Source of the DNA: Lachnospiraceae bacterium
Lineage (GTDB): Bacteria > Bacillota > Clostridia > Lachnospirales > Lachnospiraceae
Direction: 5' to 3'
Length of the DNA: 64,000 nucleotides
Assembly (NCBI GenBank): GCA_015057085.1
Contig: SVFB01000104.1
Coordinates: 1-64,000, forward strand
A program made the position numbers and the translations under genes. The notes below the pieces were generated by a model that made no database searches, was not told the origin of the DNA, and was given only the letters and a program-made list of their open reading frames with translations. Positions 1-64,000 of this stretch are shown here, piece after piece (within the stretch, counting starts at the first letter, position 1; every line of letters starts with the position of its first letter).

Positions 1-1112
1 ATCATTGCTACAGCTTCTTCCGGTGTCTTATGTCCTTCATCAACAAGGTCACATGCAATCTTAAGAGCTGCAGGAGCAGTTCTCTTACCGTTACAGCACT
101 GAAGCATGTATAACTTCTTGTTTTCTACTGTGAATTCCATATCCTGCATATCATGGTAGTGGTTCTCAAGAGTCTCACAAACCTTGATAAATTCAGCATA
201 TGCTTCTGGGAATTCCTTCTCCATCTCAGCGATTGGCATTGGAGTACGAACACCAGCTACTACGTCTTCACCCTGTGCATTGATGAGGAACTCACCCATA
301 AGCTTGTTCTCACCTGTTGCAGGATCACGAGTAAATGCAACACCGGTACCAGACTCATTGTTCAAGTTACCAAATACCATTGGCATTACGTTTACAGCGG
401 TTCCCCATGAATAAGGGATGTCGTTGTCACGACGATATACGTTTGCACGTGGGTTATCCCATGACTTAAATACAGCTTCGATAGCGAGCTTCAACTGTAC
501 TACAGGATCAGAAGGGAAGTCTTCTCCTAACTGCTTCTTGTATTCAGCCTTAAACTGAGAAGCAAGTTCCTTTAAATCAGCAGCGGTAAGATCTACGTCA
601 AACTTAACGCCCTTCTTCTCTTTCATCTCATCGATGAGCTGCTCGAAGTACTTCTTACCAACTTCCATTACGACGTCAGAGAACATCTGGATGAAACGAC
701 GATAAGAGTCATATACGAAACGCTCGAAAGCCGGATCTGGGTTACCAGCAATCATAGCTGCTACTACTTCATCATTTAATCCAAGGTTAAGGATGGTATC
801 CATCATACCTGGCATTGAAGCACGAGCACCTGAACGAACAGATACAAGAAGAGGATTCTTAAGATCTCCAAACTTCTTTCCGTTAACTTTCTCCATCCAA
901 GCTACACCTTCCATAGCCTGGCCCATGATTTCGTCGTTAATCTTGCGTCCGTCCTCATAGTACTGAGTACATGCTTCAGTAGTAATGGTAAATCCCTGCG
1001 GTACAGGAAGACCGATTTCAGTCATCTCTGCAAGGTTAGCACCCTTACCACCAAGTAAGTTACGCATGGTCATGTTACCTTCTTGGAAGGTATAAACCCA
1101 CTTGTTTGCCAT
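1..1112 (-). CDS. ppdK: pyruvate, phosphate dikinase, 5' part (partial)
   Basis: The gene runs off the left edge; about 370 codons of an enzyme that is normally about 875 residues are visible. The start ATG at 1112 follows an AGGAGGAA ribosome site at 1121-1128. The visible N-terminus (MANKWVYTFQEG, then LGGKGANLAEM at about residues 21-31) is the nucleotide-binding ATP-grasp region typical of PPDK, with SVRSGAR and MPGMMDT motifs after it. The enzyme interconverts pyruvate and phosphoenolpyruvate using ATP and phosphate (or AMP and PPi) and serves PPi-linked glycolysis or gluconeogenesis in anaerobes. The catalytic histidine and PEP-binding domains lie outside the window. It has its own promoter at 1225-1252 and is separated from the pilus operon by a terminator. 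Confidence 0.96.
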   Translation of the reverse strand, partial: MANKWVYTFQEGNMTMRNLLGGKGANLAEMTEIGLPVPQGFTITTEACTQYYEDGRKINDEIMGQAMEGVAWMEKVNGKKFGDLKNPLLVSVRSGARASMPGMMDTILNLGLNDEVVAAMIAGNPDPAFERFVYDSYRRFIQMFSDVVMEVGKKYFEQLIDEMKEKKGVKFDVDLTAADLKELASQFKAEYKKQLGEDFPSDPVVQLKLAIEAVFKSWDNPRANVYRRDNDIPYSWGTAVNVMPMVFGNLNNESGTGVAFTRDPATGENKLMGEFLINAQGEDVVAGVRTPMPIAEMEKEFPEAYAEFIKVCETLENHYHDMQDMEFTVENKKLYMLQCCNGKRTAPAALKIACDLVDEGHKTPEEAVAM

Positions 1113-1154
1113 TTTTGCAATTCCTCCTAAATAAATAATATTGATATTTAGATC

Positions 1155-1175
1155 AGGGGCTTAAAAAGCCACCCC
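1155..1175 (-). other. hairpin in the ppdK 5' leader
   Basis: AGGGG and CCCCT arms together with inner GCTT/AAGC pairing (one bulged base) form a compact stem in the untranslated leader, between the promoter and the ribosome site. No T-tract follows, so it is not a terminator. It could be an mRNA-stabilising structure; no known riboswitch consensus was recognised. Confidence 0.4.
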
Positions 1176-1224
1176 TTCACAACAACTTTGGGTGCGTCCA
1201 CATAAAAATAGTCACACATAGAAT

Positions 1225-1252
1225 ATAATAGCATAGATTGTGAATTTTTCAA
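1225..1252 (-). promoter_or_regulatory. sigma-A type promoter of ppdK
   Basis: On the minus strand TTGAAA (1247-1252) and TATTAT (1225-1230) are separated by 16 bases. It lies about 110 bases upstream of the ppdK start codon. Confidence 0.6.
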
Positions 1253-1310
1253 CAAGAATAAAGTCAAAAATCAACAAATTAGTACAAAAGTATCAGTGTA
1301 TACGTGATTA

Positions 1311-1342
1311 AAAAACGAAGGCTAATTCTAGCCTCCGTTTTT
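1311..1342 (-). terminator. Rho-independent terminator of the pilus operon
   Basis: Arms 1311-1323 and 1330-1342 form a 13-bp stem with one G-T wobble and a 6-base loop, flanked by A and T runs. It lies just past the stop of the last pilus-operon gene (1362), so it closes that minus-strand transcript. The symmetric flanks would also work on the other strand. Confidence 0.85.
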
Positions 1343-1361
1343 ATATAAATTTTGTTTCCGA

Positions 1362-3119
1362 TTACTCTTCTTTATGACGGTCTGGATTATCCGTCTTTGT
1401 GTTTATTTGTGTATCTTCTTGTGTCGCATTATTCTTGCGCTTCTTCACAAGATATACGATCAAAAGCACAATCAGCAATACCAGGATAATCAGTCCTAGG
1501 ATACAAGGAATCAAAATGCCTCTTTCTTTCAAATACGTTATCGGATTATTAGAAGATTTCGGCGTATTATCATCTTTGATTTCCACTTTTTCATTTGCGC
1601 CCGGATCATCAGGACCTGCTTCATTTCCGTTATCCGCTTCCGGGACATTATTCTCCGGAATCACTACGATGTCATCATCGCCATTTTCGTTATTGCCGTT
1701 ATTGCCGTTATTGCCGTTATCTCCGTTATCTCCGTTATCCGCGTTATTGCCATTATCACCGTTATCACCATTTGCATTTTGCGCTGAGTTATAGACAAAA
1801 TGAAATACGTTTTCTGCCGCATCTGCGGATAGCTTTACTGTCATATTATAGGATGATGGGACATAGCCTTCGATATAACGATAAGCAATAACCGGTTCAT
1901 CTCCGATATTTCCATAAAAGTTCTGACTTGGAGCGATTTCATTTCCCTCAGTATCTTCATAATGTACCGTATATTCAGTCAAATCGCCGGGGATTCCGTA
2001 TGCAATTACATAATCCTGATCTTCCACTACGGTAAATGCGGATTTTGATACAGTATTATTATCTCGGCCTGCCAAACGTAGTCCTTTGACATAATACTTA
2101 CTGTTATCATTCATGGTTACAGCAGTCTGCGAAGCACAGCTAAAAATGTCGCCATACTCTAATCCTGTAATCGTGATTTTCGTTTTATCCGAACTAATGG
2201 ACGACTGAACCTTCGCATCATTTCCGCTTGCTTTTAAAATCTGAATAGATGAAGCATTTGTAAATGTAGAATGGTTACCGGTAGAAATGGTAACAGTGTA
2301 AGTATAATTCTCTTTCGCATTCACATCCGATGCGCCAAGCATAAATGAGCACATTCCAATCAGCATTGCAACAATCATAGCAACGGAAGCTGCTTTTTTG
2401 CTGTTTTTTCTGTTTTTACGATTCTTTACAAGTCCAAAGAATAATAAGAAAATTCCAAGTCCAAGTAGAACCACAGCGCCCCAAAGGAACACATCTCCGG
2501 TTTGTACATTCTTAGTCTTTTTGATTTTATAGGTATCGGTAGGTGTTTCCACAGCGAAATTCATCATTAATTTGGCCAAAGTATCCTGATAAATATTTCC
2601 CTGGCTTTCACCGTCTAGGGTTATTACCAAATTGACTTTTGCTGTTTCCTCCGGTTTTAAAGATGCCACATAGAAGAAATCATCCAATGAGTTTGTAGCT
2701 TCATAGAGACCTTCTCCTAATTGTGCTTCTGTTGTCACATCATCGGCATCGCCACCAACAGTTGTACTGCTATAGATTAAAACAGTTTCACCTTCGTTTG
2801 GTGTAAATGACAAGATATATGAATATCCACCGTTTTCTGCAACGGACTGCGCATCTTCTAAAGAAGATAATACTGTATTGGACATATACCAATCAGTGGC
2901 TATATCGCTATTATTTGCAATATCGACTTCGAATGAAACAGTATCTCCCGGTTCCATTTCCGCAACTGAGACGGCGATGGATTTCGAATCAAAAGAGCTC
3001 ACCATTTTCTTGCCTGTAAATTCACAGGTTCCGGCATTGGTAATTGTCTCATTCGCATAAGCTGCCGTGCTTCCGATTAAGAGAAGCACCGAAGTCATGA
3101 ATACGAATAACTTTTTCAT
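1362..3119 (-). CDS. two-lobed membrane-anchored surface protein with internal QTGD sorting-like motif and MucBP domain
   Basis: 585 residues, start ATG after AGGAGG. Residues 1-22 are a signal peptide; 23-200 form a TasA-like extracellular domain (MEPGDTVSFEVDIANN at 55-70). Residues 204-209 read NVQTGD, followed by a hydrophobic stretch (210-232) and a basic KNRKNRKNSKK segment, exactly like a C-terminal sorting signal, but the frame continues. A second hydrophobic segment (243-263) ends in an ASDVNA signal-like site, then a second extracellular part with a MucBP-like domain (382-444), an Asn/Asp/Gly-rich repeat (450-480) and a final membrane helix (536-558) with a charged tail. Either it is a fusion of two surface proteins or a protein crossing the membrane several times with two outside domains. 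It is the last gene of the pilus operon, 18 bases after its neighbour. Function unknown; adhesion is an inference from MucBP. Confidence 0.75.
   Translation of the reverse strand: MKKLFVFMTSVLLLIGSTAAYANETITNAGTCEFTGKKMVSSFDSKSIAVSVAEMEPGDTVSFEVDIANNSDIATDWYMSNTVLSSLEDAQSVAENGGYSYILSFTPNEGETVLIYSSTTVGGDADDVTTEAQLGEGLYEATNSLDDFFYVASLKPEETAKVNLVITLDGESQGNIYQDTLAKLMMNFAVETPTDTYKIKKTKNVQTGDVFLWGAVVLLGLGIFLLFFGLVKNRKNRKNSKKAASVAMIVAMLIGMCSFMLGASDVNAKENYTYTVTISTGNHSTFTNASSIQILKASGNDAKVQSSISSDKTKITITGLEYGDIFSCASQTAVTMNDNSKYYVKGLRLAGRDNNTVSKSAFTVVEDQDYVIAYGIPGDLTEYTVHYEDTEGNEIAPSQNFYGNIGDEPVIAYRYIEGYVPSSYNMTVKLSADAAENVFHFVYNSAQNANGDNGDNGNNADNGDNGDNGNNGNNGNNENGDDDIVVIPENNVPEADNGNEAGPDDPGANEKVEIKDDNTPKSSNNPITYLKERGILIPCILGLIILVLLIVLLIVYLVKKRKNNATQEDTQINTKTDNPDRHKEE
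1688..1769 (-). repeat. 9-bp tandem repeat coding for an Asn/Asp/Gly-rich linker
   Basis: About nine imperfect copies of a 9-bp unit (CGTTATTGC and variants with TCTC, TCAC) lie in a row inside the surface-protein gene. The unit is in frame, so copy-number change would lengthen or shorten the DNG/NNG linker (about residues 450-480) without breaking the protein. Confidence 0.8.
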
Positions 3120-3137
3120 CTTGCACTCCTCCTATTT

Positions 3138-3929
3138 TTATCTTTTCAGTTTCATTGTTCCATTATCATCTACAGATACGTCAACACCCCATGCAGACAT
3201 AATTGCATCTTCTGCGTTATGGGTCTGTACAGCATCCACGTCTGCACGAAGTACAAAGGATACTCCGTCATAATCATAGGTGGTTACAGTTGATGAATAC
3301 TTATGTGTCACGCCATCTTCATCTGTAAAGGTATCTGTGGTTGTTGATTCGGATACTTTATATGCGATTTCTCCGCTGATATAAATATAATCAGTAAAAT
3401 CTGCAGTAGTTTCACCCGGTTCTAATATAGATGAATAATAAAGAACATTCTTTTCAGATGTTTGTGCAGAGGTATCTTCTAACCAACCGGAATTATCTGT
3501 AAATCCAATTACAATATTATCCGGATCAATATCTGTTCTCTTGGTTTGATTTCCCTCTTCGTCCACGTCTACCCAGTAATGATAAACTTCCACGCGAACG
3601 TATTCATCTATGGTTCCGCTATTTGTAACAGAAAGATTCTCGTCATATCTTTTATTTAGAATCAGTTGAGAATCACCGGCATCGCTAAGCATATTCGTAA
3701 GTAAAGCGCCTGTGGACTCATCCCAAGCATCATTGCTATGCAAATAGTTTCTCCAGCTTACCGGAGTATTGTTTTCGTTTAAGGTGACACCGATGGATTT
3801 AACATCCATTTGTGCAATATAATTTTGACTGTAATAGCTAAGCGCAGCGGCCGCCGTTCCGGATAGGGATACGCCAAGCATTACAACACCTGCTACAATT
3901 AACCATTTAGGAAGCTTGTTCTTATTCAT
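3138..3929 (-). CDS. TasA/CalY-like secreted protein
   Basis: About 263 residues. Of the two adjacent ATG codons (3932 and 3929) the second lies 6 bases from AGGAGG, so I prefer it; the start overlaps the stop of the upstream gene (TAA at 3922-3924), indicating translational coupling. A basic N-terminus and one hydrophobic segment are followed by an ALSYYSQNY region, like the signal region of SipW-dependent TasA/camelysin proteins. The rest is a polar domain rich in Asp, Thr and Tyr, with SVTNSGTIDEYVRVEV near the middle, a phrase typical of this family. No LPXTG or C-terminal membrane helix. Its role in fibre formation is inferred from family and from its place in the pilus operon. Confidence 0.7.
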   Translation of the reverse strand: MNKNKLPKWLIVAGVVMLGVSLSGTAAAALSYYSQNYIAQMDVKSIGVTLNENNTPVSWRNYLHSNDAWDESTGALLTNMLSDAGDSQLILNKRYDENLSVTNSGTIDEYVRVEVYHYWVDVDEEGNQTKRTDIDPDNIVIGFTDNSGWLEDTSAQTSEKNVLYYSSILEPGETTADFTDYIYISGEIAYKVSESTTTDTFTDEDGVTHKYSSTVTTYDYDGVSFVLRADVDAVQTHNAEDAIMSAWGVDVSVDDNGTMKLKR

Positions 3930-4476
3930 CATCCGCCTCCTCATTCTCGATTGTGGTATTTCCATTCTCGTCTATGCTATATTTGGCACTCATGGCCCAG
4001 TCCGCATTTTCTGCTGTATGTGGATTTCCGTTTTCGTCATACATTACAGGTGTACATTCCTGAACGACTATGATATTGAAATCGCTTTTCACATCCTCTG
4101 ATTTTTGGATGGATGCTACAATATTTTCTGTTGTCTCGCCTACTAATACAACTTCGCTGTAATAATAATAGCCATCATTTCCTAAAGACCAATTGGTTCC
4201 TTCCGCTGTCACTTCAAACTGACTTGCGCATAATACTTTGACTCTGACAAACACCGGTACTTCTCCGGTATTTTCAACAGAAATGGTCTTTTTCCAATTG
4301 GCATATTCTTCATGGATATCCGTTTGGCTGCCCAAACTAATCGGTACAGTGCCCTGCGCTGTCGCATATGTGGTGAAATATGCATAGATTCGCTCGGCAG
4401 CAAATCCCACAGAAAGTGCGAGCACCAGACAAACGATCCATGTGAACATTTTATGCTTTTGAAGTAATTGTTTCAT
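3922..4476 (-). CDS. small TasA/CalY-like secreted protein
   Basis: 184 residues with ATG after GGAGGACCGG. The N-terminal hydrophobic segment (about residues 12-28) leads to ERIYAYFTTYATAQG, close to the AYFTD-type mature start of TasA/CalY family proteins. The core contains SVENTGEVPVFVRVKV, the common phrase of this family, and the C-terminus is strongly acidic (EEADDE). There is no sorting signal. The stop overlaps the start of the next gene. Compared with TasA (about 260 residues) it is short. It may be a minor or accessory fibre component; this is inference. Confidence 0.7.
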   Translation of the reverse strand: MKQLLQKHKMFTWIVCLVLALSVGFAAERIYAYFTTYATAQGTVPISLGSQTDIHEEYANWKKTISVENTGEVPVFVRVKVLCASQFEVTAEGTNWSLGNDGYYYYSEVVLVGETTENIVASIQKSEDVKSDFNIIVVQECTPVMYDENGNPHTAENADWAMSAKYSIDENGNTTIENEEADDE

Positions 4477-4497
4477 CCGGTCCTCCTTTCCCAGTGA

Positions 4498-5511
4498 TTA
4501 TTCTTGTTGAGACCATTCCCAACTATAAATGGTCTCTCCTGTTGCCTGCTCATCTTCTTTTACGGAAAAATGATTTACCACACCTGTTCCAAAAACCAGG
4601 CTATGAGTATAATCGTTTGTAAATTCTGCTACATTATCTTCATTTGGAGTAATCTTTTCTAATGTAATCAATGCAGATGATGAAGTAATTGTATAAGCTG
4701 CTGTCGAATAGATTTCTTCGATTGTGACAGTGCTTCCTGCCGGAATACCTGTAATCGTAGCACTCTTTGCTCCTGCCTCATCAAAGGAAAGTCCAACCAC
4801 GTCAGAGAATACGACGTTTCCGTTTTCATCTGTAGCATTTACATCGAATACAAACATTGGTTGACCTGTTAAATTATCATATGTTTGCAGTGTTTTTGTA
4901 ATCGTCAAATCGGCTGTGAGCTCTGATTGCTTCGCCTTTAATTCTACTTCTGTAGAATTTGGAATAAATGCCATAGATGGAGTAAATTGATACTCGTGAT
5001 ACGGTGTTTTAACATTTGGTACTACAATTAAATATAAGCCCGGCACCACATCTACGGTTCCCTTTGGAATCTCTGATGCACTCTTTGCACTTATATTGCC
5101 GTTTGCTGTATAGGAAATCTCGTTTCCGGATTCTTTTGCATTCTCGATAAATTCCACTAAATCATTTGAATACTGAAGCATCAAATCCGATGTTACAATT
5201 TGTGTCTGATCGGCATTTGAAATCAGATAATCTATGGTATGCGTCTCATCTGATTCTGTTGCGAATGATGTAAATGCATCATTGATATCAAAATCACCAT
5301 TTGCATCCATCTGTGCGATTTGATAAAAATAAACATCTACATCTGTTTGATTCAAATCAGAAAAATATGCGGTATCATTTTCAGAAAATGTAACTGTAAC
5401 ATTCTTTGGATCTAAGTTGTAGGTTGCCATTGTATATGTTACAGGAATCAAGACAAGTCCCAAAACAATCAATGCGATATATGAAATTTTCTTCTTCCAT
5501 GATTGGTTCAT
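4498..5511 (-). CDS. pilin-like protein with N-terminal signal or anchor and no sorting motif
   Basis: 337 residues, ATG after AGGAG. Hydrophobic residues 10-30 form a signal peptide or anchor. The middle has PGLYLIVVPN, a phrase of Gram-positive pilin N-domains, and the C-terminal half (about 195-320) resembles an FctA/Spy0128-type isopeptide pilin domain (ADLTITKTL, then GIPAGSTVTIEE and VAEFTNDY). It ends in a hydrophilic tail with no hydrophobic helix, so it cannot be a normal sortase substrate; a QATGE string near the end has no membrane segment after it. It lies 29 bases after the sortase gene. Likely an accessory or basal subunit, or a truncated pilin; not certain. Confidence 0.65.
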   Translation of the reverse strand: MNQSWKKKISYIALIVLGLVLIPVTYTMATYNLDPKNVTVTFSENDTAYFSDLNQTDVDVYFYQIAQMDANGDFDINDAFTSFATESDETHTIDYLISNADQTQIVTSDLMLQYSNDLVEFIENAKESGNEISYTANGNISAKSASEIPKGTVDVVPGLYLIVVPNVKTPYHEYQFTPSMAFIPNSTEVELKAKQSELTADLTITKTLQTYDNLTGQPMFVFDVNATDENGNVVFSDVVGLSFDEAGAKSATITGIPAGSTVTIEEIYSTAAYTITSSSALITLEKITPNEDNVAEFTNDYTHSLVFGTGVVNHFSVKEDEQATGETIYSWEWSQQE

Positions 5512-5540
5512 GTCTCTCTCCTTTCAGCCAACCGTCTTGT

Positions 5541-6365
5541 TTATAAAAAACGATAGAAAATCTTTTTCTTAATCAATGATGATATCAAAATATACAAAAG
5601 CAGCAATATGATGCCAATTCCTACTGATACCAAAAGCGGATCCAATTGATTTGCTTCCGATACCACAGCAGAAGCTGCTTCCTCTGTCGGAATTCTGTGA
5701 CCGCGAACCAACAGTCGATGAGTGTTGATTCCATACGGCGTACAGGTAACAAGGGTACAATAGTCTTTTCCGGACTCAATTTTTAAATCATTTAATTCTT
5801 CCGGCAAGACGATACGAATCTGATCTACTTCATATGTCAGCGTCTGATCCAATACATGAATATAGAACAAATCGCCTTCTACCAATTGGTCGATATCCGT
5901 AAACAGTTTTGCCGAAGGCAATCCTCTGTGGCTGGATAATACGCAATGTGTGCTCTCTCCTCCAATCGGAAGCGAAGAGCCTTCGATATGGCCGACGCCT
6001 ATTTGTAAGACTTCTTCGTCAATGCCGTGATAAATCGGAATGGATACTGAGATACTTGGAATTTCAATATATCCCATAATTCCTGTTCCTGTTACATCCA
6101 ATGTGGATTCATATACCTGATACTCTTCTTCTGACAGCTCCCATCGATCTGTCTTTGAAAGAAGTGATTCGTTATAGGCTTTCGCATCGGATAGCATTTG
6201 CTCTACTTCTGTATTTGATAAATCATCTACTGTTTCGACATAGCTTGCAATTGCTTTCGATTGATGATAAGAATTCCACCAATCCGAGAATGTCGGATAC
6301 AGCAATAAGGACAAACCTAAGACGCCCAAAATTATGAGTATGATTATGGACAAATGTTTTTTCAT
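5541..6365 (-). CDS. class C (pilus-type) sortase
   Basis: 274 residues, ATG after AAGGAGAG. Membrane helices at both ends (about 5-24 and 244-264) are the arrangement of class C sortases. The catalytic triad is visible: His146 in LSSHRG, Cys208 in LVTCTPYG and Arg217 in NTHRLLVRG. The region before the core (about 70-95) would hold the lid; I do not see the usual DPF/DPW lid motif. The enzyme cleaves LPXTG between Thr and Gly and joins pilin subunits through a lysine. Its likely substrates are the LPSTG major pilin and the LPATG tip protein just upstream in the same operon. It is the only sortase in the window; a housekeeping sortase must be elsewhere. Confidence 0.93.
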   Translation of the reverse strand: MKKHLSIIILIILGVLGLSLLLYPTFSDWWNSYHQSKAIASYVETVDDLSNTEVEQMLSDAKAYNESLLSKTDRWELSEEEYQVYESTLDVTGTGIMGYIEIPSISVSIPIYHGIDEEVLQIGVGHIEGSSLPIGGESTHCVLSSHRGLPSAKLFTDIDQLVEGDLFYIHVLDQTLTYEVDQIRIVLPEELNDLKIESGKDYCTLVTCTPYGINTHRLLVRGHRIPTEEAASAVVSEANQLDPLLVSVGIGIILLLLYILISSLIKKKIFYRFL

Positions 6366-6390
6366 AGAGCTCTCCTTAGTGTTGTATCAA

Positions 6391-6426
6391 ATTGTGGGCT
6401 CCTGCGGATTTCCGCAGGCCCACAAT
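6391..6426 (-). other. strong hairpin between major pilin and sortase genes
   Basis: Arms 6391-6399 and 6418-6426 (ATTGTGGGC/GCCCACAAT) enclose a second perfect stem (CTGCGGA/TCCGCAG) separated by a 2-base bulge. No T-tract follows on the minus strand, so it is not a simple terminator. It lies right after the major pilin stop (6450) and before the sortase gene, where a processing or 3'-end-stabilising hairpin would raise pilin mRNA above the downstream genes. Confidence 0.7.
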
Positions 6427-6449
6427 AATGATTTTAATGTTTTATCGTT

Positions 6450-7988
6450 TTACTGTCTAGCACGAAGCTTAGAAACAGCAACAACACCAACACCTAATAC
6501 AAGGATTGCACCGATTACATAAATTGCAACGCGTCCGGCACCACCTGTTGAAGGAAGGATAGAACCACTCTGGTTAACGATGTCTGTAATCAAACCGCCG
6601 TCAATCATTCCATCAGTTTCTGATACTGTAAATTCGATTACATTTGCATCATCTGTAGCTGATAAGCTTTCAAGAGCCGGGTCATCAGAAATGATTGTAT
6701 GATCAGCAGTTACAGTAAATGTTATATCATCGATTGTATTGTATCCGTCAGGAGTCTTGGTCTCGCTTAATACATAAATACCATCATCGATTCCATCGAA
6801 AGTGAAGACTGTATCAGCCTGAGTCTTTACAACTCCGTAATTCTTGATGACATCTCCATTTTCGTTTACCTTAACAAGAGTAAATTCAGCTCCTGCCAAA
6901 GGCTGATTATTTTCATCTACCTTGTTTACGATTACCTTGTAAGTAAATGCAATAACAATATCCTTGTTGGTCTTACCTGTTCCCTCTCCGTTTGGATTGT
7001 TGGAGAACTCAAGATAAACTTCATTTGGGTTACCAGCTTCGCCAAGGATTGCATCCTCGTTTAAAGTTGCAGTATAGCGAGCAACGATCTTAGTATCCTT
7101 TGTGATTGTTGCAGATTCAACACTCTTTAAATCTTCAAAAGTAATTCTAACTACAGTTGAAGAATTCTCTCCTTCATTTACAGTTACTTCGTATTCATCA
7201 GCGTCGATTTCTGTTTCGGTAGTTCCATTGACTGCATAAACCTTAACATCTTCGTTGTAGGTTAAACCAACAGAAAGTGTATCAACAAATGAATAGAAAT
7301 ATGTATCATACTTGCTGTAATTGTCCGGTAAAGTACCAGTTAACTGATAAGGGATTTCATCTCCGATATCGTAGTCTGCAGAATCCTGCCAATCAGTGTA
7401 ATCTTCGTCTGTAGAATCGTTGATATCCTTGATTTTCTTTTCTACAGTAACTGTGTCAGACTTTGCATTTACCTGTACGTTTCCAACAACTTCCATGATA
7501 TATAAGGTGTAAGAATCACCTTCAGCATCATCAAGACTATTGTCCTTATCTTTTACAAGATAGTATCCTGAAGGAAGTCCGCTGATTGTATAGGTTGAAT
7601 TTGTTGCATTGTATTCACCTGATGTGTAAGCGTTTGCTGCTACAAGATATTCAGCAATTTTTGCTGCAGCTGCATCAGCCTGTGCGCTCTGAGATGTAAC
7701 TGACTCAAGTGATTTAGCATAATCAGTTGCCTTACCAGATGCGATTAATGCCTTCTGTCCGTCTGCTGAGATTCCGTTTCCCCAGGAAATATCAGATAAG
7801 GTTGTGCCATCTTCTGAAAGAGTTCCGGCAAGAATCTGATATGCCTCATAGGTATGTCCGTCAGCGTCATTCTTGATGGTAATTGAGTAATTACCGGTTT
7901 CATTTGTGTCTGCGAATGCAGTCACAGTCATTGCCATTGACAAAACAAATGCCAAAACCAATGATACTACTTTGGTAAACTTCTTCAT
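6450..7988 (-). CDS. LPSTG-anchored major pilin (SpaH/EbpB-like backbone)
   Basis: 512 residues. Signal peptide at 1-26 (ending TAFA), an N-terminal domain with SGLPSGYYLV (about 136-145), and a pilin-motif-like lysine at 176 (VQVNAKSD, aligning with the VYPKN motif of sortase pilins). Central isopeptide domains follow, then a CnaB/SpaA-like domain with an E-box near residue 409 (SETKTPDGYN). The C-terminus is a canonical sorting signal: LPSTG at 478-482, a hydrophobic helix and a basic RAR tail. It is the shaft subunit polymerised by the class C sortase next door. It starts 1 base after the tip-protein stop with a GGAG site inside the end of that gene. Assignment of Lys176 is by alignment in my head, not by structure. 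Confidence 0.92.
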   Translation of the reverse strand: MKKFTKVVSLVLAFVLSMAMTVTAFADTNETGNYSITIKNDADGHTYEAYQILAGTLSEDGTTLSDISWGNGISADGQKALIASGKATDYAKSLESVTSQSAQADAAAAKIAEYLVAANAYTSGEYNATNSTYTISGLPSGYYLVKDKDNSLDDAEGDSYTLYIMEVVGNVQVNAKSDTVTVEKKIKDINDSTDEDYTDWQDSADYDIGDEIPYQLTGTLPDNYSKYDTYFYSFVDTLSVGLTYNEDVKVYAVNGTTETEIDADEYEVTVNEGENSSTVVRITFEDLKSVESATITKDTKIVARYTATLNEDAILGEAGNPNEVYLEFSNNPNGEGTGKTNKDIVIAFTYKVIVNKVDENNQPLAGAEFTLVKVNENGDVIKNYGVVKTQADTVFTFDGIDDGIYVLSETKTPDGYNTIDDITFTVTADHTIISDDPALESLSATDDANVIEFTVSETDGMIDGGLITDIVNQSGSILPSTGGAGRVAIYVIGAILVLGVGVVAVSKLRARQ

Positions 7989-7989
7989 G

Positions 7990-10900
7990 TCATTTTCTCC
8001 TTTTTGTGATTTCTTTTTCTTTACCTTCTTTATAAATCAATCCGATTATCGTAATCAGAATGAAAGCAATTCCAATACAGATGGTCCATCTTGGGAGTCC
8101 AAGTCCACCTGTTGCCGGCAGCACATAAGTAACTGCCTGGTTTTTCAAAGTGACAGTTCCGCTTGTGATTGCCGTATCGATGCTGATACCGGACTGTTCA
8201 AGCGTAATCCATTCATATCCCGCTACAGAGCGCTCTGTCACATAATACAGACACTCAAAAGCGGTTTGTACACCATTTACTTCGTGATAAGTATAGCGAT
8301 CAAGATTTTCGAAGACATAATGCCAAGAATGATCATCCCCCGGCACAATCTCCACATTCTGCTGTACCACCGTATCTCTGGCAGCACTTTCATCTTCCTC
8401 ATCATAATAGGTATCGACTCTATGGAGATCTACATAGATGGAAGTGACATCCACATCTGTGGTTTCGTTTCCATCTCCGTCAAGCCATACTTTATTCACT
8501 TCAATCGAAACAGGTTTAATGTCATTTATGACATATTCTGTTTTGCCATGTGTCCAAAGGTTAACCGCCGAAATTCCACTCGGCAATGTCATGCTTCCAT
8601 CATCATCGAAGTAGAAATAATATCTGACCTCTTCAGTTGGCAGCTGATAGCCTTCCGGTGGCGTTGTTTCTTTGACATAATACAGCGTGTCCATCTTGAA
8701 CTGATATGCTGATGTATCATCGCCCTGATGATAGATTGCGAAGGTTCCATACTCATTGGTGATATAGGTCTTCTTTGTATCAACATCAGATTTACCATCC
8801 GTATATTCATATAATGTAAAGACGGCTCCGCTTAATGCCTTTCCGTAATTCCCCTTTTCTACTTTGTAGAAGGTGTAATGGTAAGTACTTGAAACGATTG
8901 CGCCATGTGTCGCTTTCGACCATTCGTACTCTTCTTTGTTATCCGTAGAGGTGTAATAGGTTCCGGAAATACTTGCGGTATTCTTCACACCTAAGGTCGG
9001 ATTATCTACACTTTCAAGGTTACCGGTTAAAATATAGTCATATTCAAAGATTAAATATGTACTATCAGGAATGGTTGCTGTAATACTATTTGCACAGCGA
9101 TCCACATCTCCGGTCACCTCTGCGCTATAGTAAGTGGAATTATATTCCCATGACCAATCAGTAATCTCGGTTTTGGTCACATTTCCATCTTCATCAACCG
9201 TACATGAGTAGAGTTTAACTGTATCCTGAACTAAAGCTACATCTCTATCTTCCTCATCCGGTTCTATTGCATAAGACAATACATCATCAAATGTAAGATG
9301 GTCACTTCCAGGAATCAAATCATCCGCTTCTTCATTAATCTTGATGGAATAATGAATTCTTTGAGCTACATCATCCCAGGTACCGTTTTTGCTGACTACT
9401 TCATAATTTTCTTTCCACCACTGTGTCTGGGAATCATCTAAAATCAAATCTCCCATTTGAATTGTGGCATAATTCGTAAAGGAATATTTATTTCCCTTTC
9501 GATAGTTCGAAATATCTGAAGTATTCACTTTGCAGTGATACGTTATGGCGATTGCAGCACTCGGATCCAGTGCATCACCTGACTTTCTGCGCAAGGTGAT
9601 TACAATCTTACGGGTTTCTTTGTCATAACTTAATGTATAAAGGATGTTTCCATCTGTGGTCCATTGGAAGACCTGTCCGGAAATTTCAGTTCCATCAGTT
9701 GGAATATCCGTGATATCTTTGCTCATCCATGAAACAGTGATATTAACATCAGATAATTCCACACCACTTGGCAAATAATCCGTAATGGTTGTCGATTCAT
9801 AATCATTTAGCGAATCTAGTGTTGCTGAAACTTTCCAGGTAAGTTCCCCCGAATCATTGACAACCTCAGTCTCTTCTTCTGAGCCATCTCCATTTGTCTT
9901 TTTGAAGGTTGCACGCTGATAATAATAGCTTGCTTCCTTCGTGATATCACCGATTGTAATCTTGTTCGTATAGCTTAGCTTGTCGGAAGAATTTACGATA
10001 TCTGCATTTGAATAATAAGTAAATGCAAAATTATTTCCATCTGCTAATGTGATATCCTCTGCCAATTCAAAGGAGAATCCAACCACATAATATTGATTGC
10101 AGAAGTCTTCTGTGATATCAGACCATTTGTATTCCTTATCCCAGCTGCTGAAATCCCTTGGCAAAGCATAGACCTTATAATTAGTGGTCTTTGTCGCCCA
10201 TGGATTTGTATTTGACAGCGTTGCAAAAATACTATTTAGCTGATCATAGCTAAAGTACTGAATACAACCATTTTGCCAATGGCTAAGGACGTCTTTAATC
10301 ACTGTTCCCTTGGCGATTCCGTTTTCCGTAATCGTAACCGTGGTGGTCCAGCCAATCGTTAATGTACTTAAATCTGCTGAGACGCTAGCACTTGTTGCAG
10401 TCTTGGTAACCTCAGTCTCTTCTTCCTCTTCTGAACCTGATTCGCCCGGATCACCATTATCCGGATAAACCGTAGCACTTGAAGACTCTCCTTCGATACT
10501 AACCGTATTGACAGTAGGATCTGTATCGCTTGCCAATGCAGTATTATAAGTGATTGTATAATAATTTGTATTTTGTCCGTTTGATATCGCCTTAAATTCA
10601 ATTCCGGTCAATTCTCCTGCGGAATTGTAAGTATATTGATAACCTTCATTCGGATAAATTTTAAAGTCCTGAATGTCATAACCGTTAAACATGTCATCTG
10701 TCAGCTTCATACCGGCAATATTAATGCGGTTTGAATTGACATAAATGGTCCACATGCCTCGATTGTTTGAATTATATCCTGACTTGGAAACGGTCAAACG
10801 ATTATCAATTTGGAAGCTGCTTGAATCGCTGTCTTCCACATATTTACCGGTATCGCTGTCGGATGATGAAACTTTAACATCATTTCTTCCTGTTACAATC

Positions 10901-11889
10901 TTGCCAACCGGTACACTCAAATCATAAACATAAGTGATTTGATAACCATTGCAAAGCAATGAACCGTCTGACTGAACTTCTCCTGCTTCTAACTGTGGAA
11001 GCTGGAATCGAATCGTACCATTTGATATGTATTCATTGGTATAAGAAACCGTCTCGCTTGATACGGAATCAATGGTATAAGTTGAATTCGTGGAATCCGC
11101 TTTTACTAAAACAGGATGAACCACAATCTCTTTTAAAGATGCAGAAGCATTATCACTTCCGGTCACTTTAAGCACATCTTCGAAATCAACAGTTCCCGGA
11201 GTTCCTGATGCAGAATAAGCAAGTACTGTATAGCTGACTGATTTCTTATCCGATGAAAGCTGATTTGATTTGTTTACCGTTAAGTCATAAGACTGATTAA
11301 CTTTTTCCAATGGAATGTCGATAACTAGATCATCAGTAAATCGAATATAAATCTTTTCTTCTTCGATAACAGTATTTTTACCAAAAATACCTGCGAAATA
11401 GACAGATCCAGAGACGGAACCGCTACCTAAATTGGTTACATATTTGTCATTAAATGAAATAATAACGGAATAAGTACCACTGCTGTTTTGCTGGAACTCA
11501 TAAGTTCCTGCAGTAATACCATTAGAATCATACAGAGTATATTCTGTATTTAAAATTGATGAATCCATCTCAATTCCTGATGGATACGTATAAGAAAACT
11601 CCTTGCTTGAGGAAGTTAATGTCCCCGCCGGAAGTTTAAAATCAATTTCAATGGAGTCTCCGATATAATAATCATTAATCGGATCGTATGTCACCCCTCC
11701 ATTGGAACTTACAGCTGTAAGATATGGAGTCAAATCACGAGTTACAGCGGAAGCAGGCTTGATAAGATGGTACAATGAAAAAGCCAATACAACAACACAA
11801 AGTGCAACTACGGCAGCCAGCCAAATGTTTCTTCTTTTGTGTCTTAACAGGCGAACCTCGCCAAGGCGCTCAATGTCCTTATTCATCAT
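7990..11889 (-). CDS. large LPATG-anchored pilus tip adhesin
   Basis: 1299 residues. A basic N-terminus and a hydrophobic segment (about 22-45, ending ASA) form the signal peptide. The long middle consists of repeated beta-rich collagen-binding-like folds (Cna-A/DUF11-like), including a Glu-rich linker EEEEETEV. About residues 1005-1127 form a SpaA/CnaB-like domain with an E-box (YYVKETTPPEGY) and 1128-1256 a Cna_B domain (SIEVNKVW). LPATG at 1257-1261 is followed by a membrane helix and a KRRK tail. Size and order before the backbone pilin match tip adhesins of SpaCBA-type pili. The start has tandem ATG codons (11889, 11886) after GGGGGG. The bound host or plant ligand cannot be told from sequence. 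Confidence 0.88.
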   Translation of the reverse strand: MMNKDIERLGEVRLLRHKRRNIWLAAVVALCVVVLAFSLYHLIKPASAVTRDLTPYLTAVSSNGGVTYDPINDYYIGDSIEIDFKLPAGTLTSSSKEFSYTYPSGIEMDSSILNTEYTLYDSNGITAGTYEFQQNSSGTYSVIISFNDKYVTNLGSGSVSGSVYFAGIFGKNTVIEEEKIYIRFTDDLVIDIPLEKVNQSYDLTVNKSNQLSSDKKSVSYTVLAYSASGTPGTVDFEDVLKVTGSDNASASLKEIVVHPVLVKADSTNSTYTIDSVSSETVSYTNEYISNGTIRFQLPQLEAGEVQSDGSLLCNGYQITYVYDLSVPVGKIVTGRNDVKVSSSDSDTGKYVEDSDSSSFQIDNRLTVSKSGYNSNNRGMWTIYVNSNRINIAGMKLTDDMFNGYDIQDFKIYPNEGYQYTYNSAGELTGIEFKAISNGQNTNYYTITYNTALASDTDPTVNTVSIEGESSSATVYPDNGDPGESGSEEEEETEVTKTATSASVSADLSTLTIGWTTTVTITENGIAKGTVIKDVLSHWQNGCIQYFSYDQLNSIFATLSNTNPWATKTTNYKVYALPRDFSSWDKEYKWSDITEDFCNQYYVVGFSFELAEDITLADGNNFAFTYYSNADIVNSSDKLSYTNKITIGDITKEASYYYQRATFKKTNGDGSEEETEVVNDSGELTWKVSATLDSLNDYESTTITDYLPSGVELSDVNITVSWMSKDITDIPTDGTEISGQVFQWTTDGNILYTLSYDKETRKIVITLRRKSGDALDPSAAIAITYHCKVNTSDISNYRKGNKYSFTNYATIQMGDLILDDSQTQWWKENYEVVSKNGTWDDVAQRIHYSIKINEEADDLIPGSDHLTFDDVLSYAIEPDEEDRDVALVQDTVKLYSCTVDEDGNVTKTEITDWSWEYNSTYYSAEVTGDVDRCANSITATIPDSTYLIFEYDYILTGNLESVDNPTLGVKNTASISGTYYTSTDNKEEYEWSKATHGAIVSSTYHYTFYKVEKGNYGKALSGAVFTLYEYTDGKSDVDTKKTYITNEYGTFAIYHQGDDTSAYQFKMDTLYYVKETTPPEGYQLPTEEVRYYFYFDDDGSMTLPSGISAVNLWTHGKTEYVINDIKPVSIEVNKVWLDGDGNETTDVDVTSIYVDLHRVDTYYDEEDESAARDTVVQQNVEIVPGDDHSWHYVFENLDRYTYHEVNGVQTAFECLYYVTERSVAGYEWITLEQSGISIDTAITSGTVTLKNQAVTYVLPATGGLGLPRWTICIGIAFILITIIGLIYKEGKEKEITKRRK

Positions 11890-11912
11890 GCTTCCCCCCT
11901 TTCCATGATCTG

Positions 11913-12626
11913 TTAATCAATTATTCCAATATCCGTAAATGGCCAAATGCAAAAAACCACTTTTCCAACAAGCTGTTCCTCGGAAATGCAACCGATTGTA
12001 GAATTTCTTGAATCCAAAGAAACACTACGGTGGTCTCCCATCACAAAGATTTTGGATTCCGGAACCTGATACGGAAAATCAAGATTGCAATCGCCTAATG
12101 CTTTGTCAATCAAATAAGGTTCGTCCAGTTCAATATCATTTACATAAACTGTACCATCTTCGGAAATATTGACCCAATCGCCTGATGTGGCAATCACTCT
12201 TTTTACCAGGATTTTATTATTGTAATAAAAAGCAATGATATCTCCTGTTTCAAATTTTGCATTTTTCTGAGTCAGTAGGATTTGACCTTCTTCCAATGTC
12301 GGTGACATGGATGAGCCAGTCACTTGTAATACAGGCATAAATACATAGGAAATGATGATTGCCAGTGCCGCAACAACCAACAAAGTACCGATTGTATTAA
12401 ATAAGGCTCCTACAAATTTTTGATTGTATTTGACTCTTCGAAGTTCCTGACGAAGTTCTTTGATTTGCAGATCGCGGTTTTCGTCGTCTTCTGAGAGAAT
12501 CTCGTTGATTGCCTCTTCCTGCTTTTCTATTTTTGACTTTTTCAGTTTAGTCTTCTTTGTTTGTGTCTTCAGTTTGGAGCGTTTCAACTTTGTTAATGTA
12601 CCTTTCAAGTTTGCTAATGACCTCAT
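11913..12626 (-). CDS. lepB: signal peptidase I, pilus-locus copy with long basic N-terminus
   Basis: 237 residues. A lysine-rich, coiled-coil-prone cytoplasmic extension (1-70) precedes one membrane helix (about 74-98). Catalytic Ser106 is in GSSMSPT, the general-base Lys142 in LVKRVIA, and the conserved GDHRSVSLDSR box is at 198-207. This is the bacterial Ser/Lys type, not the SipW (ER-type) form. It removes signal peptides of exported proteins and probably processes the pilins and TasA-like proteins of this operon. The ATG at 12626 lies inside the upstream gene (80-base overlap in another frame) and has a weak ribosome site; internal TTG starts at codons 8 or 14 are possible, so the exact N-terminus is uncertain. 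The 3' end is 23 bases before the tip adhesin. Confidence 0.9.
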   Translation of the reverse strand: MRSLANLKGTLTKLKRSKLKTQTKKTKLKKSKIEKQEEAINEILSEDDENRDLQIKELRQELRRVKYNQKFVGALFNTIGTLLVVAALAIIISYVFMPVLQVTGSSMSPTLEEGQILLTQKNAKFETGDIIAFYYNNKILVKRVIATSGDWVNISEDGTVYVNDIELDEPYLIDKALGDCNLDFPYQVPESKIFVMGDHRSVSLDSRNSTIGCISEEQLVGKVVFCIWPFTDIGIID

Positions 12627-12783
12627 TAATCCGTCCGGAATTTTTGAGTTCTTTCTCTAAGTCTGTCACATGTTGCTTTACTTCTGACAGTTCCTTGCGC
12701 AAATGTTCGACTTCTTTGCTTCTGTCCAGAAGCATCTCTAACAATTCGCTTCTAGATAATTTCTTTAGATCACGCTGTTCCAT
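12547..12783 (-). CDS. small coiled-coil protein heading the pilus operon
   Basis: 78 residues from ATG at 12783, chosen because GAGGAA lies about 9 bases upstream; a longer frame reaching 12876 would run through the promoter. Heptad-like charged sequence (SRSELLEMLLDRSKEVEHLRKEL, broken here by family variation) predicts an almost continuous alpha-helical coiled coil with no signal peptide, so it is cytoplasmic. It overlaps the signal peptidase gene by 80 bases, and the signal peptidase also carries a coiled-coil N-terminus, so the two may pair. Function not known. Confidence 0.7.
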   Translation of the reverse strand: MEQRDLKKLSRSELLEMLLDRSKEVEHLRKELSEVKQHVTDLEKELKNSGRINEVISKLERYINKVETLQTEDTNKED

Positions 12784-12825
12784 GTCTAACGCTTCCTCAT
12801 ATCTTTGTTTTTCACATGTAAATTT

Positions 12826-12853
12826 ATAATAGCGCGATTTTTTTATATTGAAA
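12826..12853 (-). promoter_or_regulatory. likely promoter of the pilus operon
   Basis: TTTCAA (12848-12853) and TATTAT (12826-12831) on the minus strand, 16 bases apart, about 43 bases before the first ATG of the operon. The -35 box is weak, so an activator may help. Nothing else promoter-like was seen inside the operon. Confidence 0.45.
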
Positions 12854-12933
12854 AGACCTTTTTCGCATTTTTGCAATAAAATACAATTCTTGTGACTTTC
12901 ATGTGACTATTGTTTAAATTTTTTGCAAAATTT

Positions 12934-12963
12934 AAGGCAAGAGCATACAATTGCTCTTGCCTT
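12934..12963 (-). terminator. terminator after glyS
   Basis: Perfect 12-bp arms (AAGGCAAGAGCA and its complement, 12934-12945 and 12952-12963) around a 6-base loop, with a short T-rich stretch on the minus-strand side. It separates glyS from the pilus operon. Confidence 0.8.
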
Positions 12964-12991
12964 TATTTGACAAATTATACTAATTCAATGA

Positions 12992-14389
12992 TTAAAAAGC
13001 TAGTTTTTCTTCAAAATATGCTTTTAAATCTTCAATTTTCACACGCTCCTGCTCCATTGTATCACGATCACGAACAGTTACGCATCCATCTGTTTCTGAA
13101 TCAAAATCGTAAGTTACACAATAAGGTGTTCCGATTTCATCCTGACGGCGATATCTCTTTCCGATGTTTCCTCTATCATCGAATTCGCAGTTATAATATT
13201 TGCTGAGTTCTGCAAAAATCTTTTCTGCACCTTCGTTTAATTTCTTTGAAAGCGGAAGCACACCAACCTTAACCGGCGCAAGCGCTGGATGGAAATGCAT
13301 AACAGTACGCACATCCGGCTTTTCATCTGTTCCGATATTTTCTTCGTCATATGCTGCGCAAAGGAATGCGAGAACCACACGATCTGCACCAAGTGAAGGC
13401 TCGATTACATATGGCAAATACTTTTGATTTAATTCATCATCAAAATAAGTCATATCCTGTCCTGAAACATTCTGATGCTGAGTCAAATCGTAATCGGTAC
13501 GGCTTGCGATTCCCCAAAGTTCACCCCATCCAAATGGGAATAAGAACTCGATATCGGTTGTTCCTGTAGAATAGAATGATAATTCTTCCGGATCATGATC
13601 ACGCAAACGCATCTCATCTTCTTTGATTCCGAGAGAAAGTAACCAATCGCGGCAGAATCCTCTCCAATAAGAGAACCATTCATCCTGTGTTCCCGGCTTG
13701 CAGAAGAATTCAAGCTCCATCTGCTCAAACTCACGTGTTCTAAACGTAAAGTTACCAGGTGTAATCTCGTTACGGAAAGACTTTCCAATCTGTCCGATTC
13801 CGAAAGGAACCTTCTTACGTGATGTTCTTTGAACATTCTTGAAGTTTACGAAAATACCCTGGGCTGTTTCAGGACGAAGATAAACAGTATTCTTCGCATC
13901 CTCTGTAACACCCTGGAATGTTTTAAACATCAGGTTAAACTGTCTGATATCGGTGAAGTTATGCTTGCCGCAAGTAGGACATGGAATATTGTTTGATTCA
14001 ATAAAATCCACCATTTCCTCGTTGCTCCATCCATCAACGGATGATTTTAATTCGATTCCTTTTTCAGATGCATAATCTTCAATAATCTTGTCAGCGCGGA
14101 AACGTTCATGACATTCCTTACAATCTAAAAGCGGATCAGAGAAGCTTCCTAAGTGTCCGGAAGCAATCCAGGTCTGAGGATTCATAAGGATGGCGCAGTC
14201 TACACCAACATTATAAGGATTCTCCTGGATAAATTTCTTCCACCAAGCCTTCTTTACATTGTTCTTAAGCTCTACACCAAGATTTCCGTAATCCCAGGTA
14301 TTTGCCAAACCACCATAGATTTCTGATCCCGGATATACAAAACCTCTTGCCTTTGCTACCGAAACAATTTTATCCATTGTTTTTTCCAT
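12992..14389 (-). CDS. glyS: glycyl-tRNA synthetase, single-chain type
   Basis: 465 residues, close to the usual 460 of the dimeric alpha2 bacterial GlyRS (glyQS type), not the two-gene alpha/beta form. It charges tRNA-Gly with glycine in the cytoplasm. Visible: a cysteine pair set at C90/C93 and C137/C140 (zinc-knuckle-like insertion), class II motif 2 [10 protein letters not shown] and motif 3 [10 protein letters not shown], and a C-terminal anticodon-binding domain beginning near [13 protein letters not shown]. The start ATG follows AGGAG at 11 bases; Met5 is an alternative. It lies 21 bases after the lipoprotein gene and probably shares its promoter at 15257-15285. A terminator follows. 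Confidence 0.97.
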
Positions 14390-14410
14390 GATTTCTAGTT
14401 CTCCTCACAT

Positions 14411-15223
14411 TTATTTAAAAATAATATAAACATATCCAAGAGACTCGGTTACAGTCTCAGAAGAATTTTCGGCATCGCTGAAGTCAAATACCACTTCTTC
14501 CGTATCTTCTTCTCCTTCTTCTGCAAGTTCTTCATCGCTTACAGAGCCATCGCTGGCAGACTCTTGAGTATCTTCTCCATAGACTTCTGTCGCACCGGTT
14601 TCAGTGGCTTCTTCCGTTGATGGAGTGCTTACACCTTCTAATAAATTTCCAAGAGCAAACGAAATTGTCTTTTGATCAACAATTGATGTATTGCTTGTGG
14701 AAACATAATTAACTTTCCCATAGGTATGAATGCGATATGCATCATCCTTTAAAATTACAACCTTATAATTTTCAGATGAATCTAAAAATTCAGATGCCTC
14801 ACATACAGTTGCACTCTCTCCATCTACTGATGCAAATTCAATATCATCAAAACTATACCCGGCAGCAAGAGCCTCTGCCACACTGCCTACAAAGATTTCG
14901 CATCCGTTAAATTTGGCATAATCCTCATAGGAGGCATATTTGATTGTCATGCTGCAAGCGTTATCTTTTACTGTTACCTTCTTTAATGTAACAGATTTTG
15001 AGCCGTTTTCATCATTGTAGGCATCGATGGTTTCTTTGATATAATCCTTTAAATCATCAAGGCTATATACGCTTTCATCGAATTCCTGAACGTCTGTTGC
15101 CACAACAACGCCCTTCTTTTCTACATAAATCGTGCTTTCTTCAGCATCGTACTTTTTCCCACATCCGGTTAAGAGGCCTAGGCACAGTATCACACATAAT
15201 GCGAGGCATAGATTTTTCTTCAT
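14411..15223 (-). CDS. membrane lipoprotein of unknown function
   Basis: 270 residues from ATG 15223, which has GAGGAG upstream; a longer frame would start in the promoter. The N-terminus MKKNLCLALC ... LLTGC is a lipoprotein signal with lipid-anchored Cys21. The mature protein has no domain I recognise; it contains a beta-rich region (about 30-200) and a long acidic Ser/Glu/Thr tail before a short hydrophobic end (YVYIIFK). It sits between recO and glyS, which gives no functional hint. Own promoter upstream. Confidence 0.8.
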   Translation of the reverse strand: MKKNLCLALCVILCLGLLTGCGKKYDAEESTIYVEKKGVVVATDVQEFDESVYSLDDLKDYIKETIDAYNDENGSKSVTLKKVTVKDNACSMTIKYASYEDYAKFNGCEIFVGSVAEALAAGYSFDDIEFASVDGESATVCEASEFLDSSENYKVVILKDDAYRIHTYGKVNYVSTSNTSIVDQKTISFALGNLLEGVSTPSTEEATETGATEVYGEDTQESASDGSVSDEELAEEGEEDTEEVVFDFSDAENSSETVTESLGYVYIIFK

Positions 15224-15256
15224 TGTTTTCTCCTCTATCAAATTAAAGTTCAAGTT

Positions 15257-15285
15257 ATTATACACATTTCACAAAATGTTTTCAA
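15257..15285 (-). promoter_or_regulatory. strong sigma-A promoter of lipoprotein-glyS
   Basis: TTGAAA (15280-15285) and a perfect TATAAT (15257-15262) on the minus strand with 17-base spacing. The -35 box overlaps the last bases of recO. Confidence 0.85.
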
Positions 15286-16022
15286 GTAAGAGCATCCATC
15301 ACTTCAAGAGATTTAAAGCGATGTCGGATCATACGTTCTTTGTGAACAGTAATCACATGAATTAATTCTTCAAGTACTTCTGGTGTTACGGTGAACGAAT
15401 ATAATTTTTCCACCGAACTGTTCGCGATATATTGAAGTGTATATCGTGTTGCATCACTGATATGAATTCCGCGATGCTTCCCGGCGCAAGAGTCGCATAG
15501 CAAGCCCCCTTTATCCGGTGCAAACATCACAAGCGGCTTTTCGGCGCCACATTCCATGCAGCGATATACATTCGGTCCTTCTCCGATTAAGGTAAGAGCC
15601 TTATCTTCGTAGATTGCGCGCACAAAACTTTTCTCAAAACGATCCGATTGCAATGCGCGTAAAGATTGATAAAGCAATTTTAACATTTCTTTTTCGTCAT
15701 TGTTTTCCTGACAACAATATTCTGCAAATTCGCAAAAATAAAAACCCATATATGTTGCAAATGGATCGATTGTCAGCTCGCGAAAATAGTTTTGAATATT
15801 CGCTTTCACCAGGGTATATGAACTTTTTCCGGGATATAATTCGAACTCCCCAAATGAAAAGGGATTGGTACAAGCGACCAAACTACTTTTCGGTCGGCGC
15901 GCGCCTCGTGCAAAAGCCGTGATTTTGCCGCGATCTACCGTTAAAATCGTGATACGCTTGTCGTAATCCCCAATCGGCATGGCAGTTAAAACCATGCCGG
16001 TTACGATTACAGAATCACTCAT
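15282..16022 (-). CDS. recO: DNA repair protein RecO
   Basis: 246 residues from ATG 16022. RecO helps RecF/RecR load RecA on SSB-coated single-stranded DNA. The N-terminal OB fold is recognisable (VTGMVLTAMPIGDYDKRITILT), and a zinc site is formed by C155/C158 and C176/C179 (CMEC...CDSC), as in Gram-positive RecO. The start is 2 bases after the era TGA; an in-frame TTG at 16028 that overlaps era is possible. The era-recO pair is a standard Firmicute arrangement. Confidence 0.95.
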   Translation of the reverse strand: MSDSVIVTGMVLTAMPIGDYDKRITILTVDRGKITAFARGARRPKSSLVACTNPFSFGEFELYPGKSSYTLVKANIQNYFRELTIDPFATYMGFYFCEFAEYCCQENNDEKEMLKLLYQSLRALQSDRFEKSFVRAIYEDKALTLIGEGPNVYRCMECGAEKPLVMFAPDKGGLLCDSCAGKHRGIHISDATRYTLQYIANSSVEKLYSFTVTPEVLEELIHVITVHKERMIRHRFKSLEVMDALT

Positions 16023-16024
16023 AA

Positions 16025-16930
16025 TCAATCATCTTCCCGATATCCGAAATTCTTAATTAAAAAGTCGCTATCGCGCCAGTCTTTCTTTACTTTCACCCAA
16101 AGCTTAAGATTGACCTTAGTATCTAACAGGCGCTCCATTTCGAAGCGAGCATTTGAGCCAATCTTTTTAAGCATTGCGCCTTGCTTACCAATGATGATTC
16201 CTTTGTGACTGTCTTTTTCGCAGACAATTGTGGCATCGATATCAATAATTGAGCCATCCTTACGCTCTTTCATCTGATCGATACCGACTGCAATGCCATG
16301 TGGAATTTCGTCATTTAACGCATGCAATGCTTTCTCCCTGATAATTTCGGCACAAATTGCGCGCTCGGGCTGATCGGTAATCGTATCCTCGTCATAGAAC
16401 ATCGGTCCGTACGGAAGATACTTAAAAATCGAATCGATGACATCATCCATATTTTGGCCGCGTAATGCAGAAGTTGGGATAATCTCATCAAAGTTATAGA
16501 CTTTACGATAGGTATCGATATATTCGAGAACCTTTTCTTTTTCAACTGTGTCAACTTTATTGATAATTAAAATTACAGGTGTCTGAACCTTCTTCAGCTG
16601 TTCAACAATATGCTGTTCTCCTGCACCGATAAAATTAGAAGGCTCCACAAGCCATAAAATGACATCTACTTCATTTAATGTCTTTTCGGCCACATTGACC
16701 ATGTACTCTCCTAATTTATTCTTGGCCTTATGAATTCCAGGGGTATCCAAAAATATGATCTGCCCCTTGTTCATATCTGTATAGACTGTTTGAATTCGAT
16801 TTCTGGTTGTTTGAGGTTTATTGGAAGTGATTGCGATTTTTTGCCCAATCAAGCGATTCATCAATGTAGACTTACCCACATTCGGTCTTCCAATAATTGT
16901 TACAAATCCGGATTTAAAATTATTTTCCAT
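16025..16930 (-). CDS. era: GTPase Era
   Basis: 301 residues from ATG 16930, where AGGAG (overlapping the stop of the upstream gene) sits 4 bases away. Ras-like GTPase motifs: G1 GRPNVGKS (14-21), G2 threonines near 41-42, G3 DTPG (62-65), G4 NKVD (124-127). A C-terminal KH RNA-binding domain with GIIIGKQGAMLKKIG follows. Era binds the 3' end of 16S rRNA and assists maturation of the small ribosomal subunit. Upstream neighbour is the M16C peptidase with a 7-base gap; recO follows. Confidence 0.97.
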   Translation of the reverse strand: MENNFKSGFVTIIGRPNVGKSTLMNRLIGQKIAITSNKPQTTRNRIQTVYTDMNKGQIIFLDTPGIHKAKNKLGEYMVNVAEKTLNEVDVILWLVEPSNFIGAGEQHIVEQLKKVQTPVILIINKVDTVEKEKVLEYIDTYRKVYNFDEIIPTSALRGQNMDDVIDSIFKYLPYGPMFYDEDTITDQPERAICAEIIREKALHALNDEIPHGIAVGIDQMKERKDGSIIDIDATIVCEKDSHKGIIIGKQGAMLKKIGSNARFEMERLLDTKVNLKLWVKVKKDWRDSDFLIKNFGYREDD

Positions 16931-16937
16931 AATGCTC

Positions 16938-19859
16938 CTATTCGCAAAGTTTACTGATTTCATCGAAAAGTGTGTTCTCTTCGTCAATTTTCTTTTCATT
17001 TCCGACTACGCAGAAATATCCGTCATCCAATACGGATTGCACCAAAGGTGCAAGAGCCCTAATATCTTTCGGGGTGGCATTTAAGACTTCTGTACGCTCT
17101 TTCTGAACCAACTCAAAGGAAATATGGCCCAAATAGGAAGCCATTGCACGGCTTCCCTTAGCAACCGGCGTAAGCGGCGTATCGAGAACGCCAAAGGTTG
17201 AAATTACATATCCTGTCATCGTTCTCTCATCTGCATCAAACTGTGACAAATATTCCGGAACCTTTTCGTAGATATCATTGGTCTTTGAAAGATTCGGGTC
17301 ACGATAAGATGAAAAATATGACTCGCCTCCACGGGTAAAGTTACAGCCACAGCCATAAGCTCCGCCTTTTACACGTACATTTGTCCAAAGATAATCATAG
17401 CTTAAGATCATCTTTAAGATTCTAAGATATCCGGAATATTCAAAACCATGATTCTTAAAATTACCTGCACGGCAAACATACTGAATCTGAGAAGCGTCCG
17501 TCAGGCCCTCCTTCTTTGCATCTAAGATTAATTCTCCGCCTTTCATCGGTATCAATTCATCCGGTATTTTTGCAAAATGCTGCGCCATAATCGGAAGGGC
17601 ATTCTCAAATACCTTTTTATTTGAAGTAAAGCTAATCATCAGGCGCTTCTTTGAAATAATTTCCCGATTCATCTGCTTGAGATTTTCGATCACTTCATTT
17701 GGACTTTTATCAAGCATTTTTTCTACAGCTGTAATATAGCGATAGAAAGAAACGCCATGTAAATCATCATTGATACGTGAAACCTTCGAGAAGTTTGCCA
17801 TTGCTCTGGTGGAGGCAGTGGAATTTCCGCTGGATGACAAATCAGACTGCAGTCTGGATTTTAACTGCTGTACTACTTCTTTCAAACGCTTAACGTCTGT
17901 AAAATCAGTTCCGTAAATCACTTCATCCACAAGTTCTAACGCACGATCAAGATTCTCCTCCAATGAACGAATCTTAATTGTCAGATTCATTTTTGTCTCA
18001 TCTGTATCATAATCCAAATACACATTTGGCAGGATGCTGATTCCACCGGTGTAAATATTGATTGCATTGGATAATCCTAAATAATCATAATTTTTCGTAT
18101 TCAAATAGCTAAGCACAGAAGAATAAAGTCCTAAAAGCGATACTCGCTCCGGCTCGAGATCATTGATATGAAAAATCAAGGATAAATAATCAATGCCATT
18201 TGTTTCATAATCATGACGCACATAAGTGATTCCTTCATTCTCGAACTCAATATTCGAAAATGGCATGGCTTCTTTCTTTAAATCCGCACGTGTCAACATC
18301 GGGATGCACTTTTTGGTTTCTTCATCGGAAGGAGTCTCCTGATATTCGTGCAACTCCTTTGTTTCCCGAACGATGCGATCTATCTCTTCTTTGCTCAAAG
18401 AATCTTTCTTCTGCTGTAAGGCTTGCTTTAAAGCTTCTTCCTGTCTTCCTACCATGCCCGGATTCGGACTTAAGGTTAATACAGTGCTATGAGAATTATT
18501 TAAGAACTTCTCTTTGATCAAATCTTCGAAATAACCTGTTCCGATTTCCTTTTTTAACTCTGCATAGGTATCTAAAAGCTGTACATACATAAAAGGTTTA
18601 TCATCATCATACATCCAGCCATCGTAAACCTTAAGCATATACATTAATCCCTTAGGGAACATTCCATAATCAGCTTCGCGATACGTGAATTCATTGCTGT
18701 TAATGCCTGCAAGCAATGATTCATGATCCAGTCCTTTTTCCGCCTGCTCACGCAAAGTATTCTCTACGATTTCAACGAAGCGATCTTTGTCCTTTGCATT
18801 TGCGCCCTTTGCAATGATTGCAAAACTTCCCTGACGTGTGGATGAAATATATTCTGAATAAATATCTTTTCCGATTCCCGCATCTAAAAGTGCCTTCATT
18901 ACAGGAGCACCCGGAGCAGAAATCAAAGCATAATCCAAAAGGTCCATTGCCATGGCAGTCTTTTTATCTAAGGCATCTCCTACCACGAAATTCAATGAAA
19001 GATAAGTTGCATCCTCTGTGGAAGCTTCTGAAGCTACAGGATATTCTTCTTCGAAATAACGTCTCTTATCAAAAGCTTTTTGAACCTTCACATTGGTATC
19101 CATGTCCAGGTAATCATATTTAGACAGATATTCCTGATCCAAGTAGTTTAATCGCTCTACTATATCCAAATCTCCATAGAGATAAATAAACGAATTTGAA
19201 GGATGATAATACTTGTGATATGTATCTACATATTCACGGTAAGTCAAATCGGCAATTGCCTCCGGATTTCCTCCGGAATCCTTTCCATAGGTATTGTCCG
19301 GATAAAGTGAAGACATAATTTTGTGATGCAAAATGCTATCCTCTGAAGAATATGAACCCTTCATCTCGTTGTAAACCACACCATTTATGGTCAAATCAGA
19401 GTCCGCATCTTCCATCTCATAATGCCAACCTTCCTGGCGGAAGATTTTCTCTTCTTTTAACAGCATTGGTGAAAATACTGCATCCAGATAAACATCCATT
19501 AAATTTTTAAAATCCTGATCATTATAGCTTGCAATCGGATATGCTGTACGATCCGGGAATGTAATTGCGTTCAAAAACGTATTTAGAGATCCCTTTGCCA
19601 AATCGATAAATGGGTCTTTTACCGGATATTTTTGAGAGCCGCATAAGGTTGTATGCTCAATGATATGAAAGACACCGGTTTCATTTACCGGAGTCGTACG
19701 AAAAGCGATTGAAAAGACTTTATTATCATCATCATTTGAAATGACAGCAATTCTCGCTCCGCTCTTTTTATGTCGAAACAGATAACCTGTTGACGAAATA
19801 TCAGATAAGTTTTCTTCTTTTTCCAGCGCATAAGCCGGAATTTGATTTAATTCAAACAT
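16938..19859 (-). CDS. M16C (presequence-protease-like) insulinase family metallopeptidase
   Basis: 973 residues, a single chain with two halves as in PreP/falcilysin enzymes. The inverted zinc motif HxxEH is H65-I-I-E68-H69, followed by TLCGS typical of the M16C branch; a third zinc glutamate is likely the one in VVYNEMKGSYSS about 80 residues later. These enzymes degrade peptides inside a closed chamber in the cytoplasm. ATG follows GGAGG. The gene heads an M16C-era-recO run. Substrate unknown. Confidence 0.92.
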   Translation of the reverse strand: MFELNQIPAYALEKEENLSDISSTGYLFRHKKSGARIAVISNDDDNKVFSIAFRTTPVNETGVFHIIEHTTLCGSQKYPVKDPFIDLAKGSLNTFLNAITFPDRTAYPIASYNDQDFKNLMDVYLDAVFSPMLLKEEKIFRQEGWHYEMEDADSDLTINGVVYNEMKGSYSSEDSILHHKIMSSLYPDNTYGKDSGGNPEAIADLTYREYVDTYHKYYHPSNSFIYLYGDLDIVERLNYLDQEYLSKYDYLDMDTNVKVQKAFDKRRYFEEEYPVASEASTEDATYLSLNFVVGDALDKKTAMAMDLLDYALISAPGAPVMKALLDAGIGKDIYSEYISSTRQGSFAIIAKGANAKDKDRFVEIVENTLREQAEKGLDHESLLAGINSNEFTYREADYGMFPKGLMYMLKVYDGWMYDDDKPFMYVQLLDTYAELKKEIGTGYFEDLIKEKFLNNSHSTVLTLSPNPGMVGRQEEALKQALQQKKDSLSKEEIDRIVRETKELHEYQETPSDEETKKCIPMLTRADLKKEAMPFSNIEFENEGITYVRHDYETNGIDYLSLIFHINDLEPERVSLLGLYSSVLSYLNTKNYDYLGLSNAINIYTGGISILPNVYLDYDTDETKMNLTIKIRSLEENLDRALELVDEVIYGTDFTDVKRLKEVVQQLKSRLQSDLSSSGNSTASTRAMANFSKVSRINDDLHGVSFYRYITAVEKMLDKSPNEVIENLKQMNREIISKKRLMISFTSNKKVFENALPIMAQHFAKIPDELIPMKGGELILDAKKEGLTDASQIQYVCRAGNFKNHGFEYSGYLRILKMILSYDYLWTNVRVKGGAYGCGCNFTRGGESYFSSYRDPNLSKTNDIYEKVPEYLSQFDADERTMTGYVISTFGVLDTPLTPVAKGSRAMASYLGHISFELVQKERTEVLNATPKDIRALAPLVQSVLDDGYFCVVGNEKKIDEENTLFDEISKLCE

Positions 19860-19931
19860 GTATCATCCTCCAAAATGCATATAGTTCATCATACTACAAA
19901 TTTTATGATTTTTGTAGATTCAAGACAAAAA

Positions 19932-19961
19932 ATAAGAAGCTATCTTTCGATAGCTCCTTAT
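19932..19961 (-). terminator. terminator of the cold-shock gene
   Basis: 13-base arms (ATAAGAAGCTATC and partner, one wobble) around TTTC, followed on the minus strand by TTTTTT. Confidence 0.85.
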
Positions 19962-19974
19962 GATTCAATACTCT

Positions 19975-20181
19975 CTATGCTCCTAAACGGGATACATTTG
20001 CTGCCTGAGGGCCTTTCGCACCTTCCACAACTTCGTATTCTACCTTCTCACCGTCCTTTAATTCCTTGAATCCGTCGGAATTAATTGCAGTGAAGTGTAC
20101 AAATACTTCTTCTCCTGACTCGTCGGTGATAAAACCATAGCCCTTCTTGGCATTGAACCACTTTACTGTTCCCTGTTTCAT
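19975..20181 (-). CDS. cold-shock protein, CspA family
   Basis: 68 residues, the standard length of a single OB-fold cold-shock domain. RNP1-like KGYGFI (13-18) and RNP2-like VFVHF (26-30) bind single-stranded RNA or DNA; the protein acts as an RNA chaperone. ATG after AGGAGG. It is monocistronic, with a promoter at about 20224-20252 and a terminator directly after. Confidence 0.97.
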
Positions 20182-20223
20182 TTTTTTAAAAACCTCCTAA
20201 AAAAAACTACATACAACATAATT

Positions 20224-20252
20224 AATGTATCATATTGCACTATTAATTGCAA
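20224..20252 (-). promoter_or_regulatory. likely promoter of the cold-shock gene
   Basis: TTGCAA (20247-20252) and TACATT (20224-20229) on the minus strand are 17 bases apart, with a TGA just before the -10 that would make it an extended -10. The leader between it and the ATG is about 40 bases and AT-rich. Confidence 0.45.
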
Positions 20253-20264
20253 CAATTTAAAAAA

Positions 20265-21137
20265 TTATTGTCTAATTTTTACATCGAGCTGTGGGAATGG
20301 AATATTTACCCCTGCTTCATCCATTGATTTCTTAACATTTTCGGTTAAATCCCACTTCACTTTCCAGTAATTTGCGGTCGCACACCATGCACGTAATTCC
20401 ATCTTAATCCCGCTATCTTCAAGCTCTGCCACAAAGGCATCAATCGGTTCGTCTAGAAGTACAAGCTCATGGCTTCTGGCCACATTCTCGAGAACTGCCT
20501 TTACTTCTTTCAAATCAGAATCGTATGCCACTGCCACATTGATATCCACTCTTCGCTTATCATTCTTCGTATAATTGATAATGCTATTGTTTGAAAGATT
20601 TCCATTTGGCACCGATACTTCTTTGTTGTCTACGGTTGTTAATTTGGTATAGAAAATTGTGATATCGCTAACTGTTCCTTCTAAACCTGAGGCTTTTTCC
20701 AAAATGTAATCGCCAACCTTAAAAGGCTTAAGTAACAGAATCAATACACCGCCTGCAAAATTTGACAAGCTTCCCTGAAATGAAAGTCCTAATGTCAGTC
20801 CGGCTGAACCAAGTACTGCGACTACGGAACCGGTTGTCAGTCCGAATTGAGATAACACGACCATCACAAGCACAAAATATAATGCATACTTGATGAGTGA
20901 GCACAAAAATCCGCTGACACTATCCTCGATACGACTTTTATCCAATGATTTGCGCACAAGCTTTACAATCCATTTGATTAGCTTTCCGCCGATAATCAAT
21001 ACCAATATAGCAATGATGAGTTGAACCAAAAATGAAAGCAGCACAGGAACCGAATCTTCTAAATATTTCATAATCACACCCGGATTTTCTACTGCTGTTC
21101 CCAAATCAGTTGCTTCAGTTGCATCCAATAAAAGCAT
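20265..21137 (-). CDS. mscS: small-conductance mechanosensitive channel, MscS family
   Basis: 290 residues, near the E. coli MscS length of 286. Three membrane helices (about 28-52, 70-95, 100-125), the pore-lining TM3 with GSAGLTLGLSFQGSLSNFAGG pattern, and a cytoplasmic beta domain with KPFKVGDYI and VPNGNLSNNSIINYT. The channel releases solutes on osmotic down-shock. It starts 12 bases after the DUF1015 gene with GGGGG upstream, so it is probably the last gene of the amino-acid operon. Confidence 0.95.
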   Translation of the reverse strand: MLLLDATEATDLGTAVENPGVIMKYLEDSVPVLLSFLVQLIIAILVLIIGGKLIKWIVKLVRKSLDKSRIEDSVSGFLCSLIKYALYFVLVMVVLSQFGLTTGSVVAVLGSAGLTLGLSFQGSLSNFAGGVLILLLKPFKVGDYILEKASGLEGTVSDITIFYTKLTTVDNKEVSVPNGNLSNNSIINYTKNDKRRVDINVAVAYDSDLKEVKAVLENVARSHELVLLDEPIDAFVAELEDSGIKMELRAWCATANYWKVKWDLTENVKKSMDEAGVNIPFPQLDVKIRQ

Positions 21138-21149
21138 TATTGTTCCCCC

Positions 21150-22403
21150 TTAAATTTCATGTATAAAAAGACCACTACGTAATTTTGGTTCAAACCAGGT
21201 GGACTTCGGCGGCATCAGACGACCGGCGTCTGCCACTGCAAACAATTCGGAAATAGAAGTAGGATACATTGCAAATGCGACCTTACAATCGGTATTTACG
21301 CGACGCTCCAATTCTTCCATGCCTCGAATTCCTCCCACAAAGTCAATCCGTGGATCAGTCTTGGGATCTTCGATTCCAAGAACCGGCTCTAAGACGACAT
21401 TCTGCAAAATAGAAACATCGAGTCCTCCTACCGGATCATTAGACATGGATTCCGGTTTCATCTTACATGCATACCATTTTTGCCCAAGATACATTGAGAA
21501 ATGTCCCTTTTGCTTTGGTTTGATATTTTCTTTTTCTGCAATTTCTTCATCAGTCATCTCTTGCAAAAAGAAACGATTTCTCATCTCTTCTAAAAATTCT
21601 GATTCAGACAAATCATTTAAGTCTTTTACAACTCGATTATAATCCATAATCATCAATTCTTCATCCGGAAATAATACACTCAAGAAATAATTAAATTCCT
21701 CATCACCTGTATAGCCCGGGTTTTCTTGTCTTCTTTTCAGACCCACTTTCACAGCACTTGCTGCTCTGTGATGTCCATCCGCAATATAGATTTCGTTCAT
21801 TTGTGCAAATGCTTGCTTCACAGAATCGATATCAGCGGCTTCTGAAATCACCCAAACTCTATGTGTAATAGAATCATCTGAAACAAAATCATAAAGTGGT
21901 GCATTTTTCATGGTCTTTTGAACCACATTTCGAATCACATCATTTGCACGATAAGCAAGGAAAATCGGCCCGGTCTGCGCATTCAGCGAATCCACGTGAT
22001 GAATTCGGTCAGCTTCCTTGTCCGCTCTGGTATTTTCGTGCTTCTTGATGATTGAATTTTGATAATCATCAATAGACGCACAGGCTACGATTCCTGTTTG
22101 AGCACGTCCGTTCATAATCAGCTGATAAATGTAATAGCAGTTTCTCTCATCTCTGATAAATCGTCCATCCGCAATCCATTCTTGAAGCATTGATGCAGCC
22201 TTTTCGTATACGCATTCTGCATAGGTATCCACATCATCCGGAAAGCTAGTCTCAGCACGATCAATGGCCAAAAAGCTGGATGGATTTTTTGCCACAACTT
22301 CCTTTGCTTCTGCTCTGTTATAAACATCATATGGTAATGCAGCAATGGTTTCTGCCATATTTTCTGCTGGTCTTACACATTGAAACGGTTTAATTGTTGC
22401 CAT
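21150..22403 (-). CDS. DUF1015 family protein linked to serine biosynthesis
   Basis: 417 residues from the second of two ATG codons (22406, 22403), which is 5 bases from AGGAG. The family signature is clear: ATIKPFQCVRP at the start, LPYDVYNRAEA near 23-33, and YIADGHHRAASA in the middle. The family is found next to serA and serC in many Clostridia and other anaerobes, as here. Its biochemical function is not established; an HxxR-like ADGHHR motif suggests a nucleotide or phosphate-binding enzyme. Membrane segments are absent. Confidence 0.9.
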   Translation of the reverse strand: MATIKPFQCVRPAENMAETIAALPYDVYNRAEAKEVVAKNPSSFLAIDRAETSFPDDVDTYAECVYEKAASMLQEWIADGRFIRDERNCYYIYQLIMNGRAQTGIVACASIDDYQNSIIKKHENTRADKEADRIHHVDSLNAQTGPIFLAYRANDVIRNVVQKTMKNAPLYDFVSDDSITHRVWVISEAADIDSVKQAFAQMNEIYIADGHHRAASAVKVGLKRRQENPGYTGDEEFNYFLSVLFPDEELMIMDYNRVVKDLNDLSESEFLEEMRNRFFLQEMTDEEIAEKENIKPKQKGHFSMYLGQKWYACKMKPESMSNDPVGGLDVSILQNVVLEPVLGIEDPKTDPRIDFVGGIRGMEELERRVNTDCKVAFAMYPTSISELFAVADAGRLMPPKSTWFEPKLRSGLFIHEI

Positions 22404-22422
22404 CATATCTCCTATCTAAAAT

Positions 22423-22452
22423 AGCCGGTCCAATGACTTCATCAGACCGGCT
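22423..22452 (-). other. intercistronic hairpin between serA and the DUF1015 gene
   Basis: Arms AGCCGGTC and GACCGGCT (22423-22430, 22445-22452) with a 14-base loop. On the minus strand it is followed by ATTTT only, so it probably lowers or processes rather than ends transcription. Confidence 0.5.
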
Positions 22453-22466
22453 TGTTTTAAGTCTTA

Positions 22467-23630
22467 TTATTTAATCACACGAACGCGGATAACGCCATCC
22501 AATGCACGAAGTTTTGCCAATGTATCCTCATCTACAGATGAATCCACATCAATCAAAGCATATGCATAATCGCCTTTACCCTTATCTGAGAGGTCAGCCA
22601 CATTTACATTTGCAGCACCGAGAATGGTTGTATACTGTCCAATCATTCCGGCTACATTCTTATGTAAAATACCGATTCGACCTGCTGTAGTGCATGCGCC
22701 CATGTTATTTGCAGGATAGTTTACGGAATGCACAATATTTCCGTTCTCGAGATAATCGCGGACCTCACGAACTGCCATAATTGCACAGTTATCCTCTGAT
22801 TCCTCTGTTGAAGCTCCTAAATGAGGAGTTACAATACATCCCTTTGCACCTACTGTTGTAGTATTTGGGAAATCTGAAATATACTTTCTCAGCTTTCCTG
22901 CTGAAAGTGCATCTACGATTGCTTCTTCATCAACCAAAAGATCTCTTGCAAAGTTCAATACAATTGCAGAAGGCTTCATCATACTGATTGCTTTTGCATC
23001 GATCATCTTCTTTGTATTATCCAAAAGCGGTACATGAATTGTGATAAAATCACATTCCTTGTAAATATCTTCTACGTTTGTAACATGCTTTACACTTCTG
23101 TTTAAGCTCCATGCAGCCTGAATAGAGATATATGGATCATATCCGTATACTTCCATACCAAGCTCAATTGCGGCATTTGCAACCAAAGCACCGATTGCAC
23201 CAAGACCGATTACACCAAGCTTCTTTCCTGAGATTTCAGTTCCTGCGAAATTCTTCTTCTGCTTTTCTGCGGTCTTTGCAATATTTTCATCATCCTGGTT
23301 CTTTAAGCACCAATCGATACCGCCTACAATATCACGGGAAGCATAAAGCATTCCTGCGAATACCAATTCCTTTACACCATTTGCATTTGCACCCGGTGTA
23401 TTGAATACTACGATACCCTGCTCAGCGCATTTCTCAAGTGGAATATTATTGACGCCGGCGCCGGCTCTTGCTACAGCAAGAAGATTGTCTCCAAATTCCA
23501 TCTCATGCATTGCTGCGCTTCTGACAAGTGCGGCATCTGCTTCTTTAATATCATCAACTTTATTGTACTGATTTGAAAATAAATCAAGTCCAACTCCGGC
23601 AATCGGATTTAAGCAAGTATAGTTAAACAT
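22467..23630 (-). CDS. serA: D-3-phosphoglycerate dehydrogenase
   Basis: 387 residues: the short form with one C-terminal ACT domain (about 310-387) that usually binds serine. NAD-binding GLGAIG is at 142-147; the catalytic Arg in NFAR and the His in TPHLGAST are present. It oxidises 3-phosphoglycerate to 3-phosphohydroxypyruvate, the first step of serine synthesis. SerC, the next enzyme, is encoded 23 bases upstream. ATG after AAGGAG. Confidence 0.96.
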   Translation of the reverse strand: MFNYTCLNPIAGVGLDLFSNQYNKVDDIKEADAALVRSAAMHEMEFGDNLLAVARAGAGVNNIPLEKCAEQGIVVFNTPGANANGVKELVFAGMLYASRDIVGGIDWCLKNQDDENIAKTAEKQKKNFAGTEISGKKLGVIGLGAIGALVANAAIELGMEVYGYDPYISIQAAWSLNRSVKHVTNVEDIYKECDFITIHVPLLDNTKKMIDAKAISMMKPSAIVLNFARDLLVDEEAIVDALSAGKLRKYISDFPNTTTVGAKGCIVTPHLGASTEESEDNCAIMAVREVRDYLENGNIVHSVNYPANNMGACTTAGRIGILHKNVAGMIGQYTTILGAANVNVADLSDKGKGDYAYALIDVDSSVDEDTLAKLRALDGVIRVRVIK

Positions 23631-23653
23631 GAATTTTGATTCTCCTTTATAAT

Positions 23654-24745
23654 TTATGAATTTGCTGCTTCAAATTCTTTCATAAATGCAACTAATTTCT
23701 CTACACCTTCTGTTGGCATAGCATTGTAGATAGATGCACGCATACCACCTACAGTACGATGTCCCTTAAGATTTACAAATCCGGCTGCGGCTGCTTCCTT
23801 AACAAATTTAGCATCAAGATCTGCATCACCTGTAACAAAAGGAACATTCATCAAAGAACGATCTTCCTTCACAACGGTTCCCTTGAAAAGCTTGCTTTGA
23901 TCTAAGTAATCGTAAAGAATCTTAGCCTTTGCTTCGTTGTGCTTTTTCATTGCCTCAAGGCCGCCCATCTTCTTAATCCACTTGAATACCTTTCCGCAAA
24001 TATAAATATTGTAGCAAGGTGGTGTATTATAAAGGGAATCATTATCTGCCTGAGTCTTCCACTTTAACATGGTAGGAGTTCCAGGAAGTACATCATCTGT
24101 AATCAAATCCTCACGAATGATTGCGATTACAACACCAGCAGGTCCAACGTTCTTTTGAACGCCGCCGTATACAACTGCATACTTGCTGACATCAATCGGC
24201 TCAGATAAAAAGCATGATGAAATATCAGATACAAGATCTTTACCCTTTGTATTTGGCAAAGTTTTAAATTTGGTTCCGTAAATTGTATTATTCTCGCAAA
24301 TGTAAACATAATCCATATCATCAGTGATTGGTAAATCGCTGCAATCCGGAATATAAGAGAATGTCTTATCGGCTGAAGAAGCAAGTTCTACTGCTTCACC
24401 ATAAATCTTAGCTTCCTGGAAAGCCTTCTTTGCCCACTGACCGGTCAAAATATATCCGGCTTTCTTGTTCTTCATCATGTTCATAGGAACTTCAGCAAAG
24501 AACTGGCTTGCGCCGCCCTGCAGGAATAACACTTTATAATTGTCAGGAATGTTCATCAGTTCCCTTAAATCAGCTTCTGCTTCTTTAATGATATCATCAT
24601 ATACCTTAGAACGATGACTCATTTCCATAACTGACATTCCGGATCCTTTATAATCCAACATCTCATCTGCTGCTTCTTTCAATACTTCCTCCGGAAGTAC
24701 TGCAGGTCCTGCGGAAAAATTGTAAACTCTGCTCATTTTTTTCAT
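23654..24745 (-). CDS. serC: phosphoserine aminotransferase
   Basis: 363 residues. It converts phosphohydroxypyruvate and glutamate to phosphoserine; the PLP-binding lysine is K198 in YGGVQKNVGPAG. Family start NFSAGPAVLPEEVL is at residues 9-22. The ATG at 24745 lies only 2 bases from AGGAGG, and Met4 at 24736 is a possible true start. The ribosome site overlaps the stop codon of ilvB (6-base gap), so the two are coupled. Confidence 0.96.
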   Translation of the reverse strand: MKKMSRVYNFSAGPAVLPEEVLKEAADEMLDYKGSGMSVMEMSHRSKVYDDIIKEAEADLRELMNIPDNYKVLFLQGGASQFFAEVPMNMMKNKKAGYILTGQWAKKAFQEAKIYGEAVELASSADKTFSYIPDCSDLPITDDMDYVYICENNTIYGTKFKTLPNTKGKDLVSDISSCFLSEPIDVSKYAVVYGGVQKNVGPAGVVIAIIREDLITDDVLPGTPTMLKWKTQADNDSLYNTPPCYNIYICGKVFKWIKKMGGLEAMKKHNEAKAKILYDYLDQSKLFKGTVVKEDRSLMNVPFVTGDADLDAKFVKEAAAAGFVNLKGHRTVGGMRASIYNAMPTEGVEKLVAFMKEFEAANS

Positions 24746-24751
24746 GTCCTC

Positions 24752-26431
24752 CTAGCTGTTTTTCGCTTTATAATCTGCTTCGTCAAATGCTTCATTAATT
24801 GGTTTTCCAGGTGCAACCATTGGCCATACTTTGTCATCTGCATCGATGATACAATCGATAACAAATGGCTTCTTCGATTGCAGTGCTTCCGCAAATGCCG
24901 ATTCAAATTCCTCTTTTGTGGTAACTCGTCTTGCATCGCAACCAAGTGCTTCTGCAAGTTTTACATAATCTGCACCGTCATCTAAGATGGTTGCAGAATA
25001 ATGCTTATTGTAAAACAGGGTTTGCCACTGGCGAACCATGCCCAAAACATGATTGTTGATGATAACTTCGATCAGAGGTAGATTCTCTCTTGAAGCCGTT
25101 GCAAGTTCATTCATATTCATACGGAAACATCCGTCACCTGCAATATTGATGACTGTCTTATCCGGATTTGCAGTCTGTGCACCAATTGCTGCGCCCAAAC
25201 CGTATCCCATAGTTCCAAGGCCTCCGGAAGTTAACAGTGTACGCGGATTCTTGTAGGAGTAATACTGTGCCGCCCACATCTGATGCTGGCCAACTTCTGT
25301 AACCATAATCGCATCGCCCTTTGTCTGCTCATAAATTTGATTGATGATATAAGGACCAGTCAATCCGGCTTCAGGAATTGCCAAAGGGAATTGTGCCTTT
25401 TTCTCGGATACAAGTTTCATCCATTCTTCATGCTTTTGCTGCTCTAACTTTTCGTTGATAATCTGAAGAATCTGAGTCACGTCTCCGATCACATCACTGA
25501 CGGTTGCCACATTCTTATTAATTTCAGCCGGATCAATATCAAACTGTAAAATCTTCGCATGCTTTGCAAATGTCTTCGCATTGCCCAATACACGATCGGA
25601 AAAACGGGTTCCAATTGCAATTAACAAATCACATTGACTCACACCTAAGTTTGAAGTCTTTGTACCATGCATTCCAAGCATACCTGTATATCTAGGATTG
25701 GTTCCGTCAAAAGCGCCCTTTCCCATCAAGGTATCGCACACAGGTGCATCTACCAAATCAGCAAACTTCTTTAATTCTTCATTTGCTTCGGAAATTACAG
25801 CACCGCCGCCTACAAAGATATATGGCTTTTTCGATGCTTTAATCAGCTTCACCGCACGTTCGATGGAATCCATATCGATTTCTTCGAGCTTTTTTGTAAA
25901 GTCGATTTCTTGTTTTACATAATCTGCTTTATTTGCAGTTACATCCTTTGGAATATCAATTAATACAGGACCAGGTCTGCCGTTTCTGGCAATTGAGAAG
26001 GCACGTCTGACAGTCTCTGCAAGTTTATTGACATCTTTTACGATAAAATTATGTTTTGTAATCGGCATTGTAATACCGGTGATATCAATCTCCTGAAAAC
26101 TATCTTTTCCCAAAAGAGACACACCTACGTTGCAAGTGACAGCCACCATCGGAACAGAATCCATATAAGCTGTGGCAATTCCTGTTACTAAATTGGTTGC
26201 TCCAGGTCCGCTTGTTGCAAAGCAAACACCGACTTTACCGGTACTTCTCGCATATCCATCGGCCGCATGGGATGCACCCTGTTCATGGCTTGTCAGAACA
26301 TGTTTGATTTCCGGATGATTATAAAGTTCATCATATACATTTAAAATTGCTCCGCCCGGATATCCAAAAACAGTATCTACGCCCTGTTCTTTTAAACATT
26401 CAATTAAAATCTGAGATCCATTTAATTGCAT
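24752..26431 (-). CDS. ilvB: acetolactate synthase, large (catalytic) subunit
   Basis: 559 residues, a normal length. Thiamine-diphosphate enzyme: catalytic Glu50 in SHEQGASHAADGYAR, the FAD-binding middle domain, and the TPP motif starting GDGCFRMNMNEL and ending NN. It condenses pyruvate units (or pyruvate with 2-ketobutyrate) in valine, leucine and isoleucine synthesis. No small regulatory subunit (ilvN) is next to it. It sits between ilvD and serC in the same operon. Confidence 0.95.
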   Translation of the reverse strand: MQLNGSQILIECLKEQGVDTVFGYPGGAILNVYDELYNHPEIKHVLTSHEQGASHAADGYARSTGKVGVCFATSGPGATNLVTGIATAYMDSVPMVAVTCNVGVSLLGKDSFQEIDITGITMPITKHNFIVKDVNKLAETVRRAFSIARNGRPGPVLIDIPKDVTANKADYVKQEIDFTKKLEEIDMDSIERAVKLIKASKKPYIFVGGGAVISEANEELKKFADLVDAPVCDTLMGKGAFDGTNPRYTGMLGMHGTKTSNLGVSQCDLLIAIGTRFSDRVLGNAKTFAKHAKILQFDIDPAEINKNVATVSDVIGDVTQILQIINEKLEQQKHEEWMKLVSEKKAQFPLAIPEAGLTGPYIINQIYEQTKGDAIMVTEVGQHQMWAAQYYSYKNPRTLLTSGGLGTMGYGLGAAIGAQTANPDKTVINIAGDGCFRMNMNELATASRENLPLIEVIINNHVLGMVRQWQTLFYNKHYSATILDDGADYVKLAEALGCDARRVTTKEEFESAFAEALQSKKPFVIDCIIDADDKVWPMVAPGKPINEAFDEADYKAKNS

Positions 26432-26469
26432 AATTGATTTATTCCTCTCACATTTATTTCTACTAAATT

Positions 26470-28140
26470 CTATAATTCAGGTGTCTTTAAGATTGCTCCG
26501 GTTGCACCAGAAGTAACCATTGCCTGATATCTTCTTAAATAGCCGGTTGTAACCTTAGGCTCTCTCGGCTGCCATTTAGCCTTGCGTTCAGCTAATACTT
26601 CATCTGAAACAGCAAGTTCGATGGTCATAGCAGGGATATTGATCTTAATCAAATCTCCCTCTTCTACAAGAGCGATTGGACCGCCAACTGCAGCTTCCGG
26701 TGAAACATGTCCGATAGAAGCGCCACGGCTTGCTCCTGAGAATCTTCCGTCAGTAATCAATGCTACAGAACTGCCAAGTCCCATTCCTGCGATTGCAGAA
26801 GTTGGATTTAACATTTCGCGCATACCAGGACCGCCCTTAGGTCCTTCATATCGAATAACGACTACATCGCCCTTTACAATCTTGCCACCCTTAATTGCAG
26901 CAATTGCATCCTCTTCGCAATCAAATACACGTGCAGGGCCTTCATGAACAAGCATCTCATCTACTACGGCAGAACGCTTTACAACAGATCCGTCCGGAGC
27001 GAGATTTCCCTTTAATACTGCAAGTCCACCAGTCTTAGAATAAGGATTATCTACTGTACGGATTACTTCAGGATCTAAGTTTACAGCATTCTTAATATTC
27101 TCTCCCATTGTCTGACCGGTTACAGTCATACAATCGGTATTGATTAATCCAATATCTGCCAATTCTTTCATGACGGCATAAACACCGCCGGCTTCATTTA
27201 AATCCTCCATATAAGTCGGGCCTGCCGGAGCAAGATGGCAAAGATTTGGTGTCTTCTCGCTGATTGGATTTGCAAAGCTGATATCAAAGTCAAATCCGAT
27301 TTCATGTGCAATTGCAGGAAGATGCAACATAGAATTTGTGGAGCAGCCAAGTGCCATATCTACAGTAAGCGCATTCATGATTGCTTCTTTTGTCATAATC
27401 TGGCGTGCTGTAATTCCCTTCTTCCAGAGATCCATAACTGCCATTCCGGCATGCTTTGCAAGACGGATACGCTCAGAATAGACTGCAGGAATGGTTCCAT
27501 TTCCGCGAAGTCCCATACCAAGTGCTTCTGTTAAGCAGTTCATAGAATTTGCTGTATACATACCTGAGCAAGAGCCACAGGTTGGGCAAACCTTTTCTAC
27601 AAATTCATCCACATCATCCTCAGTCATCGTACCTGCAGCATAAGAGCCAACAGCCTCGAACATAGATGATAATGATCTTTTCTTACCTTTTACATGTCCG
27701 GCAAGCATTGGTCCGCCTGATACAAAAACGGTCGGTAAATCAAGACGTGCAGCTGCCATCAAAAGGCCCGGAACGTTCTTATCACAGTTCGGAACCATAA
27801 CAAGTGCATCAAACTGATGTGCAATTGCCATACATTCTGTAGAATCAGCAATTAAATCACGGGTTACCAGAGAATATTTCATTCCCACATGTCCCATTGC
27901 GATACCATCGCATACTGCGATTGCAGGGAATACAACCGGAACACCGCCGGCTTCAGCAACACCGAGTTTAACGGCGTCCACAATCTTGTCGATATTCATA
28001 TGGCCCGGTACGATTTCATTGTATGAACTTACAATACCAACCATAGGTTTCTTTAATTCTTCTTTTGTAAATCCCAAAGCATTGAATAAGCTTCTTGCAG
28101 GTGCTTGCTGCATTCCTGCTCTTGCGTTGTCACTCTTCAT
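26470..28140 (-). CDS. ilvD: dihydroxy-acid dehydratase
   Basis: 556 residues. Iron-sulfur cluster ligands are visible in CDKNVPG and in [14 protein letters not shown]; the C-terminal GRFSGASRG motif is that of IlvD/Edd. It dehydrates dihydroxyisovalerate and dihydroxymethylvalerate to the keto acids. ATG after AAGGAGA; 38 bases before ilvB and 36 after leuB. Confidence 0.97.
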
Positions 28141-28176
28141 GATTACATCTCCTTCTCTTAATCTTATATCTAAAAT

Positions 28177-29277
28177 TTATACTCTCTCTGCAATCAAATC
28201 GCCCATTTGCGCTGTGCCAACCTGAGTGATTCCCTCTGTGGATTCACCCGGCTGAGGCATGATATCGATGGTGCGATATCCTTCTTTTAAAACTGCTTTA
28301 ACAGCATTTTCAATTGCATTTGCTTCCTGATCCAAATCAAAGGAATAGCGAAGCATCATCGCAGCCGAAAGAATGGTTGCAATCGGATTTGCAATTCCCT
28401 TTCCTGCAATATCCGGTGCTGAACCGCCGCTTGGTTCATAAAGTCCGAATTTCGTATCATTTAAGCTGGCTGATGATAACATTCCGATGGAACCGGTTAC
28501 CATACTAGCTTCATCAGATAAAATATCTCCAAACATATTCTCTGTTAAAATCACATCGAACTGCTTTGGATCTTTTACAAGCTGCATTGCAGCATTGTCC
28601 ACAAGCATATGCTCATAGCTTACTTCCGGATAATCCTTTGCAACTTCCTCTACTACTTTTCTCCAAAGTCTTGATGAATCAAGCACATTTGCTTTGTCTA
28701 CAGAAGTGACTTTCTTGCGACGCTTCATTGCAATATCAAATCCACGTTTTGCAATTCTTCGAATTTCTTCTTCGTTATAAGTTAAAGTATCGGTTGCTGT
28801 CATAAGCCCGTTTACTTCTTTGGTCTCTCTTGCACCGAAATATAATCCGCCGGTCAACTCTCTCATAATCATCATATCGAATCCGTCTCCGATAATATCT
28901 GCACGAAGCGGGCAGGCTGCGGATAATTCTTTATATAAATAAGCAGGTCTTAAATTCGCAAATAAATTAAGTGATTTTCTTAATTTTAAAAGTCCGGCTT
29001 CCGGTCTAAGCTCCGGAGCAAGTTTATACCAAGGACTAGTTGCAGTATTTCCTCCGATTGACCCCATCAATACCGCGTCTGATGCAAGCGCTTCCTCAAT
29101 CGCTTCATCTGTCAGCGGAACTCCTGTTGCATCGATGGAGCATCCGCCCATCAAAATTTCCGTATAATGAAATTGATGTCCAAATTTAACACCAATTTGA
29201 TCTAACACTTTCTTGGCTTCTGTTACGATTTCCGGTCCTATTCCATCTCCGGAAATTACGCCAATACGACAATCCAT
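28177..29277 (-). CDS. leuB: 3-isopropylmalate dehydrogenase
   Basis: 366 residues. It oxidatively decarboxylates 3-isopropylmalate in leucine synthesis. N-terminal GDGIGPEIV (10-18), substrate-binding arginines ([27 protein letters not shown]) and the metal aspartates in [14 protein letters not shown] and [14 protein letters not shown] regions are seen. First gene of the leu-ilv-ser operon; its promoter is placed at 29342-29370. leuA, leuC and leuD are not in the window. Confidence 0.96.
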
Positions 29278-29341
29278 TATTTGTACCTCACTTTTTACAT
29301 ATTGATTGACCTATCATCAATCCAAATCATAATCATTTAAT

Positions 29342-29370
29342 ATATTAAAGCAATAAATCACGCTTTTCAA
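29342..29370 (-). promoter_or_regulatory. likely promoter of the leuB operon with inverted repeat at the -35
   Basis: TTGAAA (29365-29370) and TAATAT (29342-29347) on the minus strand, spacing 17. The -35 lies inside CTTTTC-N4-GAAAAG (29363-29378), a possible operator. Confidence 0.5.
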
Positions 29371-29543
29371 CCGAAAAGAATATCGTACTTTTTTATAAAT
29401 CTCATAACATAATGTTATACAAGATATTTTTGTCATTAAAATTGTTTATATTACAGTGTTCAATTTCATTTCATCTTAAATTCAAATTTTCGCATCTGAC
29501 AGATATCATAACAGATATTCACTAAAAAATCTCTATGTTTAAA

Positions 29544-29577
29544 AAATTTCATCTTACACATGAGTAAAATGAAATTT
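29544..29577 (-). terminator. second terminator-like hairpin downstream of yajC
   Basis: 13-base arms (29544-29556, 29565-29577; one wobble) with an 8-base loop and a T6 tract on the minus-strand side. It could back up the yajC terminator or act as an attenuator if a promoter exists further upstream. The stem is almost all A-T. Confidence 0.5.
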
Positions 29578-29601
29578 TAATCCAATGATAAATTCAAAAA
29601 A

Positions 29602-29629
29602 AGAGACCTCTGTGAATACAGAGATCTCT
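29602..29629 (-). terminator. terminator of tgt-yajC
   Basis: 12-base arms AGAGACCTCTGT and ACAGAGATCTCT (one mismatch) around GAAT with T7 on the minus strand, just past the yajC stop. Confidence 0.88.
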
Positions 29630-29649
29630 GATGATATCTATTCTTAATA

Positions 29650-30060
29650 TTATTCAGCGTCTTTCTTCTTTCCAAAAAGACCTTTCTTCTCGGTTTCAAC
29701 CTTATCTTCAACCACATCCTGTGCAGCTGCAACAGCATCTTCCGGCTTCTCGATATCTGCGATTGCAGACTTAGCCATCGGAATACGGCAGTTCTTATTG
29801 TTACCGAACTCAACAATGACAGTATCGTCCTGGATGTCGATGATGGTTCCGTAAAATCCGCTTGTTGTAAGTACGGTATCGCCAATTCCAACATCATTTA
29901 ACATTGCTTCCTTTTTCTTCTGTTCCTTCTTCTGAGGACGAATCATAAGGAAATACATGATACCGAATAATATTACTAACCATAAAACCATAGTGATAGC
30001 ACTCATTGGATTGCTTGCGCTCGCAGTGGTGCTTGAGTCTAATAAAACAGATAACAACAT
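29650..30060 (-). CDS. yajC: preprotein translocase subunit YajC
   Basis: 136 residues. One membrane helix (about 20-41) is followed by the family hallmark MIRPQKKEQKKK and a small SH3-like domain (GDTVLTTSGFYGTI). YajC associates with SecDF at the Sec translocon. The acidic/basic tail ending GLFGKKKDAE is longer than in short YajC forms. ATG after AGGAGG. It follows tgt, the common tgt-yajC order. Confidence 0.95.
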   Translation of the reverse strand: MLLSVLLDSSTTASASNPMSAITMVLWLVILFGIMYFLMIRPQKKEQKKKEAMLNDVGIGDTVLTTSGFYGTIIDIQDDTVIVEFGNNKNCRIPMAKSAIADIEKPEDAVAAAQDVVEDKVETEKKGLFGKKKDAE

Positions 30061-30104
30061 TTGTGTTCCTCCTAAAAAATATGCTAGAAAATATTTTACA
30101 CAAG

Positions 30105-30126
30105 AACGCTTTTACTCGCAAGCGTT
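30105..30126 (-). other. small hairpin between tgt and yajC
   Basis: AACGCTT and AAGCGTT (30105-30111, 30120-30126) around an 8-base loop. The T-run is poor on the minus strand, so at most a weak terminator or processing site. Confidence 0.35.
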
Positions 30127-30171
30127 TTTGGCTTTCTTAATAAAGTTTTTCGAATTAACCCCGGAATATTC

Positions 30172-31311
30172 CTAATCCTGACCATGTTCCATGGAATCAA
30201 GTAAATTCGCTTTATAAGATGCAAATCGTCCCTCGTCTAAGGCAGCACGAATTTCCTCCATCATATTATTATAGAAATATAGATTATGAAGGACCATCAG
30301 TCGAAGGCCAAGCATCTCTCCTGCCTTTAACAAATGACGAATATATGCGCGGGAATACTTACGGCATGCAGGGCAATTGCAGCCTTCCTCGATTGGGCGC
30401 ATGTCTTTTTCGAATTTTTTATTGTTCAAGTTTAACTTGCCGAATTTTGTATAGGCATGGCCATGTCTTCCGTTTCGGCTTGGATAAACACAATCAAAGA
30501 AATCCACACCGCGTTCAACACCTTCTAAGATATTTGCAGGAGTTCCGACTCCCATCAAATAGGTCGGCTTGTCCTGAGGGAGATAAGGAACTGTTTCCTC
30601 TAACACGTGATACATCTCTTCGTGGCTCTCTCCAACTGCAAGACCTCCAACGGCATATCCATCCAAATCCATTTCAGAAATGCGTTTCGCATGGTCAATT
30701 CGAATGTCATCAAAAATTGCGCCCTGATTAATTCCAAAGAGAAGCTGATTTGGATTGACTGTATCCTCTAAACCATTAAGCCTTGCCATTTCTGTCTTGC
30801 ATCGACTGAGCCATCTGGTGGTTCTGGCTACAGAATCCTCCACATATTTGCGTTCAGCGAGCGCAGGCGGACATTCATCAAATGCCATTGCAATGGTCGA
30901 ACCTAAATTGGACTGAATCTGCATACTCTCCTCAGGTCCCATAAAGATTTTCGCTCCATCAATATGAGAATGAAAATGAACGCCTTCTTCTTTGATTTTG
31001 CGCAATCCGGCCAGCGAATAAACCTGAAATCCGCCGGAATCGGTTAAAATCGGTCTGTCCCAAACCATAAACTTATGTAAACCACCTAATTCCTTAATGG
31101 TTTTATCTCCGGTTCGAACATGTAGATGATAAGTATTTGATAATTCGACCTGACATTTAATTTCTTTTAAATCTTCTGTGGAAACAGCGCCTTTGATTGC
31201 TCCCACTGTTCCAACATTCATAAAAACAGGAGTCTGAATATCGCCATGCACGGTATGAAATGTGCCACGCTTTGCTCTTCCTTCTGTTTTTAACAAATCA
31301 TATTTTGCCAT
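30172..31311 (-). CDS. tgt: queuine tRNA-ribosyltransferase
   Basis: 379 residues. It exchanges guanine 34 for preQ1 in tRNAs with GUN anticodons. Active-site Asp91 in ILTDSGGFQVYSL, the second aspartate in FDCVYPSRNGRHG, and the zinc site CNCPACRKY plus the later histidine (VLHNLYFYNN) are visible. queA is not adjacent. ATG after AGGATAGAG; promoter at 31365-31393. Confidence 0.97.
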   Translation of the reverse strand: MAKYDLLKTEGRAKRGTFHTVHGDIQTPVFMNVGTVGAIKGAVSTEDLKEIKCQVELSNTYHLHVRTGDKTIKELGGLHKFMVWDRPILTDSGGFQVYSLAGLRKIKEEGVHFHSHIDGAKIFMGPEESMQIQSNLGSTIAMAFDECPPALAERKYVEDSVARTTRWLSRCKTEMARLNGLEDTVNPNQLLFGINQGAIFDDIRIDHAKRISEMDLDGYAVGGLAVGESHEEMYHVLEETVPYLPQDKPTYLMGVGTPANILEGVERGVDFFDCVYPSRNGRHGHAYTKFGKLNLNNKKFEKDMRPIEEGCNCPACRKYSRAYIRHLLKAGEMLGLRLMVLHNLYFYNNMMEEIRAALDEGRFASYKANLLDSMEHGQD

Positions 31312-31364
31312 ATTTTTATCTCTATCCTTTCCGAAAGGGATTGTATACTAAAAAAACATGTATG

Positions 31365-31393
31365 AGTATATCATGGATTCTATGTTTTTTCCA
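31365..31393 (-). promoter_or_regulatory. promoter of tgt
   Basis: TGGAAA (31388-31393) and TATACT (31365-31370) with 17-base spacing on the minus strand; a TGA before the -10 resembles an extended -10. Confidence 0.6.
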
Positions 31394-31425
31394 TTACCTA
31401 TTCCACATTTTATTGCCTTTGCGCC

Positions 31426-31454
31426 TTGCGAATTGTGATTGCTTTCTCTATAAT
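31426..31454 (+). promoter_or_regulatory. promoter of aroC
   Basis: TTGCGA (31426-31431) and a perfect TATAAT (31449-31454) with 17-base spacing, 36 bases before the aroC start. It is divergent from the tgt promoter. Confidence 0.7.
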
Positions 31455-31490
31455 GAGTCTAAATTGTTTATTACTTTAAAGGAGCAAATT

Positions 31491-32561
31491 ATGGCAGGAT
31501 CAAGTTTCGGAACAATATTTAAAGTCACAACATTCGGAGAATCTCACGGTAAAGGCATCGGTGTCATCATCGATGGTTGTCCGGCGGGGCTTACGCTTTC
31601 GGAAGAACTTGTTCAACCCTATTTAGACCGTCGCGCACCTGGACAATCTAAATTTTCCACCCCTCGCAAAGAGGCTGATGCTGTTGAAATCTTATCCGGT
31701 GTTTTCGAAGGCAAAACCACCGGAACTCCGATTATGATGGTTGTGATGAATCAAAATCAAAAATCAAAGGATTATAGCGAAATCGCTTCCTACTTCCGTC
31801 CGGGTCATGCAGATTTCGGATTTGATACAAAGTACGGCTTTCGCGATTACCGCGGAGGTGGTCGTTCCTCCGGTCGCGAGACAATTGGTCGCGTTGCCGC
31901 CGGTGCTGTCGCAGATTTACTTTTGAAACAAAAAGGAATCGAAATCAAGGCATATGCAAAATCCATCGGTCCGGTATCTTGCAATGCATATGATTTTGAA
32001 GAAATTGAAAAAAATCCGCTTAGAATGCCAGATCATGACGCATTTGAAAAAGCGGAAGAATATTTGGTTCAATGTATGAATGAGGGTGATTCCGCAGGTG
32101 GAATCATCGAATGTATAATCGAAGGTGTTCCGGCCGGCTTGGGCGATCCTGTTTTTGATAAATTAGATGCCAATCTGGCGAAAGCGATTTTCTCCATTGG
32201 CGCTGTAAAAGGCTTTGAAATCGGTGATGGATTCGAAGTGGCCAATCTACGCGGTTCACAGAACAATGATTCTTTTATGATGCAAGATGGCTCAGTCTCC
32301 AAAAAGACAAATCATGCCGGCGGAATTTTAGGCGGAATCAGTGATGGAACGCCGATTGTATTTCGATGTGCAATCAAACCAACCCCATCCATTTCAGCGA
32401 CACAGCATACTGTCAATAAAAACGGTGAAGAAATCGAGATATCGATTAAAGGTCGCCACGATCCGATTATCGTTCCTCGCGCGGTGCCTGTAGTAGAAGC
32501 CATGGCTGCCATCACTTTGCTTGATGCATTATTGCTAAATGAAACAGCAAGACTTTATTAA
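31491..32561 (+). CDS. aroC: chorismate synthase
   Basis: 356 residues from ATG 31491, which has AAAGGAG 6-7 bases upstream; the frame is open further upstream but that part overlaps the promoter. It converts 5-enolpyruvylshikimate-3-phosphate to chorismate using reduced FMN. Family signatures GESHGKGIG, RRAPGQS and FRDYRGGGRSSGRET are present, as is the C-terminal GRHDP. It is one of the few plus-strand genes and stands alone, with no other aromatic genes nearby. A bidirectional terminator lies 170 bases downstream. Confidence 0.97.
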   Translation: MAGSSFGTIFKVTTFGESHGKGIGVIIDGCPAGLTLSEELVQPYLDRRAPGQSKFSTPRKEADAVEILSGVFEGKTTGTPIMMVVMNQNQKSKDYSEIASYFRPGHADFGFDTKYGFRDYRGGGRSSGRETIGRVAAGAVADLLLKQKGIEIKAYAKSIGPVSCNAYDFEEIEKNPLRMPDHDAFEKAEEYLVQCMNEGDSAGGIIECIIEGVPAGLGDPVFDKLDANLAKAIFSIGAVKGFEIGDGFEVANLRGSQNNDSFMMQDGSVSKKTNHAGGILGGISDGTPIVFRCAIKPTPSISATQHTVNKNGEEIEISIKGRHDPIIVPRAVPVVEAMAAITLLDALLLNETARLY

Positions 32562-32595
32562 GTTTCATCTTTTAATATTATGATAATAACAAGAT

Positions 32596-32726
32596 AGCAT
32601 GTTGCTTGCAACATGCTCGCGCCGAGCGCAGTTGCTGAAAGCAACATATTCCTATTGCGCGAGTGCGCATCCATAGCGGAGCGCTTTTTATGATATAGGA
32701 ATTTCGGAGAAATTATCTATATCATA
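32596..32726. other. GC-rich structured intergenic element with nested inverted repeats
   Basis: Between the convergent aroC and U32 genes lie several perfect inverted repeats: AGCATGTTGC/GCAACATGCT (32596-32617), GTTGCT-GAA-AGCAAC (32631-32645), GCGC-GAGT-GCGC (32657-32668), ATTCCTAT/ATAGGAAT (32648-32655 with 32695-32702) and TATGATATAG/CTATATCATA (32689-32698 with 32717-32726). Some pairings exclude each other. The GCGC-rich core differs in composition from its surroundings. No ORF. Could be a REP/MITE-like dispersed repeat or a structured RNA from the aroC 3' region. Confidence 0.6.
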
Positions 32727-32732
32727 AAAAAG

Positions 32733-32764
32733 CAAAGAGCCACATAGTGACTCTTTGTTTTTTT
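32733..32764. terminator. bidirectional terminator between aroC and the U32 gene
   Basis: CAAAGAG/CTCTTTG arms (32733-32739, 32751-32757) plus an inner CAC/GTG pair with loop ATA, an A-run on the left and T7 on the right. Confidence 0.88.
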
Positions 32765-34025
32765 AATCTAATGCAATTGCATGATCTTCTTTTCTTCTTA
32801 AAATATCAAACTGATCTAATTTTCTTCCATGATCTAATTCCACATAGAATACTTGTTTAGAATGCGGGCAGGATTCAATTGGTTTGCCCTCTTCATCTAC
32901 CATCTTTGTGACGATAGCAGGAATATTATCTCCGTTTGGTTTCATAATTTCGATTTCTTCACCAACGGAGAATTTATTTCTTTGCTCCATTCGATATAAG
33001 CCATCTTCGTTTGCTTCTCCCACAATTCCTAAGTAAGTATAGCCTTGCTCGTAGGTGTTATTATCATAAATCTGGCTATCCTCCGAAGGTTTTCCATAGA
33101 AAAAGCCTGTCGTAAACTGACGATAGGTACAGCTGCGAATCTGCTCACGGTACCAATCCATATTGGATTCATATTGCTCTTTTGATGTAAAGAAATCATC
33201 AAACGCTTTGCGATAGGTTCGCGCAACAGTTGCTACATATAATGCAGTCTTCATACGTCCTTCGATTTTAAAAGAATCAATCCCGGCATCAATCATATCC
33301 GGAATATGCTCGATCATACACAAATCCTTTGAATTGAAAATAAAAGTACCACGTTCATTTTCATATACCGGTAAATATTCACCCGGACGCTTTTCCTCCA
33401 CAACAGAGTATTTCCATCTGCACGGATGTGTGCAAGCGCCTTTATTGGCATCTCTTCCTGTGAAATAATTAGAAAGCAGACATCTTCCGGAATATGAGAT
33501 ACACATTGCGCCATGAATAAATGACTCAATTTCCATATCCTTTGGAATATGCGCTCTAATCTCTTTAATCTCTTTTAAAGACAATTCTCTGGCCGCTACC
33601 ACACGATCAGCTCCAAGATTATGCCAGAACAGGTAGGTTTCATAATTGGTATTATTTGCCTGAGTACTGATATGTCTTTCAATATGAGGCGCCACTTCGC
33701 CAGCAATCATAAAGATAGCAGGATCAGCAATGATTAAGGCATCAGGTCTTTCCGGCTTCATATTCTCTAGTTCTGTCAAATACTCTCTTACGCCATCTAA
33801 ATCATAGTTATGTGCCAAAATATTAGCAGTTACATGAACTTTGACATTGTGTGCATGTGCAAATGCAATTCCTTCCGCCATCTCTTCCATGGTAAAATTC
33901 TTTGCTTTTGCGCGCAAACCAAAGGCTTCTCCTCCGATATATACTGCATCCGCGCCGTAGATAACAGCAATCTTTAATACTTCTAAACTAGAAGCCGGCA
34001 CAAGTAATTCCACGTTATGTCTCAT
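32763..34025 (-). CDS. trhP: peptidase U32 family protein (TrhP-like tRNA U34 hydroxylase)
   Basis: 420 residues from ATG 34025 (GGAGTTAAA upstream). Named U32 peptidases, these iron-sulfur proteins are now known as prephenate-dependent tRNA uridine-34 hydroxylases (TrhP) or 23S rRNA hydroxylase (RlhA). Visible: ELLVPASS at the start, an IHGAMCISYSGRCLLSNY segment and CTHPCRW, the conserved cysteines that bind the cluster, and FKIEGRM. The gene directly after trmR (10-base gap) matches B. subtilis yrrM-yrrN-yrrO, except that only one U32 gene is here. Together they would make 5-methoxyuridine at the wobble position. The TrhP assignment is by synteny and family; the gene closes the operon before a terminator. 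Confidence 0.85.
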   Translation of the reverse strand: MRHNVELLVPASSLEVLKIAVIYGADAVYIGGEAFGLRAKAKNFTMEEMAEGIAFAHAHNVKVHVTANILAHNYDLDGVREYLTELENMKPERPDALIIADPAIFMIAGEVAPHIERHISTQANNTNYETYLFWHNLGADRVVAARELSLKEIKEIRAHIPKDMEIESFIHGAMCISYSGRCLLSNYFTGRDANKGACTHPCRWKYSVVEEKRPGEYLPVYENERGTFIFNSKDLCMIEHIPDMIDAGIDSFKIEGRMKTALYVATVARTYRKAFDDFFTSKEQYESNMDWYREQIRSCTYRQFTTGFFYGKPSEDSQIYDNNTYEQGYTYLGIVGEANEDGLYRMEQRNKFSVGEEIEIMKPNGDNIPAIVTKMVDEEGKPIESCPHSKQVFYVELDHGRKLDQFDILRRKEDHAIALD

Positions 34026-34035
34026 TTTAACTCCT

Positions 34036-34692
34036 TTAAACATTTGCTCTATCATTCTTGACAGATACTGTGATTCCATCTCCCACCGGCAAAATGGTGG
34101 TTGTCAAATCATCCCGATGTGTCAATTCAAATAAATAATCTCTCATCCTCTTATAAATGGTTCGATTTCGTCGTTCTACAATATAATGACTTTCGACCAC
34201 ATCCCCATCCTGTAATACATTGTCAGAAAGCAGGATGCCGCCATTCTTAAGCAGACGCATGATTTCAGGGAAAAAGTTAATATATTGCCCCTTTGCCGCG
34301 TCCATAAAGATCAGATCAAATTGCCCTTCTAATGTCGGCAGAATTTCCATTGCATCCCCTTCGAGCAATGTGATTTGAGATTGTTTCTCGGCTCTTTTAA
34401 AGTTCTCTTTTGCAATTGGAATTCTTTTATCATAATTTTCAATTGTGACCAACTCACAAGGAACCGGATCATATTCACACATCAAAATTGCCGAAAAACC
34501 AACTGCCGTTCCAACTTCCAAGATTCGCATGGGACGTTGCGCCGCCAGTAAAAATTTCAAAAAGCTCTGCATTTCCTTCCGAATAATCGGAACTGCGGAA
34601 TCCAGAGCTTCTTTTTCAATTTCATCCAAAATTGGTGTATTCCCGGAGTCAAAGGAGTTGATAAATGTCACAAGACGTTCATCAACTATCAT
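34036..34692 (-). CDS. trmR: SAM-dependent O-methyltransferase, TrmR-like
   Basis: 218 residues from ATG 34692, one base after the upstream stop and with AGGAG 9-10 bases before it; the upstream in-frame extension lies within the neighbour gene. SAM-binding motif ILEVGTAVGFSA is at 57-68, acidic IENYDKR and MDAAKGQY follow, typical of the cation-dependent O-methyltransferase family 3. In B. subtilis the orthologue in the same place (YrrM/TrmR) methylates 5-hydroxyuridine 34 of tRNA. The next gene supplies the hydroxylation. Confidence 0.87.
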   Translation of the reverse strand: MIVDERLVTFINSFDSGNTPILDEIEKEALDSAVPIIRKEMQSFLKFLLAAQRPMRILEVGTAVGFSAILMCEYDPVPCELVTIENYDKRIPIAKENFKRAEKQSQITLLEGDAMEILPTLEGQFDLIFMDAAKGQYINFFPEIMRLLKNGGILLSDNVLQDGDVVESHYIVERRNRTIYKRMRDYLFELTHRDDLTTTILPVGDGITVSVKNDRANV

Positions 34693-34693
34693 A

Positions 34694-35143
34694 TTATTGC
34701 TCTCCTGTTGTTTGTGCTTCACTTTCGCCGGAATTCGTTTCTGTACCTTCCATGGTTTCTGTACCTTCTGTACTCTCGATGGTGTTTCCACTCATGATGA
34801 CAATCATTTCTTTTGCTGTCTGTGAAGTATTCAGCGTATAAACGCCTGCTTTGATTTTCTTGGCATAAGCAGAAAGATTTAATTGTAATACAAACAAATT
34901 CGCATCTCGAATCAAACCTTTATCTTCTAACATTTCTCCAAGTTCTTTTGCAGACATTCCGTCTTCCACCTGAACCATGATATCAGTTCCCGGCGCTTCA
35001 TCAATCGCTTCTTCTGTAAAGATACGATATCCGAAATCAAATCCCACATCGCTAAAATGCATGCAGGCATAAATCACAACCAGCAAAAAAATGATTGCCA
35101 CACCGATTTTAATAAAGGTTAGTAAAGCTTTGTTTACGTTCAT
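34694..35143 (-). CDS. MltG/YceG-like protein reduced to the N-terminal part
   Basis: 149 residues from ATG 35143; AGGAG, which overlaps the RNase J stop, is 5 bases upstream. One membrane helix (about 8-30) is followed by an MltG-type LysM-like domain (VQVEDGMSAKELGEMLEDKG, then KAGVYTLNTS) and a Thr/Glu/Ser-rich tail. The catalytic transglycosylase domain of MltG (about 200 more residues) is absent. It occupies the mltG (yrrL) place before trmR. It probably binds peptidoglycan or regulates its synthesis rather than cutting glycan; inference. Confidence 0.8.
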   Translation of the reverse strand: MNVNKALLTFIKIGVAIIFLLVVIYACMHFSDVGFDFGYRIFTEEAIDEAPGTDIMVQVEDGMSAKELGEMLEDKGLIRDANLFVLQLNLSAYAKKIKAGVYTLNTSQTAKEMIVIMSGNTIESTEGTETMEGTETNSGESEAQTTGEQ

Positions 35144-35151
35144 AAAAACTC

Positions 35152-36828
35152 CTAAACTTCCATAATGATTGGCATAATCATTGGACATCTCTGGGTCTCT
35201 TTCCATACGAAATCTCCAAGATCATCCTTAATCAAGTTCTTAATCTTACCCCAGTCAGAAATATTATTATCCTGACAATATTCCATTGTTGCATCAATGA
35301 CAGCCTGAGCGTCATCCATTAAGCTTTCTGAATTTCGCACATATACGAAACCTCTGCTGACAATATCCGGACCGGCCAAAAGCTGTCCGCTGCCGCGCTC
35401 CAATGTCATTACAACAATGATGATACCATCCTGCGCAAGCTTCTGTCTATCACGGATTACGATATTACCGACATCACCTACTCCAAGACCATCAACCATG
35501 ACATTTCCCACATGCACCTTTCCGGTGACTTTTGCGGAATTTTCATCTATTTCAAGCACATCTCCGGAAGAAAGGATTTTGATATGCTCGCTGTCATAGC
35601 CAAGTTCTTTTGCAATTTTCGCCTGTGCCACAAGATGCTTATATTCTCCGTGAACAGGCACAGAGAACTTTGGATTAACCAACTGATAAATCAATTTGAT
35701 ATCTTCGATGCAGGCATGACCTGAAACATGTACATCCTGGAAAATAACATCCGCACCTTTTCTCATCAACTCATTGATCACATCCGTAACCGACTTTTCG
35801 TTTCCCGGAATCGGATTTGAGCTAAATACAATTGTATCGCCCGGCTTGATCGAAACTTTTCTATGCGTGCCATTTGCCATACGTGATAAGGCAGCCATCG
35901 ATTCTCCCTGACTTCCGGTGGTGATGATAACGGTTCTGTCATCCGGATAATTCTTCAAATTATCGGATTCAATCAATATATTGTCCGGAAGACTTAAATA
36001 TCCAAGTTCAGACGCAATGGAAATGATATTTACCATGCTTCGTCCCTCAATTGCGACTTTTCTTCCGTATTGATTTGCGCAGTTAATAATCTGCTGAACA
36101 CGGTCTACGTTAGAAGCAAAGGTTGCAATGATAATTCGCGAATCCTTATGATCAGCAAAAATATTCTCAAGTGCCTTACCTACAGTTCTCTCGGATTGTG
36201 TAAATCCTGGGCGTTCCGCATTGGTTGAATCACATAAAAGTGCCAAAACACCTTTCTTTCCGATTTCGCCAAAACGCTGTAAATCAATGGCATCTCCGAA
36301 GACCGGAGTATAATCAACCTTGAAATCACCTGTATGTACCACAATTCCGGCCGGCGAATAAATCGCAAGTGCTGCCGCATCCTGAATACTATGATTTGTT
36401 TTAATAAATTCTACTCTAAAACAGCCTAAATTAATATGCTGACCGTATTTTACGACCTTACGCTTTACCTTTTTTAACATATCATGCTCTTCAAGCTTGT
36501 GCTCGATGATGCCGATGGTTAATTTGGTTGCATAAATAGGCACGTTAATATCACGGAGTACATAAGGAATCGCACCGATATGATCCTCATGTCCGTGGGT
36601 AATGAAAAAGCCCTTTACCTTTTCGATGTTGTCCTTTAAATAAGTCACGTCCGGAATCACCAGATCAACACCAAGCATATCATCCTCAGGGAAAGCCAAA
36701 CCGCAATCCACAACGATGATACTGTCCTCATACTCAAAAGCTGTAATATTCATTCCAATTTGCTCTAATCCGCCCAATGGAATGATCTTAAGCTTCGGGC
36801 CGTTATTTAATTTTTTATCTTTCTTCAA
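35152..36828 (-). CDS. rnj: ribonuclease J
   Basis: 558 residues from a TTG codon at 36828 that lies 6 bases after AGGAGG. Metallo-beta-lactamase motif H78-x-H80-x-D82-H83 (THGHEDHIG) and the beta-CASP domain (about 210-360, SEGESM-type GSQGE) are visible. RNase J is a 5'-3' exonuclease and endonuclease for mRNA and rRNA processing. It is in a conserved order after ireB, ruvX and DUF1292. Confidence 0.94.
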   Translation of the reverse strand: MKKDKKLNNGPKLKIIPLGGLEQIGMNITAFEYEDSIIVVDCGLAFPEDDMLGVDLVIPDVTYLKDNIEKVKGFFITHGHEDHIGAIPYVLRDINVPIYATKLTIGIIEHKLEEHDMLKKVKRKVVKYGQHINLGCFRVEFIKTNHSIQDAAALAIYSPAGIVVHTGDFKVDYTPVFGDAIDLQRFGEIGKKGVLALLCDSTNAERPGFTQSERTVGKALENIFADHKDSRIIIATFASNVDRVQQIINCANQYGRKVAIEGRSMVNIISIASELGYLSLPDNILIESDNLKNYPDDRTVIITTGSQGESMAALSRMANGTHRKVSIKPGDTIVFSSNPIPGNEKSVTDVINELMRKGADVIFQDVHVSGHACIEDIKLIYQLVNPKFSVPVHGEYKHLVAQAKIAKELGYDSEHIKILSSGDVLEIDENSAKVTGKVHVGNVMVDGLGVGDVGNIVIRDRQKLAQDGIIIVVMTLERGSGQLLAGPDIVSRGFVYVRNSESLMDDAQAVIDATMEYCQDNNISDWGKIKNLIKDDLGDFVWKETQRCPMIMPIIMEV

Positions 36829-36863
36829 AATATACCTCCTAAAGTTATTTCACGTACATTCAC

Positions 36864-37136
36864 TTAAAATGAAACATCAGTGTCTTCATCCGTAAGCTCA
36901 GCAAAGACTTTTGCGATGGCAGCAAATTCAACATCATCACTCACCATTTCGTAAAGTACTTCCTCATCTTGCGTGTGAAGCGCTTTTAAAATATAAGCAT
37001 TAACATCTTCTGCATCCTCCGGCGCATCTGCTTCGGAAACAAGAAGATATTGAATCCCATTTACTTGTGTTTCCTCTTCTACTGCAAAGAAAACTTCTTC
37101 ATTTGTTTCAGGATCTACAAAAGAAACCTTTTCCAT
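36864..37136 (-). CDS. DUF1292 family protein (YrzB-like)
   Basis: 90 residues from ATG 37136, preceded by GAGG with 6-base spacing. Small acidic protein with the family pattern FVDPETNEEVFFAVEEE and YLLVSEA; the C-terminus extends as a Glu/Asp-rich helix. It lies between ruvX and RNase J as YrzB does next to yrrK in Bacillus. Biochemical role unknown. Confidence 0.88.
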   Translation of the reverse strand: MEKVSFVDPETNEEVFFAVEEETQVNGIQYLLVSEADAPEDAEDVNAYILKALHTQDEEVLYEMVSDDVEFAAIAKVFAELTDEDTDVSF

Positions 37137-37177
37137 AATATACCTCAAATATACGAATATAGTAATAAACGAATGAA

Positions 37178-37612
37178 CTACCCCTTCGCCTGATTGGCTT
37201 GTAAATCAAGGTAGCCTTGCAAAATAAAAACAGCAGCAATTTCATCTACATACTGCTTACGATTTTCTCTGCGAATTCCCATTTCCATCATAGCAAGGTC
37301 TGCAGAGACAGTTGTAAGGCGCTCGTCCCAGAGCTCCACCGGTAAATTGGTGCGCTTTTCTAACATTGCTTTGAATTCTTTCGTCAATTCACAACGTTCG
37401 CCTTCTGTATTGTTCATGTTTTTCGGAAAACCAAGTACGATCTTTGTCACCTCGTATTGGGCGCAAAGTTCTTCGATTCTTGCCAAAGTTTGGCGCAATT
37501 TGCTTGGGCTTTTGCGGTTTATGATTTCCAATCCCTGTGCAGTAATGCCAAGGGGATCCGAAACCGCTACCCCAACTGTTTTTGATCCGTAATCCAATCC
37601 TAAAATACGCAT
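37178..37612 (-). CDS. ruvX: RuvX/YqgF family putative Holliday junction resolvase / pre-16S rRNA nuclease
   Basis: 144 residues. RNase H-like fold with [16 protein letters not shown] at the start, a central GFPKNMNN and a C-terminal [13 protein letters not shown] carrying acidic residues. The E. coli homologue matures the 16S rRNA 5' end. ATG 9 bases after a GGAG that is part of the end of ireB (6-base gap), so coupled. Confidence 0.95.
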
Positions 37613-37618
37613 GACGGA

Positions 37619-37885
37619 TTACTCCCAAGAGTGATTATCGATATATGTTTTTAATACTTCTTCCACAAGTTCATCGCGCTCTACCTTCATAATTCTGCTT
37701 CTGGCATTCTTATGGCTGGTAATAAAGCTTGGATCGCCGGACATAATATATCCAACCATCTGATTCACCGGATTATAGCCCTTTTCCTGAAGTGCTTCAT
37801 ATACGTCACGAATGACATCTTTGACGCTTACTTCTTCCAATTCCGGTTGTACTGAGAAAAATTGTGTTTTATTAATATCCTGCAT
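37619..37885 (-). CDS. ireB: IreB family regulatory phosphoprotein
   Basis: 88 residues (DUF965). In Enterococcus the protein is a target of the PASTA kinase IreK and regulates cephalosporin resistance. Conserved start with TQFFSVQ (residues 7-13) holding a likely phospho-threonine, then [12 protein letters not shown] and [13 protein letters not shown]. The PASTA kinase and phosphatase are outside the window. Its promoter is at 37925-37953. Confidence 0.94.
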
Positions 37886-37924
37886 AATAACCTGACTTTC
37901 TTATTTATACAATATCACTAATGT

Positions 37925-37953
37925 ATTTTACTCTAGAACCAAGAAAAATACAA
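37925..37953 (-). promoter_or_regulatory. likely promoter of ireB and following genes
   Basis: TTGTAT (37948-37953) and TAAAAT (37925-37930) on the minus strand, spacing 17, in the 81-base gap after mtaB. Confidence 0.55.
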
Positions 37954-37966
37954 CCTTTAATTCCCT

Positions 37967-39295
37967 CTACCTGATCTCCATCAGCAAAATATCATCCTGC
38001 AAATATCCTGTTACCGTTCCACTTACGATTTGATTGGTGTAATTGGCCTTCGCAGGAACTGCAATCTTCGCATAGGTCTTGGTATATCCTACATAGTACT
38101 CTTTTCCTTCGTACTCATAAGGCTCTTCCATAAGCACTTCCACTGTCGTGCCGACATAACCATCGCGATATTCCTTTGACATTTGCTTTTCCAAAGATAA
38201 CAGTATATGACTACGCTCTTTTTTGATTTGATCTGCCACCTGATCCTTCATACGGTCCGCAGGCGTACCCTTTCTTCTGGAATAAGGGAATATATGCATC
38301 TCATAAAATTGAACGCTTTCCAAAAATGCTTTCGTTTGCGCAAACTCTTCTTCTGTTTCACCCGGAAAACCCACAATCACATCTGTGGTTATTGCAGGAT
38401 TATCAAAGTATTTGCGCAATAATTCACAACCTCTGAAATATTCCATGGTTGTGTACTTTCGATTCATCCTTTTTAAGGTTTCATCACATCCGCTTTGAAG
38501 GGACAGATGAAAATGCGGACAAATCTTATAAAGTTTTGATAATTCCTTTGCAAATTCCTCTGTTACAATCTTTGGTTCCAGCGAACCCAGACGAATGCGT
38601 TCGATTCCTTTGATTTGATGCACTTTGCGAATCAGATCAATCAAGGTGATATCCTCTTCTAAATCAACGCCGTAAGAACTCAAATGAATTCCGTTTAAAA
38701 CCACTTCTTTGAATCCGCGGTTCGCCAAATTGGTCAGTTCCCGAATTACATCATCAATCTTTCTGGAACGAATTCTGCCGCGGGCATAAGGGATAATGCA
38801 ATAGGTGCAAAACTGATTGCATCCGTCCTGCACTTTAATAAATGCTCTGGTATGTTCTGCAGTTGATGATAATTGCATTTCTTCGAATACTGTGCGTTCT
38901 TTATTGATATCAAAAATCGCTTCTACCGTTGTATTCTCATTTGATTCTCTTGCAGCAAATGCTGCTTCGATTTTAGATAAAAGCAGATTCTTTTGATTAT
39001 TTCCTAAAATCACATCAATGGCAGGATCCAATTTGGCTTTCTCTTCCGAGGTCTGAACATAGCAGCCGGCTGCTACTACAATGCCATTGGGATTTCTTTT
39101 TTTCGCCTGGTGAATCATCTGTCTCGATTTGCGATCTGCGATATTGGTTACAGAACAGGTATTAATGACATAAACATCTGCAATCTCATGAAAATCAACA
39201 ATTTCATAACCTGCATGGACCAATATTTCCTGCATCGCTTCTGTTTCATATGCATTTACTTTACATCCTAAATTATGTAAGGCTGCTTTTTTCAT
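37967..39295 (-). CDS. mtaB: tRNA (N6-threonylcarbamoyladenosine-37) methylthiotransferase MtaB
   Basis: 442 residues from the second in-frame ATG at 39295; AGGA lies 8 bases from it, whereas the first ATG (39304) overlaps that site. Three domains: UPF0004 with LGCKVNAYE and cluster cysteines (NTCSVTN, AGCYVQ), a radical SAM core with CNQFCTYC, and a C-terminal TRAM domain (about 375-440). It adds the methylthio group to t6A37 in tRNAs decoding ANN codons. Confidence 0.95.
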   Translation of the reverse strand: MKKAALHNLGCKVNAYETEAMQEILVHAGYEIVDFHEIADVYVINTCSVTNIADRKSRQMIHQAKKRNPNGIVVAAGCYVQTSEEKAKLDPAIDVILGNNQKNLLLSKIEAAFAARESNENTTVEAIFDINKERTVFEEMQLSSTAEHTRAFIKVQDGCNQFCTYCIIPYARGRIRSRKIDDVIRELTNLANRGFKEVVLNGIHLSSYGVDLEEDITLIDLIRKVHQIKGIERIRLGSLEPKIVTEEFAKELSKLYKICPHFHLSLQSGCDETLKRMNRKYTTMEYFRGCELLRKYFDNPAITTDVIVGFPGETEEEFAQTKAFLESVQFYEMHIFPYSRRKGTPADRMKDQVADQIKKERSHILLSLEKQMSKEYRDGYVGTTVEVLMEEPYEYEGKEYYVGYTKTYAKIAVPAKANYTNQIVSGTVTGYLQDDILLMEIR

Positions 39296-39315
39296 AATTT
39301 TCATCCTATATGCAA

Positions 39316-39344
39316 TTGACTTTTCTGTTCAAAACCTTTAACAT
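39316..39344 (+). promoter_or_regulatory. likely promoter of the HPr-like gene
   Basis: TTGACT (39316-39321) and TAACAT (39339-39344), 17 bases apart, 37 bases before the ATG, which has AAAGGAGG. Confidence 0.5.
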
Positions 39345-39380
39345 CAAACCATAGATTAATACAAAAAGGAGGCTAACTAA

Positions 39381-39617
39381 ATGAAAACAGTACAGATTTC
39401 CTTAAACTCTATTGGCAAGGTAAAATCTTTCGTCAATGCAATTTCTCAATTTGATTTTGATTTTGACCTGATTTCCGGTCGTTATGTTATTGATGCGAAA
39501 TCCATCATGGGTATCTTCAGCTTAGATCTTTCAAAGCCTATCGATCTTGCAATCCATACAGATACCAACTTAGATGAAATCATGGAAGTTTTAAAACCAT
39601 ATCTCATCGAAGAATAA
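39381..39617 (+). CDS. HPr-like protein without the catalytic histidine
   Basis: 78 residues, ATG after AAAGGAGG. The fold pattern of HPr is clear: beta strand, helix GKVKSFVNAISQ, then VIDAKSIMGIFSLDL, whose Ser41 is the counterpart of HPr Ser46. The histidine expected in the GLHARPA segment is missing; the protein reads SIGKVKSF there. So it cannot pass phosphate in the sugar PTS but could be phosphorylated by HPr kinase, like Bacillus Crh. It stands alone with its own promoter and terminator. A Crh-like regulatory role is inference. Confidence 0.85.
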   Translation: MKTVQISLNSIGKVKSFVNAISQFDFDFDLISGRYVIDAKSIMGIFSLDLSKPIDLAIHTDTNLDEIMEVLKPYLIEE

Positions 39618-39625
39618 TTGTAAAC

Positions 39626-39655
39626 AAAGAGTGTGAATGATTCACACTCTTTTTG
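39626..39655. terminator. bidirectional terminator between the HPr-like gene and thiI
   Basis: AAAGAGTGTGAAT repeats as its exact complement (39626-39638, 39640-39652); the loop opens at the centre. Flanked by A-rich and T5 stretches. Confidence 0.88.
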
Positions 39656-39685
39656 TTTATACAAAAGCACTCCGTGCAGGGTTAT

Positions 39686-40867
39686 TTACGGTTTGCAAAT
39701 GATAACCTCTGTGGTATCAATCGCCTCCTGATAAAGGGCATCGATACGTTCTGCAAGTTTTTCCTCAGACTTCTTTATAAACTCAAGATTCGGTTTTGTC
39801 ACAGGATGTTTTGCCACAAAGATGGTACAGCAATCCTCATAAGGCAAAATCGAAGTTTCATAAGTATCAATCTTTTCTGAAATCGATACAATATCATTTT
39901 TATCAAAAGCAATCAGCGGGCGATATACCGGAAGCTCGCATACTTCGTTCGTAACATTCAAAGATTGCATCGTCTGGCTTGCAACCTGTCCAATACTCTC
40001 TCCTGTAATCAATCCAAGACATCCGCTTTCTTTTGCAAAATGCTCCGCAATCTTCATCATATATCTACGCATGATAATTGTCAGTTCCTCATGCGGACAC
40101 TGTTCGTAAATATATAACTGAATATCTGTGAAATTAACAACATTTAATTTGATTGGGCCTGCGTATCTGGCAACTTTCTTTGCCAAATCCACTACCTTCT
40201 GTTTTGCACGCTCTGAAGTATAAGGCGGTGCATGGAAATAGGTTGCTTCAAGCTGAACACCACGCTTTGCAATCATATAGCCTGCAACAGGAGAATCAAT
40301 TCCGCCTGATAAAAGAAGCATTGCCTTTCCGGCGGTTCCAAGCGGCATTCCGCCCGGTCCCGGAATTTCCGTAGAATAAATGTTGATCAGCGGACGCACT
40401 TCAATATGAATCATCACTTGCGGATGATGCACATCAACCTTTGTCTCTGGGAAAGCTTCAAGAATTCGTTCACCTATAGCTGCATTGATTTCCATGGAAG
40501 TCATAGGATAATTTTTTCTGGCGCGTCTTGCATCTACCTTAAAAGTAAAGTTTTTGTCTGTATATGCTTCATTGATATGATCAATCACTTTTTGCGCAAG
40601 ATCCTCAAATCCTGTGTCTTCAATCATAATAACAGGACAGATTCCTACAATACCAAAGACTCTCGAAAGTGCTTCGATGACTTCATCAAAATCATATTCG
40701 CCCTCTGTTTCCACATATACTCGTCCGCTTTCTTTACGAACATGAAATGTGCCTTCTACTTGTTTCAAATTGATGTTGATATTTTTTACCAACGCGTCCT
40801 CAAATAAATAACGGTTTTTTCCTTTGATTGCGATTTCCGCATACTTAATCAAAAATGCCTGATACAT
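39686..40867 (-). CDS. thiI: tRNA 4-thiouridine synthase ThiI
   Basis: 393 residues: N-terminal ferredoxin-like and THUMP domains (about 1-165) and a PP-loop domain with SGGIDSPVAGY. The C-terminal rhodanese domain of E. coli ThiI is absent, as in most Firmicutes. It activates U8 of tRNA and inserts sulfur delivered by a cysteine desulfurase; that gene lies 36 bases upstream. It may also serve thiamine synthesis. Confidence 0.96.
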   Translation of the reverse strand: MYQAFLIKYAEIAIKGKNRYLFEDALVKNININLKQVEGTFHVRKESGRVYVETEGEYDFDEVIEALSRVFGIVGICPVIMIEDTGFEDLAQKVIDHINEAYTDKNFTFKVDARRARKNYPMTSMEINAAIGERILEAFPETKVDVHHPQVMIHIEVRPLINIYSTEIPGPGGMPLGTAGKAMLLLSGGIDSPVAGYMIAKRGVQLEATYFHAPPYTSERAKQKVVDLAKKVARYAGPIKLNVVNFTDIQLYIYEQCPHEELTIIMRRYMMKIAEHFAKESGCLGLITGESIGQVASQTMQSLNVTNEVCELPVYRPLIAFDKNDIVSISEKIDTYETSILPYEDCCTIFVAKHPVTKPNLEFIKKSEEKLAERIDALYQEAIDTTEVIICKP

Positions 40868-40903
40868 AAATTTAACCTTTCCTACGTTTGCAAAAACAAA
40901 TCA

Positions 40904-42058
40904 TTAATGTCTTGTATATTTTTGAAGCATCGGAATCAATTGCTTCATTTGCTCGACTGCATAATCAATTTCTTCTTCAGTGGTATAAATCGAAAAGCTA
41001 AAACGAACTGTAGAATCCAATAGATTCTCTTTTAATCCAATTGCCTTTAATGTGCTACTCACCGCAGGTTTATTGGAAGAACAAGCGCTTCCTGCAGAGA
41101 CATAAACACCTCTGTCTTCAAGTGCATGAAGCAGCACTTCCGCTCGCACACCCTCCACGCTTACGCTAACGATATGACATGCATTTGTATGATTTGTGGC
41201 GCCATTTACAGATACGCCATCCATTGAAGAAATTGCTTGGATAAAGCGATCACGAAGAGCATACAAATGCTCAACCTTTTCCTCATGATTTTGATAGATT
41301 TCTTCTGCAGCAACACCCAATCCCGCAATTGCCGGCACATTTTCTGTTCCGGAGCGAAGTGCATTCTGCTGACCACCACCAAAAATGATTGGTTTTATCT
41401 TTATCTTATCCTTGATATATAAAAATCCGCTTCCCTTCGGACCATGAATTTTATGACCGCTGACAGAAAGCAAATCAATGCCCTCTTTTTTCGGTCGAAT
41501 CAAAAGTTTTCCGTATGCCTGAATGGCATCTACATGAAAGACAATATTCGGATGCTCTTTCTTTAACCAATTACCGATTTCGGAGATTGGCTCAATTGCA
41601 CCGATTTCGTTATTTACATACATCATAGAAACAAGGATGGTATCTTCTCTGACCACTTCCTTTAATGACTGCAATGAAACATGTCCTAGCTCATCAACAG
41701 GAAGATAGGTCACTTCAAATCCACGCTCTTCTAACACATGAAAAGGATTTGCCACAGATGGATGCTCAATTTGTGTTGTAATCACATGCATTCCACTTCT
41801 CTTATACGCTTTCGCAATTCCTAATATTGCAAGATTGTTAGATTCCGTTCCACCGGATGTAAAGATAATTTCCTTTGGTTGTACTTTTAATGTTGCCGCG
41901 ATTTTCTCTGCAGCTTTTCTCATTTCATTTTCTGCATCCATTCCTTTTTGATGCATTGATGATGGATTTCCATATTCCTTAGTCAAAAGCTCTACCATCT
42001 TTTCTGTAGCAGCAGGACTGCATACAGTGGTGGCAGAATTATCTAAATAGCATTCCAT
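40904..42058 (-). CDS. cysteine desulfurase, NifS/IscS-like, partner of ThiI
   Basis: 384 residues. PLP lysine in SVSGHKIHGPKGSG; active-site cysteine in SAGSACSSNKPAVSS. Start YLDNSATT is typical. It removes sulfur from cysteine and passes it as persulfide; the thiI neighbour makes it likely the NifZ-type desulfurase for tRNA thiolation. ATG after TAGGAG; 18 bases after rsmE. Confidence 0.94.
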   Translation of the reverse strand: MECYLDNSATTVCSPAATEKMVELLTKEYGNPSSMHQKGMDAENEMRKAAEKIAATLKVQPKEIIFTSGGTESNNLAILGIAKAYKRSGMHVITTQIEHPSVANPFHVLEERGFEVTYLPVDELGHVSLQSLKEVVREDTILVSMMYVNNEIGAIEPISEIGNWLKKEHPNIVFHVDAIQAYGKLLIRPKKEGIDLLSVSGHKIHGPKGSGFLYIKDKIKIKPIIFGGGQQNALRSGTENVPAIAGLGVAAEEIYQNHEEKVEHLYALRDRFIQAISSMDGVSVNGATNHTNACHIVSVSVEGVRAEVLLHALEDRGVYVSAGSACSSNKPAVSSTLKAIGLKENLLDSTVRFSFSIYTTEEEIDYAVEQMKQLIPMLQKYTRH

Positions 42059-42076
42059 TAATAATTACTCCTAAGT

Positions 42077-42811
42077 TTAGCAATCTAAAGCATAAATGAT
42101 CATGGCCAAGGTAGCCATGCCTGCTGTCTCGGTGCGAAGGATTCTTCTTCCTAAAGAAATCTTATGCATATCAGATCCTAATGCATTAATTTCTTCATCC
42201 GCAAATCCGCCCTCCGGTCCAATAAAGATTCCGATACTTTGTCCGGGCTTTATTGCACTGATGGTCTCTCGGGTATAATCCATACCTCTTTCATTTTCAT
42301 AAGGCACTAAAACTACATCTAATTCCTTTGCAAGCTCCAATGCTTCTTGATAAGACACAGGCGCACTGACCTCCGGAATCATCGTTCGCTTAGCCTGTTT
42401 TGCAGCACTTTCGGAAATTGCATTCCATCTTCGAGTCTTATTCTCTGCGCGCTTTGCATCTAATTTCATTACGCAATGCTTCATCGCAACCGGAATCACA
42501 CGAAATACACCGAGTTCCACAGATTTCTGGATTACAGTTTCCATCTTATCTCCCTTTGGGAGTCCTTGAAATAAATAGATTTTATTCTCCAGTTCTGTAC
42601 CGAGTCCATCAAATTCTAAAATCTTTGCATAGACATAATTCTCTTCAAAGGAATCGATTTCACACAAATAAGAGCGACCGTCTTCATCGCTGATACGGAT
42701 TTTCTCCCCTGCTTTCATTCTCAAAACATTTGCTATATGATTGTAGTCCGCTCCTGAGATCTCGATTTTTTCTCCGAGGATCTGCGAATTTTCCACGAAA
42801 AATTGATACAT
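42077..42811 (-). CDS. rsmE: 16S rRNA (uracil-1498-N3)-methyltransferase
   Basis: 244 residues. SPOUT-type enzyme with an N-terminal PUA-like domain (HIANVLRMKAGE) and the C-terminal knot IGPEGGFADEEI and SLGRRILRTETA. It methylates U1498 in the decoding site of 16S rRNA. It lies 12 bases after prmA, a common pair. Confidence 0.96.
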   Translation of the reverse strand: MYQFFVENSQILGEKIEISGADYNHIANVLRMKAGEKIRISDEDGRSYLCEIDSFEENYVYAKILEFDGLGTELENKIYLFQGLPKGDKMETVIQKSVELGVFRVIPVAMKHCVMKLDAKRAENKTRRWNAISESAAKQAKRTMIPEVSAPVSYQEALELAKELDVVLVPYENERGMDYTRETISAIKPGQSIGIFIGPEGGFADEEINALGSDMHKISLGRRILRTETAGMATLAMIIYALDC

Positions 42812-42823
42812 AGTTTTTTTACA

Positions 42824-43783
42824 CTATTCCTTTCGTGCTGTAATATTCACCCACTCGCCTTGATGATTGATTTCCACAATCTTTAAACCGGCTGCTTCAA
42901 TGGCTTCTTTTACTTCATTTTCTTTAAAATCAATAATTCCTGAGGTAATAAAATAGCCACCCTTCTTTAAACGTGCCGGAATCACAGGCGCCATTGGTAT
43001 AATAACATCTGCAAGAATATTTGCAACAACGATTTCATAGCACTCATTGCCAACCTTCTCTTGCAATGAAATATCATCAATCAGATTACCTACATAAAAG
43101 GTTCCAAGATTCTCTGACAAATGATTAACTTGCATGTTTTCTTTGGTCGAAATCATACAATCTGCATCCAAATCAGTTCCTACCACTTCGCTTGCGCCAA
43201 GCTTTAAAGCAACAATCGACAAAATACCACTTCCGCAACCTACATCTAATACTTTCGGATGCGACTGACCAATATATTTTTGCAATTGCTTAATACAAAG
43301 CTGTGTAGTCTCGTGCTTACCTGTTCCAAAAGAAATTCCAGGATCGATTTCAATCAATAATTTGTCCTGATCCTCAACCTTGATTTCCTCCCAGGTCGGC
43401 TTAATTAAGATATTTCCGATGGTAAAGGATGAAAAATATTTTTTCCAGTTGTTGATCCAGTCTAAGTCTTCTGTTTCGGATGAAGTAATTTCTCCACTAC
43501 CGACTTCAACAACTTTACGCAACTCTTCCAGACCCTTTTTAACGGAAATCAAAAGTTCTGTCCTATCACTTCCGTCATCCTCAATATAAAAGCTTACACG
43601 GCTTTTGCCTTCATCCGGCGGAAGCTCCGGCAAAAAATCGATAAACATATCCGACTGATCTTCCTTAGATAAAGGAATGTTATCTTCGATTTCGATGCCT
43701 TCTATTCCAAGCTCCATCAACATAGAACTCATATAATCTTCTGCTGCTGTTGTGGTATCAATGGTATATTTTTTCCATTTCAT
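42824..43783 (-). CDS. prmA: ribosomal protein L11 methyltransferase
   Basis: 319 residues. N-terminal substrate-binding domain and a SAM-binding domain with LDVGCGSGILSI; FGTGKHETTQ (ISFGTGKHETT) is the PrmA hallmark. It trimethylates L11. ATGA overlap with the stop of the radical SAM gene upstream shows tight coupling. In many Firmicutes prmA follows dnaJ, as here after two genes. Confidence 0.96.
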   Translation of the reverse strand: MKWKKYTIDTTTAAEDYMSSMLMELGIEGIEIEDNIPLSKEDQSDMFIDFLPELPPDEGKSRVSFYIEDDGSDRTELLISVKKGLEELRKVVEVGSGEITSSETEDLDWINNWKKYFSSFTIGNILIKPTWEEIKVEDQDKLLIEIDPGISFGTGKHETTQLCIKQLQKYIGQSHPKVLDVGCGSGILSIVALKLGASEVVGTDLDADCMISTKENMQVNHLSENLGTFYVGNLIDDISLQEKVGNECYEIVVANILADVIIPMAPVIPARLKKGGYFITSGIIDFKENEVKEAIEAAGLKIVEINHQGEWVNITARKE

Positions 43784-44697
43784 AATTTGAATACTCCTTC
43801 CCCATCAAAAGATGGAATAAAGCTTTCCTCCGCTGTATCGCCCTCTTGCACATATCCTTGCTCAATGCCAATTTTGCAAAGGTAGTCAAAGACCTCATCA
43901 AATTCTGCTTCCGTCACTTTTCGCTTCAGATTAGGATATTCATTTCCTTCGAGCAGCGGTGTATATTGGTTCATCAAACTAATATAGATTTGATTTCCAT
44001 ATGTATCATATAAATATTTTAGTACTTGCTTTGAATTTTCCAATTCTCCGGGCAAAACCAGGTGTCTTGCAATGGTTCCCCGCTTCATGAGCGAATCCCC
44101 TTCCTCTCCTGCAAAGACAGCAGGGCCGGTTTGTCGAACCATCTCGTCAATTGCAGCCTTTGCAACCTGTGGATAATCCGGTGCATTAGAATACTTTTTC
44201 GCAAGGCTTGCATCCATATATTTAAAATCGGGAAGATAAATATCAATCAGCCCGTCTAACATTTGCAATGCCTCCACAGTTTCATAGCTTCCTGTATTAT
44301 ACACGATTGGCACAGAAAGTCCAATTTCTTTCGCCCGAATCAATGCTTCTTTGATTTGAGGAATAAAATGACCGGGCGTTACAAGATTAATATTGTTTGC
44401 ACCTTTTTCCTGCAACTCTAAAAAGATTTCGACCAAACGATCTATGGTAATTGCAATGCCTCGCTCACCTATGGCAATATCATGATTCTGACAATAGATA
44501 CAGCGCAAAGAGCATCCTGAAAAGAATACCGCTCCGGACCCTTCAGTTCCGGATATGCACGGCTCCTCCCAAAAGTGCAGCGCAGCTCTGGCAATCTTTA
44601 TTTCATTTGTCATTCCACAATATCCGGATTGATTATCGCTTCGATTGATGCCACAGTTTCTGTGACACAAATTGCATTTTTCCAATTGTTTCATCAT
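43780..44697 (-). CDS. COG1313-type radical SAM protein (PflA-like)
   Basis: 305 residues from the tandem ATG at 44697/44694. A longer frame to 44727 would begin inside the upstream terminator, so it is rejected. The radical SAM motif is C62-x3-C66-x2-C69 (SGCSLRCIYCQN). Four N-terminal cysteines (8, 11, 15, 27) and the LHFWEEPCISG stretch are typical of this family, which is annotated as putative pyruvate-formate-lyase activating enzyme-like; no glycyl radical enzyme is nearby, so substrate unknown. No Shine-Dalgarno is seen; the promoter at 44703-44732 suggests a leaderless message. Confidence 0.88.
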   Translation of the reverse strand: MMKQLEKCNLCHRNCGINRSDNQSGYCGMTNEIKIARAALHFWEEPCISGTEGSGAVFFSGCSLRCIYCQNHDIAIGERGIAITIDRLVEIFLELQEKGANNINLVTPGHFIPQIKEALIRAKEIGLSVPIVYNTGSYETVEALQMLDGLIDIYLPDFKYMDASLAKKYSNAPDYPQVAKAAIDEMVRQTGPAVFAGEEGDSLMKRGTIARHLVLPGELENSKQVLKYLYDTYGNQIYISLMNQYTPLLEGNEYPNLKRKVTEAEFDEVFDYLCKIGIEQGYVQEGDTAEESFIPSFDGEGVFKL

Positions 44698-44702
44698 AGT
44701 TT

Positions 44703-44732
44703 TATATAGACACAAAATAACTGCCATTTCAA
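44703..44732 (-). promoter_or_regulatory. promoter of the radical SAM-prmA-rsmE operon, overlapping a terminator
   Basis: TTGAAA (44727-44732) and TATATA (44703-44708), 18 bases apart on the minus strand. The -35 lies in the terminator stem. The -10 ends 5 bases before ATG 44697, so transcription would start at or next to the start codon. Confidence 0.5.
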
Positions 44733-44746
44733 CTGAAATGGCAGTT
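44719..44746 (-). terminator. terminator of the J-domain gene
   Basis: AACTGCCATTTCA and its exact complement (44719-44731, 44734-44746) form a 13-bp stem (the central pairs must open for a loop) followed by ATTTTGTG on the minus strand, right after the stop at 44751. Confidence 0.8.
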
Positions 44747-44750
44747 ATAA

Positions 44751-45185
44751 TTAACCAAATACTTTATTTAAGTGATCGTATTCGCGATTGATTTCCTGAA
44801 TCGTTCCGTTATCTCCGTCCATATTATCCGGATGATAAATCTTAATCAAATCACGATAACGCTTGCGAAGCGACTGTTTGCTTCCCACTCCGGAGAAGAA
44901 CATTTCACCGGAAACAACTTTCTGATTATGCTGCTCCTGATAACTGTTTTGAGCTTCATAATCACTTACTCTGCTATAGAATTCCTTCTGTTTTGCAACT
45001 TGCTCCTTTTCGACAGCAAGTTTCTTTAATTCATCTTCGAGAATCTTGAACTTCATATCGAAAAGTTTCTTCTGTTGTTCCAATCGGCGATCTTCGATTT
45101 CTATTCTTTTGATAAATTCTTCTCGCTCTTTTTTGAAAGCGCGTCGTTCTTTTTCAAAAGCTTTCTTTTCTTCTTCGAAACTCAT
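44751..45185 (-). CDS. coiled-coil protein with C-terminal J domain
   Basis: 144 residues. The first 75 are a charged coiled coil (KKAFEKERRAFKKEREEF). About residues 100-144 match the J domain of DnaJ: LRKRYRDLIKIYHPDN with the HPD motif that stimulates Hsp70 ATPase. It lacks Gly/Phe, zinc and substrate-binding domains. It is 158 bases downstream of dnaJ on the same strand, so it may be a specialised partner of the DnaK encoded nearby. Whether it is in the same transcript is unclear: no obvious terminator after dnaJ. Confidence 0.82.
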   Translation of the reverse strand: MSFEEEKKAFEKERRAFKKEREEFIKRIEIEDRRLEQQKKLFDMKFKILEDELKKLAVEKEQVAKQKEFYSRVSDYEAQNSYQEQHNQKVVSGEMFFSGVGSKQSLRKRYRDLIKIYHPDNMDGDNGTIQEINREYDHLNKVFG

Positions 45186-45343
45186 AGCACGTCTCCCTTT
45201 TTATCACGAATCCATCTAAATAGTTTATCGTCAATAATGGTCAACTTCTTTAGCCTCATCAATATCTACTAACGATACCAAATCAATAATACAATATTTA
45301 GTGGTCTAAATAAATAGTCGGTTCGTACCATCTGTATTCAGTT

Positions 45344-46495
45344 TTATTTCTTCTTTTTGCCGAAAAATCCTTCTTTTTTATTCATGGAAGCATCGGCCCC
45401 ATTCTCTTGTTTTAGGGAATTTGAAGTAGCTTCATCAAATTGTCTCATCAACTCTTTGGCTTCTTTTGAAAGTCCTGTCGGAGTTGTGACAATCAATGTG
45501 ACATAATGATCTCCTCGCAAATTCTTATTGCGCAAAGATGGCACTCCTTTTCCCTTCAAACGAATTCTGGTTCCTGTCTGTGTGCCCGGAGATACGGTAT
45601 AAATAATATCCCCATCCACAGTCTTGATTCGAATATCTCCACCTAAAGCTGCAATTGCAAATGAAACAGATGCATTGGAGAAAATATTCATATCCTGTCT
45701 CTCGAAGGCCGAATTTCTTGCAACAATCACTTCAACAAGCAAATCGCCTCTTGGGCCACCATTTCTGCCAGGTTCCCCGAAATCACGAATTCTTACGCTC
45801 TGTCCGTTATCAATTCCGGCAGGAATGCTGATGGTCTTCTTGATTCTCTTTGCAACATATCCACTGCCATGACAATCCGGACATTTTTCGCGGACAACCT
45901 TGCCTTTGCCGCCACAATCCGGACAAGTCTGTACATTTTGCATCATGCCAAAGAGAGATTGTTGTGAATAAACCACTTTACCTTTACCGCCACACTTCGA
46001 ACAGGTCTCAGGCTGTGTTCCCGGCTTTGCTCCTGTTCCATGACAGGTTCCACACTCCTCTTGATATGTAAATTCTAATTCCTTCTCGCAACCAAATACC
46101 GCTTCCTCAAAACTGATGCGAACCTGCATGCGAACATTTCTGCCCTTTGCCGGTTCAGAACCGCTACTGCGTCTTCCGCCGCCAAAGAAATCACCAAAAA
46201 TATCACCAAAAATATCGCCAAAATCCATACCGGAGAAATCGAATCCTCCGCCGCCACCCATGCTTCCATCGAATGCCGCATGACCGTATTGATCATATTG
46301 AGCTCTCTTCTGTGGATCAGAAAGAACTGCATATGCTTCCTGGGCTTCTTTGAATTTTGCCTCACATTCAGGATCGTCCGGATGCATATCCGGATGATAT
46401 TTCTTTGCAGTTTGGCGGAAAGCCTTTTTGATATCAGCTTCTGTAGCCGATTTGGTTACTCCAAGGACTTCATAATAATCTCTTTTATCTGCCAT
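45344..46495 (-). CDS. dnaJ: chaperone protein DnaJ
   Basis: 383 residues. J domain with [11 protein letters not shown], a Gly-rich linker ([19 protein letters not shown]), four CxxCxGxG zinc repeats (from CGTCHGTG to CPDCHGSG) and C-terminal substrate-binding domains. It delivers clients to DnaK and stimulates its ATPase. 82 bases after dnaK, with an intercistronic hairpin. Confidence 0.98.
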
Positions 46496-46539
46496 AATAA
46501 TCCTTCTTTAACTATATTAGACATGCATAAACACAATAA

Positions 46540-46565
46540 CAGCGAGCAGCGAATGCTGCCCACTG
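46540..46565 (-). other. hairpin between dnaK and dnaJ
   Basis: GCAGC-GAAT-GCTGC (46546-46559) with outer CAG/CTG pairing across an internal loop. No T-tract; may cut back or process dnaJ mRNA relative to dnaK. Confidence 0.4.
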
Positions 46566-46577
46566 CATTTTTGTGAA

Positions 46578-48473
<1,896 letters not shown>

Positions 48474-48513
48474 CTAATATAACTCAATTATCTTTTTATT
48501 TGCTGTATTGATA

Positions 48514-49203
48514 TTAACTTACAACTGCTACCATAGAATGTCTTACGACCTGATCCTTATACATGTAGCCCTTTTGCAATTCCTGAGCCACTATGCCGGA
48601 TTCATACTCATCACTTTCAACTTGCATCACTGCATTATGAATTTCCGGATCAAATTCCTTGCCCAATGCCTCGATTGGTGTCACACCTGCATTGGAAAGT
48701 TCTGTCATAAGCTGCTTATATACCATGTCCATTCCCTGAACAAAAGCATCATCTTTATCTGCATCCTCAATCGTTTGGAATCCTCGTTCAAAATTATCAA
48801 TAACCGGAAGGATTTTCTCAACGATTGTCTTCGCACCCATGTCAAACATCTGTGTTTTCTCTTTTTCGGTACGCTTACGGAAGTTTTCGAATTCAGCCAT
48901 CTGACGCTTTACGCGATCGTTTAACTCTTCGATTTGTTCATCACGCTTGTCTTTTTTCTTTTTCTTGAAGCGCTTTTCTTTTCCTTCCGCTTTCTCGTCC
49001 CCATCCGCTTCTGATTCGGCGGCGGTGTCTTCACTTGATGTTTCTTCGTTTACGTTTTCTTCGTTTACGGTTTCTTCACATGATGATTCTTCCGCGGTTG
49101 CTTCTTCTGTGTTTTCTTCTGTGTTTTCTTCTGTGTTTTCTTCTGTTAAAGTTTCGTCAACCTTTTCGTCACAATCATCAATTTTGATGTTTTCTACTGC
49201 CAT
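48514..49203 (-). CDS. grpE: nucleotide exchange factor GrpE
   Basis: 229 residues, longer than the usual about 190 because of an acidic low-complexity N-terminus (residues about 12-75, ENTE repeats). The core holds the long dimerisation helix (RVKRQMAEFENFRKRTEKEK) and the C-terminal beta domain (GYMYKDQVVRHSMVAV). It releases ADP from DnaK. 9 bases after hrcA. Confidence 0.96.
   Translation of the reverse strand: MAVENIKIDDCDEKVDETLTEENTEENTEENTEEATAEESSCEETVNEENVNEETSSEDTAAESEADGDEKAEGKEKRFKKKKKDKRDEQIEELNDRVKRQMAEFENFRKRTEKEKTQMFDMGAKTIVEKILPVIDNFERGFQTIEDADKDDAFVQGMDMVYKQLMTELSNAGVTPIEALGKEFDPEIHNAVMQVESDEYESGIVAQELQKGYMYKDQVVRHSMVAVVS
49103..49146 (-). repeat. 12-bp tandem repeat in grpE
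   Basis: TCTTCTGTGTTT occurs three times in a row plus 8 bases, coding for ENTE units in the acidic N-terminus. In frame, so length variants stay functional. Confidence 0.85.
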
Positions 49204-49212
49204 ACTGTTATA

Positions 49213-50289
49213 CTATTCCTTTCCCGGACCCTTATTCTTATCAAAAAGACCATCCAATTGTGTCTTTAGATTTTTAAGGTTGTCCATTACCTTTTCGTAA
49301 TCCATACGTTTCGGCCCGATGATACCGATTGTACCCTTAACGCCTTCGCCCAATTCATATGTCGCAGTGACAACACTGCAATCTTTCATGGTTTGAATTG
49401 GTGCTTCATTTCCGATGTAGACCTGAATTCCTGTTTCGTTTTTATTCTCATCCGTAAATGCATCTGTCACAAGTTGAGCCAACTCGTCTTTCTCTTCGAA
49501 GGTCGATAACAATTCGGAAGCCTTTTCGCTTGTAGAGAGCTCTGGATATTTTAAAATATTGGTAGCTCCGCTGGTATAAATCTCAAGATCCTCATCTTCT
49601 GATAAGGCCTGTCCCAATGCATCAATGACATTGCTGACGATTCCGGAATGAATTCCCGATTGCTCTTTTAATTTAGAAATGGTTGCCAGATTGATTTCAT
49701 CAATGGACAAACCATTTAAAGCGCTATTTAATAAAATATTAAGTTTCAGAAGAGTATCATTGTCTAATTCTTCTTCGTCATCCACCGCAATCACTTGGTT
49801 TTTCACAATATTGTTATTCAAAACCACAACTGCAAGAATCTGACCGTCCGCCATCTTTGATAATTGGATGAATTTTACTTTGTTTCCATGATAGGAAGGC
49901 GCCGTAATCATGGTTGCATAATTGGTATTTGCAGCAAGCATCTTGGCCATTTGCTTTAATACCTGTTCCATCTTCTCGGTCTTTTCGATGACAAATTCTT
50001 TCATATCTGAAACTTGCTTGTCTTTTTCCCGATTTTCTTCCATTAAGTGGTCAACATAAAAGCGATAACCCTTATCGGAAGGAATACGTCCTGCGGAGGT
50101 ATGAGGCTGCATGATATAGCCCATCTCCTCTAAATCGGACATCTCATTTCGAATAGTTGCCGAACTGAGATTTAAATCAGTATATTTTGAAATGGTTCTC
50201 GAGCCAACCGGCTCACCGGTCTCGAGATAATTGCGGATGATAGCATCCAGGATTTTGATCTTTCTATCATCTAACTCTGTAGGTATCAT
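49213..50289 (-). CDS. hrcA: heat-inducible transcription repressor HrcA
   Basis: 358 residues from ATG 50289; an open frame to 50322 would start inside the CIRCE, so it is rejected. N-terminal winged helix (DDRKIKILDAIIRNYLETGEPVGSRTISK), then a GAF-like dimerisation core. HrcA binds CIRCE and represses this operon until GroEL becomes occupied at heat shock. Autoregulated by the CIRCE at 50316-50342. Confidence 0.97.
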   Translation of the reverse strand: MIPTELDDRKIKILDAIIRNYLETGEPVGSRTISKYTDLNLSSATIRNEMSDLEEMGYIMQPHTSAGRIPSDKGYRFYVDHLMEENREKDKQVSDMKEFVIEKTEKMEQVLKQMAKMLAANTNYATMITAPSYHGNKVKFIQLSKMADGQILAVVVLNNNIVKNQVIAVDDEEELDNDTLLKLNILLNSALNGLSIDEINLATISKLKEQSGIHSGIVSNVIDALGQALSEDEDLEIYTSGATNILKYPELSTSEKASELLSTFEEKDELAQLVTDAFTDENKNETGIQVYIGNEAPIQTMKDCSVVTATYELGEGVKGTIGIIGPKRMDYEKVMDNLKNLKTQLDGLFDKNKGPGKE

Positions 50290-50315
50290 TCCAAATCCCC
50301 CTGATTTCAGTGTTG

Positions 50316-50342
50316 TTAGCACTCGATTAACAAGAGTGCTAA
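50316..50342 (-). promoter_or_regulatory. CIRCE element (HrcA operator)
   Basis: TTAGCACTC, nine bases, GAGTGCTAA: a perfect 9-9-9 CIRCE just upstream of hrcA and downstream of its -10 box. Confidence 0.98.
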
Positions 50343-50355
50343 TTGATCTATAAAT

Positions 50356-50384
50356 AAAATAGCACCACCCTTGTTTATTGTCAA
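50356..50384 (-). promoter_or_regulatory. promoter of hrcA-grpE-dnaK-dnaJ
   Basis: TTGACA (50379-50384) and TATTTT (50356-50361) with 17-base spacing on the minus strand, 14 bases ahead of the CIRCE. Confidence 0.88.
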
Positions 50385-50443
50385 CAAGATGATGCTAATT
50401 TTATGCTTTCTTTATAATTTGGAAATTCCTTCGAATCATTTGA

Positions 50444-51646
50444 TCATAATAAAAACTTAGCCATACAATAATTCGAAAGATCCATCCCCTTATCAGTAAG
50501 CGCAATTCGCCCTTCTTTCGAGAGCAGCAACTTCTGCTTTTTTAATTCTTCGATGACATCTTTGTAAATCGCATCCACCGGCATGGAAAATGCTGCCTCA
50601 AAATCACTTCGATAGACACCTTCCGGCATACGAAGTCCCAAAAACATGAACTCTTCCATTTGCTCTTTTCGACTGAGTTCCTGTGCAGACAAATGCAGAT
50701 TATTGCCAACACCTGCCTTTTTAGGATCATCTTTGATTTGATAGCAATCTTTCATATATTCATACAAATCTGTTTGATTGGAATAACGCACATTCTCTAA
50801 TAAAGATGCAGCCCCCAATCCCATTCCCAGATAGTTTGCTCTACGCCAATATCCGATATTATGTCTGCAAGCAAATCCCGGTTTGGCATAATTTGATGTC
50901 TCATATTGCATCCATCCATTTTCCTTGAGCAGGGACTGTGTCATTTTATAAATACGATAAGCTTCATCCTCCGTCGGCAATTCTTCTGTCTGCATTCCGG
51001 CTTGCTGCTTTACATCATCAAATTTGTATTTCTCATAAAAAGGTGTTCCTTCTTCTATGATGAGTGTATAAACAGATATATGCTCCGGTTTTAAACGCAT
51101 AACCGTTTGAAGCGTCTTCATAAACTTTTCAACCGTTTGATGAGGAAGGCAGCTGATTAAATCCACATTGATATTTTGAAAGCCCACATTGCGCGCAAGT
51201 TCAAAGGTTTTCACGAATTGTTCGAAGGTATGAACGCGACCGAGAAGTTTTAATTCATCGTTATCCGCAGACTGGCATCCGATTGAAATTCGATTGATAC
51301 CGGAATTTCGATATGCCGCAAACTTTTGCAGGGTGACAGTTCCCGGATTGCATTCGATTGATATTTCCGCATCTTCTCTTACGCGAAAATTCTGACGTAT
51401 CGCATTCATAATGGATACCACCAAATCAGTATCCAACCAGCTTGGGGTTCCTCCGCCTAAAAATACGGTTGTCACTTCATATTGATATCCAATCAATTTC
51501 CCATAATATTCTATTTCTTTGATCAGTGCACCCACATACTCTCTCTGTGTCCTATCATCAGCCTTGAAAGATAGGAAATCACAATATTCGCACTTTCTCA
51601 TACAGAAAGGAATATGGATGTATAATTCTAATTGTTTCCAATTCAT
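50444..51646 (-). CDS. hemW: radical SAM heme chaperone HemW
   Basis: 400 residues. Cluster motif C15-x3-C19-x2-C22 (FCMRKCEYC), GGGTPSW after it and the HemW C-terminal domain. HemW inserts heme into respiratory proteins; it was once called oxygen-independent coproporphyrinogen oxidase. It starts 3 bases after plsC with no clear ribosome site, implying coupling. Gene order lepA...hemW-hrcA is typical. Confidence 0.93.
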   Translation of the reverse strand: MNWKQLELYIHIPFCMRKCEYCDFLSFKADDRTQREYVGALIKEIEYYGKLIGYQYEVTTVFLGGGTPSWLDTDLVVSIMNAIRQNFRVREDAEISIECNPGTVTLQKFAAYRNSGINRISIGCQSADNDELKLLGRVHTFEQFVKTFELARNVGFQNINVDLISCLPHQTVEKFMKTLQTVMRLKPEHISVYTLIIEEGTPFYEKYKFDDVKQQAGMQTEELPTEDEAYRIYKMTQSLLKENGWMQYETSNYAKPGFACRHNIGYWRRANYLGMGLGAASLLENVRYSNQTDLYEYMKDCYQIKDDPKKAGVGNNLHLSAQELSRKEQMEEFMFLGLRMPEGVYRSDFEAAFSMPVDAIYKDVIEELKKQKLLLSKEGRIALTDKGMDLSNYCMAKFLL

Positions 51647-51649
51647 ACT

Positions 51650-52423
51650 TTAATTCATTATCTTATCGGCCAATTCTTCGAGTGCTTGTGCTGATAAATT
51701 CTGTGTCTTAATTTCCTCTAGTTTTTGAGAGATTCGACTTTTAACCAATTCTGCAATCTCTTTCTTCTTCATATGAGCATATTCCTCATAAGAAATGACA
51801 GGTAAAATGTGAATCTGGGTCTCTACGCGTCCTAAATGATTCGTATTCATTGCCTTATATGCATCAAATAAAACAACCGGAACAATCGGACATTTTGTCT
51901 TTATATTGACAGAAAAACAGCCTGTATTAAAATCCTGCAATTCATTATGGTTCTGAGAGTATCCGCCCTCCGGAAAAATAATAATATTCCTTCCGTCATT
52001 TACAATATCCGCGCATTTATTCATGGCAGTAACAATATCTCTTGGATCTTGCAAATCAATTTTTACCGCATCAATCAGATCACAAATCTGGCGGCTCAAT
52101 ATGCGGCTGGCCTGCTTTCGCTCCCAAAGTACACTGGTATGCTTTTCCATTGCTTCATAGATACAAAGTGCATCATATTTGCCCTGATGATTGCTATAGG
52201 TGACAAATCCATCGGTCTTTGGAATGTTTTCCATTCCGAATACATACGTTTTGGTTTTAAAATGTTTCCGCATATATATCACAATCTGACTTGCCATAGC
52301 AAAGCGAACATCATCCGAAACCGAGCTTCCCTTTGCAATGATATGATTTGCCTTTGGAATCGCATAGAAAAGTGTATATGGAGCTGCAGTAACTCCATTC
52401 CATATAAATCTAAAATTTTCCAA
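51650..52423 (-). CDS. plsC: 1-acyl-glycerol-3-phosphate acyltransferase-like (PlsC family)
   Basis: 257 residues from TTG 52423, which has GGAG 10 bases upstream. Acyltransferase motifs H79-x4-D84 (SNHQGKYD) and FPEGGYS are present. It probably makes phosphatidic acid from lysophosphatidate, or another lyso-lipid. Between lepA and hemW, an insertion relative to the common lepA-hemW order. Confidence 0.88.
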   Translation of the reverse strand: MENFRFIWNGVTAAPYTLFYAIPKANHIIAKGSSVSDDVRFAMASQIVIYMRKHFKTKTYVFGMENIPKTDGFVTYSNHQGKYDALCIYEAMEKHTSVLWERKQASRILSRQICDLIDAVKIDLQDPRDIVTAMNKCADIVNDGRNIIIFPEGGYSQNHNELQDFNTGCFSVNIKTKCPIVPVVLFDAYKAMNTNHLGRVETQIHILPVISYEEYAHMKKKEIAELVKSRISQKLEEIKTQNLSAQALEELADKIMN

Positions 52424-52446
52424 ACCTAAAACTCTCCGTCCAAAAA

Positions 52447-54258
52447 CTAATCCTCATCCAGCTTCAATACACTCATAAATGCTTCCTGTGGAATTTCCAC
52501 ATTACCTACCTGGCGCATACGCTTCTTTCCTTCTTTTTGCTTTTCAAGAAGTTTCTTCTTACGCGAGATATCTCCACCATAACATTTCGCAAGCACATCT
52601 TTTCTCATCGCTTTAACAGTTTCTCTGGCAATAATCTTGCCACCCACTGCCGCCTGAATCGGAATTTCAAAAAGATGACGCGGAATCTCTTCTTTTAAGC
52701 GCTCACACATTCGTCTGCCGCGTTCATAAGCACTCTCTTTAAATACGATAAATGATAATGCATCTACCATTTCGCGATTAATCAAAATATCAAGTTTCAC
52801 AAGCTCACTTCGCTCGTATCCCTTGAATTCATAATCAAAGGATGCATAACCTCTGGAGCGTGATTTCAAAGCATCAAAGAAATCATAGATAATTTCGTTT
52901 AATGGCAAATCATATTTGATGACTGCACGAGATTCTTCTATATATTCCATAGACAGATAGATACCGCGGCGTTCCTGACAAAGCGTCATAATTGCGCCTA
53001 CGTAATCCTTTGTCACCATAATTTCAGCAGAAACATACGGCTCTTCCATATAATCGATTTCAGCCGGATCAGGTAAATTAGATGGATTCGTTAAATCAAT
53101 CACTTCTCCATTCAATTTATGAACTTTATAAACTACACCCGGTGCTGTCGTTACTAAATCCAAATCGAATTCTCTTTCCAGGCGCTCTTGGATGATTTCC
53201 AAATGCAACAGTCCAAGAAATCCGCATCTGAAACCAAATCCCAAGGCAAGAGATGTTTCCGGTTCGAAATGTAAAGATGCATCATTGATTTGTAATTTTT
53301 CCAGCGCATCTCTCAAATCAGGATATTTTGCGGAATCTGCTGGATACAAACCGCAATAAACCATTGGATTTACCTTTTTATATCCTGGCAAAGCTTCGGC
53401 ACAAGGACGATCGGCATTTGTAATGGTATCACCGACATGTGTATCGCTCACATTCTTAATGCTTGCGCAGATATAGCCAACCATTCCGGCTGAAAGTTCA
53501 TCGCATGGAATAAACTGTCCTGCACCAAAATATCCAACCTCTGTAACGATGGCTTCTGCCTGGGTTGCCATCATACGAATGCGATCTCCGACTTTTACAG
53601 TTCCTTCTTTAATTCTGCAGAAAGTAATGACACCTTTATAGGAATCATAAAGCGCATCAAAAATCAGCGCCTGAAGCGGCGATGTGGCATCTCCGCTGGG
53701 AGAAGGAATCTTATGAACAATTGCTTCTAATACGTCTTCAATATTTAATCCTGTCTTTGCCGAAATACGAGGCGCATCCATCGCTTCGATTCCTATGACA
53801 TCTTCGATTTCCTGTGCTACTTCATCAGGTCTCGCAGAAGGAAGATCCACTTTATTGATCACAGGAAATACATCCAAATCATGATCAAGTGCAAGATATA
53901 CATTCGCTAAGGTTTGTGCTTCTACGCCCTGTGCTGCATCCACAACCAAAATTGCTCCATCACAGGCCGCAAGGCTTCTGGATACCTCATAATTAAAATC
54001 TACATGTCCCGGAGTATCAATCAAATTAAAAATATACTCCTCTCCGTCCTTTGCCTTATATATAATGCGGACGGCCTGGGATTTTATCGTGATTCCACGC
54101 TCACGTTCCAAATCCATATTGTCCAAAACCTGTGCCTGCATTTCTCTGCTGGTGAGGGTTCCGGTTTTTTCGATGATGCGATCCGCCAGGGTAGATTTAC
54201 CGTGGTCGATATGCGCGATAATGCAAAAATTTCTGATTTTACTCTGGTAGATTGACAT
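52447..54258 (-). CDS. lepA: elongation factor 4 (LepA)
   Basis: 603 residues. GTP-binding G1 [10 protein letters not shown]3 DTPGHVDF, G4 NKVD and the specific C-terminal domain ([26 protein letters not shown]-type, given here by its position 540-575). It back-translocates or remodels ribosomes. 43 bases after deoB. Confidence 0.98.
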
Positions 54259-54301
54259 AAAATAAGTTCCTATCTATTGTTTAATATTCTTTTCACTCGG
54301 A

Positions 54302-55492
54302 TTATGATAATAAATCCAGCATAGATTTTCCGATACAATCCTTTGGATATTCTACCTCAAAATTGTCAGCAACTGTAGCCCCTAATACACCGAAGCTATC
54401 CTGTTCCGGCAAGGCCCCTCCTTTTGTAAAGGATGGAGAATAAAATACCATCGGGACCTGTTCTCTTGTATGATCACTTCCCTTAAATGTAGGATCATTT
54501 CCATGATCTGCGGTCAAAATCAAAAGATCATCCTCTTTCAACAGTGGAAGCAATTCTCCTAATTTCACATCGAAACGTTCGATTTCTTCACCATAACCAA
54601 CAGGATTTCTGCGATGTCCCCATAGAGCATCAAAATCCACAAGGTTCGTAAAGCAAAGTCCGTTAAAATCACGCTTTGCAATTTCAATGGTTTGCTCCAT
54701 TCCATGAACAGAGGAATCTGAATGATTGCCCTCTGTCAAGCCGGCCCCGTTGAAAATATCGAAAATCTTTCCCACCGAAATGACATCATATCCATTTTCT
54801 TTCAAAGAATCAAGTGCAGTCTTGCCTGTAGGCGAAAGTGCGTAATCATGTCGGTTTGAAGTTCTCTTAAACTCTCCCGGATGCATTCCCACATATGGTC
54901 TTGCAATCACGCGACCAACTCTCCATTCGTCCTTTAATGTCAATTCACGTGCGATTTCACAATAGTGATATAGATTATCCAATCCCATGGTTTCTTCGTT
55001 TCCACAAATCTGGAGTACGGAATCCGCAGAGGTGTAGACAATCAATTTATTCTCATGAATTTCCTGCTCGGCCAATTCTTCAATGATTTCCGTTCCGCTT
55101 GCCGCTTTATTTCCGATTACGGTTCGACCTGTGCGCTTTTCAAGTTCATCAATCAACTCTTTCGGAAATCCGGTTTCTGTAAAAGTAATGAAGGGTTTGG
55201 TCGTTAAAATTCCCATCATCTCCCAATGACCGGTCATTGTATCTTTGCCATTGGAAGCTTCATTTGCCTTAAGATATTTCCCCATTGGCTGTTCCACCGG
55301 ATGAACCTGCTTTAATTCTTTTAGATTCGCCCATCCCAGTTTTTGCATATTAGGGATATTGAGATGCTCAACCGTTTCTGAAATGTGGCCTAATGTATCA
55401 GCACCCTCATCTCCAAAGGCGGCTGCATCCTTTCCGTTTCCGATACCAAGTGAATCCAATACAATTAAAAAAATACGTTTATATTTCTTCAT
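54302..55492 (-). CDS. deoB: phosphopentomutase
   Basis: 396 residues. Alkaline-phosphatase-fold enzyme: metal-binding LDSLGIGN at the N-terminus, conserved Thr in KDTMTGHWE and the metal-site DHGNDPT. It interconverts (deoxy)ribose-1-phosphate and -5-phosphate, linking nucleoside phosphorolysis to DeoC. Between deoC and lepA. Confidence 0.97.
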
Positions 55493-55514
55493 ATCAGGCG
55501 CCTCTTCTTAAAAT

Positions 55515-56174
55515 TTATTTTGACTCATTTGCTTTAACGATTTTAACAATGCGGCTGGTGCCAAGTCTATCAGCACCGAGTTCCATAAATTTTTCCGCAT
55601 CCTCGATAGAAGAAATTCCTCCGGATGCTTTCATCTTCACATTTTCTCCAATATGTTCCGAAAACAGTTTAATATCATCAAAAGTTGCTCCACCGGTGGA
55701 AAATCCGGTAGAAGTTTTAATGAAATCAGCACCTGCTTCCGTCACAATTTCACACATCTTGATTTTCTCTTCCTCAGTCAAAAGACAAGTCTCAATGATG
55801 ACTTTTAAGATATGCTCTCCGCAGACAGCTTTTAATTCTTTGATTTCATTTTTGACATATTCATAATTTTTTGCGCGAAGCTGTCCAATATTGATTACCA
55901 TATCAATTTCAGAAGCGCCGTTTGCAAGTGCATCCTTTGTCTCAAATATCTTTGTAGCTGTCGTATGATTTCCATTCGGGAATCCGATAACGGTACAAAC
56001 CGGGATTTTCCCATTCAAATAGTCTGCAGCCTGCTTTACATAACAAGGCGGAATGCATACGGATGCGGTATGATACTTCATTGCATCATCGCATATTCCT
56101 TTCACTTCTTCCCATGTAGATGTCTGCGTCAAAAGTGTATGATCACATACTGATAAAATTTGATTTAATTCCAT
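55515..56174 (-). CDS. deoC: deoxyribose-phosphate aldolase
   Basis: 219 residues from ATG 56174, which has AGGA upstream; an earlier frame start at 56216 has no ribosome site. Schiff-base lysine in GADFIKTSTGF; KVIIET holds the other active lysine. It splits deoxyribose-5-phosphate into acetaldehyde and glyceraldehyde-3-phosphate. Confidence 0.96.
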   Translation of the reverse strand: MELNQILSVCDHTLLTQTSTWEEVKGICDDAMKYHTASVCIPPCYVKQAADYLNGKIPVCTVIGFPNGNHTTATKIFETKDALANGASEIDMVINIGQLRAKNYEYVKNEIKELKAVCGEHILKVIIETCLLTEEEKIKMCEIVTEAGADFIKTSTGFSTGGATFDDIKLFSEHIGENVKMKASGGISSIEDAEKFMELGADRLGTSRIVKIVKANESK

Positions 56175-56225
56175 AATATTTTCCTGTAATTCCTTTATGA
56201 TTATATTTTTCTTCATAATGATTCA

Positions 56226-56657
56226 TCAATCACGAATTTCTAAATTTGATGGTCCAAATCCCAACGGCAAAATTTCTTTGAGCGTCATGACTTCATCCGA
56301 CAAAACCACCAAAAACTCCTCCGGGTCACAAAATTCCATCATTACCTGACGGCAAACACCGCATGGTGTTGCTGCTGTCGGAATCTCCACATCCCTTGGT
56401 CCGCCAACTACAGCAATGGCATCAAATTCTCTTACGCCTTCGCTGACTGCCTTAAAAAATGCCGTCCTCTCTGCGCAATTTGTAGGAGAATATGCTGCAT
56501 TTTCAATATTACAGCCGGTAAAGACTGAACCATTTTTAGCAAGCAAAGCCGCTCCAACTGTATAATTTGAATAAGGTGCATAAGCCATGGTACGCGCCTT
56601 TTGTGCGATGCTGATTAAGTTATTGATTTGAATTTCATCCAAGTCTTCTTTTCTCAC
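56226..56657 (-). CDS. cdd: cytidine deaminase
   Basis: 143 residues from a GTG codon. Zinc site in CAERTA and PCGVCRQ, active glutamate in the first. Converts cytidine and deoxycytidine to uridine forms for the phosphorylase encoded 21 bases upstream. Confidence 0.96.
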   Translation of the reverse strand: MRKEDLDEIQINNLISIAQKARTMAYAPYSNYTVGAALLAKNGSVFTGCNIENAAYSPTNCAERTAFFKAVSEGVREFDAIAVVGGPRDVEIPTAATPCGVCRQVMMEFCDPEEFLVVLSDEVMTLKEILPLGFGPSNLEIRD

Positions 56658-56678
56658 TTCAAATTCCGTCCTTTATCT

Positions 56679-57449
56679 TTAATCTGATTGGATGAGAAGT
56701 CTAATTGCTTCAACCGCGACTTCGATGGCGCCTTCTGTATCATGAACCTGTGGATTATCCAATCCAAGCTTTGCACGCTCTTGATTTGCTACAACCAAGA
56801 AGCAGCTTCCCACTCTGACTCTCAAAAATCCGCCGGCGATAAACAATGCTGCCGATTCCATTTCAGAAGCAAGACATCCCATCCGCTTCCAAGCTTCCCA
56901 TTTGTTTTCGAGTTCATAGCTGACAGGCATAATTTCCGGCTCATGCTGTCCAAAGAATGAATCTTTGCACTGAACCACGCCCACATGATATGCCTTTCCT
57001 AAATTTCCCGCTGCTTTCACAAGCGCAGTTGTAACATCAAAATCCGGAACAGCCGGATATTCGATTGGTGCAAACTCACGACTGGTGCCTTCCATTCGGA
57101 TTGCGCCATTTGCAATCACCAGATCACCGCCCATGATTTCCGGTTGCATTCCGCCACTTGTGCCCACACGAATAAATGTATCAGCTCCGCATTTTGCCAA
57201 TTCATCAATGGCAATTGCAGCAGACGGTCCGCCGATGCCGGTAGAAGTAACGGAAACTTTTACCCCATCTATATAACCTGTATAAGTAACATATTCTCTG
57301 GAATCCGCCACCAGCTTCGCATCATCGAAATGTTTCGCAATCTTAGCGCAGCGCTTCGGATCTCCGGGTAAAATCACGTATTTTCCCACATCCTTTGGTC
57401 CGACATTTGTATGATATTGCTTTCCGCTTCCTTCGGTATAATCAATCAT
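56679..57449 (-). CDS. udp: uridine phosphorylase
   Basis: 256 residues, nucleoside phosphorylase family I. Phosphate-binding GDPKR and RVGTSGG, and EMES(A) (MESAALFI) binding ribose. It cleaves uridine to uracil and ribose-1-phosphate. First gene of a salvage set (udp, cdd, deoC, deoB) that runs on into lepA; no strong promoter identified in front. Confidence 0.93.
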
Positions 57450-57502
57450 AATTGTCTACTCTCCCTATTGTGATTTTCCATGCATCACTATGATACCATT
57501 TG

Positions 57503-57532
57503 TTGATAAAAAATGCTAATATATGATACTAT
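57503..57532 (+). promoter_or_regulatory. promoter of holA, implying a leaderless message
   Basis: TTGATA (57503-57508) and TACTAT (57527-57532), 18 apart, with TGA before the -10 (extended type). Six bases then separate the -10 from the ATG, so the start site would be the start codon. Confidence 0.5.
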
Positions 57533-57538
57533 TACCTC

Positions 57539-58519
57539 ATGAAAACAATAGATCAAGATATACAAAACAACAATCTCAAACATGTCTATCTTCTATATGG
57601 TGAAGAGCGCTATCTGTTGCTACAATATCGCGACAAATTGGTCAACGCTCTATCCACCAAAGATGATACCATGAACTTTACCCGTTTCGAGGGAGATGAT
57701 ATCTCCGAAAACGAAATCATTGATTTGGCCGAGACACTTCCGTTTTTTACGGATAAACGACTAATTCTGGTAGAAAATGCGCCCTTTTTCTCCGCTAATT
57801 CCGATAAAATCGTAGAATACATGAGTCAGATTCCTGATACAACCTACTTTGTATTCTGCGAAAAAACAGCCGACAAACGTACCCGCTTATACAAAGCGAT
57901 TTCAAAAGTCGGAAGCGCAATAGAATTCAAGCGCATGGATGAAAAAACGCTGCAAATCTGGATTGTTTCCCGTCTGAAGAAAAACAACAAACAAATCACC
58001 GGTGCCGTGCTCAATCTATTTTTATCCCGTACCGGAGATGACATGGGAACCATTGATATGGAATTGGAGAAATTAATTAGCTATGTGGGCGATCGTCCTG
58101 TGATAACCGAGGAAGATATTATGGCCATCACTTCCGTCAAAATCGAAGATAAAGTCTTTGATATGATAGATGCCATAACAGTGAAGAACCAAAAGCTTGC
58201 GCTATCCCTCTACTCTGATTTACTTACGCTAAAGGTTGCGCCTGTAAAAACCCTTAAGCTGATTGAAAAGCAATACCAACGATTATTTATCGTGAAATCC
58301 ATGGCGAATGCTTCCTCCAATGAGATTGCAACAAAGGCCGGTATTCCTTCTTTCTTTGTCAAAAAATATGTAGCACAATGCAAAAGCTATTCGATGCAAA
58401 AACTTAGGGAAATTCTGCAAACCATTTCAGATTTGGATTATTCGTTCAAATCAGGTAATTTAAGCGATCAATTAGCAGTAGAACTGTTTATTGTGAAATA
58501 TGCCGCTTCCACAGAATAA
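57539..58519 (+). CDS. holA: DNA polymerase III delta subunit
   Basis: 326 residues. Clamp-loader subunit: HVYLLYGEERYLL start, AAA+-like region without P-loop, and the family's GNLSDQLAVELFI end. It opens the sliding clamp. There is no Shine-Dalgarno in front of the ATG (bases are ATTACCTC). It is divergent from udp and convergent with rpsT. Confidence 0.93.
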   Translation: MKTIDQDIQNNNLKHVYLLYGEERYLLLQYRDKLVNALSTKDDTMNFTRFEGDDISENEIIDLAETLPFFTDKRLILVENAPFFSANSDKIVEYMSQIPDTTYFVFCEKTADKRTRLYKAISKVGSAIEFKRMDEKTLQIWIVSRLKKNNKQITGAVLNLFLSRTGDDMGTIDMELEKLISYVGDRPVITEEDIMAITSVKIEDKVFDMIDAITVKNQKLALSLYSDLLTLKVAPVKTLKLIEKQYQRLFIVKSMANASSNEIATKAGIPSFFVKKYVAQCKSYSMQKLREILQTISDLDYSFKSGNLSDQLAVELFIVKYAASTE

Positions 58520-58527
58520 ATAGAACT

Positions 58528-58549
58528 AGGAAATTCGAAGGAATTTCCT
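58528..58549 (+). terminator. terminator-like hairpin after holA
   Basis: AGGAAATTC-GAAG-GAATTTCCT, 9-bp perfect stem followed by TTATAAT, 8 bases after the holA stop. Confidence 0.55.
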
Positions 58550-58557
58550 TTATAATA

Positions 58558-58589
58558 AAAACCACCGGAATGACGGTTCCGGTGGTTTT
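58558..58589. terminator. strong bidirectional terminator between holA and rpsT
   Basis: AAAACCACCGGAA and exact complement (58558-58570, 58577-58589) around TGACGG, with A and T runs. Ends rpsT on the minus strand and backs up holA. Confidence 0.9.
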
Positions 58590-58627
58590 GTATTTAAAAA
58601 TTATAGGGTGATTTATAACAGCAATAA

Positions 58628-58891
58628 TTAAGCAACTCCGTTAACAAGCTTTGTTAAACGAGAAACTTTTCTGGCTGCGTTGTTCTTGTGATAAACTCCC
58701 TTAGAAGCAGCAGTCTCGATTACAGAAATTGCATTCTTAAGTTCTGCTTCAGCGGTAGCCTTATCAGCTGCGATTACAGCAGCTTCAACTTTCTTTATAC
58801 AAGTCTTAACCTCAGAGCGGATTGCCTTATTTCTAGCAGTTTTTGTCTCTGTAACTAAAATTCTCTTCTTAGCAGATTTGATGTTAGCCAA
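58628..58891 (-). CDS. rpsT: 30S ribosomal protein S20
   Basis: 87 residues from TTG 58891. GGAGGTG lies 6 bases before it, so this codon, not the further TTG inside the ribosome site, is the start; it replaces the usual ATG before ANIKSAKKR. All-helical basic protein binding 16S rRNA. Own promoter 58992-59021. comEC, which lies upstream on the same strand, ends at 59037. Confidence 0.95.
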   Translation of the reverse strand: MANIKSAKKRILVTETKTARNKAIRSEVKTCIKKVEAAVIAADKATAEAELKNAISVIETAASKGVYHKNNAARKVSRLTKLVNGVA

Positions 58892-58991
58892 TCTGTTCAC
58901 CTCCAATTGTGATAGTCTATTTTTTCAATCATGTTTTATAAACGCCTATGAATAGCAAGACACGGATAAGCTTTCATAAGCACACTAAAAT

Positions 58992-59021
58992 ATAATAGGA
59001 CAAAGCAACCTCTTTTGTCAA
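58992..59021 (-). promoter_or_regulatory. promoter of rpsT
   Basis: TTGACA (59016-59021) and TATTAT (58992-58997), spacing 18, leaving a leader of about 90 bases. Confidence 0.78.
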
Positions 59022-59036
59022 CAGAATTTCGCAAAT

Positions 59037-61292
59037 CTATTGCAAAAAACTTGAAATTTCAACAGAATCATCCTTTGGTTTTAGATTCACCTGTCCCAAA
59101 TCCATGGTACAAAAAATTTTTGATTCATGCAAGATTAATCTTTCTACACATTTTTCACCGGGATGACCATAGGAATTATCAATTCCGCAGGATATGGTGG
59201 TTACCTCCGGACAAATTGCATCCAAAAAAGAAGTCGTACTTGATGTATTTGATCCATGATGATTACATTTATACCAATTCACATCTCCTACGGTTGTTAA
59301 AATTGCCTGTTCACCGATTTCTGTTAAATCTCCGCAAATCAGTCCGGTAAAGCCATCTTGCGTAAAACGAAGTGCCAAAGATCCATCATTTCGATCCGAG
59401 AAATTGCTTCCACTCTCCGGCCACAGACATTCAATTTTTGCTTCTTGTCCAAATTTGATCTGCCATCCTTTTGAAATTTCCAATACTTTTGTATGATTTG
59501 CTTTAGAAAGCGCAATCAATTGTTCTGCTTGTTCTTCCTTTGCCGATGCATCCGATATGATAAGATATTCCACCGGATAACCCTCCTGCAAAATTTCGAT
59601 TAGACCGGAATAATGATCCTCGTCCAAATGAGACACAAACCAATAATCGATTTGCTCGATTCCCATGGCTTTTAAATGCGGCAAGATGCGATATGTTCCA
59701 ACTTCTTTTATATCAGTGCTTCCTCCATCAAAGAAACAGTTTTCACCGGATTTTAAATGCACAAGCGTTGCATCTCCCTGCCCTACGTCCAATACGGTAA
59801 CCATAGTATCACGCGGCAGTTTGAATAATAAAATCGAACATAAAATAAGAACACGCAACCACTCTGCTCTTCTTTTATATCGTGTCACAATCCAATAGCC
59901 AAGTAAAAGGATGCTGTAATATATTATGATTTTCGAAAGTGCCGGCCTTCCTAATATGATATTGGAATTGGGTAATTTCAAACTCAAATCACAAAGAAAT
60001 CGAATCACCTTTAAAAGCAAACTGCAGGGATTTAGCATGATGACAGAAAAAAATCCTCCAACAAAAGGAATTAAGCCTCCAAAGCCTCCGACGATTGCCA
60101 ATAATACAATGGGCGTCATAAGCGGAATCACAATCAAATTTAATATCATAGAATATGGTGAGAAATAATAATAAAAATATAGCAGAACAGGTGAGGTCAT
60201 CAATGTGATTCCGATACCTGCAAAATGTTTATGCTTCCAAAATGCAATTCCTGCAATTGCAGAAAAGGACATGATAAAACCGGCATTATACAGTAAAAAC
60301 GGCTGGTTCCACAGCATCATTGCTCCGGTAATTGCCATTGTAGTATGCAAATCATTATATTTTCCTGCCGTCTTTGCGGTCAAAGAAAACAAAAGCATAA
60401 TCAATGCTCTGTAGGTAGATACCGATGCCCCGGACAAAAATAAATATTGTATTCCCAGTAATATCGCAATCATTTCCGAAAACATAAAACTTTTTCTTTG
60501 TTTTCGCAAAATTCGAAACATGATCATACAAACCAAAGAAATATGAAGTCCGGACACTGCAAGTACATGGGCAATTCCGGCCTTTTGATAGCTGCTTTTA
60601 ACGCTTTCATCCACTTGCGTTTTCTCGCCTAAAATCATCGCCTCCAAAAGTCCGGCACTCTCCCCATCCAAATATTTTTCATAAATTTGATGCACACGGT
60701 TTCTGATGGATTGCAGCAATTGCAGATATTGATTCGGACAATGATCATTCTCAATTAGTTCTATGTGATCTATGCCAAAAGCGATTCCCATTGATTGATA
60801 ATAGGATTTCGCATCAAAATTGCCGAAATTCCTGGCGATTTGAAAATGCTTCACTCTTCCGCTTACTGTGATTTTTTCACCGATTTTCAGTTGATTGATT
60901 ACAGGGGAATCATCTTCATATTGCAATAGAAGGACCAAACCGCCTTCAGTCTTTAGCACTGCTTCCCACCGATTGTTTTTTGATTCAACCGATTTCACAG
61001 TCCCTGTCTGAAGAATGTTCTGATAGTCTCTCACCTTAGATTGATATTCTATAAAGGTTTGATTTGCTGATCTTGCATGCAAAACAGCAATTCCAAAGAT
61101 TGGGATCAATATGATTGCCCGAAAAAGGAGCCATCCACTCCGTTTTTCATGATAGATTTGATAAACAAGAGGAATCATACCGCATAGCCATATGATTCCT
61201 CCGATGATAATTGATAATACTGATTCGGAAATCCCATACCAGATTCCAATCACACTCGCATACGCCACATAACATAATGGGCGTTTTGTCAA
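59037..61292 (-). CDS. comEC: DNA uptake channel protein ComEC/Rec2
   Basis: 751 residues from TTG 61292, overlapping the previous stop by 4 bases. An N-terminal OB-like domain (about 85-185), multiple membrane helices with the competence domain (AVSGLHISLV), and a C-terminal metallo-beta-lactamase domain (VLDVGQGDATLV, SHLDEDHYSG, CNHHGSN). It carries single-stranded DNA across the membrane. No other competence genes in the window, so whether the cell is competent is unknown. Confidence 0.94.
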   Translation of the reverse strand: MTKRPLCYVAYASVIGIWYGISESVLSIIIGGIIWLCGMIPLVYQIYHEKRSGWLLFRAIILIPIFGIAVLHARSANQTFIEYQSKVRDYQNILQTGTVKSVESKNNRWEAVLKTEGGLVLLLQYEDDSPVINQLKIGEKITVSGRVKHFQIARNFGNFDAKSYYQSMGIAFGIDHIELIENDHCPNQYLQLLQSIRNRVHQIYEKYLDGESAGLLEAMILGEKTQVDESVKSSYQKAGIAHVLAVSGLHISLVCMIMFRILRKQRKSFMFSEMIAILLGIQYLFLSGASVSTYRALIMLLFSLTAKTAGKYNDLHTTMAITGAMMLWNQPFLLYNAGFIMSFSAIAGIAFWKHKHFAGIGITLMTSPVLLYFYYYFSPYSMILNLIVIPLMTPIVLLAIVGGFGGLIPFVGGFFSVIMLNPCSLLLKVIRFLCDLSLKLPNSNIILGRPALSKIIIYYSILLLGYWIVTRYKRRAEWLRVLILCSILLFKLPRDTMVTVLDVGQGDATLVHLKSGENCFFDGGSTDIKEVGTYRILPHLKAMGIEQIDYWFVSHLDEDHYSGLIEILQEGYPVEYLIISDASAKEEQAEQLIALSKANHTKVLEISKGWQIKFGQEAKIECLWPESGSNFSDRNDGSLALRFTQDGFTGLICGDLTEIGEQAILTTVGDVNWYKCNHHGSNTSSTTSFLDAICPEVTTISCGIDNSYGHPGEKCVERLILHESKIFCTMDLGQVNLKPKDDSVEISSFLQ

Positions 61293-62239
61293 TCCTGTGT
61301 TTCCTCCTCTGCATCTGTTACAGTTTGAATAAAGCTTTCATTGCGTTCATACATATCTGATAATTTGTAAATATATCGCACCATTCCGGATGTATCTCCG
61401 TTAATGGAAAGTTGAACTTTTTTCACCTCATCCAATTCCGTAAGAGAATCCACAATTGAATATAATACGACTTCCTCAGATATTTCCTGGTTCTGATCCA
61501 TGAAATTCGCATCCAAATTCACATAACATACGCCATCCATCAAAGATACTGTGATGATATGTGTTGTTGCCGGAATCGTAGCAACCGCGCCTGATGTAGA
61601 CGGTCCTGCAATCAGCTTTTTCACAATCAACTTCTCTAAAGATTCATTAGAACTGTAATAGACCGTCTGTGTTTCCGGCACCAAATAAGTTCCGTCTGAG
61701 CTTGAAAAATAAAGTGTCAGCGTCTTTTCCTGACTTGTATTGATTGCCGCATCAGGATTTTCTACGAAGCTGTCTGCATTCATAGAGCCAACCACTTCAC
61801 CTCTTGCATTTGTCAGGGCTACACCCTCTACATTAAAGCTTACATAGACTACGTCATCAAGTTGCGTCAAAGTCCTTACGATAGCAGCTCTGACCAATAC
61901 TTCTTCAGCCTTCGGAATATCATAATATTGTTCTGAAAAATTCAATGTCAAAAAATAATTGTCCAGTGAATAGTCCAATACTTTTACGGAATCCGGAATC
62001 GTCTTCATGATATCATCCTCATCCGGATCATCGGCAAGCGCATGCAAATATAAGTCAATGCCTTCCAATTCGCCCGCATCTTCCGGATTATAATAACTTT
62101 GAACAATTGATGTTCCTTCCAGATTCAGATAATACAAGCTGATATCACCACTGCGGTTGTGATTACCACATCCGGCGGAAAGCAATCCTGTCATCATACA
62201 GAGGATCAGCAGGATTGGAAATAATTTCTTCTTCATCAT
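61289..62239 (-). CDS. GerMN-domain lipoprotein
   Basis: 316 residues. Lipobox LSAGC with Cys24; two GerMN domains (about 33-160 and 170-300). GerM proteins are known from spores, but such lipoproteins are also widespread in non-spore formers. ATG after AGGAGG; 9 bases after the sensor kinase, suggesting that it is a cell-envelope partner of that signalling system. Confidence 0.88.
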   Translation of the reverse strand: MMKKKLFPILLILCMMTGLLSAGCGNHNRSGDISLYYLNLEGTSIVQSYYNPEDAGELEGIDLYLHALADDPDEDDIMKTIPDSVKVLDYSLDNYFLTLNFSEQYYDIPKAEEVLVRAAIVRTLTQLDDVVYVSFNVEGVALTNARGEVVGSMNADSFVENPDAAINTSQEKTLTLYFSSSDGTYLVPETQTVYYSSNESLEKLIVKKLIAGPSTSGAVATIPATTHIITVSLMDGVCYVNLDANFMDQNQEISEEVVLYSIVDSLTELDEVKKVQLSINGDTSGMVRYIYKLSDMYERNESFIQTVTDAEEETQD

Positions 62240-62248
62240 CTTCTCCTC

Positions 62249-63697
62249 CTATACAATATACTTCAGCGGAATGCGCACATCAAAGGTTGTGCCTTCTCCC
62301 AGTACCGAATAAACCTTAATGGAACCGCGATGCATCAATATGGCATTACGGGTAATGGCAAGTCCAAGTCCCGTTCCACCGATTTCTCTCGAATGAGATT
62401 TGTCTACACGATAGAATCGCTCATAAATATGATCTAGTGATTCCTCCGGGATTCCCATTCCGGAATCTTCAACTTTCAGATAGAAATATTGATGATCCGC
62501 ATTCAGAGAAATATGTACATATCCCTCTCCGTCATTTTTGTTATACTTGATTGCATTTTCAATTAAGTTCGTGATTGCAAGGGTGATTTTTACTTCATCC
62601 ACATCCGCCATAATCGGTCTGAAGCTTTCTAATACAAGAGAAACCTTTTGCTTATCCGCAATCGGCTGCAAACGCTTTAAAATCTGCTCAACCAATTCAT
62701 TCACATTCACATTTTGTAGATTCAGATCGGAGGATGATTTATCCATACGAACCAAGGAAAGCAAATCGTTGATAATCTTGGTTTCACGATCGATTTCATT
62801 GGTGATATCTCCCATGAATTCCTGATACATTTCAAGCGGTGCATCCGGCATGGAATTAATGGAATCCGCCAATACTTTAACAGAGGTAAGAGGTGTCTTA
62901 AGTTCATGAGACACATTCGCCACAAACTCTTCCCTTGAATCATTCATCAATTTCATTCTGGCAAGCAAATCATTGAACTTTTCGCAGATATTTATGGTCT
63001 CTGTGAAATTGTTGACCATTAATTTATCATCTCCGTGATAACCGTCCTGCACATGTTCAATGGCTGTAGAGATTTTATTGATTGGACGAACCAAGAGCCA
63101 GCTGGCCAAAATTCCAAAGAAACTAAAGGCCACCCCTACAATGGCAACTGTGATGATTGCAACATTTGTAATATATTCTTTGTTAAGTCCGATGCTGTCC
63201 GTAGAAACGGATAATAACAATACACCAATCACCTTTTGAGAAGATGCCTCCGGATCCATGATTGGAATCGTCATCTCAATATAGGAATTTGCTCCATCAT
63301 AAGCGATAACCGTCTCCCCATTAAAGCTGCGCATCACCTCATTTGCAATAATGGTTTTATTATTGTCCAGATTGTAACTGTCATAAACAATATTATAGAC
63401 ATCGTTTACAACCATTAATCGTCCGTCGTACATGGTCGACAGAATCGTAATCTGAGATGCCAAATCGCTATCAATCTTATCCTTTTTAAAATTTTCGCTA
63501 GAACCAATCTGATTTGCAATTAAAAGCGCCTGTGCGGATATCTCGCTCTCTCGAACGGATACCGCATGTGCTTCATAATTTTTGATGATTACGGTACTGA
63601 TAATGACACTCGGTATGATAATCACAGCTAAAACCAATATCATAAAGTGCGTTCTCAGACTTTTAAAGAAATAATAAAGATGTGTTTTCTTCTTCAT
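62249..63697 (-). CDS. sensor histidine kinase
   Basis: 482 residues. Membrane helices at about 19-40 and 178-203 enclose an extracytoplasmic sensor (about 41-175); HAMP (204-256), HisKA with phospho-His264 in NVSHELKTPLTS, and HATPase with NLIENAIKYN, DSGMGIP and GTGLGL. The response regulator is encoded 13 bases upstream. Layout resembles WalK/PhoR kinases, but no PAS domain is seen, so the stimulus is unknown. Confidence 0.95.
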   Translation of the reverse strand: MKKKTHLYYFFKSLRTHFMILVLAVIIIPSVIISTVIIKNYEAHAVSVRESEISAQALLIANQIGSSENFKKDKIDSDLASQITILSTMYDGRLMVVNDVYNIVYDSYNLDNNKTIIANEVMRSFNGETVIAYDGANSYIEMTIPIMDPEASSQKVIGVLLLSVSTDSIGLNKEYITNVAIITVAIVGVAFSFFGILASWLLVRPINKISTAIEHVQDGYHGDDKLMVNNFTETINICEKFNDLLARMKLMNDSREEFVANVSHELKTPLTSVKVLADSINSMPDAPLEMYQEFMGDITNEIDRETKIINDLLSLVRMDKSSSDLNLQNVNVNELVEQILKRLQPIADKQKVSLVLESFRPIMADVDEVKITLAITNLIENAIKYNKNDGEGYVHISLNADHQYFYLKVEDSGMGIPEESLDHIYERFYRVDKSHSREIGGTGLGLAITRNAILMHRGSIKVYSVLGEGTTFDVRIPLKYIV

Positions 63698-63710
63698 TGC
63701 ATATTACCTG

Positions 63711-64000
63711 TTATTTCTGGTTATAGTAATATCCTACGCCCCATTTGGTGTGAACATATTTCGGTTCCGAAGGATTCTTTTCGATTTTTTCACGCAGACG
63801 ACGCACATGAACATCCACTGTTCGAACGTCTCCCGGATAACCTTCTCCCCAAACTGTATTCAATAGATTCTCTCTGCTGTAGACCTTGTTTTCGTTTTTG
63901 ACAAGCAGTTCTAAAATTTCGAACTCTCTTGCAGTTAAATTAATTTCTTCGCCTAAAATAAAGAGTCTTCTACTGTCACAATCCAAACGCAAGTCGCCTT
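63711..64000 (-). CDS. OmpR-family response regulator, C-terminal DNA-binding part (partial)
   Basis: The gene extends beyond the right edge; 96 codons are seen. They form the winged-helix effector domain: LTAREFEILELL, a TVWGEGYPGDVRTVDVHVRRLREKI recognition region (positions about 48-72 of the visible part) and WGVGYYY at the end. The receiver domain is outside. Pairs with the kinase just downstream. Confidence 0.95.
   Translation of the reverse strand, partial: GDLRLDCDSRRLFILGEEINLTAREFEILELLVKNENKVYSRENLLNTVWGEGYPGDVRTVDVHVRRLREKIEKNPSEPKYVHTKWGVGYYYNQK

Follow-up and report, generated by a model that had tools for sequence, protein, structure and literature searches.

The window, a stretch of 64,000 nucleotides from a Lachnospiraceae bacterium, contains nine open reading frames (ORFs) that all lie on the minus strand, from 12876 to 1362, with the overlaps or short gaps (84 nt or less) noted in the preliminary description. 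In operon order they encode a coiled-coil protein, a signal peptidase I, an LPATG tip protein, an LPSTG shaft pilin, a class C sortase, the proteins g6, g7 and g8, and a fused g9a-g9b product. The operon itself is real, and one transcript for the whole of it is plausible; terminator-like sites within it number 7, against 6.5 expected.

12547..12876, minus strand: g1, small coiled-coil protein of 109 aa with a TTG start, first gene of the operon
11913..12626, minus strand: g2, bacterial-type signal peptidase I (TIGR02227)
7990..11889, minus strand: g3, tip pilin/adhesin of 1299 aa, SpaA domain, C-terminal LPATG signal
6450..7988, minus strand: g4, major (shaft) pilin, C-terminal LPSTG signal (NF033902, GramPos_pilinBB, SpaA)
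5541..6365, minus strand: g5, class C (pilus) sortase, SrtC (NF033745)
4498..5511, minus strand: g6, pilin-like, without sorting signal (DUF5979 match)
4501..4908, minus strand: "dock" domain at about residues 202-337 of g6, comprising a DUF5979-like part and a tail
3922..4476, minus strand: g7, putative BsaA/TasA-like protein, AYFTT at the signal-peptide junction (TIGR04090 below cut-off; hhalign to g8)
3138..3932, minus strand: g8, TasA/BsaA-like protein (hhalign to TasA)
2388..3119, minus strand: g9a part of the fused ORF, with TasA-like domain, sorting signal, hydrophobic stretch and Lys/Arg tail
2493..2507, minus strand: VQTGD sorting-signal motif of g9a
1362..2384, minus strand: g9b part of the fused ORF, with MucBP-like domain and C-terminal membrane anchor

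The complete class C sortase pilus recognized earlier was borne out by curated models, with g5 matching NF033745 at 290 bits (cut-off 160) and g4 matching the major pilin model NF033902 at 95.6 bits (cut-off 95), the sortase adjoining pilins with C-terminal LPxTG signals (LPATG and LPSTG). The operon had also been credited with a private signal peptidase; the peptidase is there, but it is a bacterial-type SPase I and not SipW, as g2 scores 126 bits against TIGR02227 (cut-off 47) and 30.8 bits against TIGR02228. The motifs GSSMSPTL and LVKRVIA were picked out in g2 by eye, and we take their Ser and Lys, respectively, to be the catalytic pair. Homologues of g1 occur in the related loci L021, L023, L024, L025, L027 and L028.

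The last ORF (1362-3119), previously counted as a single gene, proved to be a fusion of g9a and g9b. Most relatives have these as separate genes; in three overlapping sets of loci with full flanks, the fusion is seen in 2 of 58, 0 of 42 and 1 of 12. An assembly error was ruled out, since Agathobacter ruminis (L020, identical to L125) has the same fusion. The MucBP match of g9b lies below the cut-off in the window protein and over it in locus L030.

Relationship of g7, g8 and g9a to TasA

The proteins downstream of the pilus had been described as TasA-like, a claim that stood for g8 and g9a by profile comparison and less surely for g7, while no curated TasA cut-off (PF12389, TIGR04090) was reached by any of the three. 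Against TIGR04090 (BsaA, SipW-dependent matrix protein; cut-off 60 bits), g7 scored 31.9 bits (E 1e-7) and g8 20.7 bits (E 3e-4), and the Pfam TasA/camelysin model PF12389 had no match anywhere in the source genome. When signal peptides were removed on both sides, hhalign against a TasA/CalY profile (20 rows; 24 rows with signal peptides) gave 96% for g9a and 95% for g8, with the controls g6, g9b, shaft, SrtC and SipW at 0.2-0.5%. The value for g7 was 41% in this comparison and 65% in another, and g7 aligned to g8 at 97%. Keeping the signal-peptide region lifted unrelated proteins as well (g9b to 57%, g6 to 25% and the shaft to 24%, over 15-21 columns), and the 88% obtained for g7 in that comparison therefore counts little. 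The profile-profile comparisons support assigning g8 and g9a, and less surely g7, to the TasA superfamily; g6 was ruled out as a TasA relative (hhalign 0.3% without the signal region).

A sequence search of the PDB with g9a returned TasA in the top two positions (5of1 and 8aur, E 0.19 and 0.24), which is suggestive only, and the same search with g7 and g8 gave nothing useful. In fold searches with the g9a and g8 models, TasA appeared alongside numerous other beta-sandwich proteins at scores that were tied or low, an outcome that we do not count as proof of a TasA-type jelly-roll fold. Some fold-search rows were parts of clostridial toxins, which we took to reflect common beta-sandwich geometry. 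Residues 10-44 of the AlphaFold model of g8 have a pLDDT below 50; about half or more of this segment is signal peptide and the alignment has 14 rows, so its fit to a free donor strand is weak.

Conservation in relatives

The downstream genes are conserved together with the sortase genes: a class C sortase is present in 52 of the 58 named loci with full flanks that were found through g8 (from the best 80 of 206 relatives). Named loci include those of Agathobacter, Blautia, Roseburia and relatives. Wherever SrtC, g6, g7, g8, g9a and g9b all co-occur they stand in this same order, in 52/52, 26/26 and 10/10 loci of three overlapping sets, from which loci with short flanks (22/80, 13/55 and 1/13) were left out before counting. 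The sets share 15 locus pairs with an identical g9a ORF, and their counts are therefore not summed. As controls we hand-picked 57 SrtC loci, among the matches listed, in genomes of the family without a strong g9a; some of the control contigs are short, and most genomes whose g9a matches were weak or partial were excluded, G346 and G195 (matches to the sorting signal only) being retained. Among the matches listed, none of the 57 contains g7, g8, g9a or g9b. Neither of the two outcomes named beforehand as refutations was observed: TasA similarity is seen by profile comparison, though not with curated models, and the downstream genes are conserved with the sortase genes.

Wall-anchoring signals and the dock domain

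The g9a product has a TG-type motif followed by a hydrophobic stretch and a positive tail, as is found in sortase-anchored wall proteins. A script test detected this sorting signal in 116 of 120 g9a homologues, 0 of 115 g7 homologues and 0 of 120 g8 homologues; the test is loose, being positive also for 32 of 110 g9b proteins. TGD is present in 109 of the 120 g9a homologues, and T207 and D209 of g9a are invariant in an alignment of 14 rows.

The pattern is reversed for g6, the presumed base pilin. In the window protein a wall-sorting signal is absent, and it was found on 1 of 104 TasA-linked g6 proteins versus 33 of 37 counterparts in TasA-less loci (controls among the matches listed), to whose signal-bearing pilins the N-terminal part of g6 is related. 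A g6-type match occurs anywhere in 41 of the 57 control loci; the count took in the 37 whose ORF is complete and lies no more than 1.8 kb from SrtC. For this count the g6 profile had been rebuilt to include the first control proteins; the unmodified profile by itself finds 28/35. The four signal-negative controls are L310 and L327 (signal visible by eye), L343 (ORF running into a sortase domain) and one protein in which a stretch is masked; among the 33 positives, L313 and L314 are loose motif matches, and nine of the 33 are of the [KR]TGD type seen on g9a. Fisher values for this contrast take no account of relatedness. On supported branches there are two independent contrasts, with the difference almost always running the way expected (sign test p 0.5), and the loss of the signal from g6 may reflect few evolutionary events.

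In place of the signal, TasA-linked g6 proteins end in the dock domain. Its tail motif is present in 73 of 104 of them versus 0 of 35 control counterparts (35 of the 37 were used; controls among the matches listed), and a terminal dock is found in 0 of the 57 control SrtC loci, again among the matches listed. In six distinct SrtC-less loci from five genomes, the dock forms the C-terminus of proteins of 1594-3641 aa that have no sorting signal. These giant adhesins of the shaft-less variants stand directly before g7-g8-g9a-g9b. In L104, the dock is on a giant ORF that starts outside the counted stretch; the vWA adhesin of L037 was ruled out as a dock carrier (no match to the dock).

Peptidases and class B sortase

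No SipW-type peptidase over the cut-off was found in the source genome. Such a peptidase is present in 54 of the 58 full-flank named loci (from the best 80 of 206 relatives), where it follows the operon genes and in some cases forms one protein with a class B sortase; the presumed catalytic residues are invariant in six fusion sequences. The sole other sortase found in the source genome is of class B, encoded on contig C10. When a profile of the SipW-class B sortase fusions was run against 397 genomes, this enzyme (351 bits) and that of G040 (364 bits) were the top unfused proteins among the matches listed. These neighbouring and fused genes suggest that g9a is a class B sortase substrate. Additions to the preliminary description are the sortase signal of g9a, the lack of one on g6, the fusion that forms the last ORF and, in relatives, the genes for SipW and for class B sortases.

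Discussion

Comparison with relatives shows that a single conserved gene set comprises a sortase pilus, an unanchored g6 and the TasA-like g7, g8 and g9a, of which g9a alone carries a wall signal. The TasA-like proteins had been proposed to form a base, a coat or a second polymer. Of these, we favour the base, because the wall signal is absent from g6 and present on g9a and because a common C-terminal domain occurs where a connection to the TasA-like proteins would be needed. The operon probably encodes a hybrid surface fibre in which the TasA-like proteins form a wall-anchored foot, a docking place for a pilus or an adhesin. Points that count against this reading are the scores below the curated TasA cut-offs, the TasA modules that occur apart from a pilus, the source genome's lack of a SipW-type peptidase over the cut-off and the dispensable srtB of Clostridium perfringens described below.

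Such a fibre could be assembled as follows. SrtC would connect tip and shaft and attach the shaft to g6, while g8 and g7 would build up on g9a, probably via donor-strand exchange as in TasA, and the class B sortase of contig C10 would fix g9a to the wall. The C-terminal dock of g6 could then bind the outermost TasA-like subunit, perhaps as the last donor strand. Signal peptides would be cut by g2, in place of the SipW-type peptidase of most relatives, and g9b could serve as a membrane-held helper or hand-over site. In the shaft-less relatives, the dock would be carried by the giant adhesin itself. The contacts between operon proteins, including those between the two fibres, are our reading of these gene contents. 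Whether the arrangement extends to a general, non-covalent mode of Gram-positive anchoring appears evenly balanced; there, a g9a-anchored donor-strand foot of TasA type would receive, through the dock, either a pilus (on g6) or a giant adhesin, and the SipW-class B sortase fusion would mature and anchor the foot in one step.

Alternatively, two separate fibres could be encoded in one operon, a pilus that has no base pilin and is fixed by its shaft signal, and a TasA-like fibre that is independent of it, has its own wall anchor and includes g6, their common genes providing only joint control and signal-peptide processing. Each half does occur alone: SrtC is found in at least 94 of 352 family genomes without a strong g9a, and 16 of the 42 loci found through g9a are TasA modules without SrtC (14 of the 16 also without g6, by script, L104 with its dock-bearing giant ORF being one of the 14). 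In L110, L111 and L112, the TasA module goes together with SipW and SrtC is absent, and L135 keeps SipW and the genes g6 to g9b but has neither SrtC nor a shaft. However, the exchange of signal for dock on g6, and docks on adhesins placed before the TasA-like genes, would be unexpected if the fibres never touched, and we regard this arrangement as rather unlikely. Less likely still, the TasA-like proteins could be assembly helpers that shape g6 or the tip, with g9a being a usual kind of surface protein fixed to the wall. In TasA systems, TapA and CapP play accessory parts according to two reports (PMC9674648, PMC13082335), and g7 is small with a weak TasA likeness, but such a role offers no account of a wall signal that is present on nearly all g9a proteins and absent from 103 of 104 g6 proteins. 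That the TasA likeness stems from signal peptides and the gene order from local accident is scarcely credible and already contradicted by the present results: despite the weak matches to curated models and the lifting of unrelated controls by the signal region, the likeness of g8 and g9a persists without signal peptides while five controls are negative, and the order is kept in three locus sets and its genes are missing from the controls.

Sortase pili, which are covalent, and TasA-type fibres, which form by donor-strand exchange, are treated as separate solutions. The window resembles known sortase-assembled pili in its LPATG tip, LPSTG shaft, class C sortase and pilin-like third gene after the sortase, and differs from them in that the third pilin ends in a dock without a signal and the wall signal is on a TasA-like protein three genes on. 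The TasA-TapA-SipW system of Bacillus subtilis and the TasA-CalY-CapP system of B. cereus likewise have TasA-like proteins and, as in most relatives of the window, an adjoining SipW-type peptidase; they differ in that no TasA-like protein there bears a sortase signal or is linked to a sortase pilus. TasA is described as assembling by donor-strand exchange and TapA of B. subtilis as thought to aid anchoring (PMC9674648), and the B. cereus system as sortase-independent (PMC13082335). The srtB-sipW-bsaABCRSD locus of Clostridium perfringens shares BsaA-type proteins, sipW and a neighbouring class B sortase gene, whereas the available text mentions neither a class C pilus nor a peptidase-sortase fusion; deletion of srtB there was without effect on BsaA polymers, making the neighbouring srtB dispensable (PMC7395162). 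A signal-peptidase gene also lies within the streptococcal FCT pilus locus, for which the accessible part of the paper names no TasA-like genes; its product SipA is described as signal peptidase-like and essential for polymerisation (PMC4049620), while g2 retains Ser and Lys. Eight sortases are described in Mediterraneibacter gnavus, with SipW, TasA and pilus absent as terms from the text of that paper (PMC13121745). Among the titles and beginnings of abstracts listed, in mostly open-access literature, none named TasA-like proteins alongside a sortase pilus, a sortase signal on a TasA protein or a fusion of SipW to a sortase, and a literature search for "TasA" together with "base pilin" gave no match.

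In summary, a conserved operon joins both fibre types and places the wall signal on a TasA-like protein, which offers an instance of a mixed fibre of gut Clostridia that is open to testing. It points to g9a proteins as one class of candidate substrates for class B sortases, proposes a function for the unnamed C-terminal dock domain and suggests a likely reason for the SipW-sortase fusions. The sortase pilus of many gut Clostridia seems, from these gene comparisons, to have no wall anchor of its own and to be held by relatives of TasA.

Results

Operon layout and insertion site

Nine minus-strand ORFs, with gaps or overlaps of at most 84 nt, run from 12876 to 1362 of the window between glyS and ppdK.

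Genes of the operon, in transcription order, and its flanks
glyS: 12992-14389, flanking gene (NF003211, 692 bits)
g1: 12547-12876, minus strand, small coiled-coil protein (LSRSELLEMLLDRSKE)
g2: signal peptidase I (TIGR02227, 126 bits)
g3: tip pilin, 1299 aa, C-terminal LPATG
g4: major pilin (shaft), C-terminal LPSTG
g5: class C sortase, SrtC (NF033745, 290 bits)
g6: 337 aa, DUF5979 domain
g7: 184 aa, between g6 and g8
g8: between g7 and the last ORF
last ORF: 585 aa, fused g9a-g9b
ppdK: 3-1112, start at 1112, flanking gene named from its Agathobacter ruminis (L020) homologue (TIGR01828, 1372 bits)

The motifs of tip and shaft and the score of the sortase bear out the class C sortase pilus of the preliminary description. 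Its single transcript unit is plausible; promoter-like and terminator-like sites occur at chance level. Within the genus, glyS stands immediately before ppdK in 14 of the 30 ppdK loci examined, and we therefore regard the operon as an accessory insert between the two. Homologues of g1 lie at or near the operon head in several loci of the genus.

At the position of the last ORF most relatives have two genes, g9a (~240-280 aa) and g9b (~320-360 aa), the latter MucBP-like with its own signal peptide and a membrane anchor. They are fused in 2/58, 0/42 and 1/12 loci of three locus sets; because the window and A. ruminis have the same fused form, the fusion is genuine.

TasA likeness of g7, g8 and g9a

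The TasA/CalY likeness first read from the sequence held in profile-profile comparison, more firmly for g8 and g9a than for g7, but not by the curated models: PF12389 had no match anywhere in the window genome, and TIGR04090 gave 31.9 and 20.7 bits for g7 and g8, below its cut-off of 60. Matches to PF12389 elsewhere in the phylum supplied 24 proteins for a TasA/CalY profile (20 rows in the version without signal peptide), which was compared with g7, g8 and g9a profiles made from the retrieved loci. When neither side included the signal peptides, g9a scored 96.3%, g8 95.0% and g7 41.4%, against 0.2-0.5% for the negative controls g6, g9b, shaft, SrtC and SipW; an initial run, with the alignment set differently, put g7 at 65% and g8 and g9a at 95%. 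When the signal region was kept, g7 reached 88.4%, but this comparison proves little because the unrelated g9b, g6 and shaft also rose, to 56.9%, 24.9% and 24.1% (15-21 columns). A g7-g8 profile match of 97% ties g7 to the TasA-like group, and the alignment of g9a to TasA spans the 'PGD...N' region and the late 'N.YQ' region. The AlphaFold models in this analysis were of middling quality, and fold searches with those of g8 and g9a listed TasA among numerous other beta-sandwich proteins, at low or tied scores. On these profile scores we call g7, g8 and g9a TasA-like, outside curated family membership.

Conservation in relatives

Relatives of g8 were detected in 13 of the 60 genomes of the genus, and in the GTDB species set 206 contigs carry one, of which the best 80 were retained; these include loci of Blautia, Roseburia, Acutalibacter, Neglectibacter and an Erysipelotrichaceae MAG. 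Among 397 family genomes, 65 gave a g9a match at E 0.001, and in 45 of these the E value was below 1e-10. Locus content was scored by six-frame profile searches. In the 58 named loci, those with full flanks, g6, g7, g9a and g9b were each present in 58/58, SrtC and shaft each in 52/58, a SipW-type peptidase in 54/58 and a class B sortase in 18/58; the 42 loci found via g9a contained SrtC (26), g8 (40), g9b (39) and SipW (30). Wherever all six genes were present, the order SrtC-g6-g7-g8-g9a-g9b was kept (52/52, 26/26 and 10/10 loci in overlapping sets), so that the synteny with the sortase genes extends to relatives. SrtC was found in 34 of the 45 strong-g9a genomes versus 94 of 352 other family genomes (Fisher p 3e-10, relatedness ignored).

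Several g9a-containing operons lie close together on one contig (L109 and L115, G212 contig C14). In four other loci (L031, L032, L037, L038), the genes downstream of g8-g9a-g9b code for a regulator-like protein, a large surface protein and SipW- and TasA-like proteins, and a class C sortase is absent from the stretch seen; the large surface protein of L037 has a vWA domain, does not by eye end in a membrane anchor, and gave no match to the dock (the g6 domain described below).

Wall-anchor signals of g9a and g6

A C-terminal sorting signal, consisting of a [V,P,I,A][K,Q,R]TGD-type motif, a hydrophobic stretch and a basic tail, was scored by script in 116 of 120 g9a homologues (TGD in 109 of 120), and in 0/115 g7, 0/120 g8 and 1/104 TasA-linked g6 proteins; the script is loose, being positive also for 32 of 110 g9b proteins, the rest of which are mostly membrane-anchored. 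As controls we used 57 SrtC loci from family genomes lacking a strong g9a match. None contained g7, g8, g9a or g9b at E 1e-4, and one had a SipW-type match. When the first 20 controls were searched alone, one (L268) gave a weak g9a-profile match (5e-5); the ORF there is a g6-type pilin ending in VKTGD.

A g6-type protein was present in 41 of the 57 control loci. Of the 37 such pilins whose complete ORF lies no more than 1.8 kb from SrtC, 33 scored positive for a sorting signal (by script, some doubtful): 24 have LPQTG or similar, and nine have the [KR]TGD type that g9a carries. With the original g6 profile, 28 of 35 control pilins gave a match, and 23 of these matches end before position 200 of 335. 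The same kind of pilin thus has a wall signal where no TasA-like genes follow and none where they do (Fisher p 1e-26, the loci being related). In a FastTree tree built from 151 SrtC proteins, at least 11 gains or losses of the TasA link are needed, yet only two independent contrasts fall on supported branches; these almost always go the way expected but are too few for significance. One ORF (L343:5046-6386), possibly a pilin-sortase fusion, combines a match to the rebuilt g6-type pilin profile with a sortase domain at its end (PF04203, residues 333-446).

The dock domain

Where the signal would be, TasA-linked g6 has a C-terminal domain, here called the dock, and a tail, whose motif N[HRAKQY]F..W occurs in 73 of 104 TasA-linked g6 proteins versus 0 of 35 controls; none of the 57 control loci gave a terminal match to the dock profile. 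Six distinct loci that lack SrtC and shaft, from five genomes (L074 = L166, L159, L181, L196, L104, L105), encode proteins of 1594-3641 aa in which the dock is the C-terminal part. These giant proteins have no sorting signal and are directly followed by g7, g8, g9a and g9b; Cna_B domains were found in 3/3 tested. Two of the six loci (L104, L105) belong to a single genome, G289, in which g9a occurs at four loci. Because the dock replaces the anchor of the pilin and ends unanchored giant adhesins before the same genes, it is best explained as the part linking to the TasA-like proteins. It would not be their sole partner, since some TasA modules stand without g6 or SrtC beside them (e.g. L110-L114, L117-L120).

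SipW-type peptidases and class B sortases

In most relatives a SipW-type peptidase gene follows g9b, and six loci have a single ORF that combines a SipW-type domain with a class B sortase domain.

SipW-class B sortase fusion ORFs
L023:1869-3206
L024:1859-3196
L025:701-1972
L029:2359-3648
L030:1138-2514
L037:8128-9396

By hmmscan of five of the six, TIGR02228 scored 78-93 bits (5/5 above the cut-off of 52) and TIGR03064 144-161 bits (3/5 above 154). Peptidase Ser43 and His84 and sortase His334, Cys428 and Arg434, presumably the catalytic residues, are invariant in the alignment of all six. At least three more full-length fused ORFs without internal stop were found among the 397 family genomes (G212, G293, G349).

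By PF04203 the window genome has two sortases, SrtC in the operon and one on contig C10 after a BTAD-domain regulator. The latter is class B (TIGR03064, 169 bits); it (351 bits) and the class B sortase of G040, a genome assigned to the same genus (364 bits), are the best unfused matches to the fusion profile among those listed. No SipW over cut-off was found in the window genome, and g2 therefore probably cuts the signal peptides in this lineage; the C10 sortase probably anchors g9a. About 4.5 kb before that sortase lies a SipW-like gene (L039:4569-5087), found by our own SipW profile (E 5e-13) and without Pfam or NCBIfam match. By eye it is without the SGSMEP and THRV stretches and seems to lack the catalytic stretches; it follows SecA2-type and GtfA-type genes of an accessory Sec system.

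Discussion

At the level of sequence, the gene content and order, the signal on g9a, its absence from g6 and the shared dock are established. Among the papers searched, we found none that describes TasA-like proteins linked to a sortase pilus, a sortase signal on a TasA-like protein, or a fusion of SipW with a sortase. The nearest described case is Clostridium perfringens, where srtB adjoins sipW-bsaA and is reported to be dispensable for BsaA polymers (PMC7395162).

It is possible that two separate fibres are made from the operon. Under the linked arrangement that we favor from the dock, the pilus would end in g6, the dock of which would bind a short or long TasA-like assembly of g7 and g8; this assembly would stand on g9a, which a class B sortase may fix to the wall. 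We rate the operon as one that joins two known kinds, the sortase pilus and the TasA-like proteins.
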